Source of the DNA: Frigoribacterium sp. VKM Ac-2836
GTDB taxonomy: Bacteria > Actinomycetota > Actinomycetes > Actinomycetales > Microbacteriaceae
Direction: 5' to 3'
DNA: 64,000 nt
Assembly (NCBI RefSeq): GCF_013248995.1
Contig: NZ_JABRPK010000001.1
Span: 992,001-1,056,000, forward strand
Shown here: one piece after another, positions 1 through 64,000 of the stretch
Layout of the letters: every line of letters begins with the position of its first letter
Numbering within the stretch: the stretch's first letter is position 1
The notes under the pieces: model-generated
Database searches by the model: none
What the model saw: only the letters and a program-made list of their open reading frames with translations
What the model was told of the DNA's origin: nothing
Translations under genes and position numbers: made by a program

Positions 1-1259
1 CACCGATTCCGGGCAAGCGCAACGCCGTCATGATCGGCACCGAGCTGAGCCGGGGCGACATCACCGTCCTCGTCGACTCCGACACGGTCTGGACTCCCGG
101 CACGCTCTCCGAGTTGTTGCGGCCCTTCGCCCAGGAGAACGTCGGGGGAGTCACCACCCGCCAGCGCATCCTCGAACCCGAGCGGAGCTGGATCACACGA
201 TGGGCCGACTGGCTCGAGAACTCACGGGCGCTCTACTCGATGCCCGCGCAGAGCGTGCTCGGGCAGATCGGCTGCTTGCCCGGCCGCACGATCGCTTTCC
301 GTCGCGAGATCCTCGTGCGGGTGATGGACAAGTTCATGACCGAGAAGTTCATGGGGGTCTTCCTCGAGGTCAGCGACGACCGGACCCTGACGAACCTCAC
401 GCTCAAAGAGGGCTACCGGACGGTCTACCAGCACACGAGCCTCGTCTACACGGACGCTCCGTTGCAGGTCAAGAAGCTCTACAAGCAGCAGCTGCGGTGG
501 GCTCGCGGCAGCCAGTACAACACCCTGCGCATGATGCCGTGGATGGTCGGTCACGCTCCGCTGCTCGCGTTCTTCTTCGCGATGGACATCGTGCTGCCCT
601 TCATGTTGATGGGCGTCATCGGCGGCTGGATCTACCGGGGCATCACCGGCCAGGGCGTCAACCTCTACCGCGGCATCCTCGAGGAGTACGGCGTGCAGAC
701 GGGCTTGATCAGCATCGTGGTCCTGATGGTGATCTCGTCCGTGCTGAGCATGGCGATCCGTCAGATGCGTCACCTCGCCGAGAAGCCGTCCGACTTCTTC
801 CGCCTGCCGGTGTTCATCATCGTGTCGACCTTCTTCCTCATGCCCATCCGGGTCATCGGGTTCTTCCGCATGGGTCACGCCAGTGGCTGGGGAACCCGTG
901 CCGGGGCCTATGCAGGAGGCGCGGCGAACGACGAGCTGCAGGGTGCCATCGACGAGGTGGCCGAGGAGGCCCCGATCGACGCCCTCGAACGCCAGTTCCG
1001 TGACGGGGTCGACCCCGGTGTCGACACCCTCTTCGACTTCGGCTCGACGACCGACGAGACGGACGACCGCGGTGCCGTACTGGTCAAGAGCCGCAAGGCG
1101 GCTCTGGCCGCCGAAGCGGAGGAGTCGACCGCGCCGGCGCCGGTCGCCGCCGTGACGGCCGCCACCGCGCCTCCACGTCGTCACCTCAACCCCAAAGCCG
1201 GATTCCCGTACCTGATCGGCGCCGCGATCATCGCCCTGGAGGTCTTCTTCATTGTCTGA
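1..1259 (+). CDS. Membrane glycosyltransferase family 2 (polysaccharide synthase-like), 5'-truncated by window
   Basis: Processive GT2 glycosyltransferase of the hyaluronan/cellulose synthase-like group; by family it uses a nucleotide sugar at the inner membrane face and extrudes a polysaccharide. The reading frame is open to the first bases of the window (residues PGKRNAV precede the first Met), so the N-terminus lies upstream. Visible motifs: DSDTVW (DxD metal/nucleotide site), GRTIAFRR, the acidic base region SDDRTLT and the product-binding KQQLRWARGSQ (QxxRW type). These are followed by about three membrane helices (roughly residues 180-290), a long acidic, Ala-rich cytoplasmic tail and a last helix ending in FFIV. 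Its stop overlaps the TTG start of the GH26-like gene, so the two are translationally coupled. UDP-glucose dehydrogenase follows, which suggests a uronic-acid-containing product; the actual sugar cannot be read from sequence. Confidence 0.9.
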   Translation, partial: PIPGKRNAVMIGTELSRGDITVLVDSDTVWTPGTLSELLRPFAQENVGGVTTRQRILEPERSWITRWADWLENSRALYSMPAQSVLGQIGCLPGRTIAFRREILVRVMDKFMTEKFMGVFLEVSDDRTLTNLTLKEGYRTVYQHTSLVYTDAPLQVKKLYKQQLRWARGSQYNTLRMMPWMVGHAPLLAFFFAMDIVLPFMLMGVIGGWIYRGITGQGVNLYRGILEEYGVQTGLISIVVLMVISSVLSMAIRQMRHLAEKPSDFFRLPVFIIVSTFFLMPIRVIGFFRMGHASGWGTRAGAYAGGAANDELQGAIDEVAEEAPIDALERQFRDGVDPGVDTLFDFGSTTDETDDRGAVLVKSRKAALAAEAEESTAPAPVAAVTAATAPPRRHLNPKAGFPYLIGAAIIALEVFFIV

Positions 1260-2832
1260 CTCGACGCAGGACTTCGTCACCCCCGTCCACATGCAGTCCG
1301 GCGCCTGGTGGGCGACCTCGCACGGCAATGCCCGGCGGACGGCGCTCGGTGCCACCGCCGTGGTCGTACTCCTCGCCATGATCTCGTGGCTCATCTGGGT
1401 CTCGCCGTCCGACAACATCGTGCGGAGTGCCGTCACCGAGGTCACGGGGGTCGATCCGTCGATCAACGTCTCGTCGTTGAAGGCCGACCGCTCGGCCCTG
1501 CTCGACCAGCTGGTCTCCGCGAAGAAGCAGCTCGCCGAGAGCAAGGCCGCCCTGGCCGACGTGCAGCAGCAGGCCTGGACGTCCGAAGGGCAGCTGACCG
1601 CGGCGCAGGCGAAGCTCGCCTCGGCCGAGTCGGCCCTGGCCCAGGCGCAGTCCGCCGCGGACGCGGGCCAGGGAGCGGGTTCGGGTGCGGCAGGCACCGC
1701 GGCCGGGGGACGAGGCGGGGGGAGCGGTGCCCCTGGCGGCACCGGGTCGGGAGGGTCCGGTTCGACCGGTGGGGGTGGCACGGGCCCTGTCACGGTCCAG
1801 ACACCTTCCCTCGCGTCGATCATCGACCCCGAGTCGCGCTACTTCGGGCTCTTCACGGACCAGGCCCCGTTCAATTGGGCTACCTACGACGCCCAGGAGG
1901 CGGCGGTCGGCTCCGAGGCGAACATGGTCGGATACTTCCAGGGCTTCGATCAGGAGTTCCGTGCCGACGCCGTCCGGTCGTCCTGGTCCCGCGGCAAGCT
2001 GCCCGTGCTGACCTGGGAGTCACAGCCGATCAAGGCCGGCAACAACCAGCCCGAGCAGCCCGACTACAGCCTGAAGAAGATCATCGACGGCAGCTTCGAC
2101 TCGTATCTCTCGACGTACGCGGACGACATCGTCGCGAACGGAATGCCCCTGGGGTTGCGGTTCGACCACGAGATGAACGGCACCTGGTACCCCTGGAGCA
2201 CGGACTACGGCAACAGCAAGGGAGCCGTGAACGGCAACGGCCCCGAGGACTACGTGAAGGCCTGGCAGCACGTCCACGACCTCTTCGAGCGTCAGGGGGC
2301 CAACGACCTGGTGGCCTGGGTCTGGGCGCCCACGCGCATCGATCGTCTCGCGACCGGCAAGACCGGTGGGAGCAACCACACGACCCAGGAATTCCTCTCG
2401 AGCCTCTACCCGGGAGCCGACTACGTCGACATCGTGGGCATGTCCGGTTACTACCGCCCGCCGTACGACGACAAGTCGAAGCCGACCTTCGACAGCACCT
2501 TCGGAGCCACGCTGAAGCAGCTCCGAGCCATCGCACCGGGCAAGAACATCCTGCTCGCCGAGATCGGCGCGAGCGAGACGGGTGGGTCCTCGGATCCCAC
2601 GGCCACGAGCGAGAAGGCCCAGTGGTTCAACTCGCTGTTCACCGCCCTGGCCGACCCGGCCAACGCGGACATCATCGGGTTCTCGTACTTCGATCTCGTG
2701 GCCACGACGGTCGTCGACGGCGTGCGCTCGACCAACGACTGGCGACTGACCTCGCGAACGGACAGCCTCGCCGCCTTCACGGCGGGGATCACCCGACGTG
2801 ACGTCGGCTACGACCTCCAGCCGTCGCCGTGA
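1252..2832 (+). CDS. Membrane-anchored GH26-like (beta-mannanase fold) glycoside hydrolase
   Basis: 526 residues. A short cytoplasmic N-terminus is followed by one transmembrane helix (about residues 32-50), a coiled-coil-like Ala/Gln/Lys segment (about 75-135), a Gly/Ser-rich linker (about 140-185) and a C-terminal hydrolase domain. That domain carries FDHEMNGTWYPW, matching the GH26 acid/base Glu region, and LLAEIGAS, matching the nucleophile Glu, with WVWAPTR and the MSGYY strand between them. The TTG start overlaps the last codons of the upstream GT2 gene. Placement beside a polysaccharide synthase suggests an extracytoplasmic, membrane-tethered enzyme that trims or releases the nascent polymer, as hydrolases do in cellulose and alginate systems. 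The substrate is unknown; mannan cleavage is the family default only. The stop is followed directly by the ugd leader. Confidence 0.85.
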   Translation: MSDSTQDFVTPVHMQSGAWWATSHGNARRTALGATAVVVLLAMISWLIWVSPSDNIVRSAVTEVTGVDPSINVSSLKADRSALLDQLVSAKKQLAESKAALADVQQQAWTSEGQLTAAQAKLASAESALAQAQSAADAGQGAGSGAAGTAAGGRGGGSGAPGGTGSGGSGSTGGGGTGPVTVQTPSLASIIDPESRYFGLFTDQAPFNWATYDAQEAAVGSEANMVGYFQGFDQEFRADAVRSSWSRGKLPVLTWESQPIKAGNNQPEQPDYSLKKIIDGSFDSYLSTYADDIVANGMPLGLRFDHEMNGTWYPWSTDYGNSKGAVNGNGPEDYVKAWQHVHDLFERQGANDLVAWVWAPTRIDRLATGKTGGSNHTTQEFLSSLYPGADYVDIVGMSGYYRPPYDDKSKPTFDSTFGATLKQLRAIAPGKNILLAEIGASETGGSSDPTATSEKAQWFNSLFTALADPANADIIGFSYFDLVATTVVDGVRSTNDWRLTSRTDSLAAFTAGITRRDVGYDLQPSP

Positions 2833-2887
2833 CGGCCCTCCGCCCCGTCCTCATCTCCCGCATGTCCCTCGTCCCCAGGAGCACATC

Positions 2888-4318
2888 ATGACGAAAATCC
2901 CCACCACCCCCGAGTCCACGGTCGCCGAGACGTCGTCCGAGAACACCATCGTGAAACCTCGCATCAGTGTCATCGGCACCGGTTACCTCGGCGCGACGCA
3001 CGCCGCGGCCATGGCCGAGATGGGGTTCGACGTGATCGGGGTCGACACCGACCCCGCCAAGGTCGCCGCCCTGGCCGAGGGGCGGGTGCCGTTCTTCGAG
3101 CCCGGCCTGCCCGAGCTCATCGTGGAGCACGTCGGCTCGGGCCGCCTCTCGTTCACGACCGACCTCGCCGAGGCGGTCGCCCTCAGCGACGTGCACTTCA
3201 TCTGCGTCGGCACGCCGCAACGCCGGGGGAGCCATGCCGCGAACCTCTCGTACGTCGAGGAGGCGACCCGCAACGTGGCCGCGGCGCTGAGCCACGACGG
3301 CCTCATCGTGGGCAAGTCGACCGTGCCGGTCGGCACCGCGGCGCACCTCCGCGAGATCGTCGCCGGCGTCGTCCCCGCCGGTGTCTCGGCCGACCTCGTG
3401 TGGAACCCCGAGTTCCTCCGGGAGGGGCACGCGGTCGAGGACACCCTGAGACCCGACCGCATCGTGTTCGGAGGCACCGACGTCCGCACCGAGGCCTTGA
3501 TGCGAGAGGTCTACGCGGTGCCCATCGCGACGGGCACGCCGGTCATCTCGTGCGACCTGCCGACGGCCGAGTTGGTGAAGGTCAGCGCGAACGCCTTCCT
3601 CGCGACGAAGATCTCGTTCATCAACGCGATCAGCGAGCTGTGCGAGGCCGCCGGTGCCAACGTGTCGACCCTCGCCGACGCCCTCGGCTTCGACGACCGC
3701 ATCGGCCGCAAGTTCCTCAACGCGGGCCTCGGTTTCGGTGGCGGATGCCTCCCGAAGGACATCCGCGCCCTGATGTTCCGGGCCAACGAACTCTCCGCGC
3801 ACCGGGTCGTCGGACTCATGCAGCAGGTCGACGAGATCAACATGGCCCAACGTCAGCGGGTCATCGACCAAGCGATCGACGCCTGCGGTGGCTCGGTGCT
3901 CAACCGACGCATCGCCGTGCTCGGAGCAGCGTTCAAGCCCCACACCGACGACGTCCGCGACTCGCCGGCCCTGAACGTGGCGGCAGCCTTGCACCTCCGC
4001 GGCGCCCAGGTCCTCGTGGTCGATCCCGAGGCCACGCAGACGGCCCAGCGCAGCTTCCCGACGCTGTCGTTCGCCGACTCCGCCGCCGAGGCGGTGACGG
4101 ACGCCGACGCGGTGCTGTTGCTGACGGAATGGCCCGAGTTCGTCGGGGCCGATGCCGCCGGGCTCGCCGAGCTCGCCGCGAACCCCGTGGTGATCGACGC
4201 GCGCAACGTGCTCGACGCCGAGGTCTGGTCGGCCGCCGGGTGGGAGGTCCGCCCCTTGGGTGGTCGCCGCACCCCTGCCCAGCGCCGTGCGCTGACGCCG
4301 GCCGCCGTACCCGCCTGA
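2888..4318 (+). CDS. ugd: UDP-glucose 6-dehydrogenase
   Basis: Oxidises UDP-glucose to UDP-glucuronate with NAD in the cytoplasm. 476 residues, normal for the family. The Rossmann motif GTGYLGATHA is near residue 20, the central dimerisation domain follows, the catalytic Cys sits in GFGGGCLPKD (about residue 280), and the C-terminal UDP-binding domain has AFKPHTDDVRDSP. ATG 2888 is chosen because an AGGAG ribosome site lies about 7 bases upstream and the family homology starts soon after; an in-frame ATG 90 bases earlier lies within poor-quality sequence. It sits 55 bases behind the GH26-like gene on the same strand, so the three genes probably form one operon supplying and polymerising a UDP-sugar. 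Two hairpins follow it. Confidence 0.95.
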   Translation: MTKIPTTPESTVAETSSENTIVKPRISVIGTGYLGATHAAAMAEMGFDVIGVDTDPAKVAALAEGRVPFFEPGLPELIVEHVGSGRLSFTTDLAEAVALSDVHFICVGTPQRRGSHAANLSYVEEATRNVAAALSHDGLIVGKSTVPVGTAAHLREIVAGVVPAGVSADLVWNPEFLREGHAVEDTLRPDRIVFGGTDVRTEALMREVYAVPIATGTPVISCDLPTAELVKVSANAFLATKISFINAISELCEAAGANVSTLADALGFDDRIGRKFLNAGLGFGGGCLPKDIRALMFRANELSAHRVVGLMQQVDEINMAQRQRVIDQAIDACGGSVLNRRIAVLGAAFKPHTDDVRDSPALNVAAALHLRGAQVLVVDPEATQTAQRSFPTLSFADSAAEAVTDADAVLLLTEWPEFVGADAAGLAELAANPVVIDARNVLDAEVWSAAGWEVRPLGGRRTPAQRRALTPAAVPA

Positions 4319-4340
4319 CCGGATCGTCGGGCACGGGCTG

Positions 4341-4370
4341 ACGGGCCGCTTTCTTCGGGAGGCGGCCCGT
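4341..4370 (+). terminator. Hairpin downstream of ugd
   Basis: A perfect 9-bp inverted repeat (ACGGGCCGC ... GCGGCCCGT) with a 12-base loop lies 22 bases after the ugd stop. It has no clear T-run, as is usual in high-GC actinobacteria. Likely terminator of the polysaccharide operon. Confidence 0.6.
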
Positions 4371-4450
4371 CCTGCGTCCGCCACCCCCGCCTCCTGGTCG
4401 TCGACGGCCCCGAGGAGGCGCGGCACGGCACCCCGAGGACCGTCACGTCG

Positions 4451-4500
4451 GCACCGAGAGAGGCCCGCACCCCCGGGGGGATGCGGGCCTCTCTCGGTGC
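4451..4500. terminator. Bidirectional terminator between ugd and glnA
   Basis: A perfect 19-bp inverted repeat (arms beginning GCACCGAGAGAGGCCC) with a 12-base loop ends 7 bases before the glnA stop. The genes converge here, so it can end both transcripts. Confidence 0.8.
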
Positions 4501-4507
4501 GGTCGGG

Positions 4508-5932
4508 TCAGACGCCGAAGTACAGCTCGAACTCGAAGGGGTGGGGACGCTGTGCCATGGGCAGGATCTCCTTCTCACGCTTGTACGCGATCCAGGTCTC
4601 GATGAGGTCCTCGGTGAAGACGTTGCCCTTGGTCAGGAACTCGTGGTCGGCCTCGAGCGCGTCGAGCGCACCCTCGAGCGACGCCGGAACCTGGGGGATG
4701 TTCTTCGCTTCCTCGGGGGGCAGCTCGTAGAGGTCCTTGTCGACCGGCTCGTGCGGCTCGATCCGGTTCTGGATGCCGTCCAGGCCGGCCATCAGCTGCG
4801 CTGCGAACGCCAGGTACGGGTTCGAGGCGGCGTCGGGGACGCGGAACTCGATGCGCTTGGCCTTCGGATTCGTGCCCGTGATCGGGATGCGGATGGCTGC
4901 CGAGCGGTTGCCGGCCGAGTAGACGAGGTTGACGGGCGCCTCAAAGCCGGGGATCAGACGGTGGTACGAGTTGATCGACGGGTTCGTGAAGGCCAACACC
5001 GCGGGGGCGTGCTTGAGCAGGCCACCGATGTACCAGCGTGCGAGGTCGGAGAGCCCGCCGTAGCCGTTCTCGTCGTAGAACAGCGGCTTGCCGTCGTTCC
5101 AGAGCGACTGGTGCGTGTGCATGCCCGAGCCGTTGTCGCCGAAGAGCGGCTTGGGCATGAAGGTCGCGACCTTGCCCCACTGCTCGGCGGTGTTCTTGAC
5201 GATGTACTTGAACTTGAGGATGTCGTCCGCGGCATGGACCATCGTGTCGAACTTGTAGTTGATCTCTTGCTGACCGCCGGTGCCCACCTCGTGGTGCGCG
5301 CGCTCGAGCTCGAGGCCCGAGTCGATCAGCTTCAGGCTGATGTCGTCGCGCAGGTCGGCCGTCTTGTCGACCGGACTGACCGGGAAGTAGCCGCCCTTGT
5401 AGGCCGTCTTGTTGGCGAGGTTGCCGCCCTCTTCGACGCGGCCCGTGTTCCAGGCACCCTCTTCGGAGTCGACGCTGTAGAAGCTGGCGTTCTGCTTCAC
5501 CTCGTAGCGGACGTCGTCGAAGATGTAGAACTCGGCCTCGGGGGCGAAGAACGCGGTGTCGGCGATGCCGGTCGAGGCGAGGTACTTCTCGGCCTTCTTG
5601 GCGACCTGGCGCGGGTCACGGCTGTAGAGCTCGCCGTTGCGGGGGTTGAAGATGTCGAAGACCAGGACGAGCGTGCGCTCGACGCGGAACGGGTCGACGT
5701 ACCCGGTCGTGACGTCGGGGATGAGCTGCATGTCCGACTCGTGGATGGAGGCGAAGCCCCTGATGGAGGACCCGTCGAAGAGCTGTCCGACGGAGAAGAA
5801 CTCCTCGTCGACCGTGGAGGCGGGGATGTTGAAGTGCTGCTGGACACCGGGGAGATCGGTGAAGCGGATGTCAAGGAACTTGACGTCGGTGTCCTTGATG
5901 AACTTCAGCACCTCGGAAGAATCAGTGAACAT
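4508..5932 (-). CDS. glnA: Glutamine synthetase type I
   Basis: ATP-dependent condensation of glutamate and ammonia; dodecameric, cytoplasmic. 474 residues. The N-terminal beta-grasp domain contains the FTDLPG loop. The catalytic domain shows [11 protein letters not shown] (metal site), [10 protein letters not shown] (ammonia/ATP region) and the NRSAAIRIP loop. The adenylylation Tyr is present in [11 protein letters not shown], so this is the GSI-beta type controlled by an adenylyltransferase. The ATG start is preceded by GGAGAG at proper spacing. A complete GlnR-type box lies about 75-110 bases upstream of the start (described separately), so transcription is probably controlled by nitrogen. 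The RDD gene diverges from it and DUF4191 follows, an association common in actinobacteria. Confidence 0.97.
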
Positions 5933-6005
5933 CTAGATGTCTCTCCAATGGGCTTGGAACGGATCGGATGCGGTACGCAGCCTCCGACGAGGCTACGGAG
6001 GGGCC

Positions 6006-6043
6006 GTTTCGCTGCGGTGTCCCTCGTGTTTCGAGCATGTTAC
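6006..6043 (-). promoter_or_regulatory. GlnR box upstream of glnA
   Basis: On the minus strand the sequence reads GTAAC-n6-GAAAC-n6-GACAC-n6-GAAAC, with all three spacers exactly six bases. This matches the full four-half-site consensus known for GlnR in Streptomyces and mycobacteria (one mismatch, in the third half-site). A possible -10 hexamer TAGCCT lies at 5995-5990, placing the box centre near -41, an activator-like position. Confidence 0.85.
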
Positions 6044-6057
6044 GGCTGACCCCTCGG

Positions 6058-6069
6058 TAGGCTCGGGTC
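6058..6069 (+). promoter_or_regulatory. -10 element of a leaderless promoter for the RDD gene
   Basis: TAGGCT followed by exactly six bases and then the ATG. The predicted transcript start coincides with the start codon and no Shine-Dalgarno sequence is present. Confidence 0.5.
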
Positions 6070-6513
6070 ATGCCCGATCGCACCGCGCCTCCTTCCCGAC
6101 CCGCCTCGGTGGGCGGTCCTGACGACGGTGCGCAGCGCTGGCCCGGCGAGCGACTCGGGTTGCCCGAGAAGGGTCCGCGTTCCGTCGCCCGCCTCGGGCG
6201 GCGAGTGGCAGGGCTGGCCGTCGACTGGGCGATCGCCTACGCCGTGGCCGCACTCTTCTTCGGCGGCGAAGGACTCGCCATCACCGGGGTGTTCCTGCTC
6301 ATGCAGATGCTCTTCCTCGTGCTCTTCGGCGGCTCGCTCGGTCATCTCGCGCTGGGCATGCGACTCGTGCCGATGGCCGGCGGTCGGATCGGTGTCGGAC
6401 GGCCCGTGCTGAGGTCGGTGTTGCTCGTGCTCGTCATCCCGGCCGTCGTCTGGGACCTCGACCAGCGGGGGCTGCACGACCGCGTCGCCGGGACGCTGCT
6501 CGTCCGGGTCTGA
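6070..6513 (+). CDS. RDD family membrane protein
   Basis: 147 residues. After a Pro/Arg-rich cytoplasmic N-terminus (about 40 residues) comes ARLGRRVAGLAVDW, the RDD-domain signature (Arg near the start of helix 1, Asp within it). It is followed by three hydrophobic segments (about residues 52-70, 78-95 and 115-130) and an LHDRVAGTLLV C-terminus typical of the family. Function is unknown; small actinobacterial RDD proteins are repeatedly found next to glnA and a DUF4191 protein, which is the arrangement here. Expression is probably from a leaderless mRNA. It converges on DUF4191 across a short hairpin. Confidence 0.85.
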   Translation: MPDRTAPPSRPASVGGPDDGAQRWPGERLGLPEKGPRSVARLGRRVAGLAVDWAIAYAVAALFFGGEGLAITGVFLLMQMLFLVLFGGSLGHLALGMRLVPMAGGRIGVGRPVLRSVLLVLVIPAVVWDLDQRGLHDRVAGTLLVRV

Positions 6514-6526
6514 CCCCGAACGCAGA

Positions 6527-6557
6527 ACGGTGCCTTTCCGGTCAGGAGGGGCACCGT
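6527..6557. terminator. Convergent terminator RDD / DUF4191
   Basis: Inverted repeat ACGGTGCC ... GGCACCGT (8-bp perfect arms) between the two converging genes, 14 bases after the RDD stop. Confidence 0.6.
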
Positions 6558-6591
6558 CGTCACGGCACGTCGTGGCGGGTGGGGCCGGGGC

Positions 6592-7314
6592 TCACCGCGG
6601 ACGGCCGGACCGCACCTTGAAGGGATCGACGCCCTTGGGGATGGGCAGGCCGTTCTGGCCAAGCGACTGCAGGCGGTTGCTCACGGCGAGCACCTCGTTG
6701 CGATTGATGGAGGACTTGAGCTTGTTCATGCGCGCCGCGAGCTTGTGCAGCGGCACCGCATCGGCATCGGGGCCGACGTTGAGCACGTGGACCGGGACAT
6801 TCGGCAGGATGCGCGTGACCTTGCGACGCTCCTCGTCGACGAGCCGACGGGTCTGACCGGCACCGCCCTCGGCGATCAGCACGACGCCGGGCTTGCCGAC
6901 CGCTCGGTAGACGGCGGCCTGGCTCCGACCCTGGACGGCGACGGGCATCTCGGCCGCCCGCCACGCACGACGCAGACCGCTCTTCATGACGGCGCCCACG
7001 GCACCGGGCTGCCCCTCGATCTGCGAGTACGCCGCACGCTCGGCCTTCCGGCCCAGGACGATCAGCAGCAGCAGGAACCCGAGCATGACACCGACGACGA
7101 TGTACAGCACGAGGGCGAGCACGTTGCCACCCGTGAGCAGCAACGCTGCGGCCACACCGAGCAGCACCGGCACGAAGAACGCCAGCAGCATCATCGGCAG
7201 AGCCGTCTTGTCGATGCGGCGGGTCATCTGGAAGACCTGCCACATCTGCTTGAAACGGCCGGGTTCCTTCGGCGGTTTCGGGGACGTGTTCTCGGGGGAC
7301 GTGCGTCGAGCCAT
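6592..7314 (-). CDS. DUF4191 family membrane protein
   Basis: 240 residues. A basic N-terminus is followed by two adjacent hydrophobic helices (about residues 40-60 and 65-88, ALPMMLLAFFVPVLLG and LVLYIVVGVMLGFLLL). The C-terminal soluble part contains VLIAEGGAGQTRRLV and IPKGVDPFKVRSGRPR, both typical of the actinobacterial DUF4191 family. Function unknown. In many actinobacteria it sits between lipA and the RDD-glnA pair; here lipA/lipB are absent and a pseudokinase gene is its divergent neighbour. A GTG two codons upstream of the chosen ATG is an equally possible start; neither has a good ribosome site. Confidence 0.85.
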   Translation of the reverse strand: MARRTSPENTSPKPPKEPGRFKQMWQVFQMTRRIDKTALPMMLLAFFVPVLLGVAAALLLTGGNVLALVLYIVVGVMLGFLLLLIVLGRKAERAAYSQIEGQPGAVGAVMKSGLRRAWRAAEMPVAVQGRSQAAVYRAVGKPGVVLIAEGGAGQTRRLVDEERRKVTRILPNVPVHVLNVGPDADAVPLHKLAARMNKLKSSINRNEVLAVSNRLQSLGQNGLPIPKGVDPFKVRSGRPR

Positions 7315-7436
7315 GTGCACCAGGATACGGGGTCGGAGGTCCTGTCGACTCCTCCCCAGGGTGTCGAAACCGGCGAGGGCCGACAGACGACGTCTTCCCG
7401 CCGACTCCGTCGACCGCGGGACGACACCATCGACCC

Positions 7437-8789
7437 ATGACGAGCGAGTCGATCGGCCCCTACCGCGTGCTCTCCCGTCGACTCGACGGCGACGTCGAGC
7501 GGTGCGTCGCCGAGGCCCCCGGAGGGCCGCGGGTCGTGCTCAGGAGGCGCGGGTCGGGCACGACGCCTCCCCGACCCGTCACCGAGGCGGTCGCCTTCGC
7601 CCGCGCGGACCATCCGCACGTCGCGACCCTCGTCGACGTCCTGACGAGCCCGCCGGGCGAGCTCGTGCTGGCCTTCGAGGACCTCGGCGGTGAGCCGCTC
7701 GCTTCGTGGCTCGCGGCCCGGGGGCGTCCGGAGCCGGGCGAGGTCGTCACCCTCGTCGTACCGGTGCTGGGCGCGATCCAGCACCTCGCCCGTCGTGGGG
7801 TGGCGATCAGCACCCTCGCGGTCGAGGACGTCGAGATCGACGCACGGGGGGCACCCGTCGTGGTGGGCCTGTCGTCGGCTGCTGCGGTGCCCGACGCGGA
7901 ACACGCGTCGTTGCCCGTCGCGGCGGGGTTCGCCCGGGCCATGGTCGAGCGGGCGGCCGGTCCGGCCCGTCAGGTTCCCCTACCGCCCCTGGACACGTCC
8001 AGCTTCGACTCCCTGGTGGAGTCGGTCTTCGACCTCGGTGAGGCCGTCCCGCTCTCGAGCGTCGACCCGACGGACGGAGGCGTCGACGAGTCCCTCGGAG
8101 ACCTCAGGGACTCGTGCCCGGCCGACGAGCCGGTCGTGCCGGGCTGGCTCGCGTTCCTGCCCGAATGCGAGGCGCTCGACCGGGTGGTCGCACGCCTGCC
8201 CGACCTGGGGCCGAGACAGGTCCTCACCGGCCTCGGAGCCGTCAGAGCGCGCTACCGACTTCTCGCGGCCGGGATCGTCGTGGTCGTCGGAGCCACCGTC
8301 GCCCTGTGGCCGAGCTCCATGACTCGCGACGACGGGGAGGCAGACAAGGTGGCCTCGGCGGTCGAGGGAGCGGTCGAACCGAGCGGCACGGTCCGGGCGT
8401 CCCCGGGTGCCGCGACGGCTCCGCCCCGTCCGTCGGGCAGCACGAGCACGGCCGACGAGATCGAGGCCGCCGTCACCGGCGAGGACGCCGGTGTGGCAGT
8501 CGAGGTCCTCCTCACGTCACGACGGGAATGCCTGCGGGACGCCACGCCCAGTTGCCTCCGTGCCGTCGACCAACCGGGCTCACCGATCGCTCTCCGCGAC
8601 GCGGCCGTGCTGGACGACCCCTCACGCGTTGCCGACGCGGCGATCGTGCTCGAGTTGACCGGGCCGTCCACGCGGTCCGGTGGGTCGGTCCTCTTCGACG
8701 CCAGGGGACCGGACGGCGAACCGGCCTCGGTCCTCGTGATGAGGACCGAGGCCGGCTGGCGTCTTCGCGACGTGTTCGTCGGTTCTTGA
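7437..8789 (+). CDS. Degenerate protein-kinase-like membrane protein (probable pseudokinase)
   Basis: 450 residues. The first 280 resemble a Ser/Thr kinase fold (IGPYRVLSRRL at the position of subdomain I, HPHVATLVDV like the HPNIV strand, LVLAFEDLGGEPLASWL like the hinge). The catalytic features are missing: no VAxK lysine (RVVLRRRG instead), RGVAISTLAVEDVEI where the HRDLKPxN loop should be, and no DFG (VVGLSSAA). A single membrane helix follows (about residues 280-297, AAGIVVVVGATVALW). An extracytoplasmic Ser/Ala-rich linker then leads to a 110-residue domain with two Cys (RECLRDATPSCLR) that may form a disulfide. It resembles sensor/scaffold proteins more than an enzyme. It lies divergent to DUF4191 and convergent to sucB. 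Annotation as pseudokinase is inference from residue loss; a remote-homology search would be needed for the outer domain. Confidence 0.7.
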   Translation: MTSESIGPYRVLSRRLDGDVERCVAEAPGGPRVVLRRRGSGTTPPRPVTEAVAFARADHPHVATLVDVLTSPPGELVLAFEDLGGEPLASWLAARGRPEPGEVVTLVVPVLGAIQHLARRGVAISTLAVEDVEIDARGAPVVVGLSSAAAVPDAEHASLPVAAGFARAMVERAAGPARQVPLPPLDTSSFDSLVESVFDLGEAVPLSSVDPTDGGVDESLGDLRDSCPADEPVVPGWLAFLPECEALDRVVARLPDLGPRQVLTGLGAVRARYRLLAAGIVVVVGATVALWPSSMTRDDGEADKVASAVEGAVEPSGTVRASPGAATAPPRPSGSTSTADEIEAAVTGEDAGVAVEVLLTSRRECLRDATPSCLRAVDQPGSPIALRDAAVLDDPSRVADAAIVLELTGPSTRSGGSVLFDARGPDGEPASVLVMRTEAGWRLRDVFVGS

Positions 8790-8805
8790 GGCGTCGCGCG
8801 CCTCA
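8787..8805 (+). terminator. Hairpin overlapping the pseudokinase stop codon
   Basis: TGAGGCG-TCGCG-CGCCTCA forms a 7-bp perfect stem with a 5-base loop. The stop codon TGA is part of the 5' arm. The gene converges on sucB, which ends 13 bases further on. Confidence 0.5.
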
Positions 8806-8817
8806 CTCAGACGAGCG

Positions 8818-10308
8818 TCAGATGCCGAGCTTGGACGCGAAGTCGCCGCCCTCGAGACGGTCCTTCACCGCGACGAGGAAGCGCGCGGCGTCGGCACCGT
8901 CCACGATGCGGTGGTCGTACGACAGGGCCAGGTAGACCATCGACCGGATCGCGATCGACTCCGAGCCGTCAGCCTTGATGACGACGGGGCGCTTGACGAC
9001 GATGCCGGTCCCGAGGATCGCCACCTGCGGCAGGAACACGACAGGAGTGTCGAAGAGGGCGCCACGTGAACCCGTGTTCGTGACCGTGAACGTGCCCCCG
9101 GCCAGCTCGTCGGGCTTGAGCTTGTTGTCGCGAGTGCGCTGGGCGAGGTCCGCGATCTGGCCAGCGATACCGGCGAGGTCGAGGTCGGACGCGTTCTTGA
9201 TGACCGGCGTCAACAGGCCACGCTCGGTGTCGACGGCCATGGCCACGTGCTCGTGGTCTGGGTAGACGATCGAATCACCGTCGACGGTCGCGTTGAGCTT
9301 CGGGTGAGCCTTGAGCGCCTCCGCGGCAGCGAGGGTGAAGAAGGGCAGGAACGACAACTTGTTGCCGGTCTTCTCGAGGAAGGCGCCCTTGTTCGCGTCT
9401 CGGAAGGACGCCACCTTGGTGACGTCGACCTCGACCACGCTCGTGAGCTGGGCCATGGCCTGCATCGACTGGACGGCGCGTTCGGCGACGACCTTGCGGA
9501 GGCGCGACATCGGGACGGTCGTACCCCGTAGCGGAGACACCTCGATCGGAGCCGGACCGGAGGACTCCGGTGCCGCCGTCGATGCGGACGCAGCAGCTTC
9601 GGCCGCGGCGAGGACGTCCTCCTTGCGGATTCGGCCCCCCACTCCACTGCCCGAGAGGGTCGAGATGTCGACGCCCTTCTCGTTGGCCAGCTTGCGCACG
9701 AGAGGGGTCACGTACCCGACGGGGGCGCCGCTGCTGGGCGCCGGGGTGGCGGGGGCCGACGACTCGGACGAACCCGTCGCCGGTGAGGGTGTGGGTGCCG
9801 ACGGAGCGGGCTGCTCGCTGCTGGGTCGGCTGGCCTCGGGCTGGTCGGCGGCGGGCTGCTGCCCGGCCGCGTCCTGCTGGACCGCAGCAGGTGCCGGGTC
9901 CACCGCCGGGGCGGGCTCGGGTGCACTGGCTGCGGAGTCCTCGCCGGGAGCAGGGGCGGCTGCGGAGGCGACCTCCGGCTCGTCGGCCTCTGGCTCGGCG
10001 GGTGCTTCGGGCTCGGCTGCTGCCTCGGGTTCCGCCGGTGCCTCGGGCTCGGCTGGTGCCTCGGCGGCGCTGCCGTCTCCGATGCGGACGAGGGCGGTGC
10101 CGACCTCGACGGTCTCGTCCTCGGGGACGAGGATCTCCTCGATCACGCCGGCGACGGGGGAAGGGATCTCGGTGTCGACCTTGTCGGTCGAGACCTCGAG
10201 CAGCGGCTCGTCGACCTCGACGCGGTCACCGACGTTCTTCAACCAGCGGGTGACCGTACCCTCGGTGACACTCTCACCGAGTGCCGGGAGGTTGACGGAT
10301 TCGCTCAT
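8818..10308 (-). CDS. sucB: Dihydrolipoamide acyltransferase (E2) of a 2-oxo-acid dehydrogenase complex
   Basis: E2 core enzyme transferring acyl groups from the lipoyl arm to CoA. 496 residues. A single lipoyl domain with Lys43 in STDKVDTEIP is followed by a long Ala/Pro/Glu linker of EAPAEPE-type repeats and Ser/Pro stretches (about residues 85-200). Then come the E1/E3-binding domain VTPLVRKLANEKG (about 205-240) and the catalytic domain ending in SYDHRIVDGADAARFL with the active His/Asp. The N-terminus and motif spacing fit the succinyltransferase-type E2 that actinobacteria name SucB, but the same protein may serve the pyruvate complex. ATG start with AAAGGAG. It follows lpdA on the same strand after 88 bases; the gap contains repeated CCACA units on the coding strand. 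Confidence 0.9.
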   Translation of the reverse strand: MSESVNLPALGESVTEGTVTRWLKNVGDRVEVDEPLLEVSTDKVDTEIPSPVAGVIEEILVPEDETVEVGTALVRIGDGSAAEAPAEPEAPAEPEAAAEPEAPAEPEADEPEVASAAAPAPGEDSAASAPEPAPAVDPAPAAVQQDAAGQQPAADQPEASRPSSEQPAPSAPTPSPATGSSESSAPATPAPSSGAPVGYVTPLVRKLANEKGVDISTLSGSGVGGRIRKEDVLAAAEAAASASTAAPESSGPAPIEVSPLRGTTVPMSRLRKVVAERAVQSMQAMAQLTSVVEVDVTKVASFRDANKGAFLEKTGNKLSFLPFFTLAAAEALKAHPKLNATVDGDSIVYPDHEHVAMAVDTERGLLTPVIKNASDLDLAGIAGQIADLAQRTRDNKLKPDELAGGTFTVTNTGSRGALFDTPVVFLPQVAILGTGIVVKRPVVIKADGSESIAIRSMVYLALSYDHRIVDGADAARFLVAVKDRLEGGDFASKLGI

Positions 10309-10396
10309 CTGTGGGGCTCCTTTGACGACATTGTGTGTCTGTGGTTGCTGTGGTTGTGGTGCGTGCCCCTGCTGGCAGGAGCGATGGCGCTCGGGT
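10309..10396 (-). other. Intergenic region lpdA - sucB with CCACA direct repeats
   Basis: 88 bases. On the coding strand short CCACA units repeat (ACCACAACCACAGCAACCAC in the core), giving a low-structure, pyrimidine/A-rich leader that ends in AAAGGAG and the sucB ATG. Confidence 0.5.
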
Positions 10397-11770
10397 CTAC
10401 ATCGCGTGGAGCGGCTTGCCGGCGAGGGCCAGCATCGCTTCTCCGAGAGCCTCGTTCTGCGTCGGGTGGGCGTGGATCAACGGAGCCACGTCTTCGGGGT
10501 AGGCCTCCCAGTTGACGGCGAGCTGTGCCTCGCCGATCAGCTCGCCGACTCGCGCGCCGATCATGTGCACGCCGACGACGGGGCCGTCGACCAGCCGGAC
10601 GACCTTGACCGAGCCGCTCGTGCCGATGATGTGGCTCTTGCCGTTGCCCGCGAGGTTGTAGTCGTAGCTGGTGACCTTGTCGGCTCCGTACTGGTCGGCC
10701 GCCTTGACCTCGGTCAGGCCGACCGACGCGACCTCGGGGTCGGAGTAGGTGACCTTCGGGATGTTCACGTCGGAGATCACCTGGGGCTTGAGGCCCGCGA
10801 TCTCCTCGGCGACGAAGATGCCGTGTTGGAAGCTGCGGTGAGCGAGCTGCAGGCCGGGGACGATGTCGCCCAGGGCGTAGACACCGGCAACGTTGGTCGC
10901 GAGGCGTTCGTTCGTCAGGACGAAGCCGCGGTCCATCGTGACGCCGACCTCCTCGTAGCCGAGACCTGCGGTCGAGGGACCTCGGCCGACGGCCACGAGC
11001 ATGAGGTCGGCCTCGAAGGTCTTGCCGTCCTCGAGGGTGACGACGACGCCGTCCTCGTTCTGCTCGACACCCTTGAACCGGACGCCGAGCGAGAAGGCGA
11101 TGCCGCGCTTACGGAAGGCACGCTCGAACTGCTTCGAGATCGACTCTTCTTCGTTGGGAACGAGGTGGGGGAGGGCCTCGACGATGGTCACGTCGACGCC
11201 GAAGCTCTTCCAGACGCTGGCGAACTCGACACCGATGACGCCGCCGCCCAGGATGACGACCTTGTTCGGCACGTGGTCCAGAGCGAGGGCGTGCTCACTG
11301 GTGATGACCTTGCCGCCGATCTCGAGTCCGGGAAGGCTGCGGGAGTACGACCCCGTGGCGAGGACGATGTTCTTGGCCTTCAGTGTGGTCTCACCGACCT
11401 GGACGGTCGAGGGCGAGGTGAGCCTCCCCTCGCCTTCGACGGTCGTGATGCCACGGGCCTTCACGAGCCCCTGGAGGCCCTTGTACTTGCTGGCGACGAT
11501 GCCCTCGCGGTACGAGGTCACGGCAGCGATGTCGATGCCGTGGAAGTCGGTGTTGACCCCGTACTTCGCGGACTCGCGAGACACGTCGGCCACTTCGGCC
11601 GAGTGCAGCAACGCCTTGGTGGGGATGCAGCCTCGGTGGAGGCAGGTGCCCCCGAGCTTGTCCTTCTCGACGAGTGCGACGCTCAGGCCCAACTCGCTCG
11701 CTCGCAGCGCCGCGGCGTATCCGCCGCTCCCGCCACCGAGCACGACCAGGTCAAAATTCTGTTCCGACAC
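10397..11770 (-). CDS. lpdA: Dihydrolipoamide dehydrogenase (E3)
   Basis: FAD enzyme that reoxidises the lipoyl group of E2 with NAD. 457 residues. FAD site VLGGGSGGYAAAL at the N-terminus, redox disulfide GGTCLHRGCIPTK (Cys about 41 and 46), NAD-binding VILGGGVIGVEFAS, second FAD motif YALGDIVPG, and the C-terminal HAHPTQNEALGE His-Glu pair contributed across the dimer. The start is GTG, with GAGGGAG upstream at correct spacing. It lies between pepA and sucB on the same strand, consistent with joint expression of E2 and E3. Confidence 0.96.
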   Translation of the reverse strand: MSEQNFDLVVLGGGSGGYAAALRASELGLSVALVEKDKLGGTCLHRGCIPTKALLHSAEVADVSRESAKYGVNTDFHGIDIAAVTSYREGIVASKYKGLQGLVKARGITTVEGEGRLTSPSTVQVGETTLKAKNIVLATGSYSRSLPGLEIGGKVITSEHALALDHVPNKVVILGGGVIGVEFASVWKSFGVDVTIVEALPHLVPNEEESISKQFERAFRKRGIAFSLGVRFKGVEQNEDGVVVTLEDGKTFEADLMLVAVGRGPSTAGLGYEEVGVTMDRGFVLTNERLATNVAGVYALGDIVPGLQLAHRSFQHGIFVAEEIAGLKPQVISDVNIPKVTYSDPEVASVGLTEVKAADQYGADKVTSYDYNLAGNGKSHIIGTSGSVKVVRLVDGPVVGVHMIGARVGELIGEAQLAVNWEAYPEDVAPLIHAHPTQNEALGEAMLALAGKPLHAM

Positions 11771-11944
11771 CCAGCAACTCCCTCGTGCGTCCGCGGTGCC
11801 CCGACGCCGAGGCGGGGCCGTCGCGGTGGCGACGACGCCCGTCCCCGGACCGACCGCACCGTTCGGCGGCGTCGTCGTGACGCACGTCGATGGATGCTCT
11901 CGGGGGACCGATCTCAGCGGGTTTCTCCCGCCCCCTCGACCCTA
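11771..11944. other. Intergenic region pepA - lpdA
   Basis: 174 bases between two minus-strand genes. Only the lpdA ribosome site (GAGGGAG) is recognised. I see no hairpin with T-run or repeat here, so co-transcription from pepA is possible. Confidence 0.4.
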
Positions 11945-13423
11945 CTACGCAGCAGAAAACTTGTCGGCCAGCTCGATCAGGGTGCGAACCGTGACGCCCG
12001 TCGAGCCCTTGGCCGTGTAACCGAAACCACCACCCTTGTTGTTGGACGGGCCCGCGATGTCGAGGTGCGCCCAGGGGATCGGGGTCGACGTCCCCTCGCG
12101 CGTCCCGACGAACTCGTTGAGGAACACCCCCGCGAGCAACATGCCGGCGGCCGTGTTGCCGGGGGTCGCGTTCACCAGGTCGGCCACGTCGGAGTTCAGC
12201 CGCGCCCGGAGTTCGGCAGCCAGCGGCATGCGCCAGAACGTCTCACCCGCCGCGTCGGCCAGCGACACGATCTCGGTCGCGAGGTCGTCGTTGCCCATGA
12301 CTCCGACGTAACGCGTGCCGAGGGCGACGACCTGGGCGCCCGTGAGGGTCGCCACGTCGACGATGGCGTCGGGCTGTTCCTCGCTCGCCGCGACCAGGCC
12401 GTCGGCCATGACCAGCCGGCCCTCGGCATCGGTGTTCGTCACCTCGACGGTCGTGCCTCCCTTGATGGTGAGCACGTCGTCGGGGCGGATGGCCGTGCCG
12501 CTCGGCATGTTCTCGGCGACGCACAGCCAGGCGGTCAGCCGGACCGGCAACTTCAACTTCGCGACGGCCACCGTCACGGCGAGGACCGTGGCGGCTCCCG
12601 TCATGTCGTCCTTCATGCCGAGCATGCTGCCGGCGGGCTTCAGCGAGAGTCCGCCCGTGTCGTAGGTGATGCCCTTGCCGACCAGGGCCAGGTGCTTGAC
12701 GGCAGTCGAAGGGGCGTACTCGACCTTGACCAGTCGGGGTGCTCGGCTCGAGCCCTGGCCGACGCCGAGTATCCCCCCGAACCCGCCCTCGCGGAGGCCG
12801 TCCTCGTCGAGAACGGTCACCGTCAGGGCGTCGTCCGATGCGTGGGTCGCCGCGAAGTCGGCGAGGGCCTGCGGGTACATCTGCTGCGGCGGAGTCGTCG
12901 CCAGGTCGCGGACGGTGTGCACCGCTTCGGCGACGACGGACGCGCGCCCGAGGGCGGAGTCGGGCACCTCCGTGGACGTCGCGAGGACGATGTCCCGGGC
13001 GTGACGCCGGGTCTCGGAGGCCGAGGAGTGGCGGAACGAGTCGAACTCGTACGAGGCGATCGCCGCACCTTCGAGGGCGGCCAGGGCCTGGGTCTCGTCC
13101 TCGACGGGCAGCGCCAGGACGACCTTGTCGACGGCCGTGAGCTGGCGGACGGCCGAGCCTGCCGCGTAGCGCAGGCTCTCGGCGGAGACCGAGTCGCCCA
13201 GACCGACCAAGGCCACGAGCGATGCGGTGACGCCGTGGCCGGGCACCTTGACGAGTTCGTCACGGGCACCGGTGACGCCGAGGGCGGCGAACGACTCGGC
13301 GAGTCCTTCGACCTCGAGGGTGGGCTCGGGGCCGTCGGCCCCCTTGACGACACCGACGACGAGCACGTCGGCCTCGGCGGCGGTCGGATCGGACGAGAGG
13401 ACGGAGAGCGTGGCGACGGTCAT
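11945..13423 (-). CDS. pepA: Leucyl aminopeptidase (M17)
   Basis: Two-metal cytosolic aminopeptidase. 492 residues, family length. The signature NTDAEGRLV is in the catalytic domain, with the metal-binding Lys/Asp in GKGITYDTGGLSLKP and GMKDDMTGAA upstream. The N-terminal macro-like domain is poorly conserved, as usual. TACGAT lies exactly six bases before the ATG on the minus strand and there is no Shine-Dalgarno, so a leaderless transcript is likely. It diverges from the PAC2 gene, which has the same promoter arrangement. lpdA follows after 174 bases that hold no recognisable gene. Confidence 0.95.
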   Translation of the reverse strand: MTVATLSVLSSDPTAAEADVLVVGVVKGADGPEPTLEVEGLAESFAALGVTGARDELVKVPGHGVTASLVALVGLGDSVSAESLRYAAGSAVRQLTAVDKVVLALPVEDETQALAALEGAAIASYEFDSFRHSSASETRRHARDIVLATSTEVPDSALGRASVVAEAVHTVRDLATTPPQQMYPQALADFAATHASDDALTVTVLDEDGLREGGFGGILGVGQGSSRAPRLVKVEYAPSTAVKHLALVGKGITYDTGGLSLKPAGSMLGMKDDMTGAATVLAVTVAVAKLKLPVRLTAWLCVAENMPSGTAIRPDDVLTIKGGTTVEVTNTDAEGRLVMADGLVAASEEQPDAIVDVATLTGAQVVALGTRYVGVMGNDDLATEIVSLADAAGETFWRMPLAAELRARLNSDVADLVNATPGNTAAGMLLAGVFLNEFVGTREGTSTPIPWAHLDIAGPSNNKGGGFGYTAKGSTGVTVRTLIELADKFSAA

Positions 13424-13429
13424 CGGTCC

Positions 13430-13435
13430 ATCGTA
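13430..13435 (-). promoter_or_regulatory. -10 element of a leaderless pepA promoter
   Basis: On the minus strand TACGAT is followed by six bases (GGACCG) and the pepA ATG. This matches the TANNNT-n6/7-start pattern seen at other genes of this window. Confidence 0.5.
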
Positions 13436-13496
13436 TCGAGCGTGGTGTTCGCTCTCGGCACGTGGTCGTGGTCCCCTCTCGCCGACGCCCGGTGCC

Positions 13497-13502
13497 TAGC
13501 AT
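13497..13502 (+). promoter_or_regulatory. -10 element of a leaderless promoter for the PAC2 gene
   Basis: TAGCAT, seven bases, then ATG 13510. This spacing selects ATG 13510 over the in-frame ATG 13501, which is part of the -10 hexamer itself. Confidence 0.5.
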
Positions 13503-13509
13503 GGAGACC

Positions 13510-14436
13510 ATGCACGACCCCGCAGCTCTCTACGACTTCGCCCCCGACGCCGACCCCGTGCCCGAGGGACTGCCGCTCGTCGCCGGCTTGACCGGGTTCG
13601 CCGATGCCGGTTCGGCGGTGAGCCAGCTCGCGGAGTACGTCCTCGACACGCTCGACCACACCCTCGTGGCGACCTTCGACGCCGACGAACTCCTCGACTA
13701 CCGGGCCCGTCGGCCCACGTTCACCTTCGACCAGGACCACATCTCCGAGATCGAACCCTCGACCCTGTCCCTCTACCTCGTCCGCGACGACCTCGGTCAG
13801 CAGTTCCTGCTCCTGGCCGGCTTCGAGCCCGACTTCCAGTGGCAGCGCTTCACCGCGGCCGTCGTGCAACTCGTCGAGCGCTACCGTGTCTCGACCACGA
13901 CCTGGGTGCACTCCATCCCCATGCCCGTCCCGCACACCCGCCCGATCGGGGTGACGGTGAGCGGCAACCGCTCCGACCTGGTCGAGGCCATGTCCGTGTG
14001 GAAGCCCGTCACGCAGGCCCCGGCGAACGCGCTGCACCTCGTCGAGCACCGCCTGGGCGAGACGGGGCATCCGACGACGGGCTTCGTCCTGCTGGTGCCG
14101 CACTACCTGGCCGACACCGAGTTCCCCGACGCTGCCGTCGCCGCGCTCTCGAGCATCAGCGCCGCCACGGGCTTGATCTTCCCGACCGACCGCCTCCGTG
14201 AAGAGGGTCGGGACTTCCTGGTCAAGGTCGACGAGCAGGTCGCCGGCAACCACGAGCTCTCCCGACTCGTCGCCACGCTCGAGGAGCGACACGACACCTA
14301 CATGCAGGGCAACCCGCTGCCCTCCCCGCTGACCGATCAAGACGGTCAGGTGCCCTCGGCCGACGCCCTGGCGGCCGAGCTCGAGAAGTTCCTCGCCACG
14401 CGCCGGGCCGACGGCGAGGGCGACGACCGCTCCTGA
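13510..14436 (+). CDS. PAC2 family protein (proteasome-assembly-chaperone-like)
   Basis: 308 residues with the PAC2 fold signature GLTGFADAGSAVSQ near residue 25, then YLVRDDLGQQFLLLAGFEPDFQW and TTWVHSIPMPVPHTRP, all characteristic of actinobacterial PAC2 proteins. In actinobacteria these resemble eukaryotic proteasome assembly chaperones, but their cellular role is not settled; no proteasome gene is visible nearby. The start is set by the leaderless promoter geometry; an upstream ATG (13501) and a GTG (13462) are in frame but less likely. It is transcribed away from pepA, with the MFS gene 88 bases downstream on its own leaderless promoter. Confidence 0.85.
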   Translation: MHDPAALYDFAPDADPVPEGLPLVAGLTGFADAGSAVSQLAEYVLDTLDHTLVATFDADELLDYRARRPTFTFDQDHISEIEPSTLSLYLVRDDLGQQFLLLAGFEPDFQWQRFTAAVVQLVERYRVSTTTWVHSIPMPVPHTRPIGVTVSGNRSDLVEAMSVWKPVTQAPANALHLVEHRLGETGHPTTGFVLLVPHYLADTEFPDAAVAALSSISAATGLIFPTDRLREEGRDFLVKVDEQVAGNHELSRLVATLEERHDTYMQGNPLPSPLTDQDGQVPSADALAAELEKFLATRRADGEGDDRS

Positions 14437-14512
14437 CCGGCACCGCACCTCCCGGGTCCGTCCCGATCGTCGAGCGCAGGAGGCACGGGCCGGCGACCAG
14501 CCCCCGGTCGGC

Positions 14513-14518
14513 TAGGGT
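14513..14518 (+). promoter_or_regulatory. -10 element of a leaderless promoter for the MFS gene
   Basis: TAGGGT, six bases, then GTG 14525. No ribosome-binding sequence is present. Confidence 0.5.
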
Positions 14519-14524
14519 CGCGGG

Positions 14525-15880
14525 GTGAATTCCGCACGCGCTTGGCTCGTCTGGGGTGCCGCCGTCTTCGCGTACGTCGTCGCCGTGCTTCAGCGGTCGT
14601 CGCTCGGAGTCTCGGGCGTCGAGGCCCAGCACCTCTTCGGCGTCTCGGCCTCGACCCTGTCGACGCTGGCCGTCGTCCAACTCGTCGTCTACGCCGGACT
14701 GCAGATCCCCGTCGGCGTGTTGCTCGACCGGGTGGGACCCAAGAGGCTGATCGTCGCCGGGGCGGTCCTGCTCGCCGCGGGGCAACTCGTCGTGGCACTC
14801 TCGCCGCCGACCATCGGCGTGGCCGTCGTCGGTCGCGTGCTCGTCGGGGCGGGTGACGCGATGACGTTCATCTCCGTGATCCGCCTGTTGCCGTCGTGGT
14901 TCCGGGGACCCGTCCTTCCGCAGGTGTCGCAGTGGACCGGAAACGTCGGTCAACTCGGCCAGGTGCTGTCGGCCGTGCCGCTGTCGATCGTTCTCCACGG
15001 TGCCGGGTGGGGGCCCGCTTTCATCAGCGCCGCGTCCCTGTCGGTCGTGGCCGCAGTGGTCGTCGTGCTGGTCGTGAAAGAGTCGCCGTCCGGTCGTGTC
15101 CGGTCGGAGGCGGTCGTCACCTGGGCCGACGCGGCTCGGCAACTCGGGCAGAGCGTCCGGCGTCCGGGTACCCGGTTGGGGTTCTGGTCGCACTTCGTGA
15201 CGCAGTCGTCGGGCACCGTCTTCAGTCTGCTGTGGGGCGTGCCGCTCCTCGTGGGCGGTCTCGGCTTCTCGACCGGCGAGGCCTCGGGCATGCTCACGCT
15301 GCTCGTGCTGTCGGGCGTCGTCGCGGGACCCGTCCTCGGTGTGCTGGTCGCTCGGTACCCGATGCGACGGTCCAACCTCGTCCTCGGCATCGTCACCGTG
15401 CTCGGCGTGGTCTGGACGACGCTGCTGGCCTGGCCCGGCACGCCGCCGCACTGGCTCGCCTACGTGCTCGTCGTCGCCCTCGGCGTGGGTGGGCCGGGCT
15501 CCCTGATCGGCTTCGACTTCGCGCGGACCTTCAACCCACTCCGCAGCCTCGGTGTCGCCAACGGCGTGGTGAACGTCGGTGGCTTCCTGGCGAGCTTCGT
15601 CATGATGTTCCTCATCGGCGTCGTGCTCGACCGGCTCGACGCTGCCCGCATCGCCTCCGGGCAGACGAGCGACCTGTTCGCGTTCGAGTCGTTCCGCATC
15701 GCGCTGCTCGTGCAGTACGTGGTGGTCGGAGGCGGCGTGGTGGCCCTGCTCGTCGAGCGGCGGCGGACCCGCCGGGGCCTGCGCCTCGAAGAAGGAATAG
15801 AGGTGGCCCCGCTCTGGGTTGCCCTCAACAGGCGGTGGCAGGCGACACGCCGCCGCACCCGACGGGTGGACCCCGACTGA
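14525..15880 (+). CDS. Major facilitator superfamily transporter
   Basis: 451 residues with about twelve hydrophobic helices. The MFS signature loop between helices 2 and 3 reads GVLLDRVGPKRLIVAG, and the equivalent second-half segment reads ARYPMRRSN. Long hydrophobic runs such as VVAAVVVVLVVKESP lie between. The cytoplasmic C-terminal tail is strongly basic (RRRTRRGLRLEE and RWQATRRRTRR). The start GTG is set by a TAGGGT element six bases upstream. The substrate cannot be predicted; the overall pattern resembles nitrate/sugar-phosphate-type or uncharacterised actinobacterial MFS carriers. It is monocistronic and precedes the sigA leader. Confidence 0.85.
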   Translation: MNSARAWLVWGAAVFAYVVAVLQRSSLGVSGVEAQHLFGVSASTLSTLAVVQLVVYAGLQIPVGVLLDRVGPKRLIVAGAVLLAAGQLVVALSPPTIGVAVVGRVLVGAGDAMTFISVIRLLPSWFRGPVLPQVSQWTGNVGQLGQVLSAVPLSIVLHGAGWGPAFISAASLSVVAAVVVVLVVKESPSGRVRSEAVVTWADAARQLGQSVRRPGTRLGFWSHFVTQSSGTVFSLLWGVPLLVGGLGFSTGEASGMLTLLVLSGVVAGPVLGVLVARYPMRRSNLVLGIVTVLGVVWTTLLAWPGTPPHWLAYVLVVALGVGGPGSLIGFDFARTFNPLRSLGVANGVVNVGGFLASFVMMFLIGVVLDRLDAARIASGQTSDLFAFESFRIALLVQYVVVGGGVVALLVERRRTRRGLRLEEGIEVAPLWVALNRRWQATRRRTRRVDPD

Positions 15881-16120
15881 GGTCTCTCGTGTCGTCCGGC
15901 GCCTGCCGGACGTGCAATAATGGGAAACGGACCCGTTCAAGTCCACCGATCGAGTTCACGAGTCGACACCGTCGACGCGCTCTCGATCGAGGACTTGACA
16001 TGGGTCCTCGTACTGCCCGAATTCGGCCGACGCCCAGTGCCGGTCGACGTCCCCACCGGCGCACGTGAACGCGACGATCGCGTCCGGTCCGGAACGTACC
16101 GAGAACTGAAAGGTGTTCGC
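15881..16120 (+). promoter_or_regulatory. Long leader/promoter region of sigA
   Basis: 240 bases without a convincing gene. An extended -10-like TGC-AATAAT at 15913-15921 is the best promoter candidate. A perfect TTGACA occurs at 15995-16000 but has no acceptable -10 at 17-18 bases. AAGGTG before the ATG is the ribosome site. In-frame ATG 15920 would add 67 residues of non-conserved sequence and is not used. Confidence 0.4.
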
Positions 16121-17380
16121 ATGGCTACACGCAACAAAGCGACCACGGCCCCCGACGAGGCCGTGACCGACGACACGGCCGTCGAGGCCGAGACCACGAC
16201 CCCGGTCGCCAAGAAGGCACCGGTCAAGCGGGCTCCGGCCAAGAAGGCGGCGACCAAGGCCCCCGCCAAGACGGCCGCCGCCAAGAAGGCTGCTGCGGCC
16301 GAACCGGCCGACGACGAGGTCGACCCCGAGGCCGCCGTCGATGCGGCCGTCACGGACGACGCGGACGGCGACGGAGCGAAGTCGACCCCCGAGATCCTGC
16401 CGACCGGTGCGCTCGTCATCTCCCAGGACGACGACGACGAGATGCCGGTCTACTCGACCACCATCACCGGTGCGACCGCCGACCCGGTCAAGGACTACCT
16501 AAAGCAGATCGGCAAGGTCGCCCTTCTGAACGCGGCCGAAGAGGTCGAGCTCGCCATGCGCATCGAGGCGGGTCTCTTCGCCGACGACAAACTCGCCAAC
16601 AGCACCGGCCTCAGCCGCGAGCTCGAACGTGAACTGCGGTGGGTCTCCCGCGACGGTCAGCGCGCCAAGAGCCACCTGTTGGGAGCCAACCTCCGACTCG
16701 TCGTCAGCCTCGCGAAGCGATACACCGGTCGCGGCATGCAGTTCCTCGACCTGATCCAAGAGGGCAACCTGGGCCTGATCCGTGCCGTCGAGAAATTCGA
16801 CTACACCAAGGGCTTCAAGTTCTCGACCTACGCCACGTGGTGGATCCGTCAGGCGATCACGCGGGCCATGGCCGACCAGGCCCGCACGATCCGCATCCCG
16901 GTGCACATGGTCGAGGTCATCAACAAGCTCGCGCGGGTCCAGCGGCAGATGCTGCAAGACCTCGGACGTGAACCCACGCCCGAAGAACTCTCGCGCGAAC
17001 TCGACATGACGCCCGAGAAGGTCGTCGAGGTCCAGAAGTACGGTCGCGAGCCCATCTCACTGCACACGCCCCTCGGTGAGGACGGTGACAGCGAGTTCGG
17101 TGACCTCATCGAGGACACCGAGGCGGTCGTCCCTGCCGACGCCGTCGGCTTCACGATGTTGCAGAAACAGCTCGAGTCGTTGCTCGACAGCCTCTCCGAG
17201 CGCGAGGCCGGAGTCATCCGTATGCGCTTCGGGCTCGGTGACGGCATGCCGAAGACCCTGGACCAGATCGGTGACACGTTCGGCGTGACGCGAGAGCGCA
17301 TCCGCCAGATCGAGTCCAAGACGATGGCGAAGCTCCGCCACCCGTCGCGTTCGCAGTCGCTTCGCGACTACCTCGAGTAA
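16121..17380 (+). CDS. sigA: Principal RNA polymerase sigma factor SigA/HrdB
   Basis: Directs RNA polymerase to housekeeping promoters. 419 residues. The first 60 or so are acidic/Ala with a histone-H1-like run of AKK/APAKK units, followed by an acidic stretch. Region 1.2 starts at [16 protein letters not shown]. Region 2 has [30 protein letters not shown] and the -10-recognition [14 protein letters not shown]. Region 4 has the helix-turn-helix [20 protein letters not shown] and ends SQSLRDYLE. The start ATG is preceded by AAGGTG at about 7 bases. murT begins 4 bases after the stop, so sigA and murT-gatD may be co-transcribed. Confidence 0.97.
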
Positions 17381-17384
17381 GCCC

Positions 17385-18644
17385 GTGCGATACCTGGTCC
17401 CGGTCCTGGCCGGCCGCCTCGTCCGGGCGGTCGCCCGGCTCCGGGGTGGCGGGTCCGCCTACCCGGGGCAGACCGTCCTGAAGCTCGCGCCCGACTTCCT
17501 CACCCACGTCTCGTCACAGTTCGAGCGCGGCGTCGTGTTCGTCCTGGGGTCGAACGGCAAGTCGACCACCACGATGATGCTCACCGAGACGCTCCGAGCG
17601 CATGGCCTCAAGGTATTCACCAACCCCACGGGCGCCAACCTGCCCCAGGGCATCGCCTCGGCCTTCCTCCGCGAGGTCACGCCGTTCGGTCGCGTCCGCG
17701 ACGACATCGGCGTGATCGAGGTCGACGAGGCCTTCGCCGTCGAACTGACGAAGTCCCTGCACCCGTCCACGGTGCTCATGCTCAACGTGCAGGTCGACCA
17801 GCTCTACCGGTTCTTCGAGACCGAGCGGGTCGGGACGATGATGACCGACACGGCGGCCGAAGCCACCGTGGCCGTCGTCACGAACCGCGACGACCAGCAC
17901 CTCGGCCCCTACCAGGCCGTGGGGCGGCAGACGGTGACGCGTTTCGGTGCCTCGCCCGAGGTCGTCTCGGCGTCACCCAACGGCCTGCAGAACGCCAACG
18001 ACTTCAGCCGCGAGGCCGATGCCTCCTTGTCCGCCGAGACCGAGGTGACCGCGCTCACGGGCACGGGCGCCACCATCACGGTCTCGGGGACTCCGATCGA
18101 CGTCCGGCTCCCGGCCCGTGGTCTGCACTACGCCGTCGACGCGGCAGCAGCGCTCCAGACGGCCTCGGTCGTCCTGGGGCACCCGGTCGATCCGAACGCC
18201 GTGCGACGCGCTTTCGAGAGCATGAAACCGGCTTACGGCCGCGGTGAGCGCATGTCCCTCGGCGCCGACGAGGCCGAGTTCATCATGTTCAAGAACGCGG
18301 CCAGCCTCCAGATGAACCTCGACGCGCTCCCTCAGGGCGTCGAGCAGGTCATGTTGGCCATCGACGAGGGCACGCCCGACATCTCGTGGATCTACGACAT
18401 CGACTTCTCCCATCTCGACCACGTCGACGTCCTGGCCGGCGCCAAGGCATGGCAGTTGGCCTTGCGCCTCGAGCACGAGGGCATCCCCGTCCACGTGATC
18501 GAAGAGGACATCTCGAAGGCGATCCGGCTCATGCGTGCCCTCCCGTCGTCGAAGGACAACACGAAGCACTTCGTGACCAACTACGAACAGATGATGCTGG
18601 CGCGCCGCATCCTCGGCCACCCCGACCTGGAGAAGACCGCGTGA
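17385..18644 (+). CDS. murT: MurT-like Mur ligase (lipid II isoglutaminyl synthase subunit homologue), cysteine-free
   Basis: Mur-ligase-family protein of 419 residues. In Gram-positive bacteria MurT activates the D-Glu alpha-carboxyl of lipid II with ATP so that ammonia from GatD can amidate it. Visible: P-loop GSNGKSTTT (about residue 55), VIEVDEAFAV, VVTNRDDQHL in the central domain, and the C-terminal DUF1727 domain with DISWIYDIDF, which by family supplies the Asp that completes the GatD triad. There is no Cys anywhere, so the four-Cys zinc ribbon of characterised Firmicute MurT is absent. GTG start 4 bases after sigA; the stop overlaps the gatD start (GTGA). The ligase half looks intact while its GatD partner has lost its catalytic residues, so amidation by ammonia is doubtful (see findings). 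Confidence 0.9.
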   Translation: MRYLVPVLAGRLVRAVARLRGGGSAYPGQTVLKLAPDFLTHVSSQFERGVVFVLGSNGKSTTTMMLTETLRAHGLKVFTNPTGANLPQGIASAFLREVTPFGRVRDDIGVIEVDEAFAVELTKSLHPSTVLMLNVQVDQLYRFFETERVGTMMTDTAAEATVAVVTNRDDQHLGPYQAVGRQTVTRFGASPEVVSASPNGLQNANDFSREADASLSAETEVTALTGTGATITVSGTPIDVRLPARGLHYAVDAAAALQTASVVLGHPVDPNAVRRAFESMKPAYGRGERMSLGADEAEFIMFKNAASLQMNLDALPQGVEQVMLAIDEGTPDISWIYDIDFSHLDHVDVLAGAKAWQLALRLEHEGIPVHVIEEDISKAIRLMRALPSSKDNTKHFVTNYEQMMLARRILGHPDLEKTA

Positions 18645-19393
18645 GTGACGACGTCCTCCGAATCGTCCACCTCTACCCGGAGGAACTCGGCGTGAGCGGC
18701 GACCGGGGCAACGTGACCACTCTTGCGGTGCGGGCGGGTCGAGCAGGCATAGCGAGCAGCGTCCTCGAGTACCGCATGGGTGACGAGGTGCCGACCGTGG
18801 CCGACGTGGTGGTCGTCGGACACGGCCCTCTCTCCGGGGTGCGGGCAGTCGCGACGGACGCCCGTCGACTCCGTCCGGCACTCGAATCGTTCGCCGCATC
18901 CGGTGTCCCGGTGGTGGCTGTCGGTGGCGGTCTCGAACTCCTCAGTCGCGGCGTCGAGGACGCAGACGGTGACTCGGTCGAAGGAATCGGTTTCTTCGAT
19001 GCGGTCGTCCGCCGGGGGGCACCCCGCCGGACCAACTACCTCCAGGTGACGACCGACTACCAGGGCGATGAGATCACCCTCTTCGGCTTCGAGGACCATG
19101 CCGCGCATCTCGAACTCGGCAGCGAGTCCGAGCCGTTCGGAGCCGTGGTGCACGGCGGCGGAAACGGCGACGGCCGCGAGGGTGTCCGACGGGGAGTCTC
19201 GTTCGGCACCCAGCTCAAGGGCCCGGTCCTGCCTCTCAATCCTGCTCTGACCGACCGCGTCCTTCGGGTCGCACTGAGCCGGCGGATGATCTCCTACTCG
19301 GCGGGCGAAGGGCACGCGAGACTCGACCACTATGCCGCCGCGTCGCAGAAGGTCATCGCCGACAACCTAGAACGCTCGTTCAAGGCCATGTGA
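18641..19393 (+). CDS. gatD: GatD-like class I glutamine amidotransferase homologue lacking catalytic Cys and His
   Basis: 250 residues, homologous along its length to GatD: LRIVHLYPEELGVSGDRGNV at the N-terminus, GFEDHAAHLELG in the middle and FGTQLKGPVLPLNPAL near residue 205. In active GatD the nucleophile elbow reads GxCxGxxLLG; here it is VAVGGGLELLS, with Gly at the Cys position, and the protein contains no Cys at all. The active-site His of GTxLHGPxLPxNP is Lys (QLKGPVLP). Glutamine hydrolysis should therefore be impossible. The gene is intact, in frame and coupled to murT by a 4-base overlap, so it is conserved as a partner and does not look like a decaying pseudogene. Likely role: structural subunit of MurT, or a repurposed ligase complex. 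The homology is clear; the function is inference. Confidence 0.85.
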   Translation: MSDDVLRIVHLYPEELGVSGDRGNVTTLAVRAGRAGIASSVLEYRMGDEVPTVADVVVVGHGPLSGVRAVATDARRLRPALESFAASGVPVVAVGGGLELLSRGVEDADGDSVEGIGFFDAVVRRGAPRRTNYLQVTTDYQGDEITLFGFEDHAAHLELGSESEPFGAVVHGGGNGDGREGVRRGVSFGTQLKGPVLPLNPALTDRVLRVALSRRMISYSAGEGHARLDHYAAASQKVIADNLERSFKAM

Positions 19394-19419
19394 CGACCGC
19401 ACCGTCCCGGTGACGTGAC

Positions 19420-19452
19420 GAAAGCCCCGCATCGATCGGATGCGGGGCTTTC
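19420..19452 (+). terminator. Terminator after gatD
   Basis: Perfect 14-bp stem (GAAAGCCCCGCATC / GATGCGGGGCTTTC) with a 5-base loop, ending in a short pyrimidine tract. It lies between gatD and the convergent small zinc-finger gene. Confidence 0.85.
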
Positions 19453-19494
19453 TCCGTTCGCCAGCCCGAGCTGTGGTCCGGGGCGGCGGGTGTC

Positions 19495-19722
19495 TCAGTG
19501 AGCGAGCAACTTCGAGCTCTCGTCGAGCCACTCGCTGGCGGTGGGCTGCAGCTTCTCTTTGAACTTGGCGCCGTGGTGAGCGCAGAAGAGCAGTTCGCCC
19601 GTGGCCATGGTCGCCCGGATGTACGCCTGGGCCCCGCAGCTGTCGCAGCGGTCCGCGGCGCTCAACTGGTAACGGGAGCCGAGCTCGTCGACGGCGGTCT
19701 GATCGGTGGCCATCTGAGTCAT
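19495..19722 (-). CDS. Small zinc-finger-like protein (DUF7455 type)
   Basis: 75 residues with a CDSCGAQAYIRA motif (two Cys) and a CAHHGAKF motif, giving a probable CxxC...CxxH zinc site. The C-terminus is WLDESSKLLAH. The compact protein matches the actinobacterial DUF7455 family, often found between sigA and the second gyrB-like gene. Function unknown; it may bind nucleic acid or RNA polymerase. ATG 19722 is preceded by AGGAGG eight bases upstream. An ATG three codons in is also possible. The longer upstream reading frame has no support. Confidence 0.8.
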   Translation of the reverse strand: MTQMATDQTAVDELGSRYQLSAADRCDSCGAQAYIRATMATGELLFCAHHGAKFKEKLQPTASEWLDESSKLLAH

Positions 19723-19874
19723 GTGATGCTCCTCCTGACGGTGGTGCGGTGGGTGAAGACACTCATCAAAACACGCTGACGTGCGTAGCGCGTGACATCG
19801 GCCCCGGATTTCGCTCATCGCGTAGTGGAAACCGAGTGGACGAGTGTCGAGACCGCCCTGTCGGCGGCCCTCGC

Positions 19875-19880
19875 TAGTCT
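19875..19880 (+). promoter_or_regulatory. Candidate -10 of the parE promoter
   Basis: TAGTCT 68 bases before the parE ATG. The remaining 225-base intergenic region between the small zinc-finger gene and parE shows no other clear element. Confidence 0.35.
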
Positions 19881-19947
19881 GTAACACGGCCACCGCCTCC
19901 CCGCATTCCCGCTGTCCTCAGACGGCGGCGGGCCCTTCTGGAGAACA

Positions 19948-22062
19948 ATGCCCCCCACCTCGTCCGCGCCCGCCTCCGACTACTCGGCCCGGCACCTCTC
20001 GGTGCTCGAGGGCCTCGAGGCCGTGCGCAAACGCCCCGGCATGTACATCGGATCCACGGACTCCCGCGGCCTGATGCACTGCCTCTGGGAGATCATCGAC
20101 AACTCCGTGGACGAAGCCCTCGGCGGTCACGGAGACACGATCGACGTCGTGCTGCACTCCGACGACAGCGTCGAGGTGCGCGACGGTGGTCGCGGCGTGC
20201 CGGTCGACATCGAACCCAAGACGGGACTCAGCGGGGTCGAGGTCGTCTTCACCAAGCTTCATGCCGGCGGAAAGTTCGGTGGGGGTTCGTACGCGTCGTC
20301 CGGGGGACTCCACGGAGTCGGTGCGTCCGTCGTCAACGCGTTGTCGGAGCGCCTCGACGTCGAGGTCGACCGGGGTGGCAAGACCTACGCGATGTCGTTC
20401 CGTCGCGGTGAGCCCGGCACGTTCGACGACGCGGGTGCGCCCACACCGGACTCACCGTTCACCCCCTTCGTCTCGGGAAGCGTGCTCCGGGAAGTGGGCA
20501 AGACCCGACGTGGTGTCACCGGAACCCGGGTGCGCTATTGGGCCGATCGACAGATCTTCACCCGAGGTGCCTCGTTCCAGACGGACGAGCTCTCGGCCAG
20601 GGCCCGACAGACCGCGTTCCTCATCCCGGGGCTCACGCTGACCCTGCGAGACGAGCGTCCGGGCTCCTTGACCGACGGCGGGTTCCCGGTCGAGAGCACC
20701 TTCCGGTTCGACGGCGGCATCAGCGAGTACGTCGAATTCCTCGCACCCGACACCGCGGTCACCGACACCTGGCGCTTGACCGGGTCGGGCACCTACACCG
20801 AGACGGTGCCGGTGCTGACCGACGGCGGGGCCATGATCGCCACCGAACTCGAACGCGAGTGCGAAGTCGACATCGCTCTGCGCTGGGGCGCTGGGTACGA
20901 CACCGTCTTCCGCAGCTACGTGAACATCATCGCCACTCCCAAGGGCGGGTCGCACCAGGCGGGCTTCGAGACCGGCCTGTTGAAGTTCGTCCGCCAGCAG
21001 GTCGAGGCCAACGCCCGCCGTCTCAAGGTCGGCAACGACAAGATCGAGAAGGACGACGTCCTCGCCGGCCTCACCGCCGTGCTGACCGTCCGCTTGCCCG
21101 AACCTCAGTTCGAGGGACAGACGAAGGAGATCCTGGGCACGCCCGCCGTGCGCGCGATCGTGGCGAACGTCGTGGCTGCCGAGTTCGGCAACCTGTTCTC
21201 CTCGACCCGGCGAGAAGACAAGGCACAGACCGCCCTCGTGCTCGACAAGGTGGTCGCCGAGATGAAGACTCGCATCGCCGCGAGGGCACACAAAGAGACG
21301 CAGCGCCGAAAGAACGCCCTCGAGAACTCGACCCTTCCGGCGAAGCTCGTCGACTGCAGGTCGAACGACGTGGCGAGCAGCGAACTGTTCATCGTCGAGG
21401 GCGACTCCGCGCTCGGTACGGCCAAGGTCGCCCGCAACAGCGAGTTCCAGGCGCTCTTGCCGATCCGCGGCAAGATCCTGAACGTCCAGAAGGCCTCGGT
21501 CAGCGACATGCTGTCGAATCTCGAGTGCGCCTCCATCATCCAGGTGCTCGGGGCCGGATCGGGACGGACCTTCGATCTCGACGCGGCCCGCTATGGCAAG
21601 GTGATCATCATGAGCGACGCCGACGTGGACGGTGCCCACATCCGGACCTTGTTGCTCACCCTGTTCTTCCGGTACATGCGACCGATGATCGAGGCGGGTC
21701 GCGTCTTCGCCGCGGTTCCGCCGTTGCATCGCGTGGTCGTGATGCATTCGGGCAGCAAGCCCAACGAGACCATCTACACCTATTCCGAGAAAGAGCTCCA
21801 CGGTGTCCTCGCGGGGCTCAAACGCTCGAACAAGAAGTTCCAGGACCCCATCCAGCGGTACAAGGGTCTCGGTGAGATGGATGCCGAGCAACTGCGGACC
21901 ACGACGATGGAGCGTCAGAACCGCATGCTGAGGCGGGTCAAGGTCGACGACGCCGAGAACGCGACTCGCGTCTTCGAACTGCTGATGGGCAACGACGTCG
22001 CTCCGCGGAAAGAATTCATCATCGACGGTGCCGGACTCAGTCGCGACCGCATCGACGTCTGA
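19948..22062 (+). CDS. parE: Type IIA topoisomerase ATPase subunit (ParE / second GyrB)
   Basis: 704 residues. GHKL ATPase domain with IIDNSVDEALGG, the GGKFGGGSYASSGGLHGVGAS ATP lid and RKRPGMYIGST. The transducer domain is followed by TOPRIM with VEGDSALGTAK and DADVDGAHIRTL, and the C-terminus has the QRYKGLGEMDAEQL tail. The gene pairs with a convergent subunit A gene just downstream rather than with dnaA/recF, which supports topoisomerase IV (ParE) over the main gyrase. This is inference, because the subunit types are hard to separate by eye. A hairpin lies between the two genes. Confidence 0.9.
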   Translation: MPPTSSAPASDYSARHLSVLEGLEAVRKRPGMYIGSTDSRGLMHCLWEIIDNSVDEALGGHGDTIDVVLHSDDSVEVRDGGRGVPVDIEPKTGLSGVEVVFTKLHAGGKFGGGSYASSGGLHGVGASVVNALSERLDVEVDRGGKTYAMSFRRGEPGTFDDAGAPTPDSPFTPFVSGSVLREVGKTRRGVTGTRVRYWADRQIFTRGASFQTDELSARARQTAFLIPGLTLTLRDERPGSLTDGGFPVESTFRFDGGISEYVEFLAPDTAVTDTWRLTGSGTYTETVPVLTDGGAMIATELERECEVDIALRWGAGYDTVFRSYVNIIATPKGGSHQAGFETGLLKFVRQQVEANARRLKVGNDKIEKDDVLAGLTAVLTVRLPEPQFEGQTKEILGTPAVRAIVANVVAAEFGNLFSSTRREDKAQTALVLDKVVAEMKTRIAARAHKETQRRKNALENSTLPAKLVDCRSNDVASSELFIVEGDSALGTAKVARNSEFQALLPIRGKILNVQKASVSDMLSNLECASIIQVLGAGSGRTFDLDAARYGKVIIMSDADVDGAHIRTLLLTLFFRYMRPMIEAGRVFAAVPPLHRVVVMHSGSKPNETIYTYSEKELHGVLAGLKRSNKKFQDPIQRYKGLGEMDAEQLRTTTMERQNRMLRRVKVDDAENATRVFELLMGNDVAPRKEFIIDGAGLSRDRIDV

Positions 22063-22087
22063 GCACACAGGTCCCCGAGACCGAAGA

Positions 22088-22120
22088 CGGCGCCCCACCA
22101 CGAGATCGGGTGAGGCGCCG
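22088..22120. terminator. Convergent terminator parE / parC
   Basis: CGGCGCC ... GGCGCCG forms a 7-bp stem that extends by CACC/GGTG after one mismatch. It lies between the two converging stop codons. Confidence 0.65.
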
Positions 22121-22139
22121 TGACCGGGCGGCGGGGACA

Positions 22140-24653
22140 TCACGTGACGGGGTCGGCACCGGCTTCGAGACCTGTCGCGGAGTCGGTGATGTGGGCCACG
22201 GACGACCCGATCGAGCCGATCACGGCGTCGAGGGGCGTGCCTGATCCGTCGCGACGAGCCAGCTCGGACGGCAACGAGCGCACGGATCCGTCCGGGCCGA
22301 CCGCCTGGGCCGGGACCGGCCCGACCCATGCCAGCGACAAACCGTCCTCGCCCTTCAGCAGAGAATGGGATCGCACCCCGCCTGTCGCACGGCCTTTGCC
22401 CGGGTACTCGTCGAACGCGCTCAGCTTGGCGCGTCCCGGATCGGCACCGGCGATGGTGGAACCGTTCGACGACACGGTCGCCACGACGGCCTCGCGTCCG
22501 GCGGGCACGGCCCCGAAGAAGATGACGGTGGCGTCGCCGGGAAGGTTGATGCCGGCGACTCCTCCACCGACGGGCCCCTGCGGACGGACCGAGGACGCGG
22601 GGAACCGGAGGAGCTGCGTGCCCGAGCTGACGAAGACCAGTTCGTCGTCGTCGGCCCCCTGGGCGACGCCGACCACCTGATCGCCCTTCTTGAGCGTGAT
22701 GACCGGGAAATCGGGCCGTGCGGGGTACTGGCCCGTCGCGACGCGCTTGACGACCCCGCGGGCCGTGCCGAGCGCGATGGTGCGGTCGGCCGTCAGGGAG
22801 ACGAGTCCCAGCACGCGTTCTTTCCTGTCGGTCAGGCCCAGGTAGTCCCGGATGGGTACGCCGGCACCCAGTTGGACGGACGTGGGGGGCACCGAGGGGA
22901 GGTCGACCGGGGTGAGTCGTACGAGACGGCCGAGGTTCGTCACGGCACCGATCTCGGTCCGCGTCGTCGTGTCGATCGACGAGAGGACGGCGTCGTGCTT
23001 CGTGCGCCGGGCCGGGGGAGTGGGGACGGCCGAGTCGGGATCGAGGTGGTCCACGCGGAGGACTCGGCCCGTCGTCGAGAGGAACACGCGCGTCGGGGTG
23101 TCGGCGATCTCGAGGACGGGAGCGGACTTGCTGCCTCGACCGGTGGTCGCGACGCTCGCCTTCGCCTCGGTCAACAGCGTGCGCCGGGGGGTGCCGAACT
23201 GATCCGCGATGTCACCGAGTTCAGTCGAGACGAGGGCGCGGAGCCGGGCCGGGTCGGCCAGCAGGTCCTTGAGGTCGGCGATGGCCGCGAGCAGCTCGTC
23301 TCGTTCGGCCTCGAGCTCGATGCGACTGAACTTGGTCAGCCGCCGCAACTGCAGGTCGAGGATGTACTCGGCCTGGATCTCGCTGAGGTCGAACACCTCG
23401 CGCAAACGGGCACGGGCGGCGGCCGTGTCCTCGCTCGTCCGGATGACCTGGATGACCTCGTCGATGTCGACGATGGCGATGAGGAGACCCTCGACGAGGT
23501 GGAGGCGGTCTTCTTTCTTCGAGAGCCGGTAGCGGCTGCGACGGGTGACGACGGACAGGCGGTGCGCCACGTAGACCTCGAGCATCTCCTTCAGCCCGAG
23601 CGTCCGTGGTTGTCCCTCGACCAGGGCGACGTTGTTGATACTGAAGCCGTCTTCGAGCGGCGTGTAGCGGTAGAGCTGTTCGAGCACCGCCTCGGGGCTG
23701 AACCCGGTCTTGATGCCGATGACGAGACGGAGGCCGTGTTTGTGGTCGGTCAGGTCGGTGACGTCCGTGATGCCGGTCAGCTTCTTCGCCTGCACGCCGT
23801 CCTTGATCTTCTCGATCACCTTCTCGGGCCCCACCAGGTAGGGCAGCTCCGTGACCACGAGGCCGTTCTTCCGTGCGGTGATGCTTTCGACGCTGACACG
23901 GGCCCGCGTCTTGAAGCTGCCCCGGCCCGTGGCGTAGGCGTCGCGGACCCCGGCGAGCCCGGCGATCGTGCCGCCGGTCGGCAGGTCGGGCCCGGGCACG
24001 AACGCCATCAGGTCGTCGAGGCTCGCGTCGGGGTGGTCGATCAGGTGCCGCGCGGCACCGACGACCTCGACGAGGTTGTGCGGCGCCATGTTCGTCGCCA
24101 TGCCCACCGCGATGCCGCTCGCGCCGTTGACGAGCAGGTTGGGGAAGGCCGCGGGAAGGACCTCGGGCTGCATCAACTGGTTGTCGTAGTTGGGGACGAA
24201 GTCGACGACGTCCTCGCCGAGTCCCTGGGTCATCGCCAGCGACGCCTCGGCGAGGCGGGCCTCGGTGTACCGAGGCGCCGCCGGTCCGTCGTCGAGCGAG
24301 CCGAAGTTGCCGTGCCCGTCGATGAGCGGCACCCGCATCGTGAACGGCTGGGCCTGACGCACCATGGCGTCGTAGATGGCGGTGTCGCCATGGGGGTGCA
24401 ACTTGCCCATCACCTCGCCGACCACCCGGGCGCTCTTCACGTGACCCCGGTCGGGACGCAGGCCCATTTCGGACATCTGGTACAGGATGCGGCGCTGGAC
24501 CGGCTTGAGGCCGTCGCGCGCGTCGGGCAGGGCCCGCGAGTAGATGACCGAGTAGGCGTATTCGAGGAAGGACCCCTGCATCTCGAGTGAGACGTCGATG
24601 TCTTCGATGCGTTCGCCGTGGTCGGGGCTGCTCGTGTTCTCGGTGGTGGTCAT
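22140..24653 (-). CDS. parC: Type IIA topoisomerase cleavage subunit (ParC / GyrA-like)
   Basis: 837 residues. N-terminal motif [30 protein letters not shown], breakage-reunion domain with the catalytic Tyr in [27 protein letters not shown], a long coiled-coil region around [13 protein letters not shown], and a six-bladed beta-propeller C-terminus with degenerate repeats. I see no clear QRRGGKG GyrA box in the C-terminal domain, which favours topoisomerase IV, consistent with the adjacent parE. Start ATG 24653 is chosen because homology begins soon after; a further 24 codons upstream are unsupported. The phosphodiesterase gene diverges from it. Confidence 0.9.
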
Positions 24654-24701
24654 GCACTTCTCACGGATCGGGGTGGACGGGGCACCCGATCGTCGCTGTG
24701 C

Positions 24702-24707
24702 CAGACT
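24702..24707 (+). promoter_or_regulatory. -10 element of a leaderless promoter for the phosphodiesterase gene
   Basis: CAGACT (TANNNT-like with C at position 1), seven bases, then GTG 24715, with no Shine-Dalgarno. Confidence 0.4.
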
Positions 24708-24714
24708 GGGGCCG

Positions 24715-25845
24715 GTGTCCTCCATCGTACCGGCGCGCCCACGAGGGGCCGTGAGCCTGGCCGACGTGATGCCCTCCTGTCTCGCGTCCCTCCGGGGCGA
24801 GGTGAACGCGCTCCACCTGCCGCCCGCCCGCGCCGCCGTCGTGGTCCTGGTGGACGGCCTCGGGCAGGCGGCCCTCGGTGCTCGTCGCGGTCACGCCCGG
24901 ACGTTGTCGGGGGTGAAGGGCAGCCTGTGGTCCGGGTGGCCGACGACCACCGCAGCGGCTCTCACCACGTTGACGACCGGTGCGCTCCCGGGGGAGCACG
25001 GCCTCGTCGGGTACTCGGCCCTCGATCCCGCGAACGACCGAGTGGTCAAGCAGCTCTCGGGCTGGGACGAGCGCATGCGGCCCGACGAGTGGCAACGTCG
25101 TCCCACATTGTTCGAGACGGCCCGCGACGTGCGATCGCACGCCGTGGGGCCCAAGCGCTACCGGTCGTCCGGCCTGACGGAGGCCATCCTGCGCGGTGCC
25201 GTCTACGACGTCGCCGAGAGCGTGAGCGACCGATTCGCGACCGCGACGCGACTCGTCGACTCGACCGGCGCCTCCCTGGTCTACCTGTACGTTCCCGAAC
25301 TCGACATGATCGCCCATCGTGCCGGTTGGGAGTCCGACGAATGGATCGATGCCCTCGAGGGCGTCGATGCCGAGGTGCGGGGTCTCGAGGCCGCCGTCGC
25401 CCCCGACGTCGGGGTGATCGTGACGGCCGACCACGGGATCGTCGACGTGGCCGAGCGTCGACGGATCGTGTTCGGTGGCACCGCGGCCCTGGTCGACGGG
25501 GTGAGGCACGTGGCGGGGGAGCCCCGGTGCCTCCAGCTGCACGTCGAGCCCGACGCGGACGAGACCCGGCTGGGTGCGCTGGTCGACGCCTGGCGGTCGG
25601 CCGAAGGTGACCGCGCGTGGGTGCTGACCCGGGCCGAGGCAATCGAAGCCGGTTGGTTCGGTGCCGTCGACTCTGCGGTGCGTCCCCGGATCGGAGACGT
25701 GATCGTCGCCGCTCGGCGGGGCGTCGCCTACTACGACGGACGAGAGCGCGGTGGACAGCCCGGCACGATGGTCGGTCACCACGGATCGTGGTCCGACGAC
25801 GAGACGATGGTCCCTCTTCGGACGTTCGGTGCCTACCGCCGGTGA
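24715..25845 (+). CDS. Type I phosphodiesterase / nucleotide pyrophosphatase (alkaline phosphatase superfamily)
   Basis: 376 residues. Metal-binding VVVLVDGLG near the N-terminus, nucleophile Thr region [23 protein letters not shown], the second metal motif TADHGIVD and the C-terminal [15 protein letters not shown]. This is the AlkP-superfamily phosphodiesterase fold found in many actinobacteria downstream of or divergent from a GyrA/ParC-like gene. No signal peptide is visible, so it is probably cytoplasmic. Substrate unknown. The start is fixed at GTG 24715 by promoter geometry; the open frame extends further upstream into the parC promoter without homology. It converges on sepH through a hairpin. 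Confidence 0.85.
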
Positions 25846-25866
25846 CCGTTCTGCCGGGTGACCACG

Positions 25867-25890
25867 GATCAGCGGGTCCGCCCGTTGATC
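25867..25890. terminator. Convergent terminator phosphodiesterase / sepH
   Basis: GATCAGCGGG-TCCG-CCCGTTGATC, a 10-bp stem with one G.U pair and a tetraloop. It overlaps the first bases of the sepH stop region. Confidence 0.7.
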
Positions 25891-27043
25891 AGGCCGGGTC
25901 GTCGTCCGAGCGTGCGCCGAACACGATCTCGTCCCAGCTCGGCATCGACGTGCGACCGCGGGCCTTCTTGGTCGGCTGAGCCACGGTCGGCATCTCGCGT
26001 CGACCGGGTCGTCCCCGGCTGCCGCGGATTCCCGTGGGCTGAACGGGGGCGGCGTCCTCGGACGCGGTGCCGCGCATCGTCCGCTCGGGCAGGACCGGTG
26101 TGGGGTCGCTGGCCCCCTCGGGAAGGTCGAAGTCGTCCAACGGAACGTCGATCACGCGGATCGTCCCGGTGACCTGGTGGTCCGAGCGGCCGTCGTCGTC
26201 CGAGAACCTGGCCGCCTCACGTTCGCCGCGCCGACGGCGCAGGGCCTCGAGGAGGTCAGCGGTCTGGTCGTGCCCGCCGGCGTCGTCGGGTGCGCGGTTC
26301 GCGGCGGCGAAGGAGGCGGTGCCCCGGACACCGGGACGCAACCGGTCGGTCGCCGTCTCGGCAGGAAGCTCGACGTCCTCGACCTGATCGACCAAGAAGG
26401 CACCACTGTCGAAACGGCCCGAGGTGTCGTCCTGGCGGGTCTCACGGGTCACGGCCCGGAGACGGGGGACGAGCGGCCCGGCTTCCTCGCCGTGTTGGGA
26501 CAGTCGGTGCGCGTCCCCGCCGAGGGGGGCCAGGACGGCCTTCTTCGGGTCGAACCGCCACGTCGCGTCGCGCTCGACCTCGTGAGCGACGAAGGCTAGA
26601 TGGACCACCCAGCCGTGCTCCGCGTCCTTGTAGGCGGACCATTCGCGCTGCGAGGTCTCGGCACCGTCGAGTCGCTCGTCGATGACGGCACCGAAGGTCG
26701 TGGACGGGACTCCCGAGGTCGCGTCGTCGGCGACGGACACGCTGACCGCGCGGGCGCTTTCGAGGACGAACGCACGTTCTGCCAGGACCGGACCCTCGAA
26801 CCGGTGCACGTAGTCGAGGTCGGCCCCCGTCCGCTCCGCGACCTGCTCCGGCGTCTTGCCCGCTCGGACGAGGGCCTGGATCTCGCGAGGCGGGGCCTTG
26901 CGTTCGACCGGCGCATCACCGGGGCTGGCCGCCCGGAGCTGTGAGTGGAGGGTGTGCGTGACGGGAAGGCGGTACTCGCCACCGGCGTCGGTGGAGACGA
27001 GCAGAGCTCCGCTCTGGACGCCGATGACCCTGAGATCCTGCAT
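25889..27043 (-). CDS. sepH: Septation protein SepH
   Basis: 384 residues. The N-terminal DUF3071 domain begins MQDLRVIGVQSGALLVSTD and contains a helix-turn-helix-like segment (REIQALVRAGKTPEQVAERTG) and EWSAYKDAEHGWVV. The C-terminal half is acidic/basic, Pro-rich and probably disordered, ending RTSMPSWDEIVFG. This is the layout of actinobacterial SepH, which binds and stimulates FtsZ assembly. GAAAGG lies upstream of the ATG. Neighbouring DUF4193 diverges from it; the 198-base gap contains no gene. Identification rests on the N-terminal domain; the tail is variable in all homologues. Confidence 0.92.
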   Translation of the reverse strand: MQDLRVIGVQSGALLVSTDAGGEYRLPVTHTLHSQLRAASPGDAPVERKAPPREIQALVRAGKTPEQVAERTGADLDYVHRFEGPVLAERAFVLESARAVSVSVADDATSGVPSTTFGAVIDERLDGAETSQREWSAYKDAEHGWVVHLAFVAHEVERDATWRFDPKKAVLAPLGGDAHRLSQHGEEAGPLVPRLRAVTRETRQDDTSGRFDSGAFLVDQVEDVELPAETATDRLRPGVRGTASFAAANRAPDDAGGHDQTADLLEALRRRRGEREAARFSDDDGRSDHQVTGTIRVIDVPLDDFDLPEGASDPTPVLPERTMRGTASEDAAPVQPTGIRGSRGRPGRREMPTVAQPTKKARGRTSMPSWDEIVFGARSDDDPA

Positions 27044-27241
27044 TTTCCACGCCTTTCACCGTCGTGATCCGGTGCCAAGAGTCGCACGTCGATCCCCGTT
27101 CTCGCGGGAATACGACGGGCGTGCCGTCAGTTCTTCCGAGGCGGCCGAAAGGCCGTGGGAACGGGTTTGCTATTCGACAACGAGTGATGCAAACTGCACC
27201 CGCCGAATCGGGCACACGAACGACCGAAGAACTGGATGGGC
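27044..27241. promoter_or_regulatory. Divergent intergenic region sepH / DUF4193
   Basis: 198 bases with relatively AT-richer stretches near 27165-27190. Both genes must start here, but I cannot assign -10/-35 elements with confidence. Confidence 0.3.
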
Positions 27242-27535
27242 ATGGCCACCGACTACGACGCACCTCGCAAGAACGACGACGACGGCTCGGAGTCGATCGA
27301 GGGGCTCAAAGAGAGGGTCCCCGACAAGATGACCGGTGTCGTCGACGACGACGCCGACAACCCGGGCTCGTTCGAGCTCGCCGGGCAAGACCTCTCGGAC
27401 CTCGACCTCGACGTCGTCGTCCTCCCCCCGCAGGTCGACGAGTTCACCTGTGTCGAGTGCTTCCTGGTGAAGCACCGCTCGCAGCTCGACCACGAGACCA
27501 AGCTGGGCGCTATCTGCCGGGAGTGCGCCGCCTGA
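27242..27535 (+). CDS. DUF4193 zinc-ribbon protein
   Basis: 97 residues: MATDYDAPRKNDDD at the N-terminus, an acidic centre, then FTCVECFLVKHRSQL and a final ICRECAA, making a CxxC...CxxC zinc ribbon at the C-terminus. It matches the actinobacterial DUF4193 family, for which no function is established. ATG 27242 fits the family N-terminus; ATG 27236, two codons earlier, is also possible. The 3' end overlaps the convergent DUF3093 gene by 26 bases. Confidence 0.85.
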   Translation: MATDYDAPRKNDDDGSESIEGLKERVPDKMTGVVDDDADNPGSFELAGQDLSDLDLDVVVLPPQVDEFTCVECFLVKHRSQLDHETKLGAICRECAA

Positions 27536-27974
27536 GCAAGTCCAACCGCCGGACGACCTCGTCAGGACGACGGGTCGACACCAACCAGTAGGGCGCCGGG
27601 TCGTCGAGGTCCGTCAACGAGATCTTGACCACCGGTCGCACCCACCCCCTGAAGAGGGTCCAGGCTCGCGCGTCGAGTCGGGGCCCTCTTTCTCGTGTCG
27701 CCTCGGCACCGGTGAACCCCTCGGCTTCACCGATCTCGTGAGGGTACAGACGCGCCCGTCCCGCGGTGAACGCCTCGTCGTCGATGGTCAGCACGGGCGA
27801 CGTCAGGACGAGCAGGACGATGGCGGCCGCGTAGAACACGACGGCCATGACCACGCCCACCGTCGAGTTGATCGGCAGGAACACCAGCAGCGTCGCGGGG
27901 ACGAGCAGCGCGCAGGCCACGAAGACGGAGAGCGGCGGGAGCAGGCGCTCACGGTAGGGGTTCATGACGTCCAT
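27510..27974 (-). CDS. DUF3093 family membrane protein
   Basis: 154 residues. Two tightly spaced hydrophobic helices near the N-terminus (PLSVFVACALLVPATLLVFL and VVMAVVFYAAAIVLLV) are followed by a cytoplasmic domain. That domain has DDEAFTAGRARLYPHEIGEAEGF and the conserved WTLFRGWVRPVVKI and YWLVSTRRPDEV strands, all typical of DUF3093. Function unknown; the family is restricted to actinobacteria and usually lies next to dut. The 3' end runs 26 bases into the DUF4193 gene. It diverges from dut, whose start is 31 bases away. ATG 27974 and ATG 27965 are both possible starts. Confidence 0.85.
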   Translation of the reverse strand: MDVMNPYRERLLPPLSVFVACALLVPATLLVFLPINSTVGVVMAVVFYAAAIVLLVLTSPVLTIDDEAFTAGRARLYPHEIGEAEGFTGAEATRERGPRLDARAWTLFRGWVRPVVKISLTDLDDPAPYWLVSTRRPDEVVRRLDLLRRRTPGR

Positions 27975-27992
27975 TCGACCAGACTTCTGCAC

Positions 27993-27998
27993 TACCCT
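27993..27998 (+). promoter_or_regulatory. -10 element of a leaderless dut promoter
   Basis: TACCCT, six bases, then GTG 28005; no ribosome-binding sequence. Confidence 0.45.
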
Positions 27999-28004
27999 CG
28001 ACAC

Positions 28005-28466
28005 GTGACCCAGATCCTCGACGTCCTCATCGCCGCCGAGGCGGCCTCGGTGCCCGTGTACTCCCACCCGGGCGACGCCGGCGCCGACCTGCTCTCGACC
28101 GACGACCTGGTGTTGCGGCCGGGGCACCGGGCCCTCGTGGGCACGGGTGTCTCCATCGCCCTGCCCGACGGTTTCGCCGCCTTCGTCATGCCTCGCAGCG
28201 GCCTGGCCGCGAAACACGGCATCACCGTCGTGAACGCCCCAGGAACCGTCGACGCGGGCTACCGCGGCGAGATCAAGGTCTCGCTGCTGAACACCGACCT
28301 CGAGGCGGACCACCACGTCGCCGTCGGCGACAAGATCGCTCAACTCGTCATCATGCCGGTCGTCCGCGCGACCTTCGTCCCCGTGACGACGCTCCCCGAG
28401 AGCGTCCGGGGCGTCGGCGGACACGGGTCCACCGGATACGCACACAACCCAGGAGGCACTGCGTGA
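28005..28466 (+). CDS. dut: dUTP diphosphatase
   Basis: Trimeric enzyme hydrolysing dUTP to dUMP, which keeps uracil out of DNA. 153 residues with the five dUTPase motifs in order: GDAGADLLS, MPRSGLAAKHGI, NAPGTVDAGYRGEI (catalytic Asp), GDKIAQLVI and the C-terminal GHGSTGY. The open frame continues far upstream, but GTG 28005 follows a TACCCT element by six bases and gives the normal family length. The DUF3710 gene overlaps its stop by four bases, so at least dut and DUF3710 form one transcription unit; DUF3159 follows closely. Confidence 0.95.
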   Translation: MTQILDVLIAAEAASVPVYSHPGDAGADLLSTDDLVLRPGHRALVGTGVSIALPDGFAAFVMPRSGLAAKHGITVVNAPGTVDAGYRGEIKVSLLNTDLEADHHVAVGDKIAQLVIMPVVRATFVPVTTLPESVRGVGGHGSTGYAHNPGGTA

Positions 28467-29182
28467 GGAAGTCCAAACGCCGCGAGCAAGAACTGGCCGA
28501 GGTCGAGATCGACGTCGAATCGGCCGACGTCGCAGACGTCGAGATCGACATCGAGTCCCTCGACGGCGCCGAGGTCGAGGTGTTCGACGACTCGAAGTCG
28601 GCACCCGAGGATCGCGCCGACGCCGGACCCCTGGACGAGACCGAGGCCAATCCCGTCCGTCCCTACGTCGATCTCGGCGGCGTGAAGATCCTGCCGCGTG
28701 AGGGGCTCCACCTCCGCCTCGAGGTCGAAGAGGGAAGCAAGCGGGTCGTCGCCGTCGGTCTCGACTTCGCCAAGTCGACGCTGCAGGTGCAGCCGTTCGC
28801 GGCACCGCGCACGACAGGCCTCTGGAACGAGATCAGAGGCCAGATCAGCGAGCAGATCGAGAAGCAGGGCGGTGTCACGGCCGAGGTCGAGGGGCCGTTC
28901 GGCCCCGAGGTCCGGGCCGAGATCCCGGTCATGGGCGGCGACCCCGGCACCACGAGGCGAGCCCGCTTCATCGGCGTCGACGGTCCTCGTTGGTTCCTCC
29001 GCGGCGTCATCGCGGGCGACGCGGCCCACGAGGGCGAAGCCGCCGAGAAGATCGAGGAGCTGTTCCGCAGCATCGTCGTGGTGCGCGGGACGACTCCCAT
29101 GCCCCCCCGAGAGCTCATCCCTCTCGCCATGCCGAAGACCGGCCCGACCGACGCCCCGGGCACCACGCCCTCGGTCGTCTGA
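28463..29182 (+). CDS. DUF3710 family protein
   Basis: 239 residues. A strongly acidic, Val/Asp/Glu-rich N-terminal 60 residues leads to a soluble domain with PYVDLGGVKILPREGL, LDFAKSTLQVQPFAAPRT, GLWNEIRGQI, DGPRWFLRGVI and TTPMPPRELIPL. This is the actinobacterial DUF3710 family, conserved directly after dut; its function is unknown. The GTG start overlaps the dut stop. The acidic tail may be a protein-interaction segment, but nothing in the sequence proves it. Confidence 0.88.
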   Translation: MRKSKRREQELAEVEIDVESADVADVEIDIESLDGAEVEVFDDSKSAPEDRADAGPLDETEANPVRPYVDLGGVKILPREGLHLRLEVEEGSKRVVAVGLDFAKSTLQVQPFAAPRTTGLWNEIRGQISEQIEKQGGVTAEVEGPFGPEVRAEIPVMGGDPGTTRRARFIGVDGPRWFLRGVIAGDAAHEGEAAEKIEELFRSIVVVRGTTPMPPRELIPLAMPKTGPTDAPGTTPSVV

Positions 29183-29188
29183 TCCGAC

Positions 29189-29947
29189 GTGTCCGCGCCC
29201 GACGAGCGTCCCGATCCGGCTGATCCGTCGCCGCTCGACGACCCCCGGGTGTCGCTCGCGGCTCAGTTGCAGGCCGCCGCCCGGCGGGCCGGCATCGGCC
29301 AGGTCGCACCCGGCGAGGTGCCCACGGCGGCAGCCCTGCTGACGGCGATCGGCGGAGTGCGGGGGCTCGTCGAGTCCATCGTCCCCGGCCTCGGCTTCGT
29401 GGTCGTGTACACGATCACCCGCGACGTCGTCCCGTCGGTCATCATCCCGCTGGTCCTGGCCGTGGCGTTCGTCGTCGCCCGGGCCGTGCAGCGCGGTCCG
29501 GTTGCCCAGGCACTCGCCGGCGTCTTCGGCATCGCCCTGTCCGCAGGGATAGCGCTGCTCTCCGGCCGGGCCGAGAACAACTTCGTCCCCGGCCTGCTGA
29601 TCAACGCCGCCTCGCTCGCCGCCATGCTGGTCAGCATCGCCGTGCGCTGGCCGCTCATCGGCATCGTGGTGGGACTCCTCACGAACGACGGCACGGGCTG
29701 GCGGGCCGATCGGGCGAAGCGTCGCGTCCTCGTCCTCGCGACGTGGTTGTGGGCTGGGCTCTTCGCCGCACGTCTCGCCGTCCAGGTGCCCCTCTGGCTG
29801 GCGGGTGACGTGGCCTTGCTCGGCACGCTCAAACTCGTCATGGGCGTTCCCCTCTACGCGGGGCTGCTCTGGGTGACCTGGCTGCTCGTCCGGACGGTCT
29901 ATCGGGGACGCGAGGCGGCGGACGACGCGCGGGACCCCTCCGCCTGA
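29189..29947 (+). CDS. DUF3159 family membrane protein
   Basis: 252 residues. A hydrophilic N-terminus (about 45 residues, Pro/Asp-rich) is followed by about six helices (ESIVPGLGFVVVYTI, VIIPLVLAVAFVVARAV, ALAGVFGIALSAGIALL, NAASLAAMLVSIAV, VLATWLWAGLFAARL, LVMGVPLYAGLLWVTWLLV), with conserved GTGWR near residue 170. It matches actinobacterial DUF3159 proteins found with dut and DUF3710. Function unknown; a membrane transporter or assembly role is possible. GTG start 7 bases after the DUF3710 stop. Just past the stop begins the aconitase promoter. Confidence 0.85.
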   Translation: MSAPDERPDPADPSPLDDPRVSLAAQLQAAARRAGIGQVAPGEVPTAAALLTAIGGVRGLVESIVPGLGFVVVYTITRDVVPSVIIPLVLAVAFVVARAVQRGPVAQALAGVFGIALSAGIALLSGRAENNFVPGLLINAASLAAMLVSIAVRWPLIGIVVGLLTNDGTGWRADRAKRRVLVLATWLWAGLFAARLAVQVPLWLAGDVALLGTLKLVMGVPLYAGLLWVTWLLVRTVYRGREAADDARDPSA

Positions 29948-29964
29948 CCCGCGCCTCCTGGTGC

Positions 29965-29990
29965 TATGTTTTATCTCGACATCGAGACAA
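29965..29990 (+). promoter_or_regulatory. acnA promoter with palindromic operator
   Basis: An extended -10 (TGC-TATGTT, 29962-29970) is followed at once by the inverted repeat TCTCGA-CA-TCGAGA (29974-29987), which extends to TT/AA at the outer ends (29971-29990). The palindrome covers the predicted transcript start near 29977, the classical position for a repressor. The regulator is unknown; no acnR-like gene is adjacent. Confidence 0.6.
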
Positions 29991-30098
29991 ATCGCTGGGA
30001 TCGGCCCCGGGGAGACCCCACGGACTTAGGCTGACCTCGCTGGTGGGCGTCGCGCGCACCGGCCAAGATGAGGGCGTAGTCAGCAAGGGAGACGGCAC

Positions 30099-32915
30099 GT
30101 GTCTGCAATCAACAGTTTCGGCTCGAAGAACACCCTCACGGTCGGGTCCACCGACTACGAGGTCTACCGCATCGACGCGGTCGAGGGTTCTTCGAAGCTT
30201 CCGTTCAGCCTCAAGGTCCTGCTCGAGAACCTGCTCCGCACCGAGGACGGTGCGAACGTCACGGGCGAGCAGATCCGGGCGCTCGGCTCGTGGCAGCCGA
30301 CCGCCGAGCCCGACACCGAGATCCAGTTCACGCCGGCGCGCGTGGTCATGCAGGACTTCACGGGCGTGCCCTGCATCGTCGACCTGGCGACCATGCGCGA
30401 GGCCGTCGCCGAACTCGGTGGCGACCCCACCAAGATCAACCCGTTGGCGCCCGCCGAGCTCGTCATCGACCACTCGGTCATCGCCGATCTCTTCGGGTCC
30501 GCGAACGCCCTCGAGCGCAACGTCGAGATCGAATACGAGCGCAACGGCGAGCGGTACCAGTTCCTCCGATGGGGCCAGACGGCCTTCGACGATTTCAAGG
30601 TCGTCCCGCCGGGCACCGGAATCGTCCACCAGGTCAACATCGAGTATTTGGCTCGTGTCACCTACAGCCGTGAGGTCGGCGGCGCGCTCCAGGCCTACCC
30701 CGACACCCTTGTCGGCACCGACTCGCACACGACGATGGTCAACGGCCTCGGAGTGCTCGGATGGGGCGTCGGCGGCATCGAGGCCGAAGCCGCCATGCTG
30801 GGTCAGCCCGTGTCGATGCTGATCCCCAAGGTCGTCGGCTTCAAGCTCTCGGGCTCGATCCCTCCGGGGGTGACGGCCACCGACGTGGTCCTCACCATCA
30901 CCCAGCAGCTGCGTCGCCACGGCGTCGTCGGCAAGTTCGTCGAGTTCTACGGGGAGGGCGTGGCGGAGGTGCCGCTGGCCAACCGCGCCACTATCGGCAA
31001 CATGAGCCCCGAGTTCGGTTCGACCGCGGCGATCTTCCCGATCGACGACGTCACTCTCGACTACTTGCGCCTCACCGGCCGATCGGACGAGCAGATCGAC
31101 CTCGTCGAGCAGTACTCCAAGCTGCAAGGGCTCTGGCACGACCCGTCGTCCGAGCCCGTCTTCAGCGAGTACCTCGAACTCGACCTCGCGACGGTCGTCC
31201 CGTCCATCGCGGGTCCGAAGCGTCCGCAGGACCGCATCGAGTTGACCGAGGCCAAATCGCAGTTCGAGGTCGACCTCGAGAACTACGCGACCACGGACCA
31301 CTCGCACGTCGACGCCGCGGTCGAGGGCACGTTCCCCGCGTCCGACCCCATCGGCTTCACGGCCGAAGACGACGACGACGCGCAACCGCATTCCGTGTCG
31401 CACACCTCCCATGCCCCGGCCAAGGTCTCCAAGCCGACCTCGGTCTCGCTCGGAGACGGATCGACTTTCACCCTGGACCACGGCGCCGTCGCCATCGCGG
31501 CCATCACGTCGTGCACGAACACGTCCAATCCGTCGGTCATGCTGGCGGCGGGCCTCTTGGCCCGCAACGCCAGCAAGAAGGGCCTGAAGGCCAAGCCGTG
31601 GGTCAAGACCACCCTGGCGCCCGGCTCCAAGGTCGTGACCGACTACTACGAGAAGGCCGGCCTGACGACCTACCTCGAGGACCTCGGCTTCTACACCGTC
31701 GGCTACGGCTGCACCACGTGCATCGGCAACTCCGGTCCGCTGCTCGACGAGATCTCGACGGCCGTCCAGGACAACGACCTCGCCGTCACGGCGGTCCTGT
31801 CGGGAAACCGCAACTTCGAGGGCCGCATCAACCCCGATGTCAAGATGAACTACCTGGCGAGCCCGCCGCTGGTCATCGCCTACGCCCTGGCCGGATCGAT
31901 GAACTTCGACTTCGAGAACGACGCACTGGGCACGTCCGAGGACGGCACGGACGTCTACCTCCGAGACATCTGGCCCGACGCCGCCGAAGTGCAGCAGACG
32001 ATCGACTCGTCCATCGACACCGGCATGTTCACGCACGAGTACGCGGGTGTCTTCGACGGTGACGAGCGCTGGCGTTCCCTGCCCACGCCGACGGGGGCCA
32101 CCTTCGAATGGGACTCCGAGTCGACGTACGTCCGCAAGCCCCCGTACTTCGAGGGCATGACGATCGAGACGACACCGGTCACCGACATCCGGGGCGCCCG
32201 CGTGTTGGCCAAGCTGGGCGACTCGGTCACGACCGACCACATCAGCCCTGCCGGGTCGATCAAGGTCGACAGCCCGGCCGGTCACTACCTCGACGAGCAC
32301 GGCGTCGACCGCAAGGACTTCAACTCCTACGGGTCGCGTCGTGGCAACCACGAGGTCATGATCCGTGGCACGTTCGCGAACATCCGCCTCAAGAACCAGT
32401 TGCTGGACGGTGTCGAGGGTGGTTACACCCGCGACTTCACGCAGGCCGAGGGTCCTCAGTCGTTCATCTACGACGCCAGCGCTCGGTACCAAGAGCAGGG
32501 AACGCCCCTGGTCATCCTCGGTGGCAAGGAGTACGGCTCCGGTTCGTCCCGGGACTGGGCGGCGAAGGGCACGAGCCTCCTCGGCGTCAAAGCGGTCATC
32601 ACCGAGAGCTTCGAGCGCATCCACCGCTCGAACCTGATCGGGATGGGCGTGGTTCCTCTGCAGTTCCCGGCGGGCGAGAGCTGGGAGTCACTGGGACTCG
32701 ACGGCACCGAGCAGATCGACATCGCCGGCATCGAGCAGCTGAACGAGGGCACGACGCCCAAGACGGTCCACGTGACCGCCCACCCGACCGCACACTCGCC
32801 CGAGGGCAAGCAGCCGGTCGAATTCGATGCCGTCGTGCGCATCGACACTCCCGGTGAGGCGGACTACTACCGTAACGGCGGCATCCTGCAGTACGTCCTG
32901 CGTAGCCTGGTCTGA
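30099..32915 (+). CDS. acnA: Aconitate hydratase
   Basis: TCA-cycle isomerisation of citrate to isocitrate with a [4Fe-4S] cluster. 938 residues. The cluster Cys are in [11 protein letters not shown] and [12 protein letters not shown] (CxxC). Other family motifs are [47 protein letters not shown] and [13 protein letters not shown]. About 40 acidic, His-rich residues (around 400-450, [17 protein letters not shown]) are inserted before the first cluster motif, similar to other actinobacterial aconitases. GTG start with AGGGAGA upstream; the mRNA leader is about 120 bases and carries a palindromic operator. dxs follows after a strong terminator, so it is a separate unit. Confidence 0.96.
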
Positions 32916-32938
32916 TCGACCGACCCCGCACCGACCAG

Positions 32939-32971
32939 ACCCCCGGACGATCACCCGCATCGTCCGGGGGT
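32939..32971 (+). terminator. Terminator after acnA
   Basis: Perfect 13-bp stem (ACCCCCGGACGAT / ATCGTCCGGGGGT) with a 7-base loop, 24 bases after the stop. Confidence 0.85.
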
Positions 32972-32999
32972 CGCACGCCGTTCTCGCCGGGTGCGTGCC

Positions 33000-33005
33000 T
33001 AGACT
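33000..33005 (+). promoter_or_regulatory. -10 element of the dxs promoter
   Basis: TAGACT 37 bases before the dxs ATG gives a predicted leader of about 31 bases carrying the ribosome site AGGGAAGG. Confidence 0.5.
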
Positions 33006-33042
33006 GGCGGGATGCCCGACAGGGCCGAGAGGGAAGGCCAGC

Positions 33043-34989
33043 ATGAGCCTGTTGCAGACGATCACGGGACCTCGTGACCTCGACCGCCTGACGAACGAAC
33101 AGATGGTCGAACTGGCGGCCGACATTCGCCGGTTCCTCGTCACGGAGGTGTCGAAGACGGGAGGCCACCTCGGCCCCAACCTGGGCGTCGTCGAGCTGAC
33201 CCTGGCGATGCACCGGGTCTTCCACTCGCCGCACGACGCCTTCGTCTTCGACACGGGTCACCAGTCGTACGTGCACAAGCTGCTCACGGGCCGTCAGGAC
33301 TTCTCGGGACTCCGCCTCCGGGGAGGTCTCGCCGGGTACCCGCAGCGCTCCGAGTCCGAGCACGACATCGTCGAGAGCTCGCACGCGTCGAGTTCGTTGT
33401 CGTGGGCGGACGGGATCTCGCGAGCGTTCCAGCTGACGGGCCGTGACGATCGCCACGTCGTCGCCGTCGTGGGGGACGGCGCGCTCACGGGGGGCATGAC
33501 GTGGGAGGCCCTGAACAACATCAGCGATGACAACGACCGTCGCCTCACCATCGTCGTCAACGACAACGGTCGGTCGTACGCCCCCACGATCGGAGGAATG
33601 GCCCGATTCCTCAACACGGTCCGCACTCGTCAGGCCTACCGAGAGCTCCACGTGGGCAGCCGAGCCGTCTTCGATCGTCTCGGGCACCCCGGACGCGCCG
33701 TCTACCGTGGCGTCCGCGGAGGGCTGCACGGCTTCTTGAGCCGCTTTACCAACAACGAGGCCCTCTACTCGAACCTCGACATCAAGTACATCGGACCGGT
33801 CGACGGGCACGACCAGGTCGCCATGGAGGAGGCCCTGCTCCAGGCGAAGAACTACGGGGCCCCGGTCATCGTGCACACCATCACCGAGAAGGGCCGGGGG
33901 TTCGATCCGGCTCGCGCCGACGTCGCCGACCAATTCCACGCCGTCGGGCAGATCGATCCCGAGACGGGAGAGCCTCTCGAGACGGCCACGTCACCGTCGT
34001 GGACGTCCGTGTTCGCCGACGAGATCGTCGACATCGCCGAACACGACGAGAAGGTCGTCGGCATCACGGCGGCCATGCTGCGCCCCGTCGGCCTGCACAA
34101 GCTCGCCGAGCGGTTCCCGAAGCGCGTCTTCGACGTCGGCATCGCCGAACAGCACGCCGTGACGAGCGCCGCCGGTCTGGCATTCGGCGGCCTCCACCCC
34201 GTCGTCGCGTTGTACGCGACCTTCGTGAACCGGGCCTTCGACCAGGTGTTGATGGACGTGGCCCTCCACCGCGCGGGCGTCACCTTCGTCCTCGACCGCG
34301 CCGGAGTCACCGGGCCTGACGGTCCCAGCCACCACGGAATGTGGGATCTCGCCTTGTTGCAGATCGTCCCGCACATCCGACTCGCCGCACCGCGCGACGC
34401 GACGCGGCTTCGCGAAGAACTGCGGGAGGCCGTCTCGGTCGACGACGCCCCGACCGTCATCCGTTTCTCGAAGGGCGCCGTCGGCATCGAGCACGAGGCC
34501 GTCGAACGTCTCGAGGACGGCGTCGACGTGCTGACCCGTGCCGAGCGCGACGACGTCCTGATCGTCTGTGTGGGCCCGATGGCCGGGATCGGACTCGAGG
34601 TCGCAGAGCGGCTCGGAGCACAAGGCATCGGCGCGACGGTCGTCGACCCGCGTTGGGTCGTCCCCGTCCCCCGCAGCGTCATCGACTTGGCCGCGGCCCA
34701 TCGCCTCGTCATCACCATCGAGGACGGTGTCCGTGTGGGTGGGATCGGCACCCGAGTCCGGCAGGATCTCCGCGGTGCCGGCGTCGACACGGCCGTGACC
34801 GAGCTCGGACTTCCCGACGAATTCCTCGAACACGGCTCTCGAGCCGAGATCCTGGAAGAGGCCGGTCTCACCCCGCAGCACATCGCCCGCGACGTCGTCG
34901 CACAGGTGCTGGGCAGTCGCATCCCCGTGGCGAGACCCCTCGATGACATGCCTACCACGTCGAGGCACGAGGACGCGCGACGCGACTGA
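33043..34989 (+). CDS. dxs: 1-deoxy-D-xylulose-5-phosphate synthase
   Basis: TPP-dependent first step of the non-mevalonate isoprenoid pathway. 648 residues. GGHLGPNLGVVELT with the active-site His, FDTGHQSYVHK, the GDGALTGGMTWEALNN TPP/Mg motif, KYIGPVDGHD, the pyrimidine-domain VGIAEQHAVTSAAG with its Glu, and RAGVTGPDGPSHHG. ATG 33043 has a good ribosome site (AGGGAAGG) and fits the family N-terminus SLLQTITGPRDL. It converges on the beta-oxidation operon with a shared terminator. Confidence 0.97.
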   Translation: MSLLQTITGPRDLDRLTNEQMVELAADIRRFLVTEVSKTGGHLGPNLGVVELTLAMHRVFHSPHDAFVFDTGHQSYVHKLLTGRQDFSGLRLRGGLAGYPQRSESEHDIVESSHASSSLSWADGISRAFQLTGRDDRHVVAVVGDGALTGGMTWEALNNISDDNDRRLTIVVNDNGRSYAPTIGGMARFLNTVRTRQAYRELHVGSRAVFDRLGHPGRAVYRGVRGGLHGFLSRFTNNEALYSNLDIKYIGPVDGHDQVAMEEALLQAKNYGAPVIVHTITEKGRGFDPARADVADQFHAVGQIDPETGEPLETATSPSWTSVFADEIVDIAEHDEKVVGITAAMLRPVGLHKLAERFPKRVFDVGIAEQHAVTSAAGLAFGGLHPVVALYATFVNRAFDQVLMDVALHRAGVTFVLDRAGVTGPDGPSHHGMWDLALLQIVPHIRLAAPRDATRLREELREAVSVDDAPTVIRFSKGAVGIEHEAVERLEDGVDVLTRAERDDVLIVCVGPMAGIGLEVAERLGAQGIGATVVDPRWVVPVPRSVIDLAAAHRLVITIEDGVRVGGIGTRVRQDLRGAGVDTAVTELGLPDEFLEHGSRAEILEEAGLTPQHIARDVVAQVLGSRIPVARPLDDMPTTSRHEDARRD

Positions 34990-35025
34990 CCACGACGCCG
35001 GAGGCGCACCGTCCCGGGCACATGT

Positions 35026-35060
35026 CGAAGGCCCCGTCTCGTCCAGAGTCGGGGCCTTCG
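35026..35060. terminator. Convergent terminator dxs / beta-oxidation operon
   Basis: CGAAGGCCCC ... GGGGCCTTCG, a perfect 10-bp stem extended inwards by G-C and, after a mismatch, CTC/GAG. It lies 36 bases after the dxs stop and 12 bases before the opposing stop. Confidence 0.8.
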
Positions 35061-35072
35061 AGGTGACGTGAA

Positions 35073-37196
35073 CTAGCCGACGCCGCGGATCGCCGGTTCG
35101 TGGAAGTCGCGGCCACGGACGCGTCTCGAGGCACCGACCCGATCGAGATACGGTGTGACCCCGCCCATCTGGAACGGGTAACCCGCCCCGAGTATCAGAC
35201 AGAGATCGACGTCCTCGGCAGCGGCCACCACGTGGTCGTCGAGCATGCGACCCACCTCGTCGGCCAGACCGTCCTCGATGCGGATGCGCAGCTCGTCGTC
35301 GGTCAGGGCCGTGCCGGGACCGGAGGCGAGAGCCACCGCCTTCTTGTCGAAACCCTTGCGCCGACCCTTCGAGTCGCGCTCGAAGATGGTGCCGTGTTCG
35401 GCCAAGCGGTGCAGGCCCTCGCTGGCGTGGAACCGCTCGGGGAAGGCGGCGTGGTGGGTGTCGAGCACGTGCGCCCCGACGGTGAGTCCCACGAGTTCGA
35501 GCAATTCGAACGGAGTCATCGGCAGACCGAACGGAGCCGTCGCTCGATCGACCACCTCGAAGGGCGTCCCGGTCTCGACGGCGTGCATGGCCTCACCCAG
35601 CAACTTGGCCAGGATGCGGTTGACCACGAAACCGGGGGTGTCGGCCGTGATGACGGCGTTCTTCCGGAGGGCCTTCGCCGTCACCATGGCCGTGCTGAGG
35701 GTCTCGTCGTCGGTCGCGGGGGTCTTGACGACCTCGACGAGGGGCATCACGGCGACCGGGTTGAAGAAGTGGAATCCGACGAGCCGCTCGGGATGCGCCA
35801 GCCTGGCCCCGATCTGCTGGACGCTGAGCGACGAGGTGTTGGTCGCCAGCACGGTGGTGTCCGAAACCACGGCCTCGACGTTCGCGAACACCTCTTGCTT
35901 GACGGCGAGTTCTTCGAAGACGGCCTCGATGACCCAGTCGGCGTCGGCGAAGTCCGCGAGGTCGGTCGTGCCGGTGATCAACGCCTTGAGCCGGTTCGAC
36001 TCGTCGTGTGACATCCGGCCCTTGCCCGCGAGTTCGTCGATGTCTCCCCGGATGCGTCCGAGGGCCGTGTCGACCCGCGCCTGGTCGAGGTCGGTGATGA
36101 CGACCGGCACGCGCAGACGGCGCACGAAGAGCAGGGCGAACTGGCTCGCCATGAGGCCGGCCCCGACGATGCCGACCTTGCCGACCTTGCGGGCGAGGTC
36201 GGGCGAGGGGGCACCAGCGGGCTTCTTCGCACGCTTCTGGACGAGGTCGAAGGCATACATGCTCGCGTGGAATTGGTCGCCCACCACGAGGTCGGCCAGA
36301 GCTTCGTCTTCTGCCGCGAACCCCGTCGCGCGGTCGCTGTTCTTCGCGGCCTTCAGCAGATCCAGAGCAGCGTATGGGGACTTCGCGACGGTACCGATCT
36401 TGGACTCGAGCGATTTGCGCGCCATGGAGATGGCGACGTCCCACTTGACCGCACGCTCGAGCTTGCCGGGGACGTTCGGTCGTTTGACGGCGATGCGGCC
36501 GCCGATCACGCCGTCGGCCCACCGGATGCTGTCCTCGAGGAAGGAGGCCGGTCCGAACATGACGTCGACGATGCCGAGTTCGAGCGCCTGAGCCGGCTTC
36601 AAGGTGCGGTTGTTCTTGAGCGGGTTCTCGATGACGACCTTGAGGGCGTTCTCGATGCCGATCAGGTTCGGGAGCAGCCACGCTCCGCCCCAGCCGGGGA
36701 TGATGCCGAGGAAGACCTCGGGCAGGGCGATCGCCGCGGCCGACGAGTCGATCGTCCGATAGTCGGCGTGCAGGCCGATCTCGACGCCGCCACCGAGTGC
36801 GAGACCGTTGACGAAGACGAAGGTCGGTACTCCGGCGCCGTGCAGTTTGCCGAGCACGGCGTGGCCGAGTCGCGCCAGCTCGCGAGCGACGTCGCGGCTG
36901 GGGATCGCGCTGACCTTGCTGAGGTCGGCACCTGCTGCGAGGAAGTAGGGCTTGCCGGTCACGGCGATGGCCGCGATCTCACCCGAGGAGGCGCGGGTAC
37001 GGACAGCGTCGAGGGCCGCCCCGAATTCGTACAGCGTCGCCGGACCCAGCGTGCTCGGCCGGGTGTGGTCGCGCCCGTTGTCCAGCGTGATCAGGGCGAG
37101 CACGCCCCCGGAAGGCAGTGGCACGTCGCGGACGTAGGAGTGCGTGACGACCTCGTCGGCCGAGAGCTCGATCAGTTCTTCGGTCGCCGTGCTCAT
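35073..37196 (-). CDS. Fatty-acid oxidation alpha-subunit: enoyl-CoA hydratase / 3-hydroxyacyl-CoA dehydrogenase
   Basis: 707-residue bifunctional FadB/FadJ-like protein. The N-terminal crotonase-fold domain has VFVNGLALGGGVEIGLHADYR and the oxyanion-hole region LAAGADLSKVSA. The hydroxyacyl-CoA dehydrogenase domain has KVGIVGAGLMASQFALLF (NAD site), the catalytic-His motif FHFFNPVAVMPLVEVV and TPGFVVNRILAKLL, and the tandem C-terminal domain follows. It cleaves the hydratase and dehydrogenase steps of beta-oxidation in the cytoplasm and works with the thiolase that overlaps its start by four bases (ATGA). Thirty-five-odd extra codons upstream of ATG 37196 are not conserved. Confidence 0.93.
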   Translation of the reverse strand: MSTATEELIELSADEVVTHSYVRDVPLPSGGVLALITLDNGRDHTRPSTLGPATLYEFGAALDAVRTRASSGEIAAIAVTGKPYFLAAGADLSKVSAIPSRDVARELARLGHAVLGKLHGAGVPTFVFVNGLALGGGVEIGLHADYRTIDSSAAAIALPEVFLGIIPGWGGAWLLPNLIGIENALKVVIENPLKNNRTLKPAQALELGIVDVMFGPASFLEDSIRWADGVIGGRIAVKRPNVPGKLERAVKWDVAISMARKSLESKIGTVAKSPYAALDLLKAAKNSDRATGFAAEDEALADLVVGDQFHASMYAFDLVQKRAKKPAGAPSPDLARKVGKVGIVGAGLMASQFALLFVRRLRVPVVITDLDQARVDTALGRIRGDIDELAGKGRMSHDESNRLKALITGTTDLADFADADWVIEAVFEELAVKQEVFANVEAVVSDTTVLATNTSSLSVQQIGARLAHPERLVGFHFFNPVAVMPLVEVVKTPATDDETLSTAMVTAKALRKNAVITADTPGFVVNRILAKLLGEAMHAVETGTPFEVVDRATAPFGLPMTPFELLELVGLTVGAHVLDTHHAAFPERFHASEGLHRLAEHGTIFERDSKGRRKGFDKKAVALASGPGTALTDDELRIRIEDGLADEVGRMLDDHVVAAAEDVDLCLILGAGYPFQMGGVTPYLDRVGASRRVRGRDFHEPAIRGVG

Positions 37197-38398
37197 GCGC
37201 GCGCCGCCTTTCGCGAATAGTGGGGGTTCTCCCAGATGACGCTGCCGCCCTGGCCGAGGCCGATGCACATGGCCGTCAACCCGTAGCGGACCTCGGGGTG
37301 CTGTTCGAATTGACGGGCCAGCTGGATCATGAGCCGGACTCCGGAGGACGCGAGGGGATGCCCCACCGCGATGGCGCCTCCCCAGGGATTCACCCGGGGG
37401 TCGTCGTCTTCGATGCCGAAGTGGTCGAGCAATGACAGCACCTGCACGGCGAACGCTTCGTTCAGTTCGAAGAGACCGATGTCATCGATCGAGAGACCCG
37501 CCTTGCGCAGGGCCTTCTCGGTGGACGGGACGGGTCCGATGCCCATGATCTCGGGCTCGACGCCCGCGTAGGCGAAGCTGACCAGACGCATCTTGGGCGT
37601 GAGACCGAATTCTTTCGCGGCCGCGCCGGACGCCATCAGGCTGACCGTCGCCCCGTCGTTGAGGCCGGAGGAATTACCGGCGGTGACGCGGCCGTGGGGC
37701 CGGAACGGCGTGCGGAGACCGGCCAGCCCCTCGAGGGTCGTCTCGGGTCGGGGTGCCTCGTCACGGGTTGCCAGGCCCCAGCCCTCAGCGGTCCTGATCG
37801 CGACGGGGATCAGGTCGGGCTGGATCTGGCCGGCCTCGTAGGCCGCGGCGAGCTTCTGCTGCGACCGCATGGCGTATCGGTCGGATCGCTCCTTGGTCAG
37901 CTGCGGGAACCGGTCGTGGATGCGTTCGGCGGTGTTGCCCATGTTGAGGGCCTCGCCGCTGACGATCTTCTCGGCGACGAACCGGGGGTTCGGGTCGGCG
38001 TTGAAACCCATCGGGTGACGTCCCATGTGCTCGACGCCACCGGCGAGGGCGACGTCATAAGCGCCGAAGGCGATGCCGCCGGCGACGGTCGTGACGCTGG
38101 TCATGGCACCCGCGCACATGCGGTCGATCGCGTAGCCGGGCACGGACTGGGGCAGGCCGGCGAGCAATGCGGTCGTGCGACCCAGGGTGAGGCCCTGGTC
38201 GCCCTGCTGCGTCGTGGCGGCCACGGCGACGTCGTCGATGCGCTCGGGCGGCAGGGACGGATTGCGTTCGAGCAACCCCTTCATCGCCTTGACGACGAGG
38301 TCGTCGGCGCGGGTCTGCCAATACATGCCTTTGTCGCCGGCCCGCCCGAACGGGGTACGGACCCCGTCGACGAACACGACATCGTTGCTCTCGGCCAC
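37193..38398 (-). CDS. fadA: Acetyl-CoA C-acyltransferase (thiolase)
   Basis: 401 residues. Nucleophile Cys in YAIDRMCAGAMTSV (about residue 90), GLNDGATVSLMAS, the base His in GGAIAVGHPLASSG and the second Cys in LTAMCIGLGQGG complete the thiolase active site. It removes acetyl-CoA in the last step of beta-oxidation and is the natural partner of the overlapping FadB-like gene. Start GTG 38398 is preceded by GGAGG at five bases. A minus-strand -10-like TAAGAT and a 6-5-6 inverted repeat lie just upstream, so this gene is the first of the operon. Confidence 0.94.
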   Translation of the reverse strand: MAESNDVVFVDGVRTPFGRAGDKGMYWQTRADDLVVKAMKGLLERNPSLPPERIDDVAVAATTQQGDQGLTLGRTTALLAGLPQSVPGYAIDRMCAGAMTSVTTVAGGIAFGAYDVALAGGVEHMGRHPMGFNADPNPRFVAEKIVSGEALNMGNTAERIHDRFPQLTKERSDRYAMRSQQKLAAAYEAGQIQPDLIPVAIRTAEGWGLATRDEAPRPETTLEGLAGLRTPFRPHGRVTAGNSSGLNDGATVSLMASGAAAKEFGLTPKMRLVSFAYAGVEPEIMGIGPVPSTEKALRKAGLSIDDIGLFELNEAFAVQVLSLLDHFGIEDDDPRVNPWGGAIAVGHPLASSGVRLMIQLARQFEQHPEVRYGLTAMCIGLGQGGSVIWENPHYSRKAARA

Positions 38399-38411
38399 AT
38401 TGCCTCCAGTG

Positions 38412-38433
38412 TCAGGATCTGTTCCTGATCTTA
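38412..38433 (-). promoter_or_regulatory. Operator/promoter of the beta-oxidation operon
   Basis: The inverted repeat TCAGGA-n5-TCCTGA (38412-38428) lies 13 bases upstream of the thiolase GTG and immediately downstream of the minus-strand -10-like TAAGAT (38433-38428). The arrangement suits a TetR- or GntR-type repressor, but no regulator gene is nearby. Confidence 0.45.
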
Positions 38434-38471
38434 GGGACGCCGCCGGGAGCCCGAGAATCGTTCGAGCAATC

Positions 38472-39776
38472 CTACGAAGCGCCGTCGCCCGTCGCGTCGG
38501 GCTCTTGGTGGGCGTCGACAAAGGCGTCGGCGACGGCCTCGGCCACGGCCTCGACCTGCCAGGCTCGGGCACCGAGGTCGACCATCGCGGCCGCGATGGT
38601 CGGGGTGTCGAAGGGGATCGGCGGGTCCCAGGCCAACCGACGAAGGGTCTCGGGCGTGAGCAGGTTCTCGACCGGTAGGTCGAGCCCTGCGGCGATCTCG
38701 GTCACCTTCGGTCGGACGGCCTTGTACCGCGCATCGGCCAACGGGTTCTTGTCCGCCCACGAACGGGGCGGCGGCAGGGTGTCGCTCGCGGGTCCGCGGT
38801 GCGACGGCAGGTCGCTCGTCTCGCGGCCGCGCTCGATCGCGGCGAACCAGCGGTCGAGCTCGCTGCGACTGGCACGACCGACGAACTCCTTGATGGCGGC
38901 GAGGGACCGTTTGTCGGCGGGCATCGCCTTGGTGGCGGCGACGAGCGAGGAGTCCGGTACGAGACGTCCCGGCGCCGTGTCGATCTCGCGGGCGTAGTCG
39001 TCACGTGCCTGCCAGAGTTCGCGGGCCACGGCCAGAGACCGGGATCCGCGGACGCTGTGCAGCCCGGTCAGTCGTCGCCACGGGTCGACCTTCGCGGGCT
39101 TGGCCTCACGCCGCAGGGTCGCTTCGAACTCTTGGCGCGCGATCTCGAGCTTGCCCGCGTCCGCGAGCACCGCCTCCATGGCGTCTCGCACGTCGACGAG
39201 CAGTTCGACGTCGAGAGCGGCGTACACCAGCCAGCTCTGCGGCAGTGGCCTCGTCGACCAGTCGGCGGCACTGTGCTCTTTCGCGAGGTGGACGCCCAGC
39301 AGCTGCTCGACGACGGCGCCGAGTCCGACCTTCGGCAGACCGGCGAGCCGCGCGCCCAGTTCGGTGTCGAAGATGCGGCTCGGGTCGAGACCGACCTCGC
39401 GCAGGCACGCCAGGTCTTGGCTGGCGGCGTGCAGCACCCACTCCTCGTCACCGATCACCTCTTGCAGTTCGGCGAAGGAACCGATGGCGGGCGGGTCGAG
39501 CAGGAACACCCCCGAACCGCGCCGGAACACCTGGATGAGGTAGGCACGCTGCGAGTAGCGATAGCCGGAGGCTCGCTCGGCATCGATCGAGACCGGCCCG
39601 GTCCCGGCGCGGATCGCCTCGACGGCGGCCAGGTATCCCGGCCTGTCGTCGATCACCGTGACCTCGCCGTGCACCGAATCGGCGGTCGCGACGTCGGGCC
39701 GCACGGTGACACGGGGCCCTGTCTCGCGCGGGCCGGAGCCGTCGGGTGCTGCCTCGTCTGGTCTCGCTGTGGTCAT
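38472..39776 (-). CDS. RNase D-like 3'-5' exonuclease with HRDC domain
   Basis: 434 residues. N-terminal DEDD exonuclease domain: ExoI motif VSIDAERASGYRY (Asp-Glu), ExoII LHAASQDLACLRE, and the ExoIII region SWLVYAALDVELL with its Tyr and Asp. The HRDC domain follows (GSRSLAVARELWQARDDYAR), and the C-terminal part is Ala-rich. It matches the actinobacterial RNase D/HRDC proteins usually located next to a DUF3000 gene, as here. Likely role: 3' processing of tRNA or other structured RNA. GGAGAC lies upstream of the ATG. The gene runs toward, but ends 74 bases before, the thiolase start on the same strand. Confidence 0.9.
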   Translation of the reverse strand: MTTARPDEAAPDGSGPRETGPRVTVRPDVATADSVHGEVTVIDDRPGYLAAVEAIRAGTGPVSIDAERASGYRYSQRAYLIQVFRRGSGVFLLDPPAIGSFAELQEVIGDEEWVLHAASQDLACLREVGLDPSRIFDTELGARLAGLPKVGLGAVVEQLLGVHLAKEHSAADWSTRPLPQSWLVYAALDVELLVDVRDAMEAVLADAGKLEIARQEFEATLRREAKPAKVDPWRRLTGLHSVRGSRSLAVARELWQARDDYAREIDTAPGRLVPDSSLVAATKAMPADKRSLAAIKEFVGRASRSELDRWFAAIERGRETSDLPSHRGPASDTLPPPRSWADKNPLADARYKAVRPKVTEIAAGLDLPVENLLTPETLRRLAWDPPIPFDTPTIAAAMVDLGARAWQVEAVAEAVADAFVDAHQEPDATGDGAS

Positions 39777-39819
39777 GTCTCCGCTGTTCTTTCCGGGGGC
39801 GCTGTTCTGTTCCCGTGGT

Positions 39820-40416
39820 TCAGTCTCGTCCGACGCGTCGCGACGCGAGGAGCGTGACGCCCTCGACGGTCGGGGGCAGGCCGGCGAGCGTGCAGATCAA
39901 CTCGCTCCAGGCCTCGATGTGCGGGGCCAGGTCGATGGTCGTGGGGCTCCAGGACGCCCGGAGTTCGAGCTGTGCCCCGTCGCCGTGGCTGGCCAGCTCA
40001 CCGTATCCGGTCGAGAGGATCTTGGTGGCGGTGCCCGATGCCTGGTCGTACGAGGCTCCACGCGCGTCGAGGCTGTCGACGAGCCAGGACCACGCCACGT
40101 CGGCCACGAAAGGATCGAGTGCGATCTCGGTCTCGAGGGGCGCCTGCGCGAAGCTGACGACCCGGAACGGTCCACCCCAGGCATCGGGTTCGTCGTCGTC
40201 GTAGAGAAGGACGAAGCGGCCCGTGCCGAGATCGGGGTCGGGGCGACCGGAGGCACCGATGAGGTCTCCGGCGAGGGCCAGCGCGTAGGGGGCGAGGCCG
40301 TTCGGGGCGGGGATCTCGGTCACGGCCAGGGCGTCCCGCGCGGCGGCACGGTGGACGGACTCGACGGCCGCGGCGAAGGCGGGCGGCCGGGTCGGCGTCG
40401 GGGGTATCTCGGACAC
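39820..40416 (-). CDS. DUF3000 family protein
   Basis: 198 residues, soluble. Characteristic stretches are FAAAVESVHRAA, LAPYALALAGDLIG, GRFVLLYDDDEPDAWGGPFRVV and ELRASWSP, all diagnostic of the actinobacterial DUF3000 family. Function unknown; the gene is almost always upstream of the RNase D/HRDC gene and may be expressed with it (43-base gap). GTG start, with TAGTCT six bases upstream on the minus strand and no Shine-Dalgarno, so probably leaderless. Confidence 0.88.
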   Translation of the reverse strand: MSEIPPTPTRPPAFAAAVESVHRAAARDALAVTEIPAPNGLAPYALALAGDLIGASGRPDPDLGTGRFVLLYDDDEPDAWGGPFRVVSFAQAPLETEIALDPFVADVAWSWLVDSLDARGASYDQASGTATKILSTGYGELASHGDGAQLELRASWSPTTIDLAPHIEAWSELICTLAGLPPTVEGVTLLASRRVGRD

Positions 40417-40422
40417 CCTGGA

Positions 40423-40428
40423 AGACTA
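40423..40428 (-). promoter_or_regulatory. -10 element of a leaderless DUF3000 promoter
   Basis: On the minus strand TAGTCT, six bases, then GTG 40416. Confidence 0.5.
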
Positions 40429-40527
40429 GGGTCGATCCCGAGGGCCATCCTCGCGGCACGCCGCGCCCGGCTCAGCAGATCCACAGGTCACCCTCGACCC
40501 CACCTCTCACCGCCCGAGGAGGCGCCC

Positions 40528-41745
40528 GTGTCCCGCCCCGCATCCACCCGACCGGGGGGAGTCGGTCCGCTCGGGGTCGTCTCGATCGTGGTCGGGGGCA
40601 CCGTGTTGGTGTCCTCCGCCGTCCTCGTGTCAGGAATCGTGGCCATCGCCCGCAAGATCGTGACGCCCGCCCGGGGTAGACGTGACGACGTGCGGATCGA
40701 CTCCTACGACGCCTCCGCGGGGACCATCACCCTGGCCTCGACACCGGACACACGCCTCCCCGGGCGTTACAGCTTCTGGTTCGCACGGGGCACGGGTCAC
40801 GTCAGGGTCGGTGTCGTCGTCCGGGACGACGGACGGCACGTCGAACGCCGCGTCGAAGCCGTCGAGGGTGCCGATCTGGCGAAGGCCCACCGCGGCCGCA
40901 TCGGCGGTTGGCTGTTCCCCACCCCGGCCGACGCGGGCCTGGCGGCCGACGAGGTCGTCGTCCCGACCGAGGTCGGCCCCGCACCGGCCTGGCTCGTCCC
41001 CGCCGACGCCGGGCTCGTCGGACCCTGGATGATCGGCGTGCACGGACGGGGGGTCACCCGGGCCGAGACCATCCGGGCCGCCCCCGTCTTCCACCGCGAG
41101 GGCTTCACCTCGCTGCTGGTGTCCTACCGCAACGACGGCGAGGCGCCCCGGTCCTCGGACGGTCGCTACGCCCTCGGCGACTCCGAGTGGCGTGACGTCG
41201 GGTCGGCCATCCGGTACGCCCTCGACCACGGGGCGACATCGGTCGTGTTGATGGGCTGGTCCATGGGCGGTGCCCTCGTGCTGCAGGCCGTCACCCGTTC
41301 GGCGCTGCGCTCGGCCGTGTCGGGCCTCGTGCTCGAGTCGCCCGTCGTCGACTGGCGGACGACACTCGCCTACCAGGGGGCGGCCATGCGGGTGCCGCGG
41401 TCCGTTCAGGGTCTCGTGCTGCGCCTCCTGGGGTCGCCGCTCCTCTGCCGTCTGGCCGGCAGCGCCGAGCCGATCGACTTCGACCGGCTCGACCTCGTCT
41501 CGCGAGCGGGCGAACTCGACGTCCCCGTGCTGCTGCTGCACAGCGACGACGACGGGTTCGTGCCGTCCACGGCCTCGCACGGGTTGGCCGAGGCCCGGCC
41601 CGACCTCGTCACGTTCGAGGTCTTCGACGTGGCCCGACACACCAAGCTCTGGAACCTCGACCCCGAGAGGTTCGAGAGCGCGATCTCACGGTGGCTCGAC
41701 CGTCAGCGACTCGCGGGACCGCGCTCGACCGACCAACGCGCATAG
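40528..41745 (+). CDS. Alpha/beta hydrolase, membrane-anchored
   Basis: 405 residues. One hydrophobic helix near the N-terminus (GVVSIVVGGTVLVSSAVLV) is followed by an unassigned beta-rich region. The hydrolase domain has the nucleophile elbow GWSMGGAL, the Asp in LHSDDDGFVP and the His in ARHTKLW, so the catalytic triad is complete. Oxyanion region GVHGRGVTRAE. Substrate unknown; the anchor suggests action at the membrane. GTG 40528 has GAGGAGG at six bases; the open frame continues far upstream with no homology. The last 43 bases overlap the convergent reductase gene. Confidence 0.88.
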   Translation: MSRPASTRPGGVGPLGVVSIVVGGTVLVSSAVLVSGIVAIARKIVTPARGRRDDVRIDSYDASAGTITLASTPDTRLPGRYSFWFARGTGHVRVGVVVRDDGRHVERRVEAVEGADLAKAHRGRIGGWLFPTPADAGLAADEVVVPTEVGPAPAWLVPADAGLVGPWMIGVHGRGVTRAETIRAAPVFHREGFTSLLVSYRNDGEAPRSSDGRYALGDSEWRDVGSAIRYALDHGATSVVLMGWSMGGALVLQAVTRSALRSAVSGLVLESPVVDWRTTLAYQGAAMRVPRSVQGLVLRLLGSPLLCRLAGSAEPIDFDRLDLVSRAGELDVPVLLLHSDDDGFVPSTASHGLAEARPDLVTFEVFDVARHTKLWNLDPERFESAISRWLDRQRLAGPRSTDQRA

Positions 41746-42458
41746 AGGGCGCTCTGCTCGTCGACGAGCAACTGGGCTAGCTCGAGCGACGCCGGATCGA
41801 ACCGCTCACGCCCGAACACCGGCAGGCCGCTGCCGATGACGACCGGAGAGGTCGACAGGCAGAGTTCGTCGACGAGGCCGTCGCGCAAGAACTGGCCGGC
41901 GAGCGACGGGCCGCCCTCGCAGACCAACGAGCGGAGGCGCTGGTCGCGGAGGCAGCGCAGGATGGCGGCGGGCTCCAGGCGTCCGTCAAGGTCGGGTGCC
42001 GTCAACACGGTGGCGACCGCCCAGATCGCCTCGCCGAGGGTCTCACGGACTCGAGACCTCGCCGAGGCAGGACAGACCACGACCACCCGTTCGGCCTCGT
42101 CGGGGTCCATGCGATGGCCCGAGAGGTCGCCCGAGGACGTGACGACGACCAGGCGGGAGGCCTTCGGCACCCGGTAGCCCTCGGCCCGAACGCTGGCCGC
42201 ACCGACGAGGACACCGTCGGCGAGCGAGCGGATGGCCGCGAGGATCGTGCGGTCCGTGGCGTTGCTCAGCGTCTCCGAGGTGCCGTCCGAGCCCGCGGCA
42301 TCGCCACTCACCGCGGCGATCAGGTTGAGTCGCAACCAGGTCTCGCGTGGTGGGGCGTACAGCTCACGGATGTGGGCGGGGGTCGACGCCTCGTCGATGT
42401 CGAGCTCCCGCCCGACGTCGCCGGGGCGCCCGGGGGCATGCAGCACCCGGAGCGTCAC
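41703..42458 (-). CDS. RibD C-terminal domain protein (pyrimidine reductase / DHFR-like family)
   Basis: 251 residues. A single reductase domain of the RibD C-terminal/dihydrofolate-reductase superfamily: LRLNLIAAVSGDA, ILAAIRSLADGVLVGAASVRAEGY, LVVVTSSGDLS, SLVCEGGPSLAGQFL and SPVVIGSGLPVFG. It is missing the deaminase half of RibD, so it is an independent NADPH-dependent reductase with an unknown pyrimidine or pterin substrate. It is the last of three minus-strand genes joined by four-base overlaps (sseA, sufE, this gene), which is an uncommon partnership for a reductase. Its 3' end lies 43 bases inside the opposing hydrolase gene. Confidence 0.82.
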   Translation of the reverse strand: MTLRVLHAPGRPGDVGRELDIDEASTPAHIRELYAPPRETWLRLNLIAAVSGDAAGSDGTSETLSNATDRTILAAIRSLADGVLVGAASVRAEGYRVPKASRLVVVTSSGDLSGHRMDPDEAERVVVVCPASARSRVRETLGEAIWAVATVLTAPDLDGRLEPAAILRCLRDQRLRSLVCEGGPSLAGQFLRDGLVDELCLSTSPVVIGSGLPVFGRERFDPASLELAQLLVDEQSALYARWSVERGPASR

Positions 42459-42898
42459 GCGGCGGCGGTCCGCTCGCGGATCTGGCGCTTCGCCCGCCCC
42501 AGCAGGGCGGTCATTCCACGGATCCGCAACGGGCTGACCGCCTCGGCGAGACCGATCGTCTGCGGGTAGTCGTCCGGGACGTCGTCGAGCACCTCGGCGA
42601 CCGTCAGACCGTCGAGGCCCTGGGCGAGGATCGACGCGAACCCACGGGTCGTCGGGGCCTCGCGCGGTGCGGTGGCATGGAGGTGCACCCGACCCTCGAC
42701 CACCTCGACGAACAGGAACACGGGGGACTGGCACTCGACCACCCGTTCGAGGAGGTCGGGATGGTCGGCGTAGCGGGTGGGCAACTCGGGCAGCTCGTTC
42801 GAGAACTCGAGCAGCAACTGGAGGCGGTCGCGCACGTCGAGGGCGAGGAACTCCTCGCGGATCTCGACGAGCGCCGAGGGCAGGGCGGCGTCGGTCAC
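42455..42898 (-). CDS. sufE: SufE family Fe-S cluster assembly protein
   Basis: 147 residues. SufE proteins accept sulfane sulfur from a cysteine desulfurase on a conserved Cys and pass it to the cluster scaffold; the expected Cys is in [15 protein letters not shown] (about residue 47). Further family features: [15 protein letters not shown] before it, and [21 protein letters not shown] after it. GTG start overlaps the sseA stop by four bases, and the reductase GTG overlaps the sufE stop by four. Its partner sulfurtransferase sseA may be its sulfur donor. The genome also encodes SufU (58.2 kb), so two sulfur-transfer routes may exist. Confidence 0.9.
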
Positions 42899-43794
42899 CG
42901 GGCCGGCACCTCGCCCGGCTCGGTGCCTTGCACGATCGGCACTCGGACGGCGCTGCCCCACTCCGTCCACGAGCCGTCGTAGTTGCGGACGTCCTCGAAG
43001 CCCATGAGGTACTTCAGGACGAACCAGGTGTGGCTGGACCGCTCACCGATGCGGCAGTACGCAACGACCTGGTCGCCGTCGGAGAGGCCCGCGCCGTCGC
43101 GGTAGATGGCGTCGAGCTCGGTGAGCGGGCGGAAGGTGCCGTCGTCGGCCGCGGCCTTGCCCCAAGGCACGTTCTGCGCACTGGGGATGTGACCGGCCCG
43201 GAGTGCTCCCTCGTCGGGGTAGGCGGGGGCGGTCGTCCGCTCACCCGAGAACTCCTCGGGGGAGCGGACGTCGATCAGAGGTTTGCCGAGGTGGGCGAGG
43301 ACGTCGTCCTTGTACGCGCGGATGACGCTGTCGTCGCGCTCCACGACGGGGTAGTCGGTGGCAGGAGCCTCGGGGGCGTCGGTCGTGTAGTCGCGCCCCT
43401 CGGCCTCCCACTTCGCCCGACCACCGTCGAGCAGACGCACGTCCTCGTGGCCGAAGAGCGTGAACACCCAGAGCGCGTAGGCGGCCCACCAGTTGTTCTT
43501 GTCGCCGTAGATCACGACGGTGCTGTCGCGCGAGATGCCGCTGCGCCCCATCAGCGCGGCGAAGCCCTCGCCGTCGACGTAGTCGCGCTGCACCGGGTCG
43601 TTGAGGTCGAGGTGCCAGTCGATCTTGACCGCCCCGGCGATGTGGCCGGTCTCGTACAGCAGGACGTCCTCGTCGGACTCGACGACGACGAGCCCGGGGG
43701 TGCCGAGGTGCTGTTGCAACCACTCGGTGCTGACGAGACGCTCCGGGTGGGCGTACTCGCCGAAGCGGGCGGACGTGTCGTGCTCGACGGCCAT
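42895..43794 (-). CDS. sseA: Thiosulfate/3-mercaptopyruvate sulfurtransferase (rhodanese)
   Basis: 299 residues with two rhodanese domains. The N-terminal domain (about 15-140) lacks a Cys loop and is inactive, as usual; it has [15 protein letters not shown] and [14 protein letters not shown]. The C-terminal domain (about 150-290) has [24 protein letters not shown] and the active loop [12 protein letters not shown] with Cys. This is the actinobacterial SseA type found directly before sufE. AAGGAG before ATG 43794; the open frame extends upstream without homology. It is the first gene of the sulfur operon and diverges from zapE. Confidence 0.94.
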
Positions 43795-43970
43795 GGTGTC
43801 TCCTTGTGCGGGTGTCGGGGTGGAGCCGACGTCGGGCGACGCGTGGTGCCCGGCGGCGTAGGATCGCCTCTGGTCGGCCCCGTCGAGGTTACGCATGACG
43901 CGTGACCGTCGCCCGGGAACCGTACGACTCTGACACAGATCCCCGCCCACCCCACCGCGAGGCCGCGCCC

Positions 43971-44987
43971 ATGCCCCCCGAATCCGTCAGCACCCTCGTG
44001 TCGTTGACCGACCGCACCCCGACGATCACGGGGGCCGAGATCGTGACGCAACTCGTGCCTCCTCGTCAATTCGCCGAGGCCTCGCTCGAGAACTACCGGC
44101 CGGACCCGGACTTCGCCTCGCAGGCGGAGGCCGTGGCCGCTGTCACCGCGTTCGGCGGTGCGGGTGCCGACGCGCCGCGGAGGGGCCTGTTCCGCAAGAA
44201 GCCGGCAGCCCCCGCCGTCCGACCCGGCCTCTACCTCGACGGTGGTTTCGGCGTGGGCAAGACGCACCTGCTCGCCGCCCTCTGGAACCGCACGCCCGGT
44301 CGGCGGTACTTCGGCACGTTCATCGAATACACCGCGTTGGTCGGTGCCGTCGGCTACGCCGGCGCGGCCTCGCAGTTGAAGGGCGCGACCCTCGTCTGCA
44401 TCGACGAGTTCGAGCTCGACGACCCGGGCGACACGATGATGATGACCCGCCTGCTGGGCGATCTCGCCGACGACGGCACCCGCATCGCCGCCACCTCGAA
44501 CACTCCACCCAATGCACTGGGCGAGGGCCGGTTCGCCGCTGCGGACTTCCTGCGCGAGATCCAGGGGCTGAGTGACAAGTTCCTCACCCTGCGCATCGAC
44601 GGTGACGACTACCGACGTCGTGAGGTCGAGGCGCGGGCGCACGTGGTGGACGACGTCGACGGCGCCGCAGGAGCCCTCGGCGGCACCGTGTCGCTCGACG
44701 ACTTCGACGACGTCGTCGGCCACCTCGCCACGGTCCACCCCAGCAAGTACGTGAAGCTCGTCGACGACCTCGACGCCGTGGGACTGCGCGACGTCCACGT
44801 GCTGACCAGCCAGGTCGACGCCCTGCGCCTCGTCGCGTTCGTCGACCGCCTCTACGACGCCCAGATCCGGGTCGTGGCGTCGGGCACGCCCCTCGACCAG
44901 GTCTTCTCGGACGAGATGCTCGCCGGCGGGTACCGCAAGAAGTACCAACGCGCCGTCTCGCGCCTGGTCGCCCTCACCTCGCTCTGA
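43971..44987 (+). CDS. zapE: Cell division protein ZapE (AFG1-like AAA ATPase)
   Basis: 338 residues. Walker A in [13 protein letters not shown], Walker B in [10 protein letters not shown], sensor region [12 protein letters not shown] and the C-terminal arginine-finger neighbourhood [16 protein letters not shown], ending [15 protein letters not shown]. ZapE proteins are cytoplasmic ATPases linked to Z-ring stability in proteobacteria; the actinobacterial form is shorter. A GTG at 43902 is in frame and would add 23 residues; ATG 43971 better fits the conserved N-terminus (SLTDRTP) but neither has a strong ribosome site. It diverges from sseA. Confidence 0.85.
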
Positions 44988-45017
44988 GCACTTCCACGCC
45001 ATGCGTGGGGCGATCCG

Positions 45018-45064
45018 GTAACACGTTGTTTACCTGCACCCGAATCGTGTTACATCGGGGAAAC
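45018..45064 (+). promoter_or_regulatory. GlnR-type sites upstream of amtB
   Basis: GTTAC-n6-GAAAC at 45049-45064 is a perfect GlnR half-box pair. A second, weaker pair GTAAC-n6-TTTAC lies at 45018-45033. They are about 140-190 bases before the amtB start. Together with the glnA box this marks a nitrogen-control regulon. The 219-base gap between zapE and amtB holds no gene. Confidence 0.7.
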
Positions 45065-45206
45065 AATCCCGCACACGCCCGGAAACCTCACCCCGCGACA
45101 CTGGTGGCCGCACCGGACGAGAGAGTTCGTCACCACAGCCCGCGAACCCGCGCGGACCTCGACGTCGGTGCCTCCCTGGCTCCGAAACTCGAGAGGTGAC
45201 CCACCC

Positions 45207-46487
45207 ATGGACCAAGGCAACACCGCCTTCATGTTGATCTGTGCAGCACTCGTACTGCTCATGACCCCCGGCCTGGCCTTCTTCTACGGCGGCCTCGTCA
45301 AGGCCAAGAGCGTCATCAGCATGATGATGCTCAGCTTCGGGGCCATGGGCCTCATCGGCGTGCTGTGGGTGCTCTTCGGCTACGCCATCGCGTTCGGCAA
45401 CCCGACCTCGATCCCCGGAGGCAGCGAGAGCTTCGTGGGAATCCAGGGCTGGTTCGGCCTCGACGTCGCGAACCTCGGCCTCGGCGCCGCCTTCGAGGAC
45501 AGCCTGAACCCGACCGGTGACTACCCGACGATCGCCTTCGCCGCGTTCCAGGCCACCTTCGCCATCATCACGGTCGCCCTCATCTCGGGTGCCATCGCCG
45601 ACCGCGCCAAGTTCGGCGCGTGGATGATCTTCGCCGGCGTCTGGGCCACGGTCGTCTACTTCCCGGTCGCCAGCTGGGTCTTCAACTTCACCAGCGACGC
45701 CGACGGCAACACGGTCGGCGGATGGATCGCCGCGATGGGCGTCATCGACTTCGCCGGAGGGACGGCCGTCCACATCAACGCGGGTGCCGCGGCCCTGGCC
45801 CTGGCCCTCGTCCTCGGCAAGCGCGTCGGGTTCGCGAAGGGCGCGGACAAGCCGCACAACCCGCCCTTCGTCCTGCTGGGCGCCGGACTGCTCTGGTTCG
45901 GGTGGTTCGGCTTCAACGCCGGCTCCGAGCTCGCGGCCGACGGCGTCGCCGCCCTGGCGTTCTTGAACACGATCGCCGCCCCCGCGGCCGCCGTGCTCGG
46001 CTGGCTCGTCGTCGAGAAGCTCAAGGACGGCAAGGCCACCTCGGTCGGGGCCGCGTCGGGTGCCGTCGCCGGTCTCGTCGCGATCACCCCGGCCTGCGCC
46101 GCCCTCACCCCGGGCTGGGCCGTCGTCCTGGGCGTCGTCGCGGGTGCCGTCTGCGCCCTCGCGATCGACCTCAAGTTCAAGCTCGGCTTCGACGACTCGC
46201 TCGACGTCGTGGGCATCCACCTCGTCGGCGGCTTGATCGGCACGCTCTACCTCGGCATCTTCGCCAACGACACCGGTCTCATCTTCTCGGGCACCTTCAC
46301 GCAGCTCGGCATCCAGGCCCTCTCGGCCCTGGCCGTCATGCTCTACTCGTTCGTCCTGGCCTTCGTCATCGGCTTCGTGATCGAGAAGACCATCGGCTTC
46401 CGCGTCAAGAACGAGGACGAGGTGGCCGGCATCGATCTCGCCCTGCACGGCGAAGAGGGCTACGTCCTCGAGAACTCGCGCGCCTGA
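45207..46487 (+). CDS. amtB: Ammonium transporter
   Basis: 426 residues, eleven membrane helices. Signature features of Amt channels: DQGNTAFMLICAALVLLMTPGLAFFYGG at the N-terminus, the pore His and aromatic residues in FAGGTAVHINAGAAAL, the conserved Asp in VVYFPVASWVF region, and DDSLDVVGIHLVGG with the second pore His. Signal peptide not evident. AGAGGTG before ATG 45207 gives a good ribosome site; the frame opens 13 codons earlier. Nitrogen control is suggested by GlnR-type sites upstream. A strong terminator follows at once, and there is no glnK or glnD behind it, unlike the usual amtB-glnK arrangement. Confidence 0.95.
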   Translation: MDQGNTAFMLICAALVLLMTPGLAFFYGGLVKAKSVISMMMLSFGAMGLIGVLWVLFGYAIAFGNPTSIPGGSESFVGIQGWFGLDVANLGLGAAFEDSLNPTGDYPTIAFAAFQATFAIITVALISGAIADRAKFGAWMIFAGVWATVVYFPVASWVFNFTSDADGNTVGGWIAAMGVIDFAGGTAVHINAGAAALALALVLGKRVGFAKGADKPHNPPFVLLGAGLLWFGWFGFNAGSELAADGVAALAFLNTIAAPAAAVLGWLVVEKLKDGKATSVGAASGAVAGLVAITPACAALTPGWAVVLGVVAGAVCALAIDLKFKLGFDDSLDVVGIHLVGGLIGTLYLGIFANDTGLIFSGTFTQLGIQALSALAVMLYSFVLAFVIGFVIEKTIGFRVKNEDEVAGIDLALHGEEGYVLENSRA

Positions 46488-46498
46488 CCCGACCCACA

Positions 46499-46532
46499 CG
46501 AACGGCCCCGGTCTTCGGACCGGGGCCGTTCG
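46499..46532 (+). terminator. Terminator after amtB
   Basis: Perfect 15-bp stem (CGAACGGCCCCGGTC) closed by a TTCG tetraloop, 12 bases after the stop. Confidence 0.9.
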
Positions 46533-46562
46533 GCGTGCGTGCCACGCACCGGGCAGAGCGAA

Positions 46563-46599
46563 GGAGGCGCGGTGCGGGAGCCCACCGCACCGCGCCTCC
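46563..46599. repeat. Palindromic GGAGGCGCGG element
   Basis: Perfect 15-bp arms (GGAGGCGCGGTGCGG and its complement) around a 7-base loop, 43 bases before the end of the GH13 gene. It is built from the dispersed GGAGGCGCGG motif of this window and could act as a terminator for the opposing GH13 gene or as a REP-like element. Confidence 0.6.
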
Positions 46600-46641
46600 C
46601 GAGGTGGTCGAGCCGCGCGGTCGGGCGCGAACCTGCGGGCG

Positions 46642-48336
46642 TCAGACCAGCGAGAACCAGACCGTGGTCTCGCCCGGGACCTCGGTGACCCCGTCGATCG
46701 ACTCGTGCAGCGGCTCGCTGGACGCCAGGAGGCGCGCCCCGCTCGGCAGGTCGACCGGCCTGCCCCCGAAGTTCGTCAGGGAGTGCCAACCGGCGTGACG
46801 CGCGAAGTGAACGATGTCGTCCGACGCGCCGTCGCCCCAGGTGAGCTCCTCACCCCGCTGCAGCTCACGTCGCAGCGCCAGGGCTCGTCGGTAGATCGAC
46901 AACGTGGACTCGTCCTCGTCGTCCTGCACCGAGACGGCGAGGTCCTCGAACCACTCGGGCTGCGGCAGGTGCGGGGCGTGATCTCCGAAGCCCAGGGCGG
47001 GCTCGGTGGTGTCCCAGGGCAGGGGCACGCGGCTGCCGTCGCGGCCCTTCCGCCGGTGGCCGGTGCGGGTCCAGACGGGGTCCTGCAGATCGTCGGGCTG
47101 CAGGTCGGCAACCTCGAACAGGCCGAGTTCCTCGCCCTGATAGACGTAGGCCGAACCCGGGAGGGCGAGCATGAGCAACGTCGCCGCACGGGCCCGCCGG
47201 AGGCCCGCGTCGGGGTTCATGGTCGGCCGACGGCCGTCACTCAGCACGAAGGCGTCGAGGTCCTGGCCCTTGGGCAGGCCGTAGCGAGTGGCGTGGCGGA
47301 CGACGTCGTGGTTCGAGAGCACCCAGGTGCTCGTCGCACCGCTGACGGCAGCCTGCTCGAGGGTGGAAGCGATGATCGTCCGGAACTGGTCGGCGTCGAA
47401 GTCAGCCCGGGTCAGCGCGAAGTTGAAAGCCTGGCCGAGCTCGGTGGGGCGGGCGTAGAGCGGCACGCGCTCGGGCTGCACCCAGGCCTCGGCGACCGCG
47501 GTACGAGGCGGGTCGTACTCGTCGAAGATCTGACGCCAGCCCTCGAAGATGGTGTGGACCTCGTCGCGGTCGTAGAGCGGGTCGCTGCCGTCGACCGGTA
47601 GCACGTGGCGCTCGGCGGCGTCGCGCAGAGGCTCGCTCAGGTCCTTGGCGAGCCCGTGGGCGACGTCGACCCGGAAACCGTCGACGCCTCGGTCCGACCA
47701 GAACCGCAGCGTGGTCTCGAAGTCGGCGCCCACCTCGGGATTGCTCCAGTCGAGGTCGGGCTGCTCGGGTGCGAAGAGATGCAGGTACCACTGCTCGGGG
47801 GTTCCGTCCGGACGGTGCAGACGGGTCCAGGCACCCCCGCCGAAGTTCGACACCCAGGTCGACGGGGGAGTGTCACCGCCGTCGCCGAGGCCGTCCCGGA
47901 AGACGTAGCGGGCACGGGCGGCGCTCCCGGGTTCGGACGCCACCGCCTCGCGGAACCACTCGTGCTCGCTCGAGGTGTGGTTCGGGACGATGTCGACGAC
48001 GACCTTGATTCCGGCCGAGTGCAGGGCAGTGACCATCTGGTCGAAGTCGTCCAGGGTGCCCAGGCGTGGGTCGACGTCACGGTAGTCGGCGACGTCGTAC
48101 CCGCCGTCGGCCAGCGGGGAGGGATAGAACGGGCTCAGCCAGACGGCGTCGACACCGAGTCGCCGGAGGTACGGCACGCGTGAGGTCACGCCGGGCAGGT
48201 CGCCGATGCCGTCGTCGTTCGCGTCCGCGAAGCTGCGCGGGTACACCTGGTACACCACGGCCTGGCGCCACCAGTCGGCGTCGGGGACGGTCGTCGGATG
48301 GGTCGTGGACTCGAGGGCGGTGGGGGAGTCTGTCAT
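46642..48336 (-). CDS. GH13 alpha-glucosidase (oligo-1,6-glucosidase type)
   Basis: 564 residues. All four GH13 conserved regions are present: DIVPNHTS, GFRVDVAHG (nucleophile Asp), TAVAEAWV (acid/base Glu) and VLSNHDVVRH. The N-terminus reads WWRQAVVYQVYPRSFADANDDGIGDL, typical of the alpha-glucosidase/isomaltase subgroup. No signal peptide, so it is an intracellular enzyme that hydrolyses short alpha-glucosides. No sugar transporter or regulator gene is adjacent, so its inducer is unclear. ATG start; the region upstream to the tRNA-Val gene (about 120 bases) has no obvious operator. Confidence 0.92.
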   Translation of the reverse strand: MTDSPTALESTTHPTTVPDADWWRQAVVYQVYPRSFADANDDGIGDLPGVTSRVPYLRRLGVDAVWLSPFYPSPLADGGYDVADYRDVDPRLGTLDDFDQMVTALHSAGIKVVVDIVPNHTSSEHEWFREAVASEPGSAARARYVFRDGLGDGGDTPPSTWVSNFGGGAWTRLHRPDGTPEQWYLHLFAPEQPDLDWSNPEVGADFETTLRFWSDRGVDGFRVDVAHGLAKDLSEPLRDAAERHVLPVDGSDPLYDRDEVHTIFEGWRQIFDEYDPPRTAVAEAWVQPERVPLYARPTELGQAFNFALTRADFDADQFRTIIASTLEQAAVSGATSTWVLSNHDVVRHATRYGLPKGQDLDAFVLSDGRRPTMNPDAGLRRARAATLLMLALPGSAYVYQGEELGLFEVADLQPDDLQDPVWTRTGHRRKGRDGSRVPLPWDTTEPALGFGDHAPHLPQPEWFEDLAVSVQDDEDESTLSIYRRALALRRELQRGEELTWGDGASDDIVHFARHAGWHSLTNFGGRPVDLPSGARLLASSEPLHESIDGVTEVPGETTVWFSLV

Positions 48337-48459
48337 GGGGCGAGGATGCCATGTCCGGGGCGATGGCGGCGTCGGCGCGTCGGACAGGCGTCGTCGGATC
48401 GGAACTCTGCCAGGTACGACGAGAAGCCCTGCGGATGCAGGGCCTCTCGAGGGTGATGG

Positions 48460-48532
48460 TGGGCGATACCGGGCTCGAACCGATGACCTCTTCCGTGTGA
48501 AGGAAGCGCGCTACCAACTGCGCCAATCGCCC
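48460..48532 (-). tRNA. tRNA-Val(CAC)
   Basis: Cloverleaf read on the minus strand: acceptor GGGCGAT/ATCGCCC, anticodon stem CTTCC/GGAAG with loop TTCACAC (anticodon CAC), T-arm loop TTCGAGC. Discriminator A is followed by CCA, apparently encoded. A -10-like TAGCAT lies at 48553-48548 on the same strand. Confidence 0.95.
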
Positions 48533-48706
48533 GTGTGGGACTCGTCGATGCTAGTGCATTGCAGTGCTCGAATGCCATTCGGCCGGCTGCCGGGGGCAGC
48601 CTCGCGACGCGCTCCCGGAGCGATCAAGACACGAAGTTCTCTCGATTTGGTTTCTACCCCGGGGTGTGGGTATTGTTCTTTTGCACGCAGAAATGCAAAG
48701 CGAAAT
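48533..48706 (+). promoter_or_regulatory. Intergenic region between tRNA-Val and tRNA-Gly, tRNA promoter
   Basis: 174 bases with no gene. Best promoter candidate for the plus-strand tRNA cluster: TTGGTT (48647-48652), 18-base spacer, TATTGT (48671-48676), start near 48683. It is the most AT-rich stretch of the neighbourhood. Confidence 0.5.
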
Positions 48707-48778
48707 GCGGATGTGGCGCAGCGGTAGCGCATCACCTTGCCAAGGTGAGGGTCGCGAGTTCGAATCTCGTCATCCGCT
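48707..48778 (+). tRNA. tRNA-Gly(GCC)
   Basis: Acceptor GCGGATG/CATCCGC, D-arm GCGCAGCGGTAGCGC, anticodon stem TCACC/GGTGA with loop TTGCCAA (anticodon GCC), T-loop TTCGAAT. Discriminator T; CCA not encoded. Confidence 0.97.
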
Positions 48779-48843
48779 CGAGTGTAATGCTCACCAGAGG
48801 GTGGTCCACCAACTGGTGGCCTCCCTCTGGGGGCTACTCATAT

Positions 48844-48914
48844 GGTGGAGTGGCCGAGAGGCGAGGCACCGGCCTGCAAAGCCGTTCACGCGGGTTCAAA
48901 TCCCGTCTCCACCT
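48844..48914 (+). tRNA. tRNA-Cys(GCA)
   Basis: Acceptor GGTGGAG/CTCCACC, anticodon stem CGGC/GCCG with loop CTGCAAA (anticodon GCA), T-loop TTCAAAT. Discriminator T followed by an encoded CCA. Confidence 0.95.
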
Positions 48915-48962
48915 CCATTCGATCTCGACCTAGGTCTAGACTCGATGTTGTAATTGAATAGC

Positions 48963-48990
48963 GCGGTCCGATGGTTTCCCATCGGACCGC
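48963..48990 (+). terminator. Hairpin between tRNA-Cys and tRNA-Val(GAC)
   Basis: Perfect 12-bp stem (GCGGTCCGATGG / CCATCGGACCGC) with TTTC loop, no following T-run. It may be a processing signal or attenuator inside the tRNA cluster rather than a full terminator. Confidence 0.5.
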
Positions 48991-48998
48991 AGAGACAT

Positions 48999-49070
48999 GA
49001 GCGATTGGCGCAGCGGTAGCGCGCTTCCCTGACACGGAAGAGGTCGCTGGTTCGATCCCAGTATCGCTCA
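48999..49070 (+). tRNA. tRNA-Val(GAC)
   Basis: Acceptor GAGCGAT/ATCGCTC, anticodon stem CTTCC/GGAAG with loop CTGACAC (anticodon GAC), T-loop TTCGATC, discriminator A. Its D-arm and anticodon-stem sequence is nearly identical to the tRNA-Val(CAC) gene on the opposite strand. Confidence 0.96.
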
Positions 49071-49076
49071 CACACA

Positions 49077-49104
49077 GAAAGCCCCGGCCTCGGCCGGGGC
49101 TTTC
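49077..49104 (+). terminator. Terminator after the tRNA cluster
   Basis: GAAAGCCCCGGCC/GGCCGGGGCTTTC, a 13-bp perfect palindromic stem, seven bases after the last tRNA. Confidence 0.85.
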
Positions 49105-49203
49105 GTCATGTCCGGGCCGAGCCCGCCGGTCCTGCCCACATGTCACGGCATGCCACTCACCTCGATACGGGAGCGGCATGTCGCGACATCTCGTGGCCTT
49201 CCC

Positions 49204-50688
49204 CTAGGGCTTGCCGGTCCCCGCGCCGAGGCCGACTCCCTTCCCTTGGCCCTTGCCGTTTCCGTTGTTCCCGTTCCCGTTGTTACCGGGCCCGCTGTTT
49301 CCCCCCGGGGTTCCTGCACCGGGCACCTCCACCGTCGGGGGCGTCACGGGGTCGACCGTCGGCTGCGTGGTCGGCTCGACCGGCGCCTCCTGGGTCGGGC
49401 TGACCTCATCCGACGGCGTCGGGTCGGCCGGTGACTCGTCGGTGGAGTCCTCCGACGGCGAGGGCGACTCGTCCACCGTCGACTCGGAGGGCGTCGTCGA
49501 CGGGCCCGTCTCGACACTCGGGCTCGAGCTCGGGGTCGGGTCGACCACGTCACCGTCACGGGTGGCCGCCCAGCCGATGCCTGCCGCGAGCAACCCGGCG
49601 ACGACGACGGCCGCCAGGACGAGTGGCCAGCGCCGACGCTTCCGACCACGGTCCTCCGGATCGACGTCGGCGGCGAGGCCCGTGGCGTCCGTCCCGGAGG
49701 CCGCTCCCGCCCCGAGCACCTGCGTGCGAGCGTCGTCCCGGGGCAGGACGCGGGTGGGTGCGTCGCCACCGGGCAGAGCCGCCGTGGCGACGTCGGGAGC
49801 GGCCATGACGCGCGTGACGGCGGCGGTCGACCCGGCACCCTCGTTCGCCAGCGTGCGGGCGGCCCGTGCGACCTCGGCCGCGCCGGGACGGTCCTCGGGT
49901 GCGCGCGAGGTCATGCGCGTCAGCAGCTCCGCCCATCCCGCCCCGATCGAGGCCGGGATCTCGGGGTCGCGCGTGAGGCGGGCCATGACCGACTCGACGA
50001 CCGAACCCGTGAACACGCGCCGTCCGGTCAGGGCCTCGACCAGGACCAGTCCGAGCGAGTAGACGTCGGACGCCGGGGCCGGGGGACGCCCCTCGGCCTG
50101 TTCCGGGCTGACGAATGCGGCGGTGCCCATCAGGGTGCCCGTGGCCGTCACCCGCGTCGAGTCGATCAGGTAGGCGATGCCGAAGTCGGCGAGCTTGGCC
50201 CGTCGGGGGTCGCCCTCGTGGTGCGGCGCCGCGAGCAGGATGTTCGCGGGTTTGACGTCCCGGTGGACGACGCCGGCGCGGTGCACCGCCGCCAGGCCGT
50301 CCGCGACGTCGCCGAGCAACGCCGCGGCCTCGGCGTGCGTCAGCGGACCGTCGGCGAGCACGGTCTGCAAGGTGGGACCGTCGACGTACTCCATCACGAG
50401 GTAGGCGTCGTCGTCGTGGCCGTCGCCCTCCACGCGGGCGTCGTAGAGCGTCACGAGCCCCGGGTGGTTGAGCGAGGCGAGGAGGCGCACCTCGCTGACC
50501 TGACGGCTGAGGTCGTGGACGTCGTGCCCGTCCGAGGAGAAGAGCTTGACGGCGACGTCCCGACCGAGTTCGAGGTCCTTGGCCCGGTAGACGGCCCCCA
50601 TGCCTCCACGGCCGACGATGGCATCGAGACGGTAGCGATCGCCGACGGTCGTGCCGAGGCGGGGGTCGGCCTGCTCACGGGGGCTCAT
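49204..50688 (-). CDS. Ser/Thr protein kinase, single-pass membrane, without PASTA domains
   Basis: 494 residues. The kinase domain (about 20-280) is complete: VGRGGMGAVYRA (P-loop), VAVKLFS (Lys), VVHRDVKPANILL, ADFGIAYLID, GTAAFVSPEQA and DVYSLGLVLVE. A disordered juxtamembrane region and basic stop-transfer RGRKRRRWP come next, then one helix (LVLAAVVVAGLLAAGIGW) and an extracytoplasmic tail of about 135 residues. The tail is rich in Pro/Ser/Thr/Asp and ends in Gly/Asn/Lys low-complexity sequence (GNNGNGNNGNGKG). There are no PASTA repeats, so muropeptide sensing of the PknB kind is not supported; an extended wall-spanning or sugar-binding tail is more likely. ATG overlaps the coaBC stop (ATGA) with GGAGG upstream. 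Confidence 0.93.
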   Translation of the reverse strand: MSPREQADPRLGTTVGDRYRLDAIVGRGGMGAVYRAKDLELGRDVAVKLFSSDGHDVHDLSRQVSEVRLLASLNHPGLVTLYDARVEGDGHDDDAYLVMEYVDGPTLQTVLADGPLTHAEAAALLGDVADGLAAVHRAGVVHRDVKPANILLAAPHHEGDPRRAKLADFGIAYLIDSTRVTATGTLMGTAAFVSPEQAEGRPPAPASDVYSLGLVLVEALTGRRVFTGSVVESVMARLTRDPEIPASIGAGWAELLTRMTSRAPEDRPGAAEVARAARTLANEGAGSTAAVTRVMAAPDVATAALPGGDAPTRVLPRDDARTQVLGAGAASGTDATGLAADVDPEDRGRKRRRWPLVLAAVVVAGLLAAGIGWAATRDGDVVDPTPSSSPSVETGPSTTPSESTVDESPSPSEDSTDESPADPTPSDEVSPTQEAPVEPTTQPTVDPVTPPTVEVPGAGTPGGNSGPGNNGNGNNGNGKGQGKGVGLGAGTGKP

Positions 50689-52073
50689 GCTCCGGCCTCC
50701 GTCGACTCGTCCGTGAGCGTCGGCGCACTGCTGCCGCCGCCTGGCTCTCGACGAGCCGCGAGACGGAAGGCGAGCGCGTCGAGCACGGTCTCGGACACGG
50801 CCGCCTTCGACCCTTCGGCCTCGGACACCACGTCGCCGTGGACGTCGATGACCACGACGGCCGTGTCGTCGCTGCCGAAACCGGTCGTCCAGCCCACGCT
50901 GTTCAGCACGAGGAGGTCCGCCCCCTTCCGGCGCTGCTTCGCGCGCCCGAGCGAAAGCAGTTCGGCGCGGTCGCCTGCCGTCTCGGCCGCGAAACCGACC
51001 ACCACCTGCCCGGCCGGACGACGGGCGACGAGTCCGGCCAGGACGTCGGGGGTGCGCACCAGACGCACGGTCATCTCGTCGCCCGAGTCGTCCTTGCGGA
51101 TCTTGCCGTCTGCCACGGTCGCGGGCCGATAGTCGGCGACCGCGGCGGCCATCACGACGACGTCGGCCTCGGGGGCCCGTTCTGCCATGGCCGTCTCGAG
51201 GTCGAGGGCGGTGCTCACGTCCACGACCTCGATTCGGGCATCCGAGTCCAGCGTCTGACGGACGGCCCCGTCGAGGGCCGCGGCGACGACGGTGACGCGG
51301 GCGCCACGTCGGGCCGCCCCGAGGGCGAGGGAAGCTCCCTGGTGGCCGCTCGAACGGTTGCCGATGAATCGCACGGGGTCGAGGGGCTCTCGCGTGCCGC
51401 CGACGGAGACGACCAGCCGGAGGCCCTGCAGGTCGCCGACCCGCGCCTCCTGGTCCGGCCCACCGGGCACGCCGGCGGGGGAGCCGGAGACGGTGGCCGG
51501 CTCGGCCACGCGCGCGAGGGCGACGGCGACGATGTCGTCGGGCTCGCTCAGCCGGCCCGGCCCCACGTCTCCGCCGGTCAGCTGACCGTCGTCCGGCCCG
51601 ACGACGGTCACGCCGCGGGACCTCAACAGCTCGACGTTCGCGACCGTGGCCGGGTTCCGCCACATCTCGGTGTGCATCGCCGGCGCGACGACGAGAGGTG
51701 CGGTGCTCGCGAGGATCGTCGTGCCCAGCAGGTCGTCCGACAGCCCGTGCGCGATCTTCGCCAGGGTGTGCGCGGTGGCCGGCGCCACGACGATCAGGTC
51801 GGCTCGCTGTCCGAGGGCGACGTGCCGGACCTCGGCGACGTCGTCGAAGACGGAGGTGTGCACGGAGTTGCGGCTCGTGGCCTCCCAGGTGGGCGCTCCG
51901 ACGAAACGCAGGGCGGCCTCGGTCGGGATGACGTGCACGTCGTGACCGCGCCGCACGAGGCCGCGGACGACCGCGACGGCCTTGTACGCCGCGATGCCGC
52001 CCGAGACGCCGACGACGACGGACAGGCGACGCGGGGCGTCGGCGGGGGAGGAACGGGGGTGGTCGTGCGTCAC
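50685..52073 (-). CDS. coaBC: Phosphopantothenoylcysteine synthetase/decarboxylase
   Basis: Bifunctional enzyme making 4'-phosphopantetheine precursor in CoA biosynthesis. 462 residues. The N-terminal decarboxylase (flavoprotein) half has VVGVSGGIAAYKA, the active His in EVRHVALG, VVAPATAHTLAKIAHG and PAMHTEMW. The C-terminal synthetase half has VSVGGTREPLDPVRFIGNRSSG (CTP/acyl-phosphate site), MAAAVADYRP and KIRKDDSG. The Cys found near GPGRM in E. coli CoaBC is absent, as I recall for mycobacterial CoaBC as well. Start is uncertain: GTG 52073 gives a conserved N-terminus with a weak ribosome site; an ATG 46 codons earlier is unsupported. It co-transcribes with the kinase gene downstream. 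Confidence 0.92.
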   Translation of the reverse strand: MTHDHPRSSPADAPRRLSVVVGVSGGIAAYKAVAVVRGLVRRGHDVHVIPTEAALRFVGAPTWEATSRNSVHTSVFDDVAEVRHVALGQRADLIVVAPATAHTLAKIAHGLSDDLLGTTILASTAPLVVAPAMHTEMWRNPATVANVELLRSRGVTVVGPDDGQLTGGDVGPGRLSEPDDIVAVALARVAEPATVSGSPAGVPGGPDQEARVGDLQGLRLVVSVGGTREPLDPVRFIGNRSSGHQGASLALGAARRGARVTVVAAALDGAVRQTLDSDARIEVVDVSTALDLETAMAERAPEADVVVMAAAVADYRPATVADGKIRKDDSGDEMTVRLVRTPDVLAGLVARRPAGQVVVGFAAETAGDRAELLSLGRAKQRRKGADLLVLNSVGWTTGFGSDDTAVVVIDVHGDVVSEAEGSKAAVSETVLDALAFRLAARREPGGGSSAPTLTDESTEAGA

Positions 52074-52203
52074 GGAGGGCCTCGTCGTTCGATGCGGCGG
52101 TCGGCCGACCCGGTGCCGGGTCGGTAGCGTTGCCCACCACGATGCCGCATCCCGCGGCCGAACGTCGGCCCCCGACCCGACGAGCCCCCACCCTGAGGAC
52201 CTC

Positions 52204-52950
52204 ATGTGCACCGTCGTCGTCGCCGTCCAACCGGGCGCGCCCTGGCCCGTCGTCTTCCTGGGGCTCCGTGACGAGTCACCCGAGCGCGCCTGGGACGAGC
52301 CGGGCCCCTGGTGGCCGGACCTCGGTCAGCGGGTGACCGGGGTGCACGATCGTGAGGGGGGCGGCGCGTGGTTGGCGACCGCCCGGGGCCCGAGCCGTGC
52401 GAGCGTCGTGCTGAACCGTCACGAGACGCTCGCGCCGCCTCCCGGCGGATGGACCACCCGCGGCGTCCTGCCTCTGAAGGCGTCCGCCGACGGCGTCCTG
52501 CCGGCCGGGCCGCAGACGACCCGCACCTTCAACCTGCTCACCGCGGACGCAGGAGGCGCGGTGCACTCCGTGTGGGACGGCAGCGTCACCGAGACGGCCC
52601 GGCTCGCTCCCGGGGTGCACCTGCTGACGCACGCCGCCCCCGACGACCGGTCCGTGCCCCGTGTCGACCGTTGGCTCCCTCGGTTCCGCGACGTCGCGCC
52701 TCCGACGGGTCCCCTTCCGACGGCGGCCGAGGGCGAGGGCAGCTGGACACCGTGGCTCGACCTGTTGCGGGAGAGCAGCGCCCTGCCACCGGAGGACGAC
52801 GACGCGCTCGTCCGAGCCGACCTGGTCGACGGGCATCTCTTCCGGTCGCTGTCGCTCAGCACCGTCGCCGTCTCGGCCGACGACGTGTCCCACCGGCACA
52901 TGCGTCTCGACCGCGCGCCTTCGGTCGCCGAGGCGATCGCACGACGCTGA
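52204..52950 (+). CDS. NRDE/TANGO2 family protein
   Basis: 248 residues. Begins MCTVVVAV with Cys2, the conserved first residue after Met of this Ntn-like family. FLGLRDESPERAWD is the NRDE-like motif (Leu for Asn), and GGGAWLATA and VLNRHETLAPP follow. Homologues include human TANGO2 and fungal/bacterial proteins of unknown enzymatic activity, possibly in lipid or haem metabolism. GAGGA before the ATG and a -10-like TAGCGT at 52125-52130 support a separate promoter. It diverges from coaBC. Confidence 0.85.
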   Translation: MCTVVVAVQPGAPWPVVFLGLRDESPERAWDEPGPWWPDLGQRVTGVHDREGGGAWLATARGPSRASVVLNRHETLAPPPGGWTTRGVLPLKASADGVLPAGPQTTRTFNLLTADAGGAVHSVWDGSVTETARLAPGVHLLTHAAPDDRSVPRVDRWLPRFRDVAPPTGPLPTAAEGEGSWTPWLDLLRESSALPPEDDDALVRADLVDGHLFRSLSLSTVAVSADDVSHRHMRLDRAPSVAEAIARR

Positions 52951-53015
52951 CGCCCCGCCCCGAGGGTCGACACGTCACGCGAAGTCATCGGGAATCAGGC
53001 CCGCCCCCGCGGCGT

Positions 53016-53021
53016 TAGTGT
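53016..53021 (+). promoter_or_regulatory. Candidate -10 for the amino-acid ABC operon
   Basis: TAGTGT 44 bases before the GTG start of the binding protein. No terminator is visible after the upstream gene, so read-through is possible. Confidence 0.35.
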
Positions 53022-53064
53022 CGGGAGGCTCGTCCGACCCCCGAGCCGCAGCAAAGGAACCCTC

Positions 53065-53925
53065 GTGAAGATCACCGCCGTCCGCACCGTCCGTCGCCTC
53101 GCCTCCGTCGGCGTCATCGCCGCCGCCGCCGTCGCCCTGGCCGCCTGCGCGCCCGCCTCCACCGACGGGGTGGTCCAGTCCACCGGCAGCGCGACCGCCG
53201 ACACGAGCGCTGCGAAGAGCCTCTCCGACATCCAGGCGGCGGGCGAGATCGTCATCGGGACCGAGGGCACCTACCAGCCCTTCACGTACCACGAGGGTGG
53301 CGCGGGCGCGCTGACCGGCTACGACGTCGACGTCGCCACGGTCGTCGCCGAGAAGCTCGGCGTCACCCCGACCTTCGAGGAGACTCAGTTCGACGCCCTG
53401 CTCGCCGGACTCACCGCAGGCCGCTTCGACCTCGTCGCGAACCAGATCTCGATCACCGACGAGCGCGAGGCGACGTACGACTTCTCGATCCCCTACACGG
53501 TCAGCCGCGGTGTCGTGATCACGCCCGCCGACAACACCGACATCACCTCGCTCGCCGACCTGGAGGGCAAGACGACGGCCCAGTCGCAGTCGAGCAACTT
53601 CTACACGACCGCCAAGGACGCGGGCGCCGACGTCCAGGTCGTCGACGGCTGGGCCCAGTCGGTCGCGCTGCTCGAGCAGGGCCGCATCGACGCGACGGTC
53701 AACGACGAGCTGACCTTCCTCGACTACGTCAAGACCAACCCCGACCAGGCCGCCGGCATCAAGATCGCGGCGACCACCGACGACGTCTCGCGTTCGGCCC
53801 TGGTCACCACGAAGGGCAGCGACGACCTCGTGTCGGCCATCGATGACGCCCTCGCCGAGCTGAAGGCCGACGGCACGCTGGCGACGATCAGCGAGAAGTA
53901 CTTCGGCCAGGACGTCAGCGAGTAG
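53065..53925 (+). CDS. Amino-acid ABC transporter substrate-binding lipoprotein
   Basis: 286 residues. The N-terminus is a lipoprotein signal peptide with lipobox ALAAC (Cys about residue 28). The mature part is a periplasmic-binding-protein-3 fold: GEIVIGTEGTYQPFTYHE, GYDVDVATVVAEKLG, FDALLAGLTAGRFDLVANQI, YTVSRGVVI and ALAELKADGTLATISEKYFG. This is the polar amino-acid (cystine/glutamine/basic) binding type. GTG start with AAAGGAAC. It is the first gene of a three-gene operon with its permease and ATPase immediately downstream. The exact ligand cannot be told; a cystine or general L-amino-acid role is most likely for this subgroup. Confidence 0.92.
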   Translation: MKITAVRTVRRLASVGVIAAAAVALAACAPASTDGVVQSTGSATADTSAAKSLSDIQAAGEIVIGTEGTYQPFTYHEGGAGALTGYDVDVATVVAEKLGVTPTFEETQFDALLAGLTAGRFDLVANQISITDEREATYDFSIPYTVSRGVVITPADNTDITSLADLEGKTTAQSQSSNFYTTAKDAGADVQVVDGWAQSVALLEQGRIDATVNDELTFLDYVKTNPDQAAGIKIAATTDDVSRSALVTTKGSDDLVSAIDDALAELKADGTLATISEKYFGQDVSE

Positions 53926-53927
53926 GC

Positions 53928-54593
53928 GTGCAGTCCTCCCTCGACCTCTTCTGGCGGTCGCTCTGGCCGATCGTGTCGGGGGCGCTCGTGGCGTCGATCC
54001 CGCTCGCCTTCGCGTCGATGGCGATCGGCCTGGTCATCGCGATCGTCATCGCGCTGATGCGGCTGTCGGGTCGGACGGTGCTCGCGGGCATCGCCCGGGT
54101 GTACATCTCGATCATCCGGGGCACACCTCTGCTCGTTCAGCTCTTCGTGGTCTTCTACGGTCTGCCTTCGATCGGCGTCAAGCTCGATCCCTGGCCGAGC
54201 GCGATCATCGCGTTCTCGTTGAACGTCGGCGGGTACGCGGCCGAGGTCATCCGGGCCGCGATCCTCTCGGTGCCCAAGGGCCAGTGGGAGGCCGCCCACA
54301 CGATCGGCATGTCGCGGGGGCTCGCCCTGCGGCGCATCATCCTTCCGCAGGCCGCCCGGGTCTCGGTACCGCCACTCTCGAACACCTTCATCAGCCTGGT
54401 CAAGGACACCTCGTTGGCGAGCGTCATCCTCGTCGTCGAACTGTTCCGTCAGGCGCAGCAGATCGCGACCGTCTCGAACCAGTTCCTGCTGATCTACCTC
54501 GAGGCCGCCCTGGTCTACTGGGTCATCTGCCTCATCCTGTCGTTCGGGCAGGACGCCCTCGAGAAGAGATTGGACCGCCACGTTGCCCGCTGA
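53928..54593 (+). CDS. Amino-acid ABC transporter permease
   Basis: 221 residues, about five helices. HisM/GlnP-type motifs: YISIIRGTPLLVQLFVVFYGLP, the EAA loop (EAAHTIGMSRGLALRRIILPQAARVSVPPLSNTF read in shorter pieces, ATPase contact), and LVKDTSLASVILVVEL. It forms the membrane channel with the preceding lipoprotein and following ATPase. GTG start 2 bases after the upstream stop; the end overlaps the ATPase start by 11 bases, so the three genes are translationally coupled. Confidence 0.93.
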   Translation: MQSSLDLFWRSLWPIVSGALVASIPLAFASMAIGLVIAIVIALMRLSGRTVLAGIARVYISIIRGTPLLVQLFVVFYGLPSIGVKLDPWPSAIIAFSLNVGGYAAEVIRAAILSVPKGQWEAAHTIGMSRGLALRRIILPQAARVSVPPLSNTFISLVKDTSLASVILVVELFRQAQQIATVSNQFLLIYLEAALVYWVICLILSFGQDALEKRLDRHVAR

Positions 54594-55386
54594 CGTCACC
54601 CCGCCCCGGCACACCGGCGCGACCGATGCGCCCGTGCTGACCGTCCGCGGCCTGCACAAGGCGTTCGGCGCGAACGAGGTGCTGCGCGGCATCGACCTCG
54701 AGGTCCGCCGGGGACGCGTCGTCGCCATCATCGGGCCCTCGGGGTCGGGCAAGACGACCGTGCTGCGGTCGCTGAACAGCCTCGAGGTGCCCGACGGGGG
54801 AGTCGTCACGCTCTCCGACGGTCGATCGATCGACTTCGGCGGCAAGGTCGGCAAGCGCGACCTGCTCGCGCTGCGCGACCGGTCGTCGATGGTGTTCCAG
54901 CACTTCAACCTGTTCCCGCACCTCACGGTGCTGCAGAACGTGGTCGAGGGGCCCGTCCGCGTCCAGGGCCGCGATCCGAAGGAGGCGCGGGCCGAGGCCG
55001 AGGCGCTCCTCGCGAGGGTGGGACTCGCCGAGAAGGCCGACGCCTACCCCTCCGAGCTCTCGGGCGGGCAGCAGCAGCGCGTGGGCATCGTGCGTGCGCT
55101 CGCGCTGCGGCCCGAGCTGCTGCTCTTCGACGAGCCGACCTCCGCACTCGACCCCGAACTGGTCGGCGACGTCCTCACGGTCGTGAAAGAGCTGGCCGAC
55201 GAGGGCTGGACGATGATCGTCGTCACCCACGAGCTCGAGTTCGCCCGCCGGGTGGCCGACGAGCTGCTCTTCATGGACGCCGGGGTGGTCGTCGAGCGCG
55301 GTCGACCCGCCGACGTGTTGACGAGACCGCGCGAGGCCCGCACACAGCAGTTCCTCCGGCGCGTGCTCAAGCCGCTCGACGACTGA
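54583..55386 (+). CDS. Amino-acid ABC transporter ATP-binding protein
   Basis: 267 residues. Walker A GPSGSGKTTVL, Q-loop VFQHFNLFPHLTV, signature LSGGQQQRV, Walker B LLLFDEPTSALD and switch His in VVTHELEFAR. Completes a polar amino-acid importer. Unusual TTG start inside the end of the permease gene. The N-terminal 20 residues are a Pro/Thr/Asp tail outside the fold. A hairpin of the GGAGGCGCGG family lies behind the gene. Confidence 0.93.
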   Translation: MPADVTPPRHTGATDAPVLTVRGLHKAFGANEVLRGIDLEVRRGRVVAIIGPSGSGKTTVLRSLNSLEVPDGGVVTLSDGRSIDFGGKVGKRDLLALRDRSSMVFQHFNLFPHLTVLQNVVEGPVRVQGRDPKEARAEAEALLARVGLAEKADAYPSELSGGQQQRVGIVRALALRPELLLFDEPTSALDPELVGDVLTVVKELADEGWTMIVVTHELEFARRVADELLFMDAGVVVERGRPADVLTRPREARTQQFLRRVLKPLDD

Positions 55387-55407
55387 CGGACGACCAGACG
55401 GCGCGAC

Positions 55408-55448
55408 GACCCGCGCCTCCTCGTCCATCGGGCCGGGAGGCACGGGTC
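55408..55448. repeat. Inverted GACCCGCGCCTCC / GGAGGCACGGGTC element
   Basis: 13-bp arms with one mismatch and a 15-base loop, made of the window's dispersed GGAGGCGCGG motif. It sits between converging genes (ABC ATPase and the MetE-like gene) and may also terminate them. Confidence 0.55.
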
Positions 55449-55465
55449 GCCGTCATCGCGGGCGC

Positions 55466-58666
<3,201 letters not shown>

Positions 58667-58767
58667 ACGGTCCCGAGTCCCGTCGCCCTGGCTCCCGGCC
58701 GCCGACCGGACGAGCATCGGTCGACGGCTAAAGTGGTCTCCGCCCCTCGACGATAGGAACCACCGCC

Positions 58768-60798
58768 GTGTCCGACCAGACCGACCTCGACCCGACCGCC
58801 TCCCCAGCCCCGTCCGGCCCCGCTGCCGTCGAGGCCACCGAGACGACGACCGGGTTCGAACTGTTCACCGACAAGGCGGTCGTCGCCGTGCGCGTGGCCG
58901 GTGAACTGCGTGACCTCGCGACCGAGCTGCAGGCGGGCGACGTGGCCGAGCCGGTCACGGTCGACTCGCCCGACGGGCTCGCGATCCTCCGCCACTCGGC
59001 GGCGCACGTCATGGCCCAGGCCGTCCAGCAGATCAACCCCGAGGCCAAGCTCGGCATCGGGCCGCCCGTCACCGACGGCTTCTACTACGACTTCGACGTC
59101 GCCGAACCCTTCACGCCCGACGACCTCAAGGCGATCGAAAAGGGCATGGAGCGCATCATCCGACAGGGCCAGCGCTTCCGTCGCCGCGTCGTGAGCGAGG
59201 ACGAGGCCCGTGAACTGCTCGCCCACGAGCCGTTCAAGCTCGAGTTGATCGGGCTCAAGGGCGGTTCGGCCGACGACCTCGGTGCGGACGGCGAGTCGGT
59301 CGAGGTCGGCGGCGCCGAGCTCACGGTCTACGACAACCTCGACCCCAAGACCGGTGAGGTGGTCTGGTTCGACCTCTGCCGCGGTCCCCACGTACCCAGC
59401 ACGCGCCTCCTCGGCAACGCCACGAAGCTCATGCGCGTGGCGGCCGCCTACTGGCGCGGTTCCGAGAAGAACCCCCAGTTGCAGCGGATCTACGGCACGG
59501 CCTGGCCCACCAAGGACGATCTGCGCGCCTATCAGGCCCGGCTCGAGGAAGCCGCCAAGCGTGACCACCGCAAGCTCGGCGCCGAACTCGACCTCTTCTC
59601 CTTCCCCGACGAGATCGGCTCGGGCCTGGCGATTTTCCACCCCAAGGGCGGCATCATCCGCCGCCAGATGGAGGACTACTCGCGCGAGCGGCACGAGAAG
59701 GCCGGCTACGAGTTCGTCTACACGCCGCACATCACCAAGGCGGCCCTGTTCGAGACCTCGGGTCACCTCGGTTGGTACAAAGACGGCATGTTCCCGGCGA
59801 TGCACCTCGACGAGGCACGCAACGACGAGGGCGAGATCACCCGTCAGGGTGCGGACTACTACCTCAAGCCGATGAACTGCCCGATGCACATCCTGGCCTA
59901 CCGGTCGTCTGCCAAGTCCTACCGAGACCTGCCCCAGCGCCTGTTCGAGTTCGGCACGGTGTACCGCAACGAGAAGTCCGGTGTCATCCACGGCCTCACC
60001 CGTGTGCGCGGCATGACCCAGGACGACGCCCACATCTTCACGACACGCGACGACATGGCCGCCGAGCTGAAGGGCACGCTCGACTTCGTGCTCAGCCTGC
60101 TGCGCGACTACGGCCTCGACGACTTCTACCTCGAGCTGTCCACGAAGGACCCCGAGAAGTACGTCGGTGACGACGCCACCTGGGACGAGGCGACGGCGAC
60201 ACTGCGACAGGTGGCCGAAGAGACCGGGCTCGAACTCGTGCCCGACCCGGCCGGTGCGGCGTTCTACGGGCCGAAGATCTCGGTCCAGGCACGTGACGCG
60301 ATCGGTCGCACCTGGCAGATGTCCACCGTCCAGCTCGACTTCAACCTGCCGGAGCGATTCGACCTCGAGTACACGGCGGCCGACGGGTCGCGGCAGCGAC
60401 CGGTCATGATCCACCGGGCACTGTTCGGCTCGATCGAGCGGTTCTTCGGTGTGCTCACGGAGCACTACGCGGGGGCGTTCCCCGTCTGGCTGGCCCCCGT
60501 GCAGGTCGTGGCGATCCCCGTCGCCGACGAGTACGGCGACTACCTCGACGACGTCGTCGCGCGCCTCCGCGAGGTCGGGGTGCGAGCCCAGGTCGACCAC
60601 AGTGACGACCGCATGCCCAAGAAGATCCGCACGCACACCAAGGCCAAGGTGCCGTTCCAGCTCATCGCCGGAGAAGACGACCGGGCGGCCGGCGCGGTCA
60701 GTTTCCGCTACCGCGACGGGTCGCAAGAGAACGGTGTGCCCCTCGACGAGGCGATCGCCAAGATCGTCACGGCCATCGAGACCAAGGTCCAGGTCTGA
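58768..60798 (+). CDS. thrS: Threonyl-tRNA synthetase
   Basis: Class II synthetase, 676 residues. An acidic/Thr-rich N-terminal extension (about 25 residues) precedes the TGS domain. The editing domain has [11 protein letters not shown] and [10 protein letters not shown]. The catalytic core has [13 protein letters not shown] with the zinc-binding Cys (motif-2 area), [17 protein letters not shown] and, in the C-terminal half, [14 protein letters not shown] (motif 3). The anticodon-binding domain has [16 protein letters not shown] start with weak ribosome site GATAGGAA. It forms a unit with the HIT gene two bases downstream. Confidence 0.97.
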
Positions 60799-60800
60799 GG

Positions 60801-61385
60801 GTGGGTGCCGAGGGGACACCGGCCGAGTCGTCCGCCGACTTCGCCGCGGCCCCTGACGCGTTCCAGCGCCTCTGGACTCCGCACCGCGCCGTCTACGTCG
60901 AGGCCGGTCACGATGCCCACGACGATTCCTGCCCCTTCTGCAGTGCGCCGTCGCGGTCGGACGACGAGGCCCTCATCGTGGCGCGGGGCCAGCACGCCTA
61001 CGTGCTGCTCAACCTCTTCCCGTACAACCCCGGACACCTGCTGGTCTGCCCCTACCGGCACGTCTCGACCTACGACCTCGCCACCTCCGACGAGGTCGCC
61101 GAGATGGCGTCCCTGACGCAGATCGCCATGCGGGTCCTCACACGCGTGTCCCACGCGCAGGGGTTCAACATCGGCATGAACCAGGGGCAGGTAGGCGGGG
61201 CGGGGATCGCCGCTCACCTCCACCAGCACGTCGTTCCGCGGTACGGCGGCGACTCGAATTTCTTCCCGATCATCGCGCAGACCAAGGCCGTCACCCACCT
61301 CCTCGGCGACGTCCGGCGCGCGGTCGCCGAGGCGTGGCCGACCGCCGACGCCGATCAGGCCCCGACGGCGTCGCCCTCACCCTGA
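60801..61385 (+). CDS. HIT family nucleotide hydrolase/phosphorylase
   Basis: 194 residues. The N-terminal part contains CPFC (possible zinc site) and [20 protein letters not shown], then [27 protein letters not shown] with the HxHxH triad. It resembles the actinobacterial AP4A phosphorylase/HIT proteins that follow thrS. Cleaves dinucleoside polyphosphates or AMP adducts by family. GTG start two bases after thrS. In mycobacteria pgsA, an acyltransferase and pimA follow it; here pdxS comes next. Confidence 0.9.
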
Positions 61386-61392
61386 TCGGGCC

Positions 61393-61398
61393 TAAGAT
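61393..61398 (+). promoter_or_regulatory. Candidate -10 of the pdxST promoter
   Basis: TAAGAT, ten bases, then ATG 61409. Slightly long for a leaderless start; the transcript may begin just before the ATG. Confidence 0.4.
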
Positions 61399-61408
61399 GG
61401 GGGCCATC

Positions 61409-62323
61409 ATGAGCGACACGACACCTGCCTCCAGCCCCTCTTCCACCACCGGTTCGAGCCGCGTCAAGCGCGGTCTCGCCGAGATGCTCAAGGGCGGCGT
61501 CATCATGGACGTCGTCAACGTCGAGCAGGCGAAGATCGCCGAAGACGCCGGTGCCGTCGCGGTCATGGCGCTCGAGCGCGTCCCCGCGGACATCCGGTCG
61601 CAGGGGGGCGTGGCCCGCATGAGCGACCCCGACATGATCGACGAGATCGTCGCGGCCGTCTCGATCCCCGTCATGGCGAAGGCCCGCATCGGCCACTTCG
61701 TCGAAGCGCAGATCCTGCAGACCCTCGGTGTCGACTACATCGACGAGTCCGAGGTCCTGAGCCCGGCCGACTACGTGAACCACATCGACAAATGGAACTT
61801 CACCGTCCCCTTCGTCTGTGGCGCCACCAACCTCGGTGAGGCCTTGCGTCGCATCACCGAGGGTGCGGCCATGATCCGCTCCAAGGGTGAGGCCGGCACG
61901 GGCGACGTGTCCGAGGCCACGAAGCACATCCGCACGATCTCGAAAGAGATCGCCCAGTTGCGCGGCCTCAAGGCCGACGAACTCTACGTGGCGGCCAAAG
62001 AGCTGCAGGCTCCCTTCGAACTCGTCAAAGAGATCGCCGAGACCGGCAAACTGCCCGTCGTCCTGTTCACCGCCGGCGGCGTCGCCACGCCCGCCGACGC
62101 AGCCCTCATGATGCAGCTCGGGGCCGACGGCGTGTTCGTCGGCTCGGGCATCTTCAAGTCGGGCAATCCGGCAGAACGTGCCAAGGCGATCGTCAAGGCG
62201 ACCACGTTCTTCGACGACCCCCAGGTCGTCGCCGATGCTTCCCGCGGCCTCGGCGAGGCGATGGTGGGCATCAACGTCCCCGACCTCCCTGCACCGCACC
62301 GCCTCGCCGAGCGTGGCTGGTGA
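61409..62323 (+). CDS. pdxS: Pyridoxal 5'-phosphate synthase, PdxS subunit
   Basis: Synthesises PLP from ribose-5-phosphate, glyceraldehyde-3-phosphate and PdxT-derived ammonia. 304 residues; a TIM barrel with [51 protein letters not shown] and the C-terminal [14 protein letters not shown]. The catalytic Lys of MAKARIGH is present. ATG 61409 selected at the family N-terminus; 25 codons earlier are unsupported. It is followed immediately by pdxT. Confidence 0.97.
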
Positions 62324-62342
62324 CGCGGCGGCCAGTTCGTCG

Positions 62343-62951
62343 ATGACCTCCGGTCGAGCCCCACGCGTGGGTGTCCTCGCGCTGCAAGGTGATTTCCGCG
62401 AGCACCTGGCCGTCCTCACCTCGCTCGGAGCCGTCGCGGTTCCGGTACGACGTGCGTCCGAGCTCGACGAGATCGACGGGCTCGTGATCCCGGGCGGCGA
62501 GTCGAGCGTCATGGACAAACTCTCACGCACCTTCGACCTGGACGGGCCACTCCGTCGGGCCATCGGCTCGGGGCTGCCCGTCTACGGCACGTGCGCCGGG
62601 CTCATCATGCTGGCCGACCGCATCCTCGACGGCACCCCCGGTCAGCGAAGCCTCGGTGGGCTCGACGTGTCGGTCCGGCGCAACGCCTTCGGCTCGCAGA
62701 CCGACTCCTTCGAGACCGACGTCGAAGTCCCGGTCCTCGACGGTCCGCCGGTACACGCCATCTTCATCCGCGCGCCGGTGGTCGACGAGGTCGGCCCGGC
62801 CGCGACGGCCATCGGTGTCCTCGGCGACGGCCGCGTCGTCGCCGTCGAACAGGGACCGCTGATGGGCACCTCGTTCCACCCCGAGGTCACCGACGACCTC
62901 AGGTTCCACGCGCGTTTCCTCGACAAGGCCCGAGCACGGGCGTCACGGTAG
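62343..62951 (+). CDS. pdxT: Pyridoxal 5'-phosphate synthase, PdxT glutaminase subunit
   Basis: Class I glutaminase feeding ammonia to PdxS. 202 residues. VGVLALQGDFREH at the N-terminus, PGGESSVMDKL, the nucleophile Cys in VYGTCAGLIML, and the His-Glu pair in SFHPEVTDD complete the triad. ATG 62343 fits the family start; a GTG at 62313 overlapping the pdxS stop would add ten residues and cannot be excluded. The intact triad provides a contrast to the GatD homologue in this window, whose Cys and His are lost. Confidence 0.93.
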   Translation: MTSGRAPRVGVLALQGDFREHLAVLTSLGAVAVPVRRASELDEIDGLVIPGGESSVMDKLSRTFDLDGPLRRAIGSGLPVYGTCAGLIMLADRILDGTPGQRSLGGLDVSVRRNAFGSQTDSFETDVEVPVLDGPPVHAIFIRAPVVDEVGPAATAIGVLGDGRVVAVEQGPLMGTSFHPEVTDDLRFHARFLDKARARASR

Positions 62952-62954
62952 ACT
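62949..62954 (+). promoter_or_regulatory. Candidate -10 of the yebC promoter
   Basis: TAGACT, 34 bases before the GTG of yebC and overlapping the pdxT stop. The leader would be about 27 bases and carries AAGGAG. Confidence 0.45.
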
Positions 62955-62988
62955 CGTCGAGATCCACGTCAGCATTTGAAGGAGCACC

Positions 62989-63750
62989 GTGTCCGGGCAT
63001 TCCAAGTGGGCAACGACCAAGCACAAGAAAGCCGTCATCGACAGCCGTCGTGCCAAGTCGTTCGCCAAGCTCATCAAGAACATCGAGGTCGCGGCCAAGC
63101 AGGGTGGGGCCGACATGTCGGGCAACCCGACGCTGGTCGACGCCGTCCAGAAGGCCAAGAAGACCTCGGTCCCCAACGACAACATCGATCGTGCCGTCAA
63201 GCGTGGCGCGGGCCTCAGCGGTGAGAGCGTCGACTACCAGACGATCATGTACGAGGGCTACGGCCCCAATGGTGTCGCCTTGTTGATCGAGTGCCTGACC
63301 GACAACAAGAACCGAGCTGCCGCCAACGTCCGTACCGTGATGTCGCGCAACGGCGGCACCATGGCCGACCCCGGCAGCGTCGCCTACAACTTCAGCCGCA
63401 AGGGTGTCATCGCCGTGATGAAGACCGGCGACCTCACCGAGGACGACGTCCTCACCGCCGTCCTCGATGCCGGTGCCGAAGAGGTCACCGACCGTGGCGA
63501 GGGCTTCGAGATCGTCACCGAGGCGTCCGACCTCGTGCCGGCACGGTTGGCCTTGCAAGAGGCAGGCATCGACTACGACTCGGCCGACATCGAGTTCGTC
63601 CCCGGGCTCAAGATCGAGGTCGACCTCGAGACGGCCCGTAAGGTCTTCCGCCTCATCGACGCGCTCGACGACGACGACGACGTCCAGAACGTCTACGCGA
63701 ACCACGACGTCCCCGCCGAGGTGCAGGCCGCGCTCGACGACGAAGAGTAG
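62989..63750 (+). CDS. YebC/PmpR (TACO1) family protein
   Basis: 253 residues. It starts [20 protein letters not shown], followed by [49 protein letters not shown], and the C-terminal [14 protein letters not shown]. Family members act as transcriptional regulators or, as TACO1 homologues, aid translation through proline-rich stretches. GTG start with AAGGAG. It precedes ruvC, the standard order yebC-ruvCAB. Confidence 0.95.
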
Positions 63751-63759
63751 GTCGCGGCG

Positions 63760-64000
63760 GTGACGCTCCGGGTGCTCGGCATCGACCCCGGGCTCACCCG
63801 GTGCGGGGTGGGGGTGGTCGAGGTCGACGCCCACCGTCGAGCGACCCTCGTCGACGTCCAAGTCATCCGGACCGCACCCGACCTGGCCCTCGAGGTGCGT
63901 CTGCTCACCCTCGGACGCGGCATCGAGGCCCTCATCGACACCCATCGGCCCGACGCCATGGCCATCGAGCGCGTCTTCGCCCAGCAGAACGTCCGCAGCG
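63760..64000 (+). CDS. ruvC: Crossover junction endodeoxyribonuclease RuvC (3'-truncated by window)
   Basis: First 80 codons of the Holliday-junction resolvase. VLGIDPGLTRCGVGVVEVD carries the first catalytic Asp, and AIERVFAQQNVRS the catalytic Glu. GTG start; GTCGCGGCG upstream gives no strong ribosome site. The gene runs off the window, and ruvA/ruvB are expected beyond it. Confidence 0.93.
   Translation, partial: MTLRVLGIDPGLTRCGVGVVEVDAHRRATLVDVQVIRTAPDLALEVRLLTLGRGIEALIDTHRPDAMAIERVFAQQNVRS

Follow-up and report, generated by a model that had tools for sequence, protein, structure and literature searches.

The 64,000-nucleotide stretch of Frigoribacterium sp. VKM Ac-2836 analyzed here (contig NZ_JABRPK010000001.1, positions 992,001 to 1,056,000; hereafter the window) carries a murT-like gene followed by a gatD-like gene in the slot between sigA and parE (Table 1). 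The right border of this slot also includes a small reading frame, which we take to be DUF7455. Reading both genes confirmed the description given in the first-pass annotation: the two reading frames are intact, four bases are common to both, and neither MurT nor GatD contains a single Cys. Comparison with S. aureus GatD (C94, H189) likewise bore out the replacement of the nucleophile Cys by Gly and of the catalytic His by Lys, and in MurT both GSNGKSTTT and the Asp of DISW, which aligns with D349, are kept as described.

Table 1. Features of the sigA-parE slot in the window and residues of the MurT-GatD pair (window coordinates; residue equivalences from alignment).
Feature	Position	Strand	Remark
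sigA, primary sigma factor	15920..17380	+	left slot border
murT-like gene	17385..18644	+	419 aa; Mur-ligase middle and MurT C-terminal domains; no zinc ribbon
P-loop Lys of GSNGKSTTT	17559..17561	+	kept; ligase active site
Asn at the place of S. pneumoniae MurT N85 (acceptor carboxylate in MurD/MurF)	17637..17639	+	kept
Mg-binding Glu of MurT	17718..17720	+	kept
IDEGTPDISW, replacing the ADGxDxSW (DNAAD) loop of working MurTs	18360..18389	+	alignment
D349-equivalent Asp of PDISW	18378..18380	+	kept
gatD-like gene	18641..19393	+	250 aa; glutaminase residues lost; 4-bp overlap with murT
His codon at the oxyanion-hole Gly place (S. aureus G60)	18821..18823	+	alignment
Gly codon at the nucleophile Cys place (S. 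aureus C94)	18923..18925	+	alignment
Arg at the glutamine-capturing Arg place (S. aureus R128)	19025..19027	+	kept; alignment
Lys codon at the catalytic His place (S. aureus H189)	19217..19219	+	alignment
small conserved reading frame (DUF7455 here)	19495..19893	-	right slot border
gyrB/parE-type topoisomerase subunit (parE here)	19948..22062	+	right slot border

The window MurT scores above the Pfam cut-off for PF08353 and just below it for PF08245 (23.7 of 24); the match starts at residue 55 with no further domain, the N-terminal UDP-substrate domain being absent. The NCBIfam equivalog scores of the pair fall far under their cut-offs (111 of 800 and 81 of 400 bits). The AlphaFold model of MurT (pLDDT 93.7) finds its nearest solved folds in MurT, pseudomurein ligases and MurF. 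A second, intact pair performing the amidation elsewhere in the genome, which the first-pass annotation had held would speak against its proposal, was not found by the search of the organism's own genome, where a single MurT_C match and no second MurT-GatD pair was detected.

The residues lost from GatD are those on which glutamine hydrolysis depends. In S. aureus GatD, C94G and C94S abolish lipid II amidation, while C94A, H189A and R128A abolish glutaminase activity, according to three reports (PMC6113224, PMC6085368, PMC5871853). Among Cys-less GatDs, the relaxed columns are Cys94, Gly60, Asp63, Gln66, Gln98 and His189, whereas Arg128 persists (91% of the 118 rows from Microbacteriaceae, 94% of the 18 from Firmicutes). 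The place of the Cys is taken by Gly, Ala, Ser, Thr or Asn in the 93 Cys-less loci of the family described below. Because the catalytic His is often retained in such loci (41 with Gly/His, 14 with Ala/His), loss of the Cys was used as the mark. Both genes are under purifying selection, dN/dS being below 0.34 in every pair computed (0.04-0.26 for murT in 17 of 17 pairs; 0.06-0.33 for gatD in the 16 of 17 pairs that gave a value).

The ligase subunit retains most of its catalytic apparatus. K58, N84, E111, D137 and the hinge residue R285 (alignment numbering) are retained in every Cys-less MurT row displayed; Lys302 is replaced by Gln in MurTs of the alpha clade, and N303 and the D349 equivalent vary in some Cys-less rows, the latter mostly in Firmicutes-type ones. 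The DNAAD loop was scored with the pattern D[GS]xDxSW after exclusion of duplicates and of MurTs shorter than 330 aa. It is present in 114 of 115 Cys-bearing pairs versus 0 of 135 Cys-less pairs, counts of related rows that are not independent, and the sole Cys-bearing exception (L161) has a MurT cut short in extraction. The DNAAD loop is likewise absent from one more pair, in which the alignment is gapped at the Cys column. The loop has been located between ATP and GatD and compared with the lysine-recognition motif D(D,N)P(N,A) of MurE, and an earlier suggestion that it binds the stem-peptide lysine is cited in that study (PMC6113224). Its replacement could thus reflect a different residue 3 of the stem and not a new nucleophile; it could also reflect a new incoming amino acid, which we prefer. 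The absence of a zinc ribbon in the window MurT stands as described, and its use in the first-pass annotation as an argument for repurposing had to be dropped. The ribbon (C..C/C..C pattern) does not track Cys state, being present in 38 and absent from 77 Cys-bearing pairs, and present in 25 and absent from 112 Cys-less ones.

A search of 149 genomes of the window organism's family with the query P0002 gave matches in 119 and no GatD match in 30. By profile, MurT is absent from 27 of these 30, residual hits being weak and lacking an adjoining GatD, so that 27 of the 149 genomes are without the pair. After exclusion of the S. aureus reference and of one duplicate (L001), 110 distinct family loci were read, all with both genes: 93 have no GatD Cys and 17 have both Cys and His. 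Seven further Cys-less loci form a divergent class (L301-L307) with His at the Cys place; L308 was also read, L309 is a stray weak match and not a GatD, and weak matches in four genomes (G083, G085, G103, G135) stand outside the counts. Cys loss is family-wide and exceeds chance. At the level of the order, a GatD profile (E <= 1e-20) matched 45 of 119 genomes, six of them in the same family, and the 39 loci read in other families all carry Cys and His. The walls of these other families are generally of group A. Equal loss in group-A species, which would have spoken against the earlier proposal, is not what is seen (0/39).

A similar division is found among 80 named loci from one collection scan, from which loci without GatD were excluded. 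Cys-less GatDs occur in Okibacterium, Cryobacterium, Rathayibacter (two), Glaciihabitans, Amnibacterium, Agromyces (two), Microcella, Curtobacterium, Pontimonas, Agreia and a few others. Cys-bearing ones include those of Arthrobacter, Pseudarthrobacter, Kocuria, Bifidobacterium, Actinomyces, Janibacter, Enterococcus, Streptococcus and Fructobacillus and, within the family, Leucobacter coleopterorum. The GatD of a Rhodoluna MAG is too divergent for placement at the Cys column, and no GatD of Naasia was found in the named set. Whole-genome searches behind 18 named loci revealed one MurT place per named family species tested, with two exceptions: Amnibacterium setariae has a second MurT besides one MurT in two pieces, and Pontimonas has one MurT gene in two pieces. 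Intact and Cys-less pairs occur together in three draft genomes, and in some genera the type of pair (alpha, beta or gamma), or its very presence, differs from species to species.

A MurT tree of 97 selected rows (quick IQ-TREE, SH-aLRT supports) places the 57 Cys-less rows in two clades (supports of 100 and 98), and indicates that the Cys was lost twice, independently. The first clade (32 rows, including the window pair) lies inside Actinobacteria. The second (25 rows) lies inside Firmicutes, with Erysipelotrichaceae, Oscillospiraceae and other MAGs, and also holds divergent members of the family studied here (L109, L111, L114, L301, L303-L307). Such Firmicutes-type family members in the slot are called gamma, together with L302, which was outside the tree. 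Among 57 genomes from the family to which one Erysipelotrichaceae MAG belongs, MurT was detected in 38 (E <= 1e-30). The Cys is missing from 6 of the 30 loci read there and present in 24, 11 further places remaining outside the count. Twenty proteins neighboring the Firmicutes Cys-less loci were scanned and proved mostly unrelated. The exceptions are L207, where gatD has an ATP-grasp gene next to it, and L202 and L203, where murT is preceded by a class-III aminotransferase gene.

Cys-less pairs are also set apart by their location. Within the stretch read (flanks of ~1.5 kb), sigA lies beside 94 of 100 Cys-less pairs (87/91 alpha/beta and 7/9 gamma), versus none of 56 intact pairs (0/17 in the family and 0/39 in other families). 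The gamma pairs thus occupy the same slot within the family. In the named loci tested, sigA is found upstream of all 16 pairs of the Cys-less type, including one labelled Cellulomonadaceae (L171), and not upstream of the Leucobacter pair. Where a genome has only an intact pair, the sigA-parE slot is empty (10 of 10 examined).

What the slot contains in genomes without murT was reached through a search for the alanine-racemase C-terminal domain in 56 genomes. In these genomes a 230-aa CofE-like protein is encoded in the slot, in most cases along with an ATP-grasp protein and frequently with a racemase-like gene pair. The short CofE-like gene occurs in 21 of 27 genomes without murT versus 0 of 29 with murT (Fisher 2e-10, the genomes not being independent). 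The protein reaches only 26-55 bits against PF01996; its model (pLDDT 84) gave five matches at E <= 0.001, all to CofE. Both slot borders are seen in 19 of the 21 CofE-type genomes, the stretches of the other two (G075, G120) ending inside the CofE-like gene. The ATP-grasp gene is in the slot in 19 of the 21 and the racemase-like genes in 12, being absent from 9. The gene for the lipid II flippase, murJ, is part of the slot in G075 and G120, and G051 and G018 have a class-III aminotransferase gene there. The same racemase pair follows murT-gatD at 27 of 91 alpha/beta pairs, read with short flanks, versus 0 of 56 intact pairs, and ATP-grasp genes accompany 4 of the 7 pairs of the divergent class L301-L307. 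ATP-grasp matches away from the slot were found in G012 and G045.

The exclusion between murT and the CofE-like gene has exceptions outside the 56-genome set, where two genomes (G108, G047) carry the CofE-like gene together with a gamma-type Cys-less pair. The CofE-like gene is absent from 6 of the 27 genomes without murT. The slot was assessed in five of these six (all but G055): nothing occupies it in G017, G045 or G107, G043 has an insert there, and G105 has what reads as an amino-acid ABC transporter. A Mur-ligase paralogue was considered as another replacement and rejected, since the number of Mur_ligase_M matches is exactly five in 24 of the 27 murT-less genomes (seven in G018, six each in G020 and G089); this count is only a rough guide because the window's genome also shows five.

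Taken together, the sequence evidence suggests that the pair is no longer an amidotransferase and is probably an amino-acid ligase. MurT would still use ATP to activate a carboxyl group. Its GatD-related partner is predicted to be incapable of glutamine hydrolysis and would stay as a structural subunit whose kept Arg may still hold an amino acid. MurT/GatD amidates the alpha-carboxyl of D-Glu in lipid II with glutamine-derived ammonia. Group-B peptidoglycan has been a taxonomic mark of Microbacteriaceae for decades, and in such walls the bridge sits on that same alpha-carboxyl, the group that MurT activates. The candidate function toward which we lean, with less assurance than for the ligase activity itself, is that glycine or a diamino acid, instead of ammonia, would be joined to the D-Glu alpha-carboxyl of a lipid-linked wall precursor, giving the first bond of the group-B cross-bridge; we infer substrate, amino acid and bridge from the observed sequence changes, distribution, slot, exchange and neighbors. 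The alternation of unrelated ligases in one slot with racemases, ATP-grasp proteins and sometimes MurJ points to one job, the formation of amino-acid amide bonds on a wall precursor.

How well this fits the known walls can be followed in part. The wall types of Curtobacterium, Rathayibacter and Agreia enter here as general background. Microbacteriaceae are described with group-B walls (PMC10978784); other reports give Gly-D-Glu and Dab in the wall of Rhodoluna (PMC4156110) and B2-gamma for Agromyces aureus (PMC5217419), and tables list B2-gamma for Cryobacterium and B2-beta for several genera (PMC7033078), and B1-delta for Erysipelothrix and Holdemania filiformis (PMC4062643). Cys-less pairs are thus present in two lineages with documented B walls. 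Among named genera, the Cys-less state belongs to the group-B family and the Cys-bearing state to taxa elsewhere, for which group A is the usual type, with Leucobacter and the empty-slot genomes as exceptions. The strict form of the expectation, that Cys/His loss tracks group B, fails. Leucobacter species are tabulated as cross-link type B (PMC4804768), yet L. coleopterorum yielded a single MurT, intact in type and located outside the slot, with a broken gatD frame. Moreover, 27 of 149 family genomes have no pair, only 6 of 30 loci are Cys-less in the family of the Erysipelotrichaceae MAG, and the His is often kept. Since the slot is empty in some genomes without murT and in all intact-only genomes examined, B walls must also be built in some way other than through the cassette if all those species have such walls. 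The proposal of a repurposed ligase in the first-pass annotation is therefore partly supported: the slot link, the DNAAD loop change, the two origins and the exchange with a CofE-fold protein favor it, and strict group-B tracking does not. Full-text searches of the open-licence literature found no paper on the enzyme linking the bridge to D-Glu, which given that coverage is weak evidence.

An amino-acid ligase could instead act on another carboxyl group, such as that of a wall glycopolymer, a folate- or F420-like compound or a storage peptide. We consider this unlikely, though it draws on the naming of the ATP-grasp family PF14397 (ATPgrasp_ST) for sugar transfer, on the action of CofE on F420, and on the 7 of the 21 CofE-type genomes with no other F420_ligase match. 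The other 14 have a separate strong F420_ligase match, so that in those genomes the short CofE-like protein is not the F420 enzyme. MurJ and the alanine-racemase-like genes of the cassette, the action of known MurT-GatD on lipid II and the occurrence of Cys-less pairs in two lineages with documented B walls also weigh against it.

Still less probable is that the complex continues to make D-isoglutamine, from free ammonia or from ammonia released by another glutaminase. The MurT catalytic residues are kept, and S. aureus MurT-GatD is able to use ammonia at pH 8.5, with GatD still needed (PMC6085368). Nevertheless, all Cys-less pairs counted have the DNAAD loop replaced, a change that ammonia use would not obviously require. 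The family also has intact pairs at chromosomal places other than the slot, and the slot itself is used in other genomes by a CofE-fold ligase, whose family joins amino acids; in a B wall, moreover, the alpha-carboxyl is occupied. Finally, a decaying or regulatory pseudo-enzyme without ligase reaction is very improbable, because despite a very divergent or short GatD in some small genomes (L110, L112, L113, L173) and a damaged murT in one (L081), both genes are under purifying selection, the MurT active site is kept, and the pair is exchanged with other ligases.

Returning to a ligase acting on D-Glu, the sigA-parE slot would house an exchangeable cassette, of which the window pair is one version; alternative versions use the second, independently Cys-less MurT-GatD lineage or an unrelated amide ligase of the CofE fold. 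The ATP-grasp ligase, when present, perhaps adds a second residue, and the alanine-racemase-like genes perhaps supply D-amino acids. We tentatively propose that this cassette writes the group-B bridge, that its first ligase may be filled in three ways (an Actinobacterial glutaminase-dead MurT-GatD, an acquired one evolved in Firmicutes, or a CofE-fold ligase), and that the bridge type may be readable from cassette content. If so, a single-ligase cassette would correspond to a one-residue bridge, an added ATP-grasp to a two-residue bridge and the racemase pair to a D-diamino-acid bridge, and wall type could be read from the genome. These genes would be candidates for the group-B bridge, with apparently three interchangeable solutions, and loss of the glutaminase would, on two independent occasions, have converted an amidotransferase into an amino-acid ligase. 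An annotation as MurT/GatD would then not necessarily mean D-Glu amidation, and the DNAAD loop together with the GatD nucleophile is offered as a residue-level mark.

Three known systems invite comparison. The MurT-GatD isoglutaminyl synthase, with structures from S. aureus, S. pneumoniae and S. pyogenes, shares gene order, domains, ATP site, acceptor Asn and GatD Arg128 with the window pair, and provides its best solved-structure matches by sequence and fold. Unlike it, the window pair lacks the nucleophile, the oxyanion Gly and the His, has its DNAAD loop replaced, scores far below the equivalog cut-offs, and occupies a chromosomal slot different from that of intact pairs. MurC-MurF and the archaeal pMurC/pMurE ligases share the proposed chemistry, the MurT model reaching TM 0.66-0.70 to the best MurF, pMurC and pMurE chains, whereas the window MurT has no N-terminal UDP-binding domain, has a GatD partner and presumably acts on a lipid-linked substrate. 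Finally, CofE, the F420-0:gamma-glutamyl ligase, has an amide-bond-forming fold unrelated to that of MurT, and yet a short relative of it holds the same slot in genomes without murT.

In two genomes that share a genus (loci L389 and L390), a murT-gatD pair of gamma type stands next to the CofE-like gene; both the sigA and parE borders are visible in L389, and neither lies within the stretch read for L390. At locus L369, from a genome without murT, the sigA-parE slot is occupied by a putative transport system. A locus of Leucobacter coleopterorum (L156) carries a gatD that is split in the record (see table).

Features located in relatives and in the window's own genome
Locus	Positions within locus	Feature	Remark
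L369	860-3222	putative ABC transporter for amino acids, with genes for a binding protein, a permease and an ATPase	sigA-parE slot; reading by eye
L156	6302-7026	gatD, split over two frames	as in the Leucobacter coleopterorum record
L326	3134-5358	two full alanine-racemase-like genes in tandem	own genome, contig other than the window's

In some small genomes (1.2-1.5 Mb; loci L112, L113, L110, and L173), MurT is kept and GatD is short or very divergent, as if the latter were under way to loss. Metagenome-assembled genomes of Saccharibacteria (L142, L146, L148, and L152) have an intact MurT-GatD that closely resembles the one of actinobacteria and was possibly gained from the hosts of these bacteria. 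Pairs of the kind typical for Microbacteriaceae were also found under the labels Acidobacteria (L143) and Cellulomonadaceae (L171), the latter with the sigA slot as well; both taxon labels may be wrong.

The racemase of the cassette is a two-gene tandem in several genomes (L310-L319, L329, L385, and L320-L325), the shorter gene encoding chiefly the C-terminal domain and the longer one having this domain reduced, as if one racemase had turned into a heterodimer. The window's own genome harbors the separate L326 tandem, which might serve as a source of D-amino acid.
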